IMG/VR virus record: IMGVR_UViG_3300042567_001758
Location: 1 to 27,592 of that record
Direction: 5' to 3' (one strand)
Source: a virus
Length of the DNA: 27,592 nt
The notes under the pieces are model-generated. The model was not told the DNA's origin, ran no database searches, and was given only the letters and a program-made list of their open reading frames with translations. Positions 1 through 27,592 of the stretch are shown piece by piece (position 1 is the stretch's first letter; each line of letters begins with the position of its first letter). A program made the position numbers and the translations under genes.

Positions 1-1
1 A

Positions 2-2572
2 ACATATGAAAAGTCAAAGAAGCAACAAGACATGATGAAGCGACTTGACTATTTGTATGGCGAAGACCGTCAGATAACCTTTAACAAATTTGATATCCAC
101 CTTCTATCTTATGAAGAGATGAAGGCAGCGATGGAATCTCAGGGTATTGATAGACCTGACATCTACTCAAATACACTCCTATTAGCAGATACAGTAGAAG
201 ACTATGAGATACAAGATGGCTTAAACCTTCTTCCAGTTCAATACAAAAGTCCAGATAAGGAACTTGCTAAGATTGCTTTAGAGGGTTTGCAACTAAGAGG
301 TTTGTCAGAAAATAAAGAGTATCTAGATAGACTTGATGAAGAACTCAAGATTATCAAAGACAAGAAATTTGCTCCGTACTTCCTTGTAGTTCAAAGCATG
401 ATTGCTTGGGCTAAAAAGGAAGGAATCATGGTAGGTCCTGGACGTGGTTCTGCTGCTGGCTCATTGGTTTGTTATTCACTTGGCATTACAGACATTGATC
501 CAATTAAATACGGACTATTGTTCTTCCGATTTATTAATCCAGAACGTAATGACTTTCCTGATATTGATACAGATATTCAAGATAACAGACGTGATGAAGT
601 TAAAGACTATCTTGTTAGACAATATAGACACGTTGCATCTATTGCTACATTCTTGCAATTTAAAGATAAAGGTGTTGTGCGAGATGTAGCAAGAGTCTTA
701 GATATTCCTTTAACAGATGTAAACAAGGTTTTAAAGTTGGTAGATACTTGGGACGAATACTGTTCGTCAAAGACTACTGCTTGGTTTAGAGAAAAGTATC
801 CAGAGGTGGAGGTTTATGGTGAACAATTACGTGGTCGTATTCGTGGTACTGGTATACACGCTGCTGGTGTGGTCACTAGCAAAGATCCGATTTTTAGGTT
901 TGCTCCAATGGAAACAAGATCTAGTCCTGGGTCTGATGAACGTATACCTGTGGTTGGTGTCGACATGGAAGAGGCTGAACGCATCGGGCTTATAAAAATT
1001 GATGCACTTGGTCTTAAAACATTAAGTGTTATTCAAGATGCAGTTGCAATGATTAAAGAAAATCATTATAAAGACATTGACTTAGACTCTCTTGATCTTG
1101 CAGATCCAAAGGTTTATGAAATGCTTTCTGATGGATATACAAAGGGTGTGTTTCAGTGTGAAGCAACACCATACACAAATCTTTTAGTTAAGATGGGTGT
1201 AAAGAATTTTAATGAACTTGCTGCATCAAATGCACTTGTTCGTCCTGGTGCTATGAATACTATTGGTAAAGATTATATTGCTCGTAAACATGGCAAGCAA
1301 AATGTATCTTATACGCACCAGATTATGAAAGAGTTTACGGAGGATACTTATGGCTGTGTTCTTTACCAAGAGCAAGTTATGCAAGCATGTGTACACCTTG
1401 GACAAATGTCCATGTCGGAAGCAGATAAAGTTAGAAAAATCATTGGAAAGAAGAAGGATGCTAAAGAATTTGATGTATACAAGGAACAATTTATCAAAGG
1501 TGCTTCTGCCTATATTGCTCCCAATCAGGCTCTTGATTTATGGCATGACTTTGAAGCACACGCAGGCTATTCGTTCAACAAGTCTCATGCGGTTGCTTAT
1601 TCTACGCTCTCGTATTGGACGGCGTGGTTAAAGTACTACTATCCTCTTGAGTTTATGTTTGCATTGCTTAAGAATGAAAAAGATAAAGATGGTCGTACAG
1701 AATATCTAATTGAAGCAAAGCGTATGGGCATTCCAGTCAAACTTCCTCATATTAATGATTCTGATTTTGATTTTAAAATTGAAGGTAAGGGTATTAGATT
1801 TGGGTTGACTGGTATTAAGTTTATTTCAACTAACATTGCTGAAAAGTATATTGCTGCTAGACCATTTAAGTCATATAAAGAACTTGAAGAGTTTACATTC
1901 ACAAAGGGTAATGGTGTAAATAGCCGTGCACTTAATGCTTTGCGTGTTATTGGTGCTGCAACATTTCCAGATCAACCAAGAAATGACAATGAGATTAAAG
2001 AAAATCTATACGAGTACTTAAACCTTCCAGAGTTTAACATTACCATTCCTTCTCACTATTATGCATTTATACAAGATGTTGATTCTTTTGAAGAAAAGGG
2101 TTCATACATTTTGATGGGTATGGTTAAAGCAATTAAGCGTGGCACTGGCTGGTCAAGAGTAGAACTATTAGATAAGACTGGATCAGTTGGAATCTTTGAT
2201 GAAGAGCAAACAACTATTGAAACAGGAAAAACATATCTTATTCTTGCAACAGATAATAGAATTGTTTCTGCTATTCCAGTTGATGAGATTAAAGGATCTC
2301 CAAATGCTCTAGTAAAGTTTTTAAGTTATAAACAGTTGCCTTATTCTGAGGAAGAGTTGTTTGTTGTTTCCTTTAAACCAAGAATGACAAAGGCTGGCAA
2401 GAAAATGGCTTCACTAACATTAGCAGATACAAGCAGAGAACTTCATTCTGTAACGGTATTTCCTACTGCATTTCCTAGAGCGTATATGCATATTGAAGAA
2501 GGTAAAGCCTATAAGTTTAGTTTTGGCAAAACAAAAGATGGAACAGTTACTCTGGAGGATGTACATGTTTGA
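2..2572 (+). CDS. dnaE: DNA polymerase III alpha subunit (DnaE-type), 5'-partial
   Basis: Replicative C-family DNA polymerase that extends primed DNA at the phage fork. The frame is open to the left edge, and the first in-frame ATG (32) lies in what is normally the linker after the PHP domain, so the true start and PHP domain are outside the window. Counting from that ATG: GPGRGS glycine-rich motif at 135-140, palm motif PDIDTD with metal-binding Asp177 and Asp179, third catalytic Asp324 in KIDALGL, then fingers, a helix-hairpin-helix region and an OB-like segment near residues 690-730 (SYILMGMVK). The visible 846 residues against about 1,150 for full DnaE agree with a missing N-terminus. It overlaps the next gene by 8 nt. 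Identity is firm; the absolute start is unknown. Confidence 0.95.
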   Translation, partial: TYEKSKKQQDMMKRLDYLYGEDRQITFNKFDIHLLSYEEMKAAMESQGIDRPDIYSNTLLLADTVEDYEIQDGLNLLPVQYKSPDKELAKIALEGLQLRGLSENKEYLDRLDEELKIIKDKKFAPYFLVVQSMIAWAKKEGIMVGPGRGSAAGSLVCYSLGITDIDPIKYGLLFFRFINPERNDFPDIDTDIQDNRRDEVKDYLVRQYRHVASIATFLQFKDKGVVRDVARVLDIPLTDVNKVLKLVDTWDEYCSSKTTAWFREKYPEVEVYGEQLRGRIRGTGIHAAGVVTSKDPIFRFAPMETRSSPGSDERIPVVGVDMEEAERIGLIKIDALGLKTLSVIQDAVAMIKENHYKDIDLDSLDLADPKVYEMLSDGYTKGVFQCEATPYTNLLVKMGVKNFNELAASNALVRPGAMNTIGKDYIARKHGKQNVSYTHQIMKEFTEDTYGCVLYQEQVMQACVHLGQMSMSEADKVRKIIGKKKDAKEFDVYKEQFIKGASAYIAPNQALDLWHDFEAHAGYSFNKSHAVAYSTLSYWTAWLKYYYPLEFMFALLKNEKDKDGRTEYLIEAKRMGIPVKLPHINDSDFDFKIEGKGIRFGLTGIKFISTNIAEKYIAARPFKSYKELEEFTFTKGNGVNSRALNALRVIGAATFPDQPRNDNEIKENLYEYLNLPEFNITIPSHYYAFIQDVDSFEEKGSYILMGMVKAIKRGTGWSRVELLDKTGSVGIFDEEQTTIETGKTYLILATDNRIVSAIPVDEIKGSPNALVKFLSYKQLPYSEEELFVVSFKPRMTKAGKKMASLTLADTSRELHSVTVFPTAFPRAYMHIEEGKAYKFSFGKTKDGTVTLEDVHV

Positions 2573-2882
2573 TGATTTAGCAATTAAATTACACGATGTT
2601 GCAGTAGAAAAAGGGTTTTGGGATCAAGAAGTTGATGATATATTTGTATCTAAACAACTAATGATGATTGTTTCTGAGGTAGTAGAAGTCCTAGAAGCAG
2701 TAAGAAAAGACAAGGGTGAAGAAGAAATTGCTAAAGAGTTTGCAGATATTATTATTCGTACCCTTGATCTTTATGCAGGAATGGTTGAAGCAGGGTATAC
2801 TAAGATATCACTTGATTATGCGTTTGATGAAAAAACAAAATTTAACAAGACTAGACCAGAGAAACATGGGGTAAGATTTTAA
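2565..2882 (+). CDS. MazG-like nucleotide pyrophosphohydrolase
   Basis: Predicted all-alpha NTP pyrophosphohydrolase of 105 aa that would hydrolyse (d)NTPs to monophosphates, a common phage function in nucleotide-pool control. The metal-binding pattern is visible as E38-x-x-E41 (SEVVEVLEAVR) and E58-x-x-D61 (KEFADIIIRTLD) on predicted helices. The ATG at 2565 is chosen because GGAGG at 2554-2558 sits 6 nt upstream; an in-frame reading from 2493 would run through the end of dnaE and lacks a site. It overlaps dnaE by 8 nt and its stop shares a base with the recA start, so the three genes are probably co-translated. The substrate cannot be read from the sequence. Confidence 0.8.
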   Translation: MFDDLAIKLHDVAVEKGFWDQEVDDIFVSKQLMMIVSEVVEVLEAVRKDKGEEEIAKEFADIIIRTLDLYAGMVEAGYTKISLDYAFDEKTKFNKTRPEKHGVRF

Positions 2883-3895
2883 TGGCAGTTACAATAGAAG
2901 AAGTATTAGCACAACTAGATCCTAAATTAAGAAAAAGACTAGGCAGTGGCGTTGGTGTAAATTTTGAGTATCAACCTACTCCAAGTTTTGGACTTAATCG
3001 TGCTCTTGGCGGTGGACTGCCATACGGAAGACAGGTCCTTATCTGGGGATCAAAGTCTTCTGCAAAGTCCTCTATGTGCCTACAGATGATTGCTATGGCC
3101 CAAAAAGAAGGCAAGGTATGTGCATGGATTGACTCTGAAATGTCATACTCTGAAGACTGGGCTGTAAAACTTGGGGTAGACCCAACAAAACTTATTTACT
3201 CACAAGCAAGAACTATTAGTGATATGGTAGACGTAGGTGTTGGACTTATTAATGCTGGAGTAGATTTAATCGTTATTGACTCAATTACATCAATGCTTCC
3301 TGCAATCTATTTTGAAAAAGATACAGATGACATGAAGGCATTAGAAAATACTAAGCAGATTGGTGCAGAGTCTCGTGACTTTAGCAATGCATGGAAGATG
3401 CTTAACTATGCAAATAATAAGGTTAAGCCAACTTTGCTTGTTCTTATTTCTCAGTCTCGTAATAATATTAATGCTATGTATACTAGCCAGCAGCCTTCTG
3501 GTGGTCAGGCTACTAAGTTTTATTCTTCATGTGTTATTAAACTTTTTAGTTCAGAGTCAGACAATCAAGCACTTAAAGGAAAGATTAAAGTAGGAGATAA
3601 ATTAATTGAAGAAAAAATTGGAAGAAAGATTCGCTGGGAATTGCAATTCTCTAAAACCTCTCCAGGGTTCCAGTCTGGTGAGTATGATTTTTATTTTAGA
3701 GGTGACGATATTGGTATTGATGCCATTGGTGATTTGGTTGATACAGCAGAGTCAGTAGGACTAGTTAATCGTACTGGTGCTTGGTATCAGTTAGATGATG
3801 GTACAAAGGTTCAAGGTAGAGACGGATTTATTAATCGTGTAAGAGAAGATCTTGACTTACAGCAAAGCCTAAGAGATAAACTGGCTAATGGCTGA
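2882..3895 (+). CDS. recA: RecA-like recombinase
   Basis: Strand-exchange ATPase of 337 aa for recombination-dependent replication or repair. The RecA core is complete: Walker A at residues 56-64 (GSKSSAKSS), the IDSEMSYSEDWA strand holding the catalytic Glu, Walker B LIVIDSITSM, and the L2-like SQQPSGGQATKFYSS region. The Walker A loop has Ala61 where bacterial RecA has Gly (GPESSGKTT), while Lys62 and Ser63 remain, so ATP binding is probably kept. The start shares one base with the mazG-like stop (TAATGG). The neighbours are polymerase, resolvase-like and exonuclease genes, as expected for a recombination module. Family identity is strong. Confidence 0.92.
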   Translation: MAVTIEEVLAQLDPKLRKRLGSGVGVNFEYQPTPSFGLNRALGGGLPYGRQVLIWGSKSSAKSSMCLQMIAMAQKEGKVCAWIDSEMSYSEDWAVKLGVDPTKLIYSQARTISDMVDVGVGLINAGVDLIVIDSITSMLPAIYFEKDTDDMKALENTKQIGAESRDFSNAWKMLNYANNKVKPTLLVLISQSRNNINAMYTSQQPSGGQATKFYSSCVIKLFSSESDNQALKGKIKVGDKLIEEKIGRKIRWELQFSKTSPGFQSGEYDFYFRGDDIGIDAIGDLVDTAESVGLVNRTGAWYQLDDGTKVQGRDGFINRVREDLDLQQSLRDKLANG

Positions 3896-4073
3896 CACTA
3901 ACTTTAGTATATATACTGGAAAATTTCCATGCAAGAAGTGCAACGAAGAGGTATTATCTTTAAGACTTTGGAATGAAACTGGAGATGCAACATGGATGTG
4001 TTCTGCAAAGCACGTATCAAAGGTTGCATTAATTCCAGCAAAGAAGAAAAAGAAAGACTTTGTTAATGAGTGA
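3888..4073 (+). CDS. small zinc-ribbon-like protein
   Basis: Not recognised at family level. The 61 aa product has a C15-x2-C18 pair followed by C38 and H42 (WMCSAKH), a spacing compatible with one zinc site, and ends in a lysine-rich tail (KKKKK). It overlaps the end of recA by 8 nt (ATGGCTGA) and is itself overlapped by the resolvase-like gene, so it sits inside the recombination operon and may bind DNA or a partner recombination protein. That role is inference from position only. Confidence 0.7.
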   Translation: MADTNFSIYTGKFPCKKCNEEVLSLRLWNETGDATWMCSAKHVSKVALIPAKKKKKDFVNE

Positions 4074-4362
4074 AAGATCTGAATCAAAACGCATTGGGGC
4101 TAAGCAACATAAAAACTCTGGTAGAAATAATACTAAGGGTGATGCATCTTGGAATAACTTTGTTATAGATTTTAAAGAATGCTCTAAGTCTTTTACATTA
4201 AATCAAGATGTCTGGGCCAAGGCTACAACTGATGCACTCAAGAAAAGCATGGATCCTGCCTTAATCATTGTACTTGGCGAGGGTACACAAAAGGTACGCC
4301 TTGCTATAATAGAATTAGATATGTTAGAACAGTTAGTAGAGGAGAATAATAATGACAAATGA
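4066..4362 (+). CDS. PD-(D/E)XK Holliday-junction-resolvase-like protein
   Basis: The 98 aa protein resembles the small phage resolvase/endonuclease group of the PD-(D/E)XK superfamily: a basic N-terminus rich in Lys, Arg, Ser and Asn, then GD (KGDASW) followed by IDFKECSKSFTL, giving the D...DxK arrangement, and a helix with VWAKATTDALKK before the PALIIVLGE strand. The proposed reaction is metal-dependent cleavage of branched DNA. ATG 4066 overlaps the previous stop (ATGAGTGA) and is preferred to an upstream TTG at 4060. It lies between recA and a Cas4-like exonuclease. The superfamily call is moderate; the exact substrate is inferred. Confidence 0.6.
   Translation: MSERSESKRIGAKQHKNSGRNNTKGDASWNNFVIDFKECSKSFTLNQDVWAKATTDALKKSMDPALIIVLGEGTQKVRLAIIELDMLEQLVEENNNDK
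4302..4310 (+). promoter_or_regulatory. possible internal extended -10 box
   Basis: TGCTATAAT lies inside the resolvase-like gene, about 40 nt before the next start. It matches TGnTATAAT exactly, but no good -35 box was seen and the DNA is AT-rich, so it may be chance. Confidence 0.3.
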
Positions 4363-4666
4363 AGGTCCACAAAAGACAACACTAGAGCAAGTTAATGGTT
4401 TAGCAGAAATTGCAGAGTATATGAATGATGAAGAACTAACGGTTGCTCTTACAATGATTGCTAAGATAATTATTAAACCAGATATCCCAATTCAGGTAGC
4501 AAGCCTTGAAATCGTTAGACTTCAGGCAATCGCAGCCAAGATGTCTTTAAAGGCTACATGGATGGCCAATGTTGATAAAAGTGACAGGGCAAAGAAAAAT
4601 ATTTACTATACCGCAGCAGAATCAATCAATGATTTGGTATCAGCATTAAAATACATTATGCGCTAA
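4352..4666 (+). CDS. conserved-looking hypothetical helical protein
   Basis: Unrecognised 104 aa protein. It is predicted mostly alpha-helical, with no Cys cluster, signal peptide or membrane segment. The start at 4352 follows GAGGAGA (4339-4345) and overlaps the preceding gene by 11 nt. Its place between a resolvase-like gene and a RecB/Cas4-like exonuclease suggests an accessory role in recombination, but nothing in the sequence shows a catalytic or DNA-binding motif. Confidence 0.65.
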   Translation: MTNEGPQKTTLEQVNGLAEIAEYMNDEELTVALTMIAKIIIKPDIPIQVASLEIVRLQAIAAKMSLKATWMANVDKSDRAKKNIYYTAAESINDLVSALKYIMR

Positions 4667-4668
4667 CC

Positions 4669-4677
4669 TGCTATACT
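4669..4677 (+). promoter_or_regulatory. extended -10 promoter candidate upstream of exonuclease gene
   Basis: TGCTATACT lies in the only intergenic gap of this operon, about 20 nt before the exonuclease ATG. It has the same TGnTATACT form as the box at 27455. No convincing -35 was seen, as is common for extended -10 promoters. Confidence 0.5.
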
Positions 4678-4697
4678 TATATAAACAAGGGATGATA

Positions 4698-5483
4698 ATG
4701 ACTAAAAATTTACTACAACAAATAATGATTAGAGAAGTTGAAACACCAGCACAGTTAGATGCAAAAGAGTTAGTTAAGATAATTGAAGCAGGCTATCTAG
4801 TTGGGCGTGAGCCTAAGCATACACAGAAGAAGACCTTTGGTCCTTCTACTATTGCCTATGGCCATGGAGAGTGTCCTAGATACTGGTACCTGGCTTTTGA
4901 GGGCGCTGTATTTGAAGACAATGCCGATCCTTATGGTGTAGCAAACATGACTAATGGAACTCTTTCACATGGTCGTATTGAAACAGCATTTAAGAATTCT
5001 GGCATTTCTATTGATTCAGAGTTTAAGGTTTTCTATGATGACCCACCAATTTTTGGGTATGTGGATAACTTTATTCAATGGAAAGGTGACGAGATTGTTG
5101 TTGAAGTAAAGACAACAAACAATGAAGTATTTGAGTATCGCAAGCGCACAGGTAAGCCAAAGATGGGTCACGTATCTCAGTTGCTTATTTATATGAAGAT
5201 ATTAAAGAAGTCTAAGGGTGTTATTATTTATGAGAATAAAAACAACCACGAACTACTTGTAATTCCAGTAGAGGTAAACGATCACTACAGAGCCTGGATT
5301 GATATGGCATTTCAGTGGATGCGTGAAGTTCGTAAAGCCTGGGAAGACAAAACTCTTCCAACTAAAAACTATAGATCTAATTCAAAAATCTGCAAGAACT
5401 GTCCTATTAAGAAGGCTTGCGGAGAAGCAGGGGTGGGTGTAGTGAAGATAGCATCCCTGGAGGAACTGAGTGAAGTTATGTAG
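4698..5483 (+). CDS. Cas4/RecB-like PD-(D/E)XK exonuclease with four-Cys cluster
   Basis: Predicted metal-dependent DNA exonuclease of the Cas4/AddB-type PD-(D/E)XK group, 261 aa. Visible motifs are His91 (LSHGRIE), Asp123 (GYVDN), E136-V-K138 (EVKTT), the QLLIYM helix, and four cysteines (C59 in GECPRYWY; C232, C235 and C241 in CKNCPIKKAC) placed as in Fe-S-carrying Cas4 and AddB nucleases. ATG 4698 is chosen because AAGGGA (4687-4692) is 5 nt upstream, whereas an in-frame ATG at 4692 would leave no spacing. It follows a promoter-like TGCTATACT. No cas1 or cas2 and no CRISPR array are present, so a phage recombination role with the RecA-like protein is more likely than spacer acquisition. 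Confidence 0.85.
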   Translation: MTKNLLQQIMIREVETPAQLDAKELVKIIEAGYLVGREPKHTQKKTFGPSTIAYGHGECPRYWYLAFEGAVFEDNADPYGVANMTNGTLSHGRIETAFKNSGISIDSEFKVFYDDPPIFGYVDNFIQWKGDEIVVEVKTTNNEVFEYRKRTGKPKMGHVSQLLIYMKILKKSKGVIIYENKNNHELLVIPVEVNDHYRAWIDMAFQWMREVRKAWEDKTLPTKNYRSNSKICKNCPIKKACGEAGVGVVKIASLEELSEVM

Positions 5484-5760
5484 CGTATGTGATATATCGT
5501 TTAAACCTAAAGTAACTTATCAAATTTACTGTACTAAGGTTTGTAGAGATATTGCAACCAAAGAAAAGATTGTAGAAAGATATAACGTCACAAAAAGACA
5601 AAAGCGAAAAGGGAAAAAGCGCTTATGTCTTGGTGGTTGTGCACAAGAACTTTCTATATATAACGACTCTGGATTTTGTTCAAACTGTAATGTTAGCGAA
5701 AAGGCAGTTGCAAAAATGCTAAAAGAATTGAAAGGGTATATTGAGTATGAGCAAGACTAA
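5470..5760 (+). CDS. cysteine-rich zinc-finger protein
   Basis: A 96 aa protein with two Cys clusters: an N-terminal CSVC...C...C set (MKLCSVCDISF, then YCTKVC) and a C-terminal CLGGC...CSNC set, separated by a basic stretch (KRQKRKGKKR). This suggests two zinc sites and nucleic-acid contact. It starts with GTG at 5470, supported by GGAGG about 7 nt upstream, and overlaps the exonuclease by 14 nt. No enzymatic motif is seen. Its position between the exonuclease and a RuvC-like resolvase suggests a DNA-processing accessory role (inference). Confidence 0.7.
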   Translation: MKLCSVCDISFKPKVTYQIYCTKVCRDIATKEKIVERYNVTKRQKRKGKKRLCLGGCAQELSIYNDSGFCSNCNVSEKAVAKMLKELKGYIEYEQD

Positions 5761-6337
5761 ATGGGGAGCAGAGGCACAGCCAAAAACTATTTGTGCTATT
5801 GATGCTAGTACAAATAGTCTTGCTTTTGCTTTGTTTGTTGATAATGACCTTAGCAGTATTGGAAAAATTCATTTTGATGGAAACAGTATTTATGAAAAAG
5901 TTATGGATGCTGGTAAAAAAGTAAAAGCATTTTTTGATATATATGGTGGGTTTGAGGCAATAGTAATTGAGCATACTGTGTTTATGAATAGTCCCAAGAC
6001 TGCTGCAGACCTTGCACTGGTTCAAGGCGCTATTCTTGGATCAGCAGGTCAGTCTGGAACTAAAATAATTGGAAGAGTTTCTCCAATAACTTGGCAGAAC
6101 TATATTGGAAATAAAAAGATTTCTAAAGAAGAACAACTAATTATTCGTGCACAGAACCCTGGAAAATCTGTATCTTGGTATAAGGCTTATGAAAGAATGC
6201 TTCGTAAAGAAAGAACAATTAACTTTATTAACATTAATTATGATAGAACAATTACAGACAACGATGTTGCAGATGCTTGCGGTATTGGTCATTGGGCTGT
6301 AAAGAATTGGGATAAAGCGATAGGGGAAAGCAAATAA
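5747..6337 (+). CDS. RuvC-like Holliday junction resolvase
   Basis: Predicted RNase H-fold endonuclease of 196 aa that would cleave four-way junctions during phage recombination or before packaging. Acidic residues fall in RuvC order: Asp19 in CAIDAST on strand 1, Glu75 in IVIEHT, and the C-terminal DNDVADA group (D171, D173, D176) followed by CGIGHWA. Length is close to the roughly 170 aa of bacterial RuvC. ATG 5747 overlaps the preceding stop; a TTG at 5741 is an alternative. Together with the PD-(D/E)XK protein at 4066 it gives the phage two candidate junction resolvases of unrelated folds. Confidence 0.8.
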   Translation: MSKTKWGAEAQPKTICAIDASTNSLAFALFVDNDLSSIGKIHFDGNSIYEKVMDAGKKVKAFFDIYGGFEAIVIEHTVFMNSPKTAADLALVQGAILGSAGQSGTKIIGRVSPITWQNYIGNKKISKEEQLIIRAQNPGKSVSWYKAYERMLRKERTINFININYDRTITDNDVADACGIGHWAVKNWDKAIGESK

Positions 6338-6981
6338 TGCCTGAGTTAAATGCAAACATACCACCAATTGAATGCTATGTGCGTGGTAACTTTTTAAGAG
6401 ATCAAGAAGACAGTCATGACAAATATTTTCCATGTGTAATCTTTGGAGTTTCAAGTATTAAAAGCAGAAGCCCTCTTTTTCATTTCTTAATGGAAGATGG
6501 TGGTATCTGGTGGAGAATGCCAATTAATGCTTTTTGTACAAAGCCAGGAGTTCCAGAAGAGCCAATCCATAATCTTGTCTTGTGGAATTCTTTTAGTCCA
6601 TATGTTTCAGTAACAAAGTTTGAGAACTTAAGTAATATGAGAATGTCCTATATTGATAGAACTAAGACAAGCGTACCTGGAACATATCTGTTTACACTTG
6701 ATTGGCACAATCCAGAAACAAACATTTTAGATGATGGGTACTCTGAAAACCCAGGACAGCATAAGTGTGGACATGTAATTCAAAGAGATGATGGAAACTT
6801 TGCAATTCAGCCAAATAACAGGGTAAGGCTAAAAGAGCCATCATTTGTAACAAAGAAAGATCTAGTTATACAAAGACTCATTAATACAAATAAGTGGGAC
6901 GTTGAAAGTTATGACAAGTGGATGCTTGAAGACTCAAATGCTTACGACTATGAGGTTATTGACACAGAGGTTGACAAATAA
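6337..6981 (+). CDS. hypothetical protein, 214 aa
   Basis: Not recognised. A soluble, aromatic-rich protein without signal peptide or membrane segment, beginning MPELNANIPPIECYVRG and ending in an acidic tail. Features are tryptophans in GGIWWRMP, a single histidine/cysteine patch (GQHKCGHV) and no known catalytic motif. Its start shares a base with the preceding stop (TAATG), so it is co-translated with the RuvC-like gene. A structural or DNA-associated role cannot be decided from sequence. Confidence 0.7.
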   Translation: MPELNANIPPIECYVRGNFLRDQEDSHDKYFPCVIFGVSSIKSRSPLFHFLMEDGGIWWRMPINAFCTKPGVPEEPIHNLVLWNSFSPYVSVTKFENLSNMRMSYIDRTKTSVPGTYLFTLDWHNPETNILDDGYSENPGQHKCGHVIQRDDGNFAIQPNNRVRLKEPSFVTKKDLVIQRLINTNKWDVESYDKWMLEDSNAYDYEVIDTEVDK

Positions 6982-6985
6982 CATT

Positions 6986-7141
6986 ATGCCTGCTAAACTA
7001 TATACATCAGAAGTCTATATGCGTAAGCGATATCTTATGGATAAAAAGACTCCAGAAGAGATTGCAAAGGAGTGCGGAGCCAGTGTTGAGACTATCTACG
7101 TATACCTTGCTAAATTTGGATTAAGGAAATCTAAAAGATGA
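6986..7141 (+). CDS. small helix-turn-helix protein
   Basis: A 51 aa protein whose C-terminal half reads as a helix-turn-helix (KTPEEIAKECGASVETIYVYLAKFGLR), like the DNA-binding part of sigma region 4 or transposase-type HTHs. ATG 6986 lies 4 nt after the upstream stop, and the longer frame from 6902 would run inside the previous gene. The stop overlaps the next start (ATGA). It is probably a small DNA-binding regulator; its target is unknown. Confidence 0.6.
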   Translation: MPAKLYTSEVYMRKRYLMDKKTPEEIAKECGASVETIYVYLAKFGLRKSKR

Positions 7142-7275
7142 ACAAGATAAAGAGAATTATTTTTATATTGTCGTTGGCTGCTGCAGCAGGCATCACATAC
7201 ACTATAGTTGCATTAAAAAACATTCCAGAGGCATTTGACTGGAACCTAGAGGAAGATGAAGATGAGGATTATTAA
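7138..7275 (+). CDS. small single-span membrane protein
   Basis: A 45 aa product starting at the ATGA overlap with the HTH gene. Residues 4-27 form one hydrophobic segment (about KRIIFILSLAAAAGITYTIV) after a short basic N-terminus, and the tail is very acidic (EEDEDEDY). It is either a membrane-anchored peptide or a signal-anchor protein with a short acidic domain. No family was recognised. The overlapping start and stop on both sides support it as a real gene despite its size. Confidence 0.5.
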   Translation: MNKIKRIIFILSLAAAAGITYTIVALKNIPEAFDWNLEEDEDEDY

Positions 7276-7423
7276 ACATTTTGTAGATGTTACAAAGGCA
7301 CTTACACAAAGAGTATTCTGTAAGCACACAGAGTCTTCAATATCGTCTTGCCCGTTTACTGGAAGAACATATACAACATGTTTAAATTGTTTTAAGAGAT
7401 TAAATGTAGAGGTAACTAAATGA
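7262..7423 (+). CDS. small Cys/His-rich protein
   Basis: A 53 aa protein with C19-x-H, a middle Cys (SSCPF) and a C-terminal C-x2-C (CLNC), compatible with a zinc finger. It overlaps the upstream membrane-protein gene by 14 nt and the DUF3310 gene by 4 nt (ATGA). ATG 7262 has AGGA about 8 nt upstream; another in-frame ATG at 7256 is too close to that site. Function unknown. Confidence 0.5.
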   Translation: MRIIKHFVDVTKALTQRVFCKHTESSISSCPFTGRTYTTCLNCFKRLNVEVTK

Positions 7424-7662
7424 GCGACAACCTTCATATTACAGTTGATCAAGTAAATCATCCACTACATTACACAACAGATCCTTCTGGTATTGAGTGT
7501 ATTGAGATTACTCGTCATCGTAATTTTAATATTGGTAATGCTTTTAAATACCTTTGGAGAGCAGGCCTTAAAGATGAAGCAAAAACTATTCAGGATTTAG
7601 AAAAGGCCATCTTTTATATTAAAGATGAAATAAATAGACTAGAGGGAAAGTATGTCAAGTGA
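7420..7662 (+). CDS. DUF3310 family protein
   Basis: An 80 aa phage protein matching the DUF3310 pattern: VNHPLHY near the N-terminus, GIECIEITRH, then GNAFKYLWRAGLKD followed by an EDLEKAI-type helix (here QDLEKAIFYIKDEI). These proteins are widespread in phages and are often labelled nucleotide-kinase-like, though the biochemical role is not settled and no P-loop is present here. It starts in an ATGA overlap and its end overlaps the small terminase gene by 11 nt. Confidence 0.85.
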   Translation: MSDNLHITVDQVNHPLHYTTDPSGIECIEITRHRNFNIGNAFKYLWRAGLKDEAKTIQDLEKAIFYIKDEINRLEGKYVK

Positions 7663-8188
7663 GACAGAACTAATTCAACATCTTGATGAAGTAAATCAAG
7701 TAGTAACGGAATACCTTAAAGGAAATGATCCAACAGTTATTTCTAAAGAGTTAGATATCCCCCGTACCCGTGTTGTATCTTTAATTAATGAGTGGAAGGT
7801 TATGGCATCTGCTAATGATGCTATCCGTGCTCGTGCTAAAGAAGCCCTTGTTGGTGCAGATACACACTATACAAAGTTGATTACAAAAGCCTATGAGGTT
7901 ATTGATGAGGCAAGTCTATCAACAAACCTTACAGCAAAGACTGCTGGTATTAAGTTAGTTTTAGATATTGAGTCAAGAAGAATTGATATGCTTCAAAAGG
8001 CAGGACTTCTTGAGAATAAAGAACTTGCAGAAGAAATGATTGAGATTGAAAGACGACAAGAAGTTCTTGTTGGAATCTTAAGAGACATTGCTTCAGAGCA
8101 TCCAGAAGTACGTGACATTATTATGAAGAGACTTTCTGCTATTGCAAAAGAAGGAGAAGTGATTACTGTTGTCCACGATGTTCAATGA
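7652..8188 (+). CDS. terS: putative small terminase subunit
   Basis: A 178 aa, almost wholly helical protein directly before the large terminase, the usual place for the DNA-recognition subunit of the packaging motor. Residues 13-50 look like a helix-turn-helix (VVTEYLKGNDPTVISKELDI, then RTRVVSLINEW), and a long helical oligomerisation region follows. AGAGGG about 5 nt upstream supports ATG 7652. The call rests on position, length and HTH; no specific family signature was recognised. Confidence 0.65.
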   Translation: MSSETELIQHLDEVNQVVTEYLKGNDPTVISKELDIPRTRVVSLINEWKVMASANDAIRARAKEALVGADTHYTKLITKAYEVIDEASLSTNLTAKTAGIKLVLDIESRRIDMLQKAGLLENKELAEEMIEIERRQEVLVGILRDIASEHPEVRDIIMKRLSAIAKEGEVITVVHDVQ

Positions 8189-9953
8189 TTTTCTTGAAGT
8201 ATTAAAAGAGAATCACTTTGTTGAAACCCCAGTTGACGTAAAGACATTTGTCCAGTCACCTGACTATCTTGGCCAACCACTTTTATCTGATATTCAATAC
8301 GAAATAGTAGAAGCCATGAGCCAAATCTATCGCAAAGAAGATCTAATAGATATTATGGGAGATGTTGAGGGATCAAAACATTTTGCTAAATACACAAAGA
8401 ATGAACTAATTCTTCAACTTGGCAAGGGTAGCGGTAAAGATTTTATTTCAACAGTAGCATGTGCCTATGTAGTATATAAACTATTATGCCTTAAAGACCC
8501 TGCAATTTATTATGGCAAACCAGCAGGAGACGCTATTGATATTATTAACGTTGCTGTTAACGCACAACAGGCAAAGAACGTTTTCTTTAAAGGTTTTAAA
8601 ACAAAGATTGAAAAGTCACCATGGTTTGCTGGTAAGTACAATGCAAAGGCTGACTCAATTGAGTTTGATAAAGCAATTACTGTTTATTCTGGACACTCAG
8701 AAAGAGAGTCTCATGAGGGTTTGAACTTACTTATGGCAGTACTTGATGAGATTTCTGGTTTTGCAAGTGAGGTTGTCTCTGGAAATGAACAAGGAAAAAC
8801 TGCTGATAATATCTATAAAGCATTTCGTGGAACTGTAGACTCTCGTTTTCCAGATCTTGGTAAAGTTGTTTTGCTTTCTTTCCCACGATATCAAGGTGAC
8901 TTTATTTCTCAACGATACGAATCTGTTATTGCTGACAAAGAAACTATTGAACGCAGACATAAATTTATAATGAATGAAGACTTGCCTCACGAAGATCCTG
9001 GTAATCAGTTTGAAATTTCGTGGGATGAAGATAACATTCTTCAGTATAAGATTCCAAGAGTATATGCATTTAAAAGACCTACATGGGAAGTAAACCCAAC
9101 ACGTAAGATAGAAGACTTTAAGTTAGCATTCTATACAGACCTTGGTGATGCAATGATGCGTTTTGCTTGTATGCCAACCTATTCATCTGACGCTTTCTTT
9201 AAGCAGATTGATAAAGTTGAGAAGTGTATGAACACTAGAAACCCATTAGACTCATTTAGAAGGTTTGATGAAACTTTTGTACCCGATCCAGAAAAAACAT
9301 ATTATATTCATGCTGACCTTGCACAAAAGCACGATAAGTGTGCGGTAGCAATTGCTCACGTAGACAAGTGGGTAAATATCCAGGTAATTAAAGACTACGA
9401 ACAAGTAGCACCAATAGTAGTAGTAGATGCAGTTGCTTGGTGGGAGCCAAGAGCAGAAGGCCCAGTTAACTTATCTGAAGTTAAGCAATGGATTATGAAT
9501 CTGCGTAGACAAGGTTTTAATATTGGTATGGTTTCATTTGACCGTTGGCAATCATTTGATATTCAAAATGAGTTGCAGGCTGTTGGAATCAGGACTGAGA
9601 CAGTCTCTGTTGCTAAGAAGCACTACGAGGATTTGGCTATGATGATTTATGAAGAGCGTGTGTCTATTCCAAGAATCCCTATCCTGTTAGAAGAAATGTC
9701 AGAACTTAAAATTATGAAGGGTAATCGTGTAGATCACCCACGTAAAAAATCTAAAGACTTGGCAGATGCCGTAACTGGTGCGGTATTTGGAGCAATATCA
9801 CATACACCAAAGAATAATAATACTGAGATAGATGTCCATACCTGGTCTTCTTCTGCACGACTTGCAGAGAAAGACAAGGGTATGGTAGAATTAGATAATC
9901 CGAAAATGCCTGACGATGTTAGGGATTTCTTGGATGGTTTTAATTTAATTTAA
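8178..9953 (+). CDS. terL: terminase large subunit
   Basis: ATPase-nuclease that drives DNA into the prohead and cuts concatemers, 591 aa. The ATPase half has a Walker A-like loop G82-K-G-S-G-K87-D88 and Walker B MAVLD190E191 with the catalytic Glu. The C-terminal RNase H-like nuclease shows Asp380 (IHADLAQ), Asp455 (VSFDRW), and Asp527/Asp530 (SKDLADAVTGA). Asp88 replaces the usual Ser/Thr of Walker A. ATG 8178 lies inside the small-terminase end; TTG 8169 is an alternative and neither has a well-spaced ribosome site, so coupling is likely. No portal gene follows, which is unusual. Confidence 0.93.
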   Translation: MFNDFLEVLKENHFVETPVDVKTFVQSPDYLGQPLLSDIQYEIVEAMSQIYRKEDLIDIMGDVEGSKHFAKYTKNELILQLGKGSGKDFISTVACAYVVYKLLCLKDPAIYYGKPAGDAIDIINVAVNAQQAKNVFFKGFKTKIEKSPWFAGKYNAKADSIEFDKAITVYSGHSERESHEGLNLLMAVLDEISGFASEVVSGNEQGKTADNIYKAFRGTVDSRFPDLGKVVLLSFPRYQGDFISQRYESVIADKETIERRHKFIMNEDLPHEDPGNQFEISWDEDNILQYKIPRVYAFKRPTWEVNPTRKIEDFKLAFYTDLGDAMMRFACMPTYSSDAFFKQIDKVEKCMNTRNPLDSFRRFDETFVPDPEKTYYIHADLAQKHDKCAVAIAHVDKWVNIQVIKDYEQVAPIVVVDAVAWWEPRAEGPVNLSEVKQWIMNLRRQGFNIGMVSFDRWQSFDIQNELQAVGIRTETVSVAKKHYEDLAMMIYEERVSIPRIPILLEEMSELKIMKGNRVDHPRKKSKDLADAVTGAVFGAISHTPKNNNTEIDVHTWSSSARLAEKDKGMVELDNPKMPDDVRDFLDGFNLI

Positions 9954-9956
9954 CAT

Positions 9957-9974
9957 TCTGGTCATGGGACCAGA
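9957..9974 (+). other. hairpin between terL and the secreted-protein gene
   Basis: TCTGGTC and GACCAGA form a perfect 7-bp stem around a 4-nt ATGG loop, directly after the terL stop. No T-run follows, so it is not a standard intrinsic terminator; it may stabilise or process the mRNA 3' end. Confidence 0.5.
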
Positions 9975-9994
9975 TAAACTAACAAGGAGAAAGA

Positions 9995-11155
9995 ATGAAT
10001 TCATTTAAGAAGATCGCTCTTGCCGTGGTTGCAGCCATGACATTGGGCACAATGGTAGCAACACCTGCAAGTGCTGCTGTAATGACAGTGGCTGTAGATC
10101 TTGCTGGAACGCCTAATACAACGGCTTCTGCAATTGCTACACCTGCATCATTGCCAGTACCTGCAGACAACTCAGTTGACGCTGCAGATGCACTAAAGTT
10201 CGTCGCAACAGTTGACACAGGAACAGCGGTTTCTGTAGTAGCAACAAACGCAACAATCGTGTCTGCACTACACACATCTGCTGCACCAGTAGGAGCAACG
10301 TCAGGAACATCGTCTTTGACAATTGCAACTGGTACAGGAACAACCGCAACATTTTGGGTATATACAAAGACTACTGCAATTGGTACAGTAACTGTTACCA
10401 ACCAGGGAACTACTTTTACATACTACGTACAAGGAACTGCTGGCAAGATTAATAACCTAGCAGTCTCTGCTCCAACATCAGGTGCTGCAGGAACAAAGCA
10501 GGATATCTTGGTTACAGCAACAGACGTATTTGGAAACAAGGTTTCTGCTAAGTCAATTACTGCAACAGTATTTGCTGCAACAGCAACACTTGATTCAGCA
10601 ACAGCAACAACTGGTGCTACACTTTCAGATTTTGGAGTTGCAAAGTTTACAGCAACACTTCCAGCAACTGGAACACGCTCACTTATTATGTTTGCTCCAA
10701 CAACATCATCTGATGCAAACGCTGCAGATGTAGTTGGTCTAACTGCTCGTACACTAGCACCATTTGCAGAAGTTACAGTTCGTGATCTAGTATCAGAACT
10801 TGCTTCTGAAAAGGCTGCTAAGGATGCTGCACTTGCTGCTAAAGCAATTTCAGATGCTGCAGTCGTAAAGGCTGCTGCTGATGCTGCTGCTGCAAAGGTT
10901 GCCTCAGATGCTGCTCTAGCAGCAGAGAAGGCTGCATCTGCTGCTGCACTTGCTGCAGAGAAGGCTGCTTCTGCTAAGGCACTTGCTGATGCTAAGACTG
11001 CTTCAGATGCAGTTGTCCTTGCTAAGGATGCAACAATCGCTAAGTTAACAGCAGATAACGCTGCTGCACTTAAGTCAATCAAGGATGCTTTCAATGCACT
11101 TGCAAAGAAGTGGAATGCAAAGAATCCAAAGGCTAAGGTTACTTACGTTAAGTAA
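9995..11155 (+). CDS. secreted Ala-rich hendecad-repeat protein
   Basis: A 386 aa protein with a clear Sec signal peptide (MNSFKKIALAVVAAMTLG..., likely cut after TPASAA, about residue 28). The middle, about 30-260, is Thr/Ala/Val-rich and beta-like with an Ig-type stretch (ILVTATDVFGNKVSAKSITATV), and about 270-379 is an alanine-rich helix with an 11-residue period. No enzymatic motif or membrane anchor is seen. GC content is visibly higher than in its neighbours. It has AAGGAGA 4 nt upstream and an intrinsic terminator just after, so it is its own unit. It could be a cell-surface modifier, for example blocking a receptor, or a virion fibre; the signal peptide favours export from the infected cell. 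Function is inference. Confidence 0.8.
   Translation: MNSFKKIALAVVAAMTLGTMVATPASAAVMTVAVDLAGTPNTTASAIATPASLPVPADNSVDAADALKFVATVDTGTAVSVVATNATIVSALHTSAAPVGATSGTSSLTIATGTGTTATFWVYTKTTAIGTVTVTNQGTTFTYYVQGTAGKINNLAVSAPTSGAAGTKQDILVTATDVFGNKVSAKSITATVFAATATLDSATATTGATLSDFGVAKFTATLPATGTRSLIMFAPTTSSDANAADVVGLTARTLAPFAEVTVRDLVSELASEKAAKDAALAAKAISDAAVVKAAADAAAAKVASDAALAAEKAASAAALAAEKAASAKALADAKTASDAVVLAKDATIAKLTADNAAALKSIKDAFNALAKKWNAKNPKAKVTYVK
10802..11131 (+). repeat. hendecad (11-residue, 33-bp) repeat coding for a coiled-coil-like helix
   Basis: Ten successive 11-residue units can be laid out, the best being ASDAALAAEKA, ASAAALAAEKA, ASAKALADAKT and ASDAVVLAKDA. An 11-residue period fits a right-handed coiled coil or a long amphipathic helix, not the 7-residue heptad. 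The two central units are near-identical at the DNA level, suggesting recent duplication. Confidence 0.75.
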
Positions 11156-11171
11156 TTAGTCCAACAACTAG

Positions 11172-11199
11172 GGGAGCCATTAATTTGGCTCCCTTTTTT
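11172..11199 (+). terminator. Rho-independent terminator
   Basis: GGGAGCC and GGCTCCC form a perfect 7-bp GC-rich stem with an 8-nt loop, followed by six T. It lies 17 nt after the secreted-protein stop and ends that transcript. Confidence 0.93.
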
Positions 11200-11228
11200 G
11201 TTATATTATTATGTCTAACTGAATAATT

Positions 11229-11237
11229 TGATATAAT
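11229..11237 (+). promoter_or_regulatory. extended -10 promoter for the PA14 gene
   Basis: TGATATAAT sits just downstream of the terminator and 22 nt before the TTG start. The predicted transcript start (about 11244) leaves a short leader of about 16 nt containing GAGGAGAG. The -35 region is weak. Confidence 0.7.
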
Positions 11238-11259
11238 AGGCAAGAGGAGAGTCCACCAC

Positions 11260-13410
11260 TTGAATAAACTCTTGCGTATGTTAACTGTTACACTTTTATC
11301 TTTTGGATGGCTAATTATGGCTCCAACAGAGGCTCATTCTGACGACCCTTTAACTGTAGCAGCCCAAGAAATACAGGAACTTAATGATAGTGTAGACGAC
11401 CTTGGATACCAAGATGACTTTGTAGATCTTATAGATATAGCGGAAAACAAGTTTGCCTATGCCAAAAATGCGATGGAACTTAAAGATGACTCCTATGATG
11501 CCTACGATAATGCAGTAGAGGCAGAAGCCACAGCCTTAGAAGCAAAGAACCTTGCCCAGTCAAATGTAGATGGACAAACAGCAACTGTAGCCCTTGCCCT
11601 TGAGCATAAGGACGATGCCCTTGAAGAGAAGAATGATGCACAGGATGCACTTGTCATAGCCAACATTAACCTTCAAACCACAAGAGCAAATGTTGAAAGT
11701 GCTGGAGGAGCAGGACTTCAGTTTACTGCATATAACCTATTAAGAAACGGAAGCGTAGCAGTTCCAGGCTCCATTGTATGTACTGGAACATGGAACTCAA
11801 GTTCTATGCAACTTCCAGTATGTGGTAGATATGAAAATATTATAGTTAAATTTACTGGACAGATTACAGTCCCTTCATGGTTTACACAAACCTATTTTGC
11901 AGGATCCACAGACGATGGTTTTAGAATGTATGTTGATGGACAACTTGCTGTCAATAACTGGGTAGAACAAGGTGTTACCTGGAGCGAATACTCCCCAGTG
12001 TATGATGTTAGTGAAGACAAAACTTTAGATGTAGAGATTTGGTGGTACAACGGCGGAGGCCCAGGATCCTATCATCTTGGATGGGGAATTCCTGGAGGTT
12101 GGACTGGAGCAGGTTGTGACTATGCTGGAAATCCAAGAGTATGGGGAGAAAACTTTAGTTGTAATCTTAATACATTTTCCTCTGGATCAGGACCAACTCA
12201 AGAACAGATAAATGCATATAGCGATGCCATTGCAGCAAGGGCTATAGCACAAACAAACTATAACAATAAGTTGGCAGTATACAATGACAAACTAAGTATT
12301 TATAACTCTGAGAACTCAACACTTTCATCAATGAATCAGGTTTTACAAACTAAGACACAAGAACATCTTGATGCCGTTGCAGATACAGAAGATGCTTTAG
12401 AGTTAAAGAATAGCAGAATAGAAATATACAATCAGTCAGTCGCTGACTTAAATAATGCTATTAATGATGCATGGGAATATTACTACGAGCAAGCACAGAG
12501 AGAACTTAATGCTGCCATTGCTCAAGCAGCAGCAAATGCTGCAGCCAATCAGCCTACCCCAGAACCCACACCAGAACCTTCTCCAGAACCAACTGAAGAA
12601 CCAACAGATGAGCCAAGTCCAGAACCCTCACCAGATCCAACTGATGAGCCAACTGAAGAACCTACACCTGATCCTACTCCAGAACCTTCTCCAGAGCCTA
12701 CAGTAGACCCTACAGAGGAGCCTACACCTGAACCTACCCCAGAAGTTACCCCAGATCCAGAACCAACTGAAGAGCCAGTTGTAGAACCAACTGAAGAGCC
12801 TACACCAGAGCCATCACCAGAACCTGGACCAGATCCAGAACCTGAAGAGAACCCTTGGACTGAGCCAGATGTAGAAATTACTGATGAGGTTTTAGCAGCA
12901 CTTATTCCTGAAAAAGGAACTGGAACTTCAGAGGATCTATCTGGAGTTATTGCTAACCTTACAAGCAAGGATAATAAGTTAGTTAAACTATCCCCTGAAC
13001 AAATCACAGCAGTTAGTCAAACACTTAGAGCATTAACCCAAGAAGCAAAGGCAGAGGTTGCAGAAGATCTTGGTATCAAGGCTTCAGAAGTTGCACAGAT
13101 TGCTGAGCAGATGAAGTCTAACCCAGCACTTGCAGAAGCATTCGTTGAGTTCACAGACAGAGCAGAAACTGCAGGGGAGACACCAATGCCATTTACATTA
13201 GCAGATGCAGTAACAGAAGTACAAACAGAAGCATTCTTAGCAGACCCACTTGGAGCAGTATTTGCGGTGGACCCAGTAGAACTCCTATCTAATTTCTCTG
13301 AGTTAGGTATGGATATGACAGACGACCAGAGAGAAAAAGCACAAGAAGTAATTGTCCCAGTAATCATCGTATCACAAATTGCAGGGGCAGTCATAAGGAG
13401 GAACAAATGA
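11260..13410 (+). CDS. secreted PA14-domain, PEPT-rich membrane-anchored protein
   Basis: A 716 aa exported protein. Order: signal peptide 1-26 (ending PTEAHS), helical coiled coil 30-145, a PA14-like beta domain about 150-305 (STDDGFRMYVDGQLAVNNW and VEIWWYNGGGPGSYHLGW are typical; PA14 domains often bind glycans), a second coiled coil 315-430, a Pro/Glu/Thr-rich spacer 432-530, a helical domain 540-690, and a final hydrophobic stretch (VIVPVIIVSQIAGAVI) ending in RRNK, like a stop-transfer anchor. TTG start at 11260 has GAGGAGAG 8 nt upstream. The stop overlaps a holin-like gene (ATGA). The layout suggests a protein spanning the wall with its PA14 head outside. It could alter adsorption or aid lysis; both are inference. 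Confidence 0.8.
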   Translation: MNKLLRMLTVTLLSFGWLIMAPTEAHSDDPLTVAAQEIQELNDSVDDLGYQDDFVDLIDIAENKFAYAKNAMELKDDSYDAYDNAVEAEATALEAKNLAQSNVDGQTATVALALEHKDDALEEKNDAQDALVIANINLQTTRANVESAGGAGLQFTAYNLLRNGSVAVPGSIVCTGTWNSSSMQLPVCGRYENIIVKFTGQITVPSWFTQTYFAGSTDDGFRMYVDGQLAVNNWVEQGVTWSEYSPVYDVSEDKTLDVEIWWYNGGGPGSYHLGWGIPGGWTGAGCDYAGNPRVWGENFSCNLNTFSSGSGPTQEQINAYSDAIAARAIAQTNYNNKLAVYNDKLSIYNSENSTLSSMNQVLQTKTQEHLDAVADTEDALELKNSRIEIYNQSVADLNNAINDAWEYYYEQAQRELNAAIAQAAANAAANQPTPEPTPEPSPEPTEEPTDEPSPEPSPDPTDEPTEEPTPDPTPEPSPEPTVDPTEEPTPEPTPEVTPDPEPTEEPVVEPTEEPTPEPSPEPGPDPEPEENPWTEPDVEITDEVLAALIPEKGTGTSEDLSGVIANLTSKDNKLVKLSPEQITAVSQTLRALTQEAKAEVAEDLGIKASEVAQIAEQMKSNPALAEAFVEFTDRAETAGETPMPFTLADAVTEVQTEAFLADPLGAVFAVDPVELLSNFSELGMDMTDDQREKAQEVIVPVIIVSQIAGAVIRRNK
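12553..12849 (+). repeat. PEPT/PEPS/EEPT low-complexity repeat
   Basis: About 99 codons of imperfect 4-6-residue units built from P, E, T, S and D (PTPEPTPEPSPEPTEEPTDE and similar). This is an extended acidic, proline-rich spacer of the type used to cross cell walls. It is a protein-level repeat, not a CRISPR array. Confidence 0.9.
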
Positions 13411-13634
13411 AGATAATCAAAAAAGCCTTTAATCTCGTAGGTAAAATACTAAAGGGATTAATTAAATGGTTTAAAGATGCAGGAATGGAATTAATTGCAC
13501 AAGCATTCACCCTCCTTGGCTTCTTTATCGCATGGCTTACATTAACAGGATCAGCCAGAGATATTGTTGGTATTGCAGTACTTGCAACCACAGTTATTTG
13601 GTTGATTACAATTCCACTAAGAAAGGAAAAATAA
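13407..13634 (+). CDS. putative holin or membrane lysis protein
   Basis: A 75 aa protein with an amphipathic, basic N-terminal helix (MKIIKKAFNLVGKILKGLIK) and two hydrophobic segments (about 30-46, AFTLLGFFIAWLTL; 52-69, IVGIAVLATTVIWLITI), ending LRKEK. Size, two spans and charged tail are holin-like. It has AAGGAGG 5 nt upstream and overlaps the PA14 gene by 4 nt, and another holin-like gene follows 1 nt later. The lysis role is inferred from topology and setting; no specific holin family was recognised. Confidence 0.55.
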   Translation: MKIIKKAFNLVGKILKGLIKWFKDAGMELIAQAFTLLGFFIAWLTLTGSARDIVGIAVLATTVIWLITIPLRKEK

Positions 13635-13635
13635 A

Positions 13636-13923
13636 ATGGCAACTAAAAAGGTAATAGTAGAACCCCCAAAGAAAGAACACCCACAAAAAGCAATCACTAA
13701 TATTCTTATGAGAATTTTAGCGGTATTTGCAGCATCAGGATTATCAGTTCTAGGAGCAGGAGCAGTAGTAGGTATTGACACTATGCAGGCTGTATTCTTA
13801 GCAGGACTATTAGGTGTAGCAACAGTAATAGAAAGACTGGCTAGGGCTTTTTTGGACGATGGAAAACTCACATTGGCAGAAATCAATGATGCGTTTAAAT
13901 CAGTAGATAAAAAGGCTAATTAG
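13636..13923 (+). CDS. putative holin
   Basis: A 95 aa protein with a basic hydrophilic N-terminus (KKEHPQKA), two membrane segments (about 22-45, ILMRILAVFAASGLSVLGAG; 50-66, MQAVFLAGLLGVATVI) and a cytoplasmic-like tail (LARAFLDDGKLTLAEINDAF). This is a class II holin layout common in actinophages. Translation is likely coupled to the preceding holin-like gene, and transcription of the next gene restarts from its own promoter. Two adjacent small membrane proteins could form a holin/antiholin pair (inference). Confidence 0.65.
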   Translation: MATKKVIVEPPKKEHPQKAITNILMRILAVFAASGLSVLGAGAVVGIDTMQAVFLAGLLGVATVIERLARAFLDDGKLTLAEINDAFKSVDKKAN

Positions 13924-13941
13924 TCATATTTTAGACCTTGC

Positions 13942-13971
13942 TTGACAGCCCTTCCTGGGCAATGGTATACT
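13942..13971 (+). promoter_or_regulatory. sigma70-type promoter for the Ntn-hydrolase gene
   Basis: TTGACA (13942-13947), 18-bp spacer, TATACT (13966-13971) with an upstream TG. The spacer contains the palindrome GCCC-ttcct-GGGC (13948-13960), which could be an operator. Confidence 0.85.
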
Positions 13972-14002
13972 TAAATATACCTAATCTGGGAGGGGTTTTG
14001 TC

Positions 14003-14527
14003 ATGACCTGTATTGCTGTAGTTCGCCATGAAGATAAAGTTTACATGGCTGGAGATCGTGGAGCATCAGATGATGGTACTATTCTAGCACTTGAAGCACC
14101 AAAGGTTTGGAAGGTAGGCCCTTATCTTATTGGGTATGCAGGTGCAATGGACGGAGAAAGAATCCGTTATAACTTTAAGCCATCTGCTCCCAATATTAAA
14201 GACACAGATAGATTTATGCAGACAAGGTTTGTTAAAGAATTAAAAGAATTTTATAATGAGTTTTGGGTAGATACATCTAAAGATGGAGACCTTGGATTAA
14301 TCATCTGTGTTCGTGGACAAATTTATGAACATAGTTCTGCAGACATGTCTTTATCTAAATATACACTGCCATATTTAGCCATGGGCTCTGGAGCAGAGTA
14401 TGCCTATGGTGTTTTATATGCAACAGATAAGCAAAAAAATGCAAGGAATAGAGTTATTCAAGCAGTAAATGCTGCAATTAAATTTAATCCATCATGTATG
14501 GGCCCAGTTGACGTAGTAAGCCTTTAG
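14003..14527 (+). CDS. proteasome/HslV-like Ntn hydrolase
   Basis: A 174 aa protein of the 20S-proteasome beta/HslV fold. After removal of Met1 the N-terminal residue is Thr1; counting from it, Asp17 (MAGDRGAS) and Lys33 (EAPKVWKV) fall exactly on the catalytic positions, and GSG at 127-129 (AMGSGAEYAYG) matches the conserved Ser-Gly loop. HslV is of similar size (about 175 aa). It would act as an ATP-independent or host-unfoldase-linked peptidase in the cytoplasm; substrate and oligomeric state are unknown. It has its own TTGACA/TATACT promoter and a strong GGGAGGGG ribosome site. No unfoldase gene (hslU, mpa) is in the window. Cleavage of phage or host proteins, for example during lysis timing, is speculation. 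Confidence 0.8.
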   Translation: MTCIAVVRHEDKVYMAGDRGASDDGTILALEAPKVWKVGPYLIGYAGAMDGERIRYNFKPSAPNIKDTDRFMQTRFVKELKEFYNEFWVDTSKDGDLGLIICVRGQIYEHSSADMSLSKYTLPYLAMGSGAEYAYGVLYATDKQKNARNRVIQAVNAAIKFNPSCMGPVDVVSL

Positions 14528-14536
14528 GAGTATACT
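14508..14536 (+). promoter_or_regulatory. promoter giving a leaderless transcript
   Basis: TTGACG (14508-14513), 17-bp spacer, TATACT (14531-14536). The next ATG begins 7 nt after the last -10 base, where transcription should start. The promoter overlaps the 3' end of the Ntn-hydrolase gene. Confidence 0.75.
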
Positions 14537-14542
14537 TATAAT

Positions 14543-14764
14543 ATGTCTGAAGAATGGGAAGAAATTTTAAATAATATGCAAGACAAAGACTCCGACTACA
14601 AAGAGTTTGAGATTTGGCTTGAAAACGGAATTGAACGGGGATGGGTAACTGAACCGTTTTGTAATACTCATGAGGGTGATCCCTATATGAATGAAGAAGA
14701 ACAGAAAGAGTGGGAAGAGGGCGGAGACCCTTGCCAAGTAGTAATTAAAATTAAAGAAAACTAA
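14543..14764 (+). CDS. small acidic hypothetical protein, leaderless start
   Basis: A 73 aa, strongly acidic protein with a compact conserved-looking core, EPFCNTHEGDPYMNEEEQKE then GGDPC, including two Cys and one His that could bind metal. No known domain name was recalled. The start at 14543 lies 7 nt after a TATACT box with a TTGACG -35, and no ribosome site is present, so a leaderless mRNA is predicted. It is transcribed with the secreted protein that follows 11 nt later. Confidence 0.7.
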   Translation: MSEEWEEILNNMQDKDSDYKEFEIWLENGIERGWVTEPFCNTHEGDPYMNEEEQKEWEEGGDPCQVVIKIKEN

Positions 14765-14775
14765 CAAGGAGAAAC

Positions 14776-15558
14776 ATGAAGAAAATAAATAAAATATCGT
14801 CAATTGTAATTGCATTTCTTTTTTTATCTGCAACATACTCTCATGCAGAAGAACCAACTATCTATAGATACGTACAATTAAAAGATGGCGTTGTTTTTGC
14901 ATATGTTGAAAGTACAAAAGAAGTAGCAAATTCTATTTTGCTTCCAGCAGACTTAACCTGGGAAGATGTAAAACGAAAAAAGTATGAAAATGGTACTTTT
15001 GTAGATGCTACAATAATTAAAACAGTAACTGAACTTGTTGACAAGAAAGTTGCTCAAACAAGTACAACGGTTTTTGCAAGTGACGCAAAAGGAGATGTAG
15101 TTTCTTCAGATGTTCAATTAGGTTGGCATAAAAATAATAGTGGAACATATACTAACTCTATCCCACAACCATCTGAACCACCTGCTGGTTCTTTTAATAG
15201 AACAACTATTGAAACTACTGGTCAACAGGTAGTAACAGTTTTAGTTAATATTGTAGGCACAGAGCCAGTGGACAGTGCTACTGCTACTGTTAGTGATAGT
15301 GCTACTGCTACCAACTTTACGGGCGCTGCAACAATATCTGTTAATGAAAAATCAACTCATGAAATAACTACTCATGTCCAATCAAATGGACTAAAAGTTA
15401 CAGAATTTGTAGAGGAAACAGAAACAGCCTCTTTTGATGCTCCTAAAACCATTGAAGAAGTTGAGTTATCTATTAGTGATAAGCCAATGCTTAAAAGATA
15501 TTTAACTACGTTATTTAGACTACTTAATGGTTGGCTTTTAATTCCAACAACTATATAA
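14776..15558 (+). CDS. secreted protein of unknown function
   Basis: A 260 aa protein with a Sec signal peptide (KKINKISSIVIAFLFLSATYSHA, cut near residue 24). The mature part starts with EEPTIYRYVQLKDG, a beta-rich region with LPADLTWEDVKRKKYENGTF, then a Thr/Ser/Ala-rich stretch with a duplicated DSATAT unit, and ends with LFRLLNGWLLIPTTI, which is moderately hydrophobic. AAGGAGA 3 nt upstream marks the start. It is the third exported product in 5.5 kb. There is no catalytic motif or anchor that can be named. Confidence 0.7.
   Translation: MKKINKISSIVIAFLFLSATYSHAEEPTIYRYVQLKDGVVFAYVESTKEVANSILLPADLTWEDVKRKKYENGTFVDATIIKTVTELVDKKVAQTSTTVFASDAKGDVVSSDVQLGWHKNNSGTYTNSIPQPSEPPAGSFNRTTIETTGQQVVTVLVNIVGTEPVDSATATVSDSATATNFTGAATISVNEKSTHEITTHVQSNGLKVTEFVEETETASFDAPKTIEEVELSISDKPMLKRYLTTLFRLLNGWLLIPTTI
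15274..15311 (+). repeat. 14-bp direct repeat, 24-bp period
   Basis: AGTGCTACTGCTAC occurs at 15274-15287 and 15298-15311, coding the repeated SATAT of DSATATVS/DSATATNF in the secreted protein. Confidence 0.8.
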
Positions 15559-15576
15559 AAATAAGTTAAGTGGTTT

Positions 15577-15649
15577 TGGTCTGTAACTCAGTTGGTAGAG
15601 TGCCGAACTGTTAATTCGGAAGTCGCAGGATCGTAGCCTGCCAGACCAG
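15577..15649 (+). tRNA. tRNA-Asn (anticodon GUU)
   Basis: Cloverleaf of 73 nt: acceptor TGGTCTG/CAGACCA, D-arm ACTC...GAGT, anticodon stem CCGAA/TTCGG with loop CTGTTAA (anticodon 15610-15612), T-stem GCAGG/CCTGC, discriminator G. CCA is not encoded. The T-loop reads ATCGTAG instead of TTCRANY, replacing the T54-A58 pair with A54-T58. Confidence 0.93.
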
Positions 15650-15654
15650 CAAAA

Positions 15655-15725
15655 GCGAGTGTTGCATAATGGTAGTGCTTCTGCCTTCCAAGCAGATGGT
15701 GCCAGTTCAATTCTGGTCACTCGCT
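15655..15725 (+). tRNA. tRNA-Gly (anticodon UCC)
   Basis: Cloverleaf of 71 nt: acceptor GCGAGTG/CACTCGC, D-arm GCAT...GTGC, anticodon stem TCTGC/GCAGA with loop CTTCCAA (anticodon 15687-15689), T-stem GCCAG/CTGGT with canonical loop TTCAATT. Discriminator T is followed by genomic CCA (15726-15728). Confidence 0.95.
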
Positions 15726-15729
15726 CCAA

Positions 15730-15801
15730 GGCCCTATCTTCTAGTGGTTAGGATACCAGGCTTTCATCTTGGTGAGCAGAGTTCAATTCTCTGTAGGGCT
15801 A
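15730..15801 (+). tRNA. tRNA-Glu (anticodon UUC)
   Basis: Cloverleaf of 72 nt: acceptor GGCCCTA/TAGGGCT with a G-U first pair, D-loop TAGTGGTTAG, anticodon stem CCAGG/CTTGG with loop CTTTCAT (anticodon 15763-15765), T-stem CAGAG/CTCTG with loop TTCAATT, discriminator A. CCA is not encoded. Confidence 0.93.
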
Positions 15802-15810
15802 CTAAAAGTT

Positions 15811-15819
15811 TGATATAAT
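15811..15819 (+). promoter_or_regulatory. extended -10 promoter for hsp20
   Basis: TGATATAAT lies 10 nt after tRNA-Glu. Transcription should begin near 15826, exactly at the first leader hairpin, giving a leader of about 51 nt. The -35 region is weak. Confidence 0.75.
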
Positions 15820-15825
15820 ATATAA

Positions 15826-15876
15826 GTACCTGCCGATTGGGGGTACATTAACTTATTCGCTTGAAAGGGGAATAAA
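15826..15876 (+). promoter_or_regulatory. ROSE-like RNA thermometer candidate in the hsp20 leader
   Basis: Two hairpins fill the leader. The first (15826-15846) pairs GTACC with GGTAC. The second (15853-15875) pairs TTATTC with GAATAA, then has a G59-G69 mismatch and CTT pairing with AAG/G around a GAA triloop, so the ribosome site AAGGGG (15865-15870) is fully buried and the hairpin ends one base before ATG. The strand facing the ribosome site reads UCGCU, matching the U(U/C)GCU signature of ROSE elements, which control small heat-shock genes by melting at higher temperature. Structure was drawn by eye. Confidence 0.65.
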
Positions 15877-16293
15877 ATGGTAGTAACAAATGCAATGGAT
15901 CTATTTAATGATCCTTTTTTTATTGGCTTCAACAGAGAGTTAAGCCGTTTGAATACAGCACATAAAACAAACTCGCAGTCCTACCCACCGTATGATCTTC
16001 TTAAACTAGACGAAGATACATATCAGATCTCACTGGCAATTGCTGGTTTTTCAAAAGGTGATATTGATGTTTCAGTAGATAATGGAACACTAATTATCAA
16101 GGGTGAGATTGTAGAAGTAACAGATGCAGAGGTAGTCCACAAGGGTATCGCAGGAAGAAAGTTCGTAAGATCTTTTGCACTGGGAGAATACATGGAAGTA
16201 ACTTCCGCAGAACTAAAGGACGGTATGCTACATATTCATGTAGTACGCATTGTCCCAGAAGACAAAAAGCCAAAATCTATTAAAATCAAGTAG
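15877..16293 (+). CDS. Hsp20/alpha-crystallin small heat-shock protein (IbpA-like)
   Basis: ATP-independent holdase chaperone of 138 aa that binds unfolding proteins in the cytoplasm. N-terminal arm 1-35 (MDLFNDPFFIGFNRELSRL), then an alpha-crystallin domain: YPPYDLLKLDEDTYQISLAIAGF, SKGDIDVSVDNGTLIIKGEI, GIAGRKFVRSFALGEYMEVTSAEL and the DGMLHIHVVRIVP strand, close to the IbpA pattern. The C-terminus has KSIKIK, an I-x-I-like motif. It is preceded by its own promoter and a thermometer-like leader. ATG 15877 is favoured by AAAGGGG 6 nt upstream; ATG 15895 is a weaker alternative. Hsp20 genes are known in other phages, where a role in virion assembly or stress has been suggested. Confidence 0.92.
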   Translation: MVVTNAMDLFNDPFFIGFNRELSRLNTAHKTNSQSYPPYDLLKLDEDTYQISLAIAGFSKGDIDVSVDNGTLIIKGEIVEVTDAEVVHKGIAGRKFVRSFALGEYMEVTSAELKDGMLHIHVVRIVPEDKKPKSIKIK

Positions 16294-16307
16294 TACAATA
16301 TAAAAGT

Positions 16308-16389
16308 CCCTACACAGGACCTTAGTGATGGATTAGTTACCCATTGGATAGAGACCGTGGCGCAAGTCAGGTGAATTGCCTGTGTAGGG
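16308..16389 (+). ncRNA. structured RNA candidate of unknown class
   Basis: CCCTACACAGG (16308-16318) and CCTGTGTAGGG (16379-16389) form a perfect 11-bp stem enclosing 60 nt. Inside are ACCT/AGGT (16319-16322/16369-16372), a hairpin (T)GATGG/CCATT(G) around 16326-16346, and TGGC-GCAA-GTCA with a GNRA loop (16358-16369; it shares one base with the ACCT/AGGT pairing). The layout resembles a multi-branch junction such as a riboswitch or ribozyme. No T-run follows. It lies between hsp20 and the HNH gene, upstream of the HNH promoter. It could not be assigned to a known class. Confidence 0.55.
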
Positions 16390-16404
16390 CTTAATATTTA
16401 GCGG

Positions 16405-16410
16405 TATAAT
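16405..16410 (+). promoter_or_regulatory. -10 box giving a leaderless HNH transcript
   Basis: A perfect TATAAT ends 7 nt before ATG 16418, and no ribosome site is present. The -35 is weak and would fall in the 3' arm of the structured RNA. Confidence 0.55.
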
Positions 16411-16417
16411 AATGTTA

Positions 16418-16693
16418 ATGACTGGCAAAGAGTTAGCATATTATAATAAGCAAGAGTTAAAAAGACTACTTGCAAATATAAAAGAAAAATCTGGCTGTGT
16501 TGACTGTGGAATTAATAATCACATACTTCTAGATTTTGATCACATAAGAGATAAAAAATATAATATATCAAGAATGATTCATGATGGATTTTCTTGGAAG
16601 GCTATTAAAAAAGAGATTGAAAAATGTGAAGTAGTCTGTGCTAATTGTCATAGAATAAGGACACATCGTAGATTGACATCAAAAGCCTCATAA
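16418..16693 (+). CDS. HNH endonuclease
   Basis: A 91 aa free-standing HNH nuclease. Zinc ligands C27-x2-C30 and C74-x2-C77 flank the ββα-metal core, with D41-H42 (DFDHIRD) as the first HNH histidine and H78 (CANCHRIRTHRR) as the last. It would make a metal-dependent nick or double-strand break. Start at 16418 follows TATAAT by 7 nt; an ATG at 16412 is alternative. The gene is isolated among unrelated genes, as expected for a mobile homing-type nuclease, although terminase-linked HNH proteins also aid packaging. Its 3' end contains the -35 box of the endolysin promoter. Confidence 0.85.
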   Translation: MTGKELAYYNKQELKRLLANIKEKSGCVDCGINNHILLDFDHIRDKKYNISRMIHDGFSWKAIKKEIEKCEVVCANCHRIRTHRRLTSKAS

Positions 16694-16702
16694 TGATATA
16701 AT
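16673..16702 (+). promoter_or_regulatory. consensus sigma70-type promoter for the endolysin gene
   Basis: Perfect TTGACA (16673-16678), 18-bp spacer and perfect TATAAT (16697-16702) preceded by TG. The predicted leader of about 20 nt carries GAGGGGG before ATG 16729. Confidence 0.92.
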
Positions 16703-16728
16703 AGAGTATAAACCTAAGAGGGGGAATC

Positions 16729-17379
16729 ATGGCAACAAAAGGAAGTTTAGAAGCAATCATTGAGGTTGCAAAGAAAGAATTAGGGACTATTGAAGGTCCT
16801 AAAGACAATGAAACTAAGTACGGAGCATGGATGAAGGTTAACTTCCAACCATGGTGCCAATCTTTTGTTTCTTGGTGCGCTATGACTGCTGGGGTTGCAA
16901 AGTTCCCAAAGTCTGCTTCAACAGTAGCAGCATCAGATCAGTTTAAAAAAGAAGGTCGTTGGTCAGATGCACGTAACGATGATCCGATGCCAGGAGACTG
17001 GATTTATTTTGATTTTCCAGATGATGGTGTAAATCGTATTTCACATGTTGGTCTTTGCATTAAGAACAATGGCGATGGAACAATTCAGGTTATTGAAGGA
17101 AACACTTCAGGAACTGCAAAGGGAGATCAACGCAATGGCGGAATGTGTGTTGAGAAAACTCGTGGTTATGTAAAGAACAACAAGAAGAAGTTACTTAATG
17201 CTGTTGTTGGCTGGGGTCGTCCAGTTTATTCTGGTGAAGAAAATGTACCATTACTAAACAAAGTAGCAGCATCAGCAACACCTGTTAAAACTACATCTCC
17301 AGATGCTGCTAAAAAGTCTTCAACAGGTCAAAATATCAAGAAGCCTTCTAGCGGTGGCAAAGGAAATCAGGTTAAGTAA
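16729..17379 (+). CDS. CHAP-domain endolysin
   Basis: Peptidoglycan amidase/endopeptidase of 216 aa for cell lysis. The CHAP domain covers about 5-165 with catalytic Cys43 (PWCQSFVSWC), His106 (ISHVGLC) and the acidic/amide residues E123 and N125 (VIEGNTSG), plus the PGDWIYFDF strand. The tail (175-216) is a Lys/Ser/Gly/Pro-rich low-complexity segment (KKPSSGGKGNQVK) in place of a recognised wall-binding domain. No signal peptide, so release would need a holin. It has the best promoter in the window and a strong GAGGGGG site, implying high late expression. Family identity is strong; the bond cut is not visible. Confidence 0.9.
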   Translation: MATKGSLEAIIEVAKKELGTIEGPKDNETKYGAWMKVNFQPWCQSFVSWCAMTAGVAKFPKSASTVAASDQFKKEGRWSDARNDDPMPGDWIYFDFPDDGVNRISHVGLCIKNNGDGTIQVIEGNTSGTAKGDQRNGGMCVEKTRGYVKNNKKKLLNAVVGWGRPVYSGEENVPLLNKVAASATPVKTTSPDAAKKSSTGQNIKKPSSGGKGNQVK

Positions 17380-17565
17380 TTGCCCGTTTATGAATATAAA
17401 TGCACTGGAACTTGTCAGGGTATTATAATTAAACAAAGATCTATTAAAGAAAACGATCCAGGGTATGAGTGTGAAACTTGCACTCTACCACTGGAACGTG
17501 TATACTCTAATGTAACGGCAGTATTCAACGGTAGTGGTTTCTATTCCACTGATAACAGAAAGTAG
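17380..17565 (+). CDS. FmdB-family zinc ribbon protein
   Basis: A 61 aa protein starting with TTG directly after the endolysin stop. It follows the FmdB/CxxC pattern: MPVYEYKC opening, two Cys pairs (C8/C12 and CETC), and the closing GSGFYSTDNR. FmdB-like proteins are small zinc ribbons, annotated as putative regulators; the role is not established. The first pair has C-x3-C rather than the usual C-x2-C. Translation likely depends on coupling with the endolysin gene. Confidence 0.85.
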   Translation: MPVYEYKCTGTCQGIIIKQRSIKENDPGYECETCTLPLERVYSNVTAVFNGSGFYSTDNRK

Positions 17566-17568
17566 TAG

Positions 17569-17574
17569 TATAAT
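17569..17574 (+). promoter_or_regulatory. -10 box giving a leaderless transcript
   Basis: A perfect TATAAT ends 7 nt before ATG 17582. No clear -35 or ribosome site is present. Confidence 0.55.
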
Positions 17575-17581
17575 GTTTACG

Positions 17582-17827
17582 ATGATTAAAGATGAAGTAA
17601 AACAAGAATGGCAATTATCACCTCATGATAGATGTGACAGATGTAGTGCTGAAGCACTTGTAAAAGTCACTGGACTAAGTGGAGAATTGCTATTTTGTGG
17701 TCATCACTATAATAAGGTTATGGATAATCCTGAAGGATATAAAAAGATGATATCTTTTGCAATAACAGTTCTTGATGAAAGACATAAACTTATTGAAGAC
17801 AAATCAAAAGAAGCGCCACACGCATGA
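17582..17827 (+). CDS. DUF7455-like small zinc protein
   Basis: An 81 aa protein with the actinobacterial pattern DRCDRCSAEALVKV...GELLFCGHHY: C18-x2-C21 and C39-x2-H42 make a single zinc site. Such proteins are nearly universal in Actinobacteria, with unknown function, and support the host assignment. The start is placed at ATG 17582 by the TATAAT at 17569; in-frame ATG 17573 overlaps that box and a longer reading from 17534 lies in the previous gene. It overlaps the next gene by 4 nt. Confidence 0.75.
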   Translation: MIKDEVKQEWQLSPHDRCDRCSAEALVKVTGLSGELLFCGHHYNKVMDNPEGYKKMISFAITVLDERHKLIEDKSKEAPHA

Positions 17828-18585
17828 TTATTCAAATTATTGGCCTGCCAGGTTCTGGTAAAACAGAATTAGCAAAAGCCCTTAAAGAACGTATCAATGC
17901 TATACATCTTAATGCAGATGAAGTTCGTGCAACAGTAAACTCTGACTTAGGTTTTGCACCTGAAGATAGAATTGAACAAGCAAGACGCATGGGTGAAATG
18001 GCAAGACTAATCTCTAAGCAAGGGGTTGCACCAGTAATCGTTGATTTTGTTTGTCCAACAGATCTAACTCGTGCAGCATTTGGCAAGCCAGACATTTTGG
18101 TTTTTATGGATACAATTGCCGAAGGCAGATTTGAAGATACTAACAAAATGTTTGAACGCCCAGATAGTGCAGATGTATCATTCATTAGTCACAACTTAGA
18201 TGCAGAAGCAAAGGCATCTCATATCATTAATAAGTTTGGCTTGCATGATTGGTCTGCACCTACAACACTCATGTTGGGTAGGTACCAACCATGGCACGAA
18301 GGCCACCACGCCCTTTATAAAGAGGCAGGTAAGAGAACTGACCAAGTACTTCTTGGAGTCCGTAACACCTATAATACAAGCGAAAAGGATCCCCTTAAGT
18401 TTGATCAGGTAAAAGAATATATTGCCAAAGATGAATTTATGGATGGCGCATTAGTATTAAGACTACCTAACATTACCAACATTGTTTATGGTCGTGATGT
18501 AGGATATAAGATTGAGCAGGTAGATTTGGGGGCAGACATTCATGCTATTTCGGCTACGCAAAAACGTAAAGAGATGGGTATCTAA
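17824..18585 (+). CDS. APS-kinase-like P-loop kinase fused to nucleotidyltransferase
   Basis: A two-domain protein of 253 aa. Residues 1-135 resemble adenylylsulfate kinase (CysC): Walker A G7-LPGSGKT, NADEVRATV, LGFAPEDRIEQARR and the VCPTDLTR loop. Residues 145-253 are a HxGH-type nucleotidyltransferase: GRYQPW-H158-EGH161, GRD at 223-225 and a final ISATQKR (I/S-S/A-T-x-x-R class). ATP sulfurylase belongs to this superfamily and also has HxxH and GRD motifs, so a compact PAPS synthase is possible, but the GRYQPWHxGH form is equally like NMN or pantetheine adenylyltransferases. It starts in an ATGA overlap. A DUF2061 gene follows, as often seen near cysC, and a sulfotransferase lies 0.7 kb on. 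Confidence 0.8.
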   Translation: MIIQIIGLPGSGKTELAKALKERINAIHLNADEVRATVNSDLGFAPEDRIEQARRMGEMARLISKQGVAPVIVDFVCPTDLTRAAFGKPDILVFMDTIAEGRFEDTNKMFERPDSADVSFISHNLDAEAKASHIINKFGLHDWSAPTTLMLGRYQPWHEGHHALYKEAGKRTDQVLLGVRNTYNTSEKDPLKFDQVKEYIAKDEFMDGALVLRLPNITNIVYGRDVGYKIEQVDLGADIHAISATQKRKEMGI

Positions 18586-18630
18586 AGTGTGGAACTTTGT
18601 AACTAAGCCTAACAATATTGAGTGGCCGTC

Positions 18631-18834
18631 ATGAATGTAACCAAACAAAGATCAGCACTAAAAGCAATTACCTGGCGTGTCATTGGAACAGCAGATACCT
18701 TTGTTATCTCTTGGGCCATAACCAAAGAGCCAGTAACAGCAGGGGCTATTGCAAGTTTCGAGGTATTTACAAAAACAATTCTTTATTACTTCCATGAGCG
18801 TGGTTGGAATAAAGTTAAGTGGGGGAGAAAATAA
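18631..18834 (+). CDS. DUF2061 membrane protein
   Basis: A 67 aa protein matching DUF2061: RSALKAITWRVIGTADTFVISWAI, a second hydrophobic stretch (VTAGAIASFEVFTKTILYY) and the ending FHERGWNKVKWGRK. Two membrane spans are likely. In bacteria this domain is found fused or adjacent to sulfate-assimilation genes such as cysC; here it follows the APS-kinase-like gene, so the pairing is preserved in the phage. The ATG at 18631 is preferred; a GTG at 18622 is possible. The function of the family is not established. Confidence 0.85.
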   Translation: MNVTKQRSALKAITWRVIGTADTFVISWAITKEPVTAGAIASFEVFTKTILYYFHERGWNKVKWGRK

Positions 18835-19241
18835 TGTATGAATACTATGTAAGAAAAGTAGAGAATGTCGTAGATGGAGATACCATTGATGTTCTTATTG
18901 ATTTAGGGTTTGATATCCTATTTGCATCTCGTGTTAGACTGGCTGGTATTGACACCCCTGAGTCCCGCACTAAGGACCTTGCTGAGAAGGCTCTAGGCCT
19001 AGAAGCCAAAGAATATCTAAAGAAGTCTCTAAAGGATGCCAAGTCTGTTGTGATCAAGACTGAAAAGATGGACTCATCAGAAAAGTATGGTCGCATTTTA
19101 GGCTGGGTATATGTAGATGGTAATACAATATCTCTTAATGACATGATGATTAATGATGGATATGCTTGGGGTTATCTTGGAGATACTAAGGTTAAAGATT
19201 TTGCAGCACTTAAAAAGGCTAGGAATAAGTCTGGCAAGTGA
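18834..19241 (+). CDS. thermonuclease (SNase family)
   Basis: A 135 aa Ca-dependent nuclease of the staphylococcal nuclease fold. Counting from ATG 18834, R35, D40, T41, E43 and R87 fall on the same numbers as the catalytic set of S. aureus nuclease (RLAGIDTPE; KYGRILGW), and VDGDTIDV is the first strand motif. No signal peptide, so it is intracellular and could degrade host DNA or serve nucleotide recycling. The ATG overlaps the DUF2061 stop (TAATG) and follows GGGGGAG, so it is translated with that gene. Confidence 0.92.
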   Translation: MYEYYVRKVENVVDGDTIDVLIDLGFDILFASRVRLAGIDTPESRTKDLAEKALGLEAKEYLKKSLKDAKSVVIKTEKMDSSEKYGRILGWVYVDGNTISLNDMMINDGYAWGYLGDTKVKDFAALKKARNKSGK

Positions 19242-19274
19242 ATATTGATATAAAAGAGTTTAAATACTACACAA

Positions 19275-19979
19275 ATGGATAATAACTATAAAACATTTTA
19301 TCACTTGCAAATAGCAAAATGTGGTGGAACTTATTTAAATAATATAGTTATAAACCAAATATCTAATATATTAGTAAATAATAACATAGGAGTTATAGAT
19401 GGAGAACTTCACCTTGGTTGGCAAGAAAAAGAAAAAACTTACACAGTGTCGTGTCTTAGAGATCCAGTTAAAAGAACTGTAAGTCATTATGCATACAATT
19501 ATCTAAATTTACCTTATAGTGATAATGAAAATACTTCATCGTTTATTAGTTGGGTAAAAAAGTATGAAAAGTTTATATCTAATTATCAAGTTAAAAATTT
19601 TCTATATACACGTAATATTAGTTTGTTAAAAAGTTCTCCAAACATTTTTGTTCCAGAACAAAACAAAAAATTTATGTTAGTAGAACTAGATAAAACTTTT
19701 GCAATGAAAAAAATTAGCAAAACAAATATTTTATTAAAAGATACTCAATTAAACTATAAAACATGTGAAAATATTGGTAAAAAAATATTAAAAGATTTTA
19801 ACATTATTGACAACATAAAAATAAATAAAAACAAAGAGCATGACCATAATATAAATAAACTTTCTTTACAAATTTATAATAATTTAACAAAAAAAGAAAT
19901 TGACTATTTATATGAAATAAATAGTTTAGATTCTGAAATATACTTTTCAGAAGAATTATACTTTAAAGATAATGATTAA
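19275..19979 (+). CDS. PAPS-dependent sulfotransferase-like protein
   Basis: A 234 aa protein with both signatures of PAPS-binding sulfotransferases: the 5'-phosphosulfate loop HLQIAKCGGTYLNNI (10-24, compare HIPKxGGT) and the 3'-phosphate motif CLRDPVKRTVSHYAY with R62 and S70 eight residues apart. It would move sulfate from PAPS to a sugar or other hydroxyl/amine acceptor; the best resemblance is to carbohydrate (Sulfotransfer_2-like) enzymes. The rest is very rich in Asn, Lys and Ile, and the DNA is much more A-rich than its neighbours, pointing to recent acquisition. No strong ribosome site was seen at 19275. Acceptor unknown. Confidence 0.8.
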   Translation: MDNNYKTFYHLQIAKCGGTYLNNIVINQISNILVNNNIGVIDGELHLGWQEKEKTYTVSCLRDPVKRTVSHYAYNYLNLPYSDNENTSSFISWVKKYEKFISNYQVKNFLYTRNISLLKSSPNIFVPEQNKKFMLVELDKTFAMKKISKTNILLKDTQLNYKTCENIGKKILKDFNIIDNIKINKNKEHDHNINKLSLQIYNNLTKKEIDYLYEINSLDSEIYFSEELYFKDND

Positions 19980-19994
19980 TACAGGGGGTATATT

Positions 19995-20219
19995 ATGAAT
20001 GCAAAAAGTCAAGCACTTCTTGATCATTTAATTAATCAAGGTGCTATTCAAATATCAGATATTGATTCTAGTGGAGAACTTACTTATTCAATTACTGATA
20101 AACTAAAAGAAGTTCATCCAGAACTATATATGGAACTTAAAAATGAGTTTGAGTATAATATGTTTGAGATGATTGAGGCTGGACCAAAAGTAATGACTTG
20201 GAAGATAAGGACAAACTAA
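19995..20219 (+). CDS. hypothetical protein, paralogue of the gene at 20464
   Basis: A 74 aa soluble protein of unknown function. Its core (LLDHLINQGAIQISDIDSSG, then ELTYSITDKLKEVHPELYME) aligns with the first two thirds of the 109 aa protein at 20464 (LIKNLILEGALEVAGVDSES, then FLYSVTPKMQEIMPDMYED). The pair flanks a thioredoxin gene. AGGGGG 7 nt upstream supports the start. A winged-helix-like fold is possible but unproven. Confidence 0.7.
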   Translation: MNAKSQALLDHLINQGAIQISDIDSSGELTYSITDKLKEVHPELYMELKNEFEYNMFEMIEAGPKVMTWKIRTN

Positions 20220-20471
20220 ATGAATACTATTTTATATTTTACAGCAGACTGGTGCAATCCTTGCCAAAGAACAAAACCATTTGCTGAAGAGTTAATCCGT
20301 GATGGGGCTAATATTAAGTTTATTGATGCAGATTCAGAGATGGAAATGGTTAAAAACTTTAAGATTCTATCAGTTCCTACATATATTGTATTAAAAGATG
20401 GAGAAGAGGTTCATCGTGCAAACGGAGCAAAGACAAAAGAACAGTTGCAGGATTTAGTTAATTATGGATAA
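20220..20471 (+). CDS. thioredoxin-like protein
   Basis: A short thioredoxin-fold protein of 83 aa (typical thioredoxin is about 105). The active site is W11-C12-N-P-C15 and the cis-proline is P53 (LSVPTYIVL). The first helix and strand of classical thioredoxin are missing, as in glutaredoxin/NrdH-sized phage thioredoxins. It would reduce disulfides or serve as electron donor; no ribonucleotide reductase is in the window. The start follows the previous stop directly, and its end overlaps the next gene by 8 nt. Confidence 0.9.
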   Translation: MNTILYFTADWCNPCQRTKPFAEELIRDGANIKFIDADSEMEMVKNFKILSVPTYIVLKDGEEVHRANGAKTKEQLQDLVNYG

Positions 20472-20793
20472 TAATGAAGATGAACTAATAAAAAATTTAA
20501 TACTTGAAGGTGCCTTAGAGGTTGCTGGAGTAGACTCTGAAAGTGGTGAATTTTTATATAGTGTTACTCCAAAAATGCAAGAGATCATGCCAGATATGTA
20601 TGAAGACCATATAACCCAGGTTAATAGGGATATCCTAAACCTATGGGAAAAAGGTTATGTAAATGTTGATTTTTTAAGCACAAATCCAATGGTTACAATA
20701 TCTAGAAAGGGTCTTGATAAGACTGAGATTTCTAAACTTACTAAGCCAGAAATCTGGGCACTAGAAGAAGTCAAAAGACTACTAAAGAACTAA
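20464..20793 (+). CDS. hypothetical protein, paralogue of the gene at 19995
   Basis: A 109 aa soluble protein with an N-terminal region related to the 74 aa protein at 19995 plus a C-terminal extension (TISRKGLDKTEISKLTKPEI, then WALEEVKRLLK). The duplication encloses the thioredoxin gene. It overlaps the thioredoxin end by 8 nt. No motif gives a function. Confidence 0.7.
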   Translation: MDNNEDELIKNLILEGALEVAGVDSESGEFLYSVTPKMQEIMPDMYEDHITQVNRDILNLWEKGYVNVDFLSTNPMVTISRKGLDKTEISKLTKPEIWALEEVKRLLKN

Positions 20794-20797
20794 AGTC

Positions 20798-20806
20798 TGA
20801 TATAAT
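20798..20806 (+). promoter_or_regulatory. extended -10 promoter giving a leaderless transcript
   Basis: TGATATAAT lies in the 19-nt gap between genes; its end is 7 nt before ATG 20813, and no ribosome site is present. Confidence 0.7.
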
Positions 20807-20812
20807 CGGTAT

Positions 20813-21397
20813 ATGATAAAAGAAGGCGACTTTGTTATGGGCATGACATCTGAGGGTGTTATGCATGGCGTTGTAGAGCACATTATGGTTGAGGGTGGAA
20901 CTCTAGGGACTCCTGGATCTGAGTATGCTCTTGAGTCAATGCCGCCAGAAAACCCAGCAATGTCTGTAAGAATTTACGAAGAAGAAGATGGCAAGTGGGA
21001 ACCAACAGCGTATAGCATTGGAATGATGTATAAAGATGCAAAGATTGCAGACATAAACAATCATAACATGCAAGAGGATAGCGAAGAAATGGATTCAGAG
21101 GTTGCAATGGCAATGTATGATTCATCAATTGGAAAATCAGAAGAAATGGAAGATGGAATGGAAAAAGCAAAAAAGCCTAACTATGGTGAAATGATTCAGC
21201 CACGTCGTGGAGGATCAACACCTTCTAATCCAAAACTTTATGCAAGAGTTGTTCAAGCAGCAAAAGATAAGTTTGATGTATATCCTTCTGCAGTTGCAAA
21301 CTCTTGGGTTGTTCAAGAATATAAGCGTCGTGGTGGAACATATAAGTCTGAAAAAGAAATATCATCAGATAACTTTTGGAACGGATTTTTAAAATAA
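20813..21397 (+). CDS. two-domain phage protein with SH3-like N-terminus and DUF5872-like C-terminus
   Basis: A 194 aa protein. Residues 1-80 look like a small beta-barrel (KEGDFVMGMTSEGVMHGVVEHIM...YEEEDGKWEPTAYSIGM). The middle, 85-130, is acidic and Met/Glu-rich (SEEMDSEVAMAMYDSS). The C-terminal 135-180 has NPKLYARVVQAAKDKFDVYP and AVANSWVVQEYKRRGGTY, a basic unit resembling DUF5872-type DNA-associated segments of large viruses and phages. A leaderless start is predicted from the TATAAT 7 nt upstream. DNA or capsid association is inference. Confidence 0.65.
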   Translation: MIKEGDFVMGMTSEGVMHGVVEHIMVEGGTLGTPGSEYALESMPPENPAMSVRIYEEEDGKWEPTAYSIGMMYKDAKIADINNHNMQEDSEEMDSEVAMAMYDSSIGKSEEMEDGMEKAKKPNYGEMIQPRRGGSTPSNPKLYARVVQAAKDKFDVYPSAVANSWVVQEYKRRGGTYKSEKEISSDNFWNGFLK

Positions 21398-21537
21398 TGC
21401 CAAAGAAAAAATCACAATCATTTAATGCAACACAAATTAAAGACGGAAAGATTGTACGCATGAATAAAAACGGTACAGTTAAATCTATTATTGGTCCATA
21501 TGAAGTAAAGCATCCAAAGAAACAGGAAACAAAGTGA
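21397..21537 (+). CDS. small basic protein
   Basis: A 46 aa, Lys-rich protein (MPKKKSQSFNATQI..., ending KHPKKQETK). It starts in a TAATG overlap with the previous gene and its stop overlaps the next start (GTGA). Reading frame continuity and coupling on both sides support a real gene. No family was recognised; its charge suggests nucleic-acid binding. Confidence 0.5.
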   Translation: MPKKKSQSFNATQIKDGKIVRMNKNGTVKSIIGPYEVKHPKKQETK

Positions 21538-21755
21538 ATATGAAAGATAAACTAATGTGGGTAATTACCCTGGGTATTTTAGGATTTATTGGTCTTGTGG
21601 TTATTGGAGAGTATTCTTCAATGTTATTACAGCAATCAGCATCAGGTGAAAAGTTTGGCACAAACGAAGATGCAATTGCCTTAGTTCAAAATGCTTTAGT
21701 AGGCTTGATTGGAATAATTGGCGGATATTTCGCTGGGAAATCGGAGAAAGAATAA
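21534..21755 (+). CDS. small two-span membrane protein, possible holin
   Basis: A 73 aa protein with two hydrophobic segments (about 8-26, MWVITLGILGFIGLVVIG; 50-67, ALVGLIGIIGGYFAG) joined by a polar loop, and a charged end (KSEKE). This resembles small holins, but the endolysin is 4 kb upstream. GTG 21534 overlaps the previous stop and has AGGA 6 nt upstream; ATG 21540 is the alternative. The next gene begins in its stop codon. Confidence 0.55.
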   Translation: MNMKDKLMWVITLGILGFIGLVVIGEYSSMLLQQSASGEKFGTNEDAIALVQNALVGLIGIIGGYFAGKSEKE

Positions 21756-22480
21756 TGGCTGACAAAAACGGAGACGGAATTGTTTACCACCGCTCAGACT
21801 GCGGTGAGGGTAACGTTAGATTTTACTATGAAGGTGGAGACAGTTGGATAGGCGGTTCCGCTTGTGGTACTTGGGGGCTGACTGATAAAGCAAGACAATA
21901 TATTCACGATCACCCTGAAATAAATCATAGAATTGAAGATGTAGTAGGACGTGAGTGGGAAGAAGAAGTTGCGCCAGCAATTATTGATATTGGAAAAAAA
22001 ATAGAAGATGGACTTAAAGAAGGTTATCAAGTAGTAGAAGCAGGCGTAATAGATGCGTATAACTGGGTGGACGCAAACGCTTGCAACTTAGCAGTAACCG
22101 CAGCGATCTCCGCAGGAGTTGTTGCCCTATTTACACCAGCACAACCTGAAGGTGCTGCAACATCAACTACTTTATCTGTTATGGCACAACCAGTTCTTTG
22201 GGCTACAGACAAGGCAGTAAAAGTAGCCGTGGTAGCGGGAATGAGTACAGTTATAAAAGATGCGTTTTTGCTCATACCAGAAGTTGCAAACAGCATTGAC
22301 GAGACTTTGCTATACAACATAATTTCAAACTGTTTGGCTGTAAGCCTAGATTCAGCAGCATTATGGGCAACACCAGCAGGTGTTGGTATTGCAATTGCAG
22401 CAGCATTTGCACCTGTAATCGCAGATTTAATATGCAAAAAGACCTGTCCTGAAGGCTTTACAAAGGCTTTTGGTGCGTAA
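21755..22480 (+). CDS. putative membrane protein of unknown function
   Basis: A 241 aa protein, not recognised. The N-terminal 75 residues are soluble with two Cys near GGDSWIGGSACGTWG, then a helix (IEDGLKEGYQVVEAGVIDAY), and residues 110-240 are rich in Ala/Val with up to four hydrophobic stretches (CNLAVTAAISAGVVALF, KVAVVAGMSTVI, SAALWATPAGVGIAIAAAFA). The C-terminus has LICKKTCPEG. There is no signal peptide. It could be a membrane-inserting effector or a virion-associated protein. GC is higher than nearby genes. Its start overlaps the preceding stop and its stop overlaps the next start. Confidence 0.65.
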   Translation: MADKNGDGIVYHRSDCGEGNVRFYYEGGDSWIGGSACGTWGLTDKARQYIHDHPEINHRIEDVVGREWEEEVAPAIIDIGKKIEDGLKEGYQVVEAGVIDAYNWVDANACNLAVTAAISAGVVALFTPAQPEGAATSTTLSVMAQPVLWATDKAVKVAVVAGMSTVIKDAFLLIPEVANSIDETLLYNIISNCLAVSLDSAALWATPAGVGIAIAAAFAPVIADLICKKTCPEGFTKAFGA

Positions 22481-22851
22481 TGGCAGACACATACTCACCT
22501 AATGCAGGCATGAAGGCTGCTGCTCGTCGTGCGTTGAAGTGGAAAGAAGATGGTAAGGCTACTGGTGCAGGGACCCCTGTAGGTTGGGGCAGGGCAACAG
22601 ATATTGTTAATGGTGCATCTATGTCTCTTGATACTGTTAAGAGAATGTACTCTTTCTTTTCTCGTCATGAAGTAGATAAAAAGGGTAAAGGGTTTTTTGA
22701 TGGTCCAGAGTTTCCATCTAATGGAAGAATTATGTGGGATGCTTGGGGTGGAGATGCAGGGTTTGCATGGAGTCGTGCAATCGTTGAGCGTGAAAAAAGT
22801 AAGACAGAAAAGGTTTGGCAAGGAAGTCCATTTAGTTTAAAGGGGGAATAA
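22480..22851 (+). CDS. conserved phage protein with GWGRATDI...FSRHEVDKKGKG motif
   Basis: A 123 aa basic, soluble protein. Core: a short helix with AARRALKWKEDGKATGAGT, then GWGRATDIVNGASMSLDTVK, MYSFFSRHEVDKKGKGF and NGRIMWDAWGGDAGFAWSR. This combination occurs in many phage genomes, alone or attached to head-associated proteins, but its function has not been settled as far as I know. It starts in a TAATGG overlap. No catalytic residues can be assigned with confidence. Confidence 0.7.
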   Translation: MADTYSPNAGMKAAARRALKWKEDGKATGAGTPVGWGRATDIVNGASMSLDTVKRMYSFFSRHEVDKKGKGFFDGPEFPSNGRIMWDAWGGDAGFAWSRAIVEREKSKTEKVWQGSPFSLKGE

Positions 22852-22853
22852 GC

Positions 22854-23033
22854 ATGGAAGATTTAACTATTGATGAACTAAGACAGTTACTAACATTTTA
22901 TAAGCAGAGAGCATCAGATGTAGAATTTACATTGTTGCAGACGCAAATAAAACTAAATAAGTTTATGTCTGCTCAATTAGTTGCAGATCAAAATGTTTCA
23001 AAAAAAGAAACAACAGAAAAAACAACTAAATAA
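22854..23033 (+). CDS. small coiled-coil-like protein
   Basis: A 59 aa protein, mostly one helix (IDELRQLLTFYKQRASDVEF), with a Lys/Thr/Glu tail. AGGGGGA 6 nt before ATG 22854 is a strong ribosome site. It lies 2 nt after the previous stop. Unknown function; heptad-like spacing of Leu residues suggests self-association. Confidence 0.6.
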   Translation: MEDLTIDELRQLLTFYKQRASDVEFTLLQTQIKLNKFMSAQLVADQNVSKKETTEKTTK

Positions 23034-23045
23034 ATAGGAGAAAAA

Positions 23046-23462
23046 ATGCAGGCTGTTATAGTTATTGGCTTGACATTGATCTCTTTTTCATCTATACTTA
23101 TAGTAATGAATAAAAAAAGAAAGAAGTCTTTTAATAAAGTACTATATCGTCAAAGCGATATGCATAATATATTAAAAGATTTTTTCTTTAAAGATATTTT
23201 TGATGACAAAGTTGTTACATCTCAATCCAAGATTTGGAGAGATAAACAAACAACAAGAGTCGTCATAATAGATCAAAAAGCATATTGGGTATCAAATAAC
23301 ATGTTCTATGTTGGAGATACAGTAGAGGGAAAGGTTAGACCAGAAACTGGTAGGCCTTTAGACACAACCAAGATGTCAAAAAGAGAAGTAGATAAGATGT
23401 TATTCATCCTGGATAACTTAAAGAATGGGAAACTAAATGATAGTGGCAGTACAGGGAACTAA
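23046..23462 (+). CDS. membrane-anchored hypothetical protein
   Basis: A 138 aa protein with one N-terminal transmembrane segment (residues 3-20, AVIVIGLTLISFSSILIV) followed by a basic stop (NKKRKKS), so the rest is probably cytoplasmic. The soluble part (DKVVTSQSKIWRDKQTTRVV, AYWVSNNMFYVGDTVEGKV) is not recognised. AGGAG 5 nt upstream of ATG 23046. It overlaps the next gene by 26 nt. Confidence 0.65.
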   Translation: MQAVIVIGLTLISFSSILIVMNKKRKKSFNKVLYRQSDMHNILKDFFFKDIFDDKVVTSQSKIWRDKQTTRVVIIDQKAYWVSNNMFYVGDTVEGKVRPETGRPLDTTKMSKREVDKMLFILDNLKNGKLNDSGSTGN

Positions 23463-23787
23463 TGAGTTTGATGATTACAATCTATTCCTTCGTGCTATAA
23501 GTGTTGCCTTATCTGGAATGAAAGAAGAAGAAAAAGATTTTATAATCTATTCTGTTGGTCCAACAAGGGTCAACTCTTTTGTTTCAGAGTTTTCAAACCT
23601 TTCAGAAAGAGGAATGAAAGCAAGGGGTCGTAAGATAAAGTTTTATAAGGTTCCAGAAAGTTGGGTACATGACAATATGGAAAACATAAACTATTTTGCA
23701 TTTCTTAGCAAACCAAAAGAGCCAGTATCAAAATTAACAACTTTTGCAGAATCAAAAAATGTAGAAGTAGGAATCTTCCGTTACTAA
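23437..23787 (+). CDS. SLOG-like Rossmann-fold protein (tentative)
   Basis: A 116 aa protein beginning MIVAVQGTNEFDDYNLFLRA, similar in layout to DUF2493/YspA SLOG domains (VxVTGSRxFxD): strand 1, a G-T/S loop, then a helix. It continues with alternating strands and helices (DFIIYSVGPTRVNSF; KIKFYKVPESW; NYFAFLSKPKEP). SLOG domains bind nucleotides or their derivatives and occur in some anti-phage systems. The call is moderate because the usual GxxxG after the SLOG loop is not obvious. It overlaps the previous gene by 26 nt. Confidence 0.5.
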   Translation: MIVAVQGTNEFDDYNLFLRAISVALSGMKEEEKDFIIYSVGPTRVNSFVSEFSNLSERGMKARGRKIKFYKVPESWVHDNMENINYFAFLSKPKEPVSKLTTFAESKNVEVGIFRY

Positions 23788-23800
23788 AAGAAAGAATACA

Positions 23801-24010
23801 ATGATAATTAATTCGTTAGCACATATGGAAAAAATTGTTTCAAAAAATAAAGAACTTGACTGGGTAGGCTGGGATGTAGTTGAGCGTAAGCGCTCTGATC
23901 TTGCTAGAACATCTCCAAGTGGAGTACGTGTAAAAAATGCCTGGTACTTACAAAAAACTTTTAACCTTAATCGTAATGGTTGGGACATTCCAAACAAATA
24001 CGGTCAGTAA
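23801..24010 (+). CDS. hypothetical phage protein
   Basis: A 69 aa soluble basic protein with several Trp (DWVGWDVVERKR; KNAWYLQKTFN; NGWDIPNKYGQ), a pattern I associate with small conserved phage proteins of unknown role. It is followed immediately by the whiB gene with no spacing. AAAGAAAG upstream is a weak ribosome site. Confidence 0.65.
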   Translation: MIINSLAHMEKIVSKNKELDWVGWDVVERKRSDLARTSPSGVRVKNAWYLQKTFNLNRNGWDIPNKYGQ

Positions 24011-24322
24011 ATGAAGCAGCATTTATGGAAAGATGAAGCAGCATGTCTTGGTCTTGATACCAATATATTCTTTGATAAGTATGAAGAAGATGTTAACACT
24101 CGTCCAATAGTAGACTCAATATGTCAAAGGTGTCCTGTATCAAAGGTTTGTTTTGCCAACGGAGTATCTGGTAAAGAATATGGTGTTTGGGGCGGTGTAT
24201 TTCTTGAACTTGGAAATATATCTAGAGAGTTTAACAAACATAAAAGTAAACAAGACTGGGCCAACACCTGGCAAGCATTGACGATGGAGAAATATGAAAA
24301 AAATAAAAATACAGCCAAATGA
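24011..24322 (+). CDS. whiB: WhiB-family iron-sulfur transcription regulator
   Basis: A 103 aa protein with all WhiB features: C12 (WKDEAACLG), then C38-x2-C41-x5-C47 (SICQRCPVSKVC) as four [4Fe-4S] ligands, and the turn G58-VWGG62. WhiB proteins are restricted to Actinobacteria and their phages and act on host sigma-factor RNA polymerase. The region after the turn is long, Lys/Asn-rich and not the usual short basic tail. This is the strongest single marker of the host phylum. The start follows the preceding TAA directly. The next gene starts 29 nt before its end. Confidence 0.93.
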   Translation: MKQHLWKDEAACLGLDTNIFFDKYEEDVNTRPIVDSICQRCPVSKVCFANGVSGKEYGVWGGVFLELGNISREFNKHKSKQDWANTWQALTMEKYEKNKNTAK

Positions 24323-25001
24323 AGAGTATGCAGATTCATTTTTTAACATTGTTCCTTCATCTGAATTTATTCCAGACTGGTATAGACTTGCAAAAGGTAA
24401 GGTAGGTGGCATAAAAATAGAGTTGGATCCTGGTAGTCCCATGGGGACTACATCTACTTTTAAAAAATGTACTCCCTTTTTTGATGCAATGACTTCAGGG
24501 TATACTATTTTTTTAACTGCAGATGTTGAAGTTTTTGAAAATGATAATGGAGATCCAAGGATTCATTGGAGAACTGATAGAGAAATTATTACAGAACATT
24601 CATCTAGTCAATGGGAAGGCTTACCAGTTCCAGAAGGATACAGGACTTTAGTTTTAAAATGGCATAATCAGTTTATCTTAAAGGTTCCAAGTGGATATTC
24701 TTTATTATTTTTAAATCCAATAAATCGTTTTGATCTTCCATTTCAAACAATAACTGGAATTGTAGATTGTGATAACTGGGATGGACCAGTGCATTTTCCA
24801 TTTTTTATAAAGAAAAGTTTTACTGGAATTATCCCTAAAGGCACTCCAATAACACAAATTTTGCCAATTAAAAGAGATAGTTGGAGAAGAGAACATAAAA
24901 AATTTGATAAAGATTTTGCAGTAATTACAAAGGAAAAGTTTTTATCAACAATTAAAAGATCATACAAGAATAATTACTGGATAAGAAAAGAATATAAATA
25001 A
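24294..25001 (+). CDS. hypothetical phage protein, paralogue of the gene at 26603
   Basis: A 235 aa soluble protein. It shares a clear core with the 239 aa protein at 26603: IPDWYR, KKCTPFFDAMTSGY, DVEVF, the NPINRFDLPFQTITGIVDCD segment, then PFFIKKSFTGIIPKGTPITQ and IKRDSW. The last part resembles the structural core of DUF6065-like proteins, a weak resemblance. No catalytic residues known. GGAG 4 nt upstream, overlapping the whiB end by 29 nt. The two copies lie on either side of a glycosyltransferase, so a role linked to that enzyme or to glycan handling is possible (inference). Confidence 0.75.
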   Translation: MKKIKIQPNEEYADSFFNIVPSSEFIPDWYRLAKGKVGGIKIELDPGSPMGTTSTFKKCTPFFDAMTSGYTIFLTADVEVFENDNGDPRIHWRTDREIITEHSSSQWEGLPVPEGYRTLVLKWHNQFILKVPSGYSLLFLNPINRFDLPFQTITGIVDCDNWDGPVHFPFFIKKSFTGIIPKGTPITQILPIKRDSWRREHKKFDKDFAVITKEKFLSTIKRSYKNNYWIRKEYK

Positions 25002-25232
25002 ATGTATACAGATCAGATGCGTAGAGCGTTTCATTCTATTGTGCCTCCAAAAGGATTTAATTTAGAGTTAATTGATAATGAGCATTTTATTACAGTTAAA
25101 CTAAACGAATACGTTTTTGCAAACATGGTTCATGATGACAAGATACAGGCTTTACAATATGTGTTAAATGTTAAAAAAGCATTAGAAATGGAAGGCGCAA
25201 TTGTTTTGGTTACAAGAGAGGCAATAAAATGA
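25002..25232 (+). CDS. small hypothetical phage protein
   Basis: A 76 aa soluble protein (MYTDQMRRAFHSIVPPKGFNL..., ending VLVTREAIK) with an alpha/beta pattern: strand LELIDNEHFITVKL, helix KIQALQYVLNVKKALE, strand AIVLVTR. It starts directly after the previous stop and overlaps the glycosyltransferase by 4 nt. No function can be named. Confidence 0.65.
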   Translation: MYTDQMRRAFHSIVPPKGFNLELIDNEHFITVKLNEYVFANMVHDDKIQALQYVLNVKKALEMEGAIVLVTREAIK

Positions 25233-26149
25233 GAATTTTTATATCTATTGCCTCTTATCGTGATCCAGAACTTCAGTGGACAATTAAAAGCGCTATTGAA
25301 AACTCTAATAATCCAGATAATTTGTATTTTGGGATTGTTCATCAAGGACTTGATTCAGAAATTTTTAACTATGAAGAAATAAAGAATATTTCTGTAACAA
25401 GGATGCATCCAAAAGAAGCAAGAGGTGCAGGGTATGCAAGAGCAAAAGCGATGGAACTATATGATGGTCAGGAGTATTTTCTTCAAATTGATTCACATAC
25501 AAGGTTTGTTCCTGGTTGGGACTCACTATCTATTGATCAGTTAAATAGGGCTAAAAATATTTCTGGTCATAGTCGTGTAATTTTGTCATATTTCCCAGCA
25601 CCCTTTGAGCCTGAAAGAAATGGAGGAATGTTTTTAATTAAAAATAATCCAAAGATAAAGCCATACCCTACTAAACAAAAAATATGTTTAAATAAAAGAA
25701 AGCAATGGACAGCAGAAAGATTTGAGTTTAGTAATAAACTAAAAGAAGATCCAGAGTTATCTGAGACAGTTCTTGGTGGCTTTATGTTTTCTGATGGTTC
25801 AATAGTTAGCGAAGTTCCTTATGATCCAGAGATTAGTTTTTTTGGTGAAGAGATATGTTTTGCTATGAGATCTTGGACTAGGGGTTGGGACATATATTCT
25901 CCTTCAAAAAATATTGTTTATCACTTTTATTCTCGTGGTGGATATAGCAAAATTTGGAAAGATAGAAACCTTCGTGGTTTGTCTTGGAAAGAGTTAGAAG
26001 AAATATCATATGCTAAACAAAAAAGAATTCTTTGTGGCGAAGAAACAGGTACATTTGGAGCAGGATCTGTAAGAAGTCTTCAAGAGTATGAAATGTTTAC
26101 CAATACTAACTTTAAAGACTTTTATAGTTTGACAAATCCTCAACGTTAG
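25229..26149 (+). CDS. GlcNAc-transferase-like glycosyltransferase (PF11397-type)
   Basis: A 306 aa GT-A fold enzyme. RIFISIASYRDPELQWTIKS (strand 1 and helix), GIVHQG, GAGYARAKAMELYDGQEYFLQ, and the metal/sugar motif D88-S-H90 (QIDSHTRF) match the GlcNAc-transferase family that includes Skp1-type GnT enzymes. Later FFGEEICFAMRSWTRGWDIY and YHFYSRGGY complete the pattern. It would transfer a sugar from a UDP-sugar, probably GlcNAc, to a protein or glycan acceptor. No signal peptide or membrane segment, so it works in the cytoplasm. Acceptor unknown: virion proteins, host glycans or modified DNA are all possible. GAGG upstream, ATGA overlap. Confidence 0.85.
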   Translation: MRIFISIASYRDPELQWTIKSAIENSNNPDNLYFGIVHQGLDSEIFNYEEIKNISVTRMHPKEARGAGYARAKAMELYDGQEYFLQIDSHTRFVPGWDSLSIDQLNRAKNISGHSRVILSYFPAPFEPERNGGMFLIKNNPKIKPYPTKQKICLNKRKQWTAERFEFSNKLKEDPELSETVLGGFMFSDGSIVSEVPYDPEISFFGEEICFAMRSWTRGWDIYSPSKNIVYHFYSRGGYSKIWKDRNLRGLSWKELEEISYAKQKRILCGEETGTFGAGSVRSLQEYEMFTNTNFKDFYSLTNPQR

Positions 26150-26157
26150 GATATAAT
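26129..26157 (+). promoter_or_regulatory. consensus promoter giving a leaderless transcript
   Basis: Perfect TTGACA (26129-26134), 17-bp spacer and perfect TATAAT (26152-26157). ATG 26164 begins 7 nt after the -10 and no ribosome site is present. Confidence 0.9.
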
Positions 26158-26163
26158 TGAATC

Positions 26164-26613
26164 ATGTGGAGTGGTGATATGAAAGATATTTTTATTGTTG
26201 TTTTTGCAACATTGTCAGTTTGCTTTGCAGCATCATATATTTTAGTCTTAAGGCAGTCTATTAAACTTAAAAGGGATGTCTCAAAACTTTTTATTGAAAA
26301 AACTTTACTTCAGGAGTATGTTGATATAACAAAATCTACAAAAATAAAAGAAGATTCAGATGATTCAATACATAAAGAAAACTTTATAAAGTTCCTTTCT
26401 GATTCTAGACTATGGGCATTTGAATATATTGAAAGTGTTCAAAAAGGATTAACTAAATTTATTAATGATGTTGATGCAGATGTATCATACTTTGATGAGT
26501 ATGGAGAAGCATTATCTATGTCAAGACCAGACTATCCATTTATGAAAAATATTTCAAAAGCATATAAAGAATTAAAAAAACTTTTACCAGAGGATAACAA
26601 AGATGAAAAATAA
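26164..26613 (+). CDS. single-span membrane protein of unknown function
   Basis: A 149 aa protein with one N-terminal membrane segment (about 7-29, DIFIVVFATLSVCFAASYIL), then a basic junction and a long helical, acidic soluble part with NFIKFLSDSRLWAFEYIESV. It is oriented probably with the C-terminus inside. Start at 26164 is predicted leaderless from a consensus promoter; an in-frame ATG at 26179 (MKDIF) is the alternative if a leadered transcript is used. It overlaps the next gene by 11 nt. The family is not recognised. Confidence 0.7.
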   Translation: MWSGDMKDIFIVVFATLSVCFAASYILVLRQSIKLKRDVSKLFIEKTLLQEYVDITKSTKIKEDSDDSIHKENFIKFLSDSRLWAFEYIESVQKGLTKFINDVDADVSYFDEYGEALSMSRPDYPFMKNISKAYKELKKLLPEDNKDEK

Positions 26614-27322
26614 AATTCTTAATTTTATTCCAGGAAGCAAAAATGCCGAAATACTTATTCCATCTCCAGAAATATCAAAAAAATATATACCAAAATGGTT
26701 TAAAGATATGCCATCCGTTCTTGCATCTTTTGACAATACAAAAATAGAGGGGACGGCAAAAAAATGTATGCCATTTATTGATTCGTTAACATCTGGGTAT
26801 ATACAAGAATTGCCATGTGATGTAGAAATTAAAAATCATGGTATAGATCAAAATGGAGATGACATAATAACCTATAAATGGGGTGGAGAGGTTAAGCCAT
26901 TATCAACAAGACGAGAAGATACAAACTCAAGAAATGTTTTTCCAAAGTTTGAAGGATACTACAATGTAGAGTTTCATTGGATAACTAACTGGGAACCACA
27001 AACTCCAATTGGTTACAGCACTATGTATCATCATCCGTCAAATAGACTTGATCTTCCATTCCATACAATGACTGGAATTATAGATACAGATAAGTGGTCA
27101 ATAACTGGTCCATTACCATTTTTGATTAAAAAAGGATTTGAGGGAATTATTCCAGCAGGAACCCCAATATATCAAATAACTCTTATAAAAAGAGAAAATT
27201 GGACATCTAAAAAAATAAAATATAATGAAGAGTTTCAAAAAAAACATTTTTATAACATAAAAAAACTATTAAATGGCGGTGGTTACAAAAATTTTTATTG
27301 GACAAAAAAGGAGTATAGTTAA
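26603..27322 (+). CDS. hypothetical phage protein, paralogue of the gene at 24294
   Basis: A 239 aa protein related to the 235 aa protein at 24294: same order of IPKWFKDMP, KKCMPFIDSLTSGY, DVEIKN, NRLDLPFHTMTGIIDTD, LPFLIKKGFEGIIPAGTPIYQ and IKRENW. Both are soluble with no catalytic motif. GAGG about 9 nt upstream supports ATG 26603, and an 11-nt overlap with the membrane protein implies coupling. Very A-rich codon use, like its paralogue. Confidence 0.75.
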   Translation: MKNKILNFIPGSKNAEILIPSPEISKKYIPKWFKDMPSVLASFDNTKIEGTAKKCMPFIDSLTSGYIQELPCDVEIKNHGIDQNGDDIITYKWGGEVKPLSTRREDTNSRNVFPKFEGYYNVEFHWITNWEPQTPIGYSTMYHHPSNRLDLPFHTMTGIIDTDKWSITGPLPFLIKKGFEGIIPAGTPIYQITLIKRENWTSKKIKYNEEFQKKHFYNIKKLLNGGGYKNFYWTKKEYS

Positions 27323-27323
27323 A

Positions 27324-27482
27324 GTGAAAGACATTTTTCTATCAACACTAACAGGTTTTGGATGTGGCATAGTATTTGCTGCATTCAAATTACCAGTACC
27401 AGCACCACCAGTTTTTGCGGGAGTCGCAGGAATTGTAGGGCTATGGGCTGGATATGCTATACTAATAAAGGTTCTATCCTAG
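27324..27482 (+). CDS. XapX-domain (DUF1427) membrane protein
   Basis: A 52 aa protein with GTG start at 27324 and AAAGGAG 10 nt upstream. It shows the XapX pattern: TGFGCGIVFAAFKLPVPAPP then FAGVAGIVGLWAGYAI, two membrane helices joined by a Pro-rich turn. The role of XapX proteins is not known; similar small proteins occur in phages close to membrane or lysis genes. The upstream longer reading from 27273 lies inside the preceding gene and is rejected. Confidence 0.8.
   Translation: MKDIFLSTLTGFGCGIVFAAFKLPVPAPPVFAGVAGIVGLWAGYAILIKVLS
27455..27463 (+). promoter_or_regulatory. extended -10 promoter candidate
   Basis: TGCTATACT near the end of the XapX gene, 27 nt before the final ATG. TTGTAG at 27433-27438 (spacer 19) is a weak -35. 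The leader contains AGGAGG (27481-27486). Confidence 0.55.
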
Positions 27483-27490
27483 GAGGAAAA

Positions 27491-27592
27491 ATGAACACAG
27501 AACAACTAAAGGCACTACTTGCATCATACGGACGTTCAGTCCTTGCATCAGGCCTTGCACTATACATGGCAGGGGTCACAGATCCAAAGGAT
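27491..27592 (+). CDS. membrane protein start, 3'-partial
   Basis: First 34 codons of a gene cut by the right edge: MNTEQLKALLASYGRSVLAS followed by GLALYMAGVTDPKD. An amphipathic start leads into a hydrophobic segment, and AGGAGG is ideally placed 4 nt upstream. This is like small phage membrane or holin-type proteins, but the end is not visible. Confidence 0.7.
   Translation, partial: MNTEQLKALLASYGRSVLASGLALYMAGVTDPKD

Follow-up and report, generated by a model that had tools for sequence, protein, structure and literature searches.

The window (the whole stretch of DNA that was analysed, an IMG/VR virus record of 27,592 bases) carries genes for a DNA polymerase III alpha subunit, a RecA-like protein, a CHAP protein and a WhiB-family protein. 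Together, these genes suggest a tailed phage that infects an actinobacterium, the host being indicated by the WhiB-family gene, and the virus group to which the window belongs would infect freshwater actinobacteria. Three tRNA genes are followed, in this order, by an extended -10 promoter box, two RNA hairpins and the gene of a small heat-shock protein (Table 1). An earlier note, made from the letters of the window, had called this gene hsp20, in agreement with the Pfam match listed in the table. In a protein alignment, Arg94 of the window Hsp20 falls in the same column as Arg93 of E. coli IbpA. Elsewhere in the window, 14003-14527 encodes a protein that matches the proteasome / N-terminal nucleophile hydrolase family weakly (PF00227, E 4e-5), here in a phage. 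At 9979-11155, two open reading frames rich in Ala, Thr and Val overlap on opposite strands, of which the plus-strand frame (386 amino acids, with a signal-like N-terminus) is probably the real gene.

Table 1. Features at and around the hsp20 leader of the window
Feature	Position	Strand	Basis or remark
Three tRNA genes (Asn, Gly, Glu)	15577-15802		upstream of the hsp20 promoter box
Extended -10 promoter box TGA-TATAAT of the hsp20 transcript	15811-15819	+	predicted from sequence
Hairpin 1, GUACCUGCCGAUUGGGGGUAC, with bulged G15832	15826-15846	+	MFE and centroid structures; 6 nt behind the extended -10 box
Hairpin 2, UUAUUCGCUUGAAAGGGGAAUAA, with G-G mismatch 15859 x 15869; sequesters the Shine-Dalgarno sequence	15853-15875	+	MFE and centroid structures
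UCGCU, the U(U/C)GCU motif of ROSE elements	15857-15861	+	sequence; faces GGGGA
Shine-Dalgarno (SD) sequence GAAAGGGG	15863-15870	+	complementary to the 16S 3' end
hsp20, small heat-shock protein of 138 amino acids	15877-16293	+	PF00011, E 1e-17
Structured RNA candidate, about 93 nt	16304-16396	+	just downstream of hsp20

Hairpin 2 is built from the pairs U-A, U-A, A-U, U-A, U-A and C-G, the mismatch between G15859 and G15869, the pairs C-G, U-G and U-A, and a GAA triloop. A single nucleotide (A15876) separates its last base, 15875, from the ATG at 15877-15879. The earlier note had described this hairpin correctly to the base, and the UCGCU that it reported opposite the SD, as the U(U/C)GCU signature of ROSE elements, is present. 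The G15859-G15869 mismatch and the U-G pair are the non-canonical positions in the SD helix. ROSE elements are defined by two to four hairpins, the last of which holds the SD (PMC11182007); the window leader has two hairpins, with the SD inside the second.

The extended -10 box is conserved at the same place among 134 distinct relatives, with TATAAT in 132 and the TGn extension in 129, and a near-consensus -35 box (at least 5 of 6 matches, at a spacing of 17-18 bp) is additionally found in 50 distinct relatives of the window. The hsp20 transcript is predicted to start at hairpin 1, which is where the earlier note had placed its own predicted start. The only Rfam match near the leader is to the preQ1-II riboswitch (RF01054; 19.1 bits, E 0.3). 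We rejected this metabolite-sensing alternative, to which we assign next to no probability: the score lies far below the cut-off of 47, the gene is hsp20, and the match sets in before the -10 box and therefore outside the predicted transcript.

Hairpin 2 has a predicted folding energy of -6.1 kcal/mol at 37 C (z -5.06), and none of 200 shuffled sequences is as stable; hairpins 1 and 2 together reach -15.8 (z -3.38, 0 of 200 shuffles). The fold of the 101-nt context around the leader is not unusual (z -1.0), and is uninformative because promoter and coding sequence are included in it. An alternative register of hairpin 2 with a bulged G, hinted at by the model alignment, was discarded, as its predicted stability at 25 C falls short of that of the G-G register by about 9 kcal/mol. 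A chance origin of the hairpins is excluded by the shuffles together with the conservation and the independent covariance model described below.

The conservation and motif counts rest on leaders that were found by way of the protein. Among the 80 closest viral relatives of the window, identified by protein alone, one has no upstream sequence, and in 78 of the remaining 79 the 23 nt of hairpin 2 are identical, the sole exception (L061) being a two-base variant. A search with the exact 23-mer gives 120 contigs, each of which has hairpin 2 before the hsp20 start; as they were chosen by the leader itself, they were left out of the independent evidence for conservation. The SD helix is too invariant inside the window's group for compensatory change to be judged, so that covariation within the group rests on hairpin 1. 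The sequence of hairpin 1 is free to vary while its shape is kept: a stem in which a pyrimidine precedes a bulged G is present in 113 of 114 distinct versions, and base-pair swaps occur at every outer position beyond the first (114 distinct leaders of the group, in a model-fitted alignment). Two sister viruses inside the group, found through a different marker (L500 and L501), have the canonical CUCGCU-GAAA-AGGAG hairpin with a bulged G, and in L061 and L511 a bulged G lies inside the long AU stem typical of the window. These bulged-G hairpins in sister viruses indicate that the G-G mismatch of the window is a variant of the bulged-G ROSE hairpin.

A common plan, comprising a bulged-G hairpin, then CU(C/U)GCUU opposite AAGGAG, and then the start codon, recurs in the hsp20 leaders of phages of Prochlorococcus, Synechococcus, Pelagibacter, Methylophilales, Agrobacterium, Sinorhizobium and others. 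Of the 268 phage hsp20 leaders found by protein, 253 have the motif UYGCU 8-45 nt upstream of the start (169 of 178 when only distinct leaders are counted), against an expectation of 5.1% from dinucleotide shuffles and an occurrence of 12 in 416 at other SD-bearing open reading frames of related contigs. Most of the exceptions, ACGCUUAACGGAGGU of the L372 type and CUGUCU...AGGAGG of the L306 type, still fold with an unpaired G. The leader is common to most of the sampled phage hsp20 genes and is no curiosity of a single phage.

A covariance model (R1), whose training set comprised 41 leaders from other phages and none from the window's group, ranks the hsp20 leader first in the 27.6-kb window (29.6 bits, E 5.6e-5; next match 0.28). 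R1 recovers the leader in 100 of 100 sampled members of the window's group and matches 19 of 22 named phages, six of the 19 having been in the training set. When nine named phages were scanned over their whole genomes, eight gave any match, and in all eight the hsp20 leader came out on top, with E values of at least 0.23 elsewhere. In the R1-fitted alignment of 83 matches, 81.8% of the cells pair, versus 68.9% in shuffles, and pair counts of this kind lean towards the structure of the model, which was drawn by hand on a MAFFT alignment. Cells with double changes number 154, versus 55.5 in shuffles (0 of 500), and controls in which the partners were slid by 1-3 columns yield 33-83. The covariation is concentrated in hairpin 1, where seven of the eight pairs have double changes in other phages. 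Hairpin 2 is constrained by the SD, and a flank-swap test was therefore used there: the 5' and 3' halves of the same leader fold better with each other than in chimeras between leaders (106 of 20,000 permutations for phages, 0 of 20,000 for bacteria and 0 of 20,000 for all). The compensatory change that the earlier note had proposed to look for in homologues is thus seen, both as double changes in hairpin 1 and in the flank-swap of hairpin 2 across phages and bacteria.

Like the known ROSE families (ROSE_3, RF02523; ROSE_2, RF01832, of E. coli ibpA; and ROSE, RF00435), which have 2 to 4 hairpins, the window leader stands on a small heat-shock protein (sHsp) gene, and U(U/C)GCU is the partner of the SD in its last hairpin, with a non-canonical G in the helix. 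The core of E. coli ibpA, UCUCGCU...AGGAG, is also the core of most of the phage leaders. Unlike those families, the window leader is phage-borne, with an actinobacterium as its indicated host; a G-G mismatch replaces the bulged G, the stem is extended and AU-rich, the SD is stronger, and the score lies below the Rfam cut-offs. The window leader has no match to any Rfam ROSE model, and a direct Rfam assignment was therefore dropped. ROSE_3 aligns over its full length, and in the right place, with the leaders of four named phages (Melnitz, 34.1 bits; Atu_ph07, 28.0; C48C1, 26.8; Syn1, 21.6), all of them below the cut-off of 43, which is a curation threshold and no biological definition; on a marine gammaproteobacterial leader the same model scores 33.5 bits. 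As a positive control, E. coli ibpA scores 100 bits with ROSE_2. R1 matches E. coli ibpA weakly (12 bits, E 0.32), yet this is its sole match in 14 kb. The ROSE-like identity of the window leader is well supported by the motif, the bulged or mismatched G, the two-hairpin layout, the hsp20 gene, the covariation and the recognition by R1, as well as by the occurrence of the same leader at bacterial sHsp genes and by the canonical bulged-G versions in sister viruses. This part of the earlier note's ROSE-like thermometer stands, whereas the novelty that it claimed for thermometers in phages does not (see below).

ROSE elements have been described as tied to bacterial sHsp genes, and the family is known from alpha- and gamma-proteobacteria, plus one ROSE-like case in Anabaena (PMC4166951). 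The sHsp genes of SAR11, SAR86, PS1 and OCS116, bacterial relatives of the phage proteins, have the same leader as the window, with both hairpins, and are detected by the phage model, which recovers the leader at 59 of 80 bacterial sHsp loci. In Planktophila and other acI actinobacteria, UCUCGCUAAC...AAAGGAGA lies directly before the sHsp start, and the start codon of the acI/Nanopelagicales sHsp genes at L450, L456, L460, L464, L468 and L476 is accompanied by a ROSE-like hairpin, UCUCGC...AAGGAG; in the literature searched, we found no report of ROSE-like elements in Actinobacteria. The Planktophila leader is unlike that of the window in that its upstream hairpin is different, R1 misses it, and its Hsp20 clade is not sister to that of the window. 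The hsp17 thermometer of Synechocystis, like the window leader a short leader of an sHsp gene, controls translation by temperature (PMC4166951). It consists of a single short hairpin, whereas cyanophage hsp20 leaders have two hairpins with UYGCU, like the leader of the window.

We consider it likely, from predicted folding and comparison, that the hsp20 leader of the window is a two-hairpin ROSE-like RNA thermometer. Transcription would start at hairpin 1, which is stable, has a bulged G and probably aids folding or shields the 5' end. Hairpin 2 would pair the SD with UUCGCUU around the non-canonical G-G mismatch and, in the cold, keep the 30S subunit from the SD. Upon warming, hairpin 2 would loosen stepwise and the strong SD would capture the ribosome, such that Hsp20 would be made once proteins begin to unfold, without a new transcription factor.

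In predicted folding of the window leader, the SD is kept closed at low temperature; an AAGGGG left open in the cold, which the earlier note had named as evidence against a thermometer, did not occur. Nearest-neighbour folding leaves hairpin 2 mostly closed up to 50 C, well above lake temperatures, so that simple melting offers no explanation of induction and ribosome capture must help. Any heat response must arise from competition with the ribosome, and this is the weakest point of the thermometer reading. With the proven ROSE thermometer of E. coli ibpA as benchmark, the predicted cost of opening the SD of the window is 10.2 kcal/mol at 10 C, 8.3 at 25 C, 7.6 at 30 C and 5.6 at 42 C, as compared with 6.2, 5.5, 5.1 and 4.2 kcal/mol for ibpA at the same temperatures. 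The predicted duplex between SD and anti-SD is -14.3 to -14.4 kcal/mol at 25 C for the window, versus -7.9 for ibpA, assuming the generally known 16S tails (an actinobacterial one for the window). The stronger lock would thus be matched by a stronger pull.

The gradual opening predicted for hairpin 2, and the resemblance of hairpin 1 at the 5' end to protective 5' stems, would also fit hairpins that merely stabilise the mRNA or set a fixed low rate of translation, without temperature sensing. We regard this explanation as improbable, because a mere stabiliser gives no reason for a UYGCU that is conserved across from the SD, accompanied by a bulged or mismatched G, and tied to sHsp genes in phages and bacteria alike.

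The main rival to the thermometer assigns the sensing to the protein. Self-repression, for which Arg93 is indispensable, is known from E. coli IbpA, a protein that binds its own 5' UTR (PMC10474464). By analogy, the leader may be mainly an operator for the sHsp, in which free Hsp20 would bind the hairpins and repress its own translation until drawn onto unfolded proteins, with temperature acting through the protein and not the RNA; such control is compatible with thermosensing, as in ibpA. The IbpA Arg93 column holds Arg in 18 of 20 leader-positive proteins (the window and 19 named phages) and Lys in the other two (C48C1 and Paride), and neither residue in the leader-negative proteins of PWH3a-P1, VpB-34 and Wolbachia WO. 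In addition, the near-identity of hairpin 2 exceeds what pairing alone requires. However, the leader-negative proteins are distant (PWH3a-P1 and VpB-34 sit on a long branch), so that the correlation between this column and the leader may be one of ancestry, and a thermometer needs no more than an SD sequestered around a labile G mismatch. We therefore hold a mainly protein-operated leader to be possible rather than likely; the Arg or Lys could reflect chaperone feedback on the leader, or shared ancestry only.

A tree of 74 Hsp20 proteins has 11 changes of label between phage and bacteria, at least five of them forced by well-supported branches, with the proviso that some of the 'bacterial' contigs (Bacteroidetes bins) may be phage. 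These changes suggest that the gene and its leader have moved several times between phages and bacteria. Pelagiphage Hsp20 groups with that of Pelagibacteraceae bearing the same leader. The acI clade is not the sister of the window clade; as the tree does not put the latter beside Nanopelagicales Hsp20, a recent acquisition from the actinobacterial host was rejected. We tentatively raise the idea, with some doubt of our own, that phage Hsp20 makes up, together with its ROSE-like leader, a mobile and self-contained cassette for the heat response, in which the RNA would sense temperature and the chaperone would feed back on the hairpins via an IbpA-type arginine. Such a cassette would have moved repeatedly between phages and bacteria, and the phages of cyanobacteria, SAR11 and freshwater actinobacteria would constitute a very large reservoir of ROSE-like thermometers.

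RNA thermometers of phages are already known, contrary to the earlier note, which was aware of none: temperature-dependent access to the SD has been described for lambda cIII, SPbeta blyA and a sigma70 gene of gut Caudoviricetes (PMC11182007, PMC4166951). Unlike the window leader, lambda cIII is a two-conformation switch closed by heat, and the blyA and sigma70 elements are fourU types; none of the three is ROSE-like and none stands on hsp20. In the literature searched, mostly freely available papers, we found no ROSE-like element or hsp20 thermometer in a phage. Within that literature, what is new is the ROSE-like leader on phage hsp20 and its unexpectedly broad distribution among phages, ROSE elements and phage thermometers being known as kinds.

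Aquatic phages commonly carry small heat-shock genes, cyanophages in particular, whose sHsps have been described (PMC3827213, PMC5028025). As the same leader precedes hsp20 in most of the tailed phages sampled, temperature-controlled production of a chaperone may be common in phages. If the leader is heat-responsive, phages would keep the temperature control along with the chaperone and tune the latter during infection, the warming of lakes and oceans would be linked directly to infection, and ROSE-like thermometers would extend from bacteria to many phages. Leader sequences are on hand in the named phages P-SSM2, P-SSM4, Syn1, HTVC008M and Paride.

The structured RNA just downstream of hsp20 is closed by an 11-bp stem, CCCUACACAGG/CCUGUGUAGGG, and compensatory changes occur in relatives at 6 of its 17 predicted pairs. 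Its inner parts, GGACCUUAG-GAUGG--UAGUUACC and CCGUGGC, are strongly conserved, and a TATAAT/TACAATATAA-like box of its own lies just upstream. The RNA has no match in Rfam. IMG/VR stretches that contain it number at least 120, and in some of them no hsp20 leader lies nearby; it is probably an undescribed non-coding RNA of phages. Right after it, a small open reading frame (16412-16693) contains, as judged by eye, the Cys/His pattern CVDCG...DFDHI...CANCH, which resembles that of HNH endonucleases.
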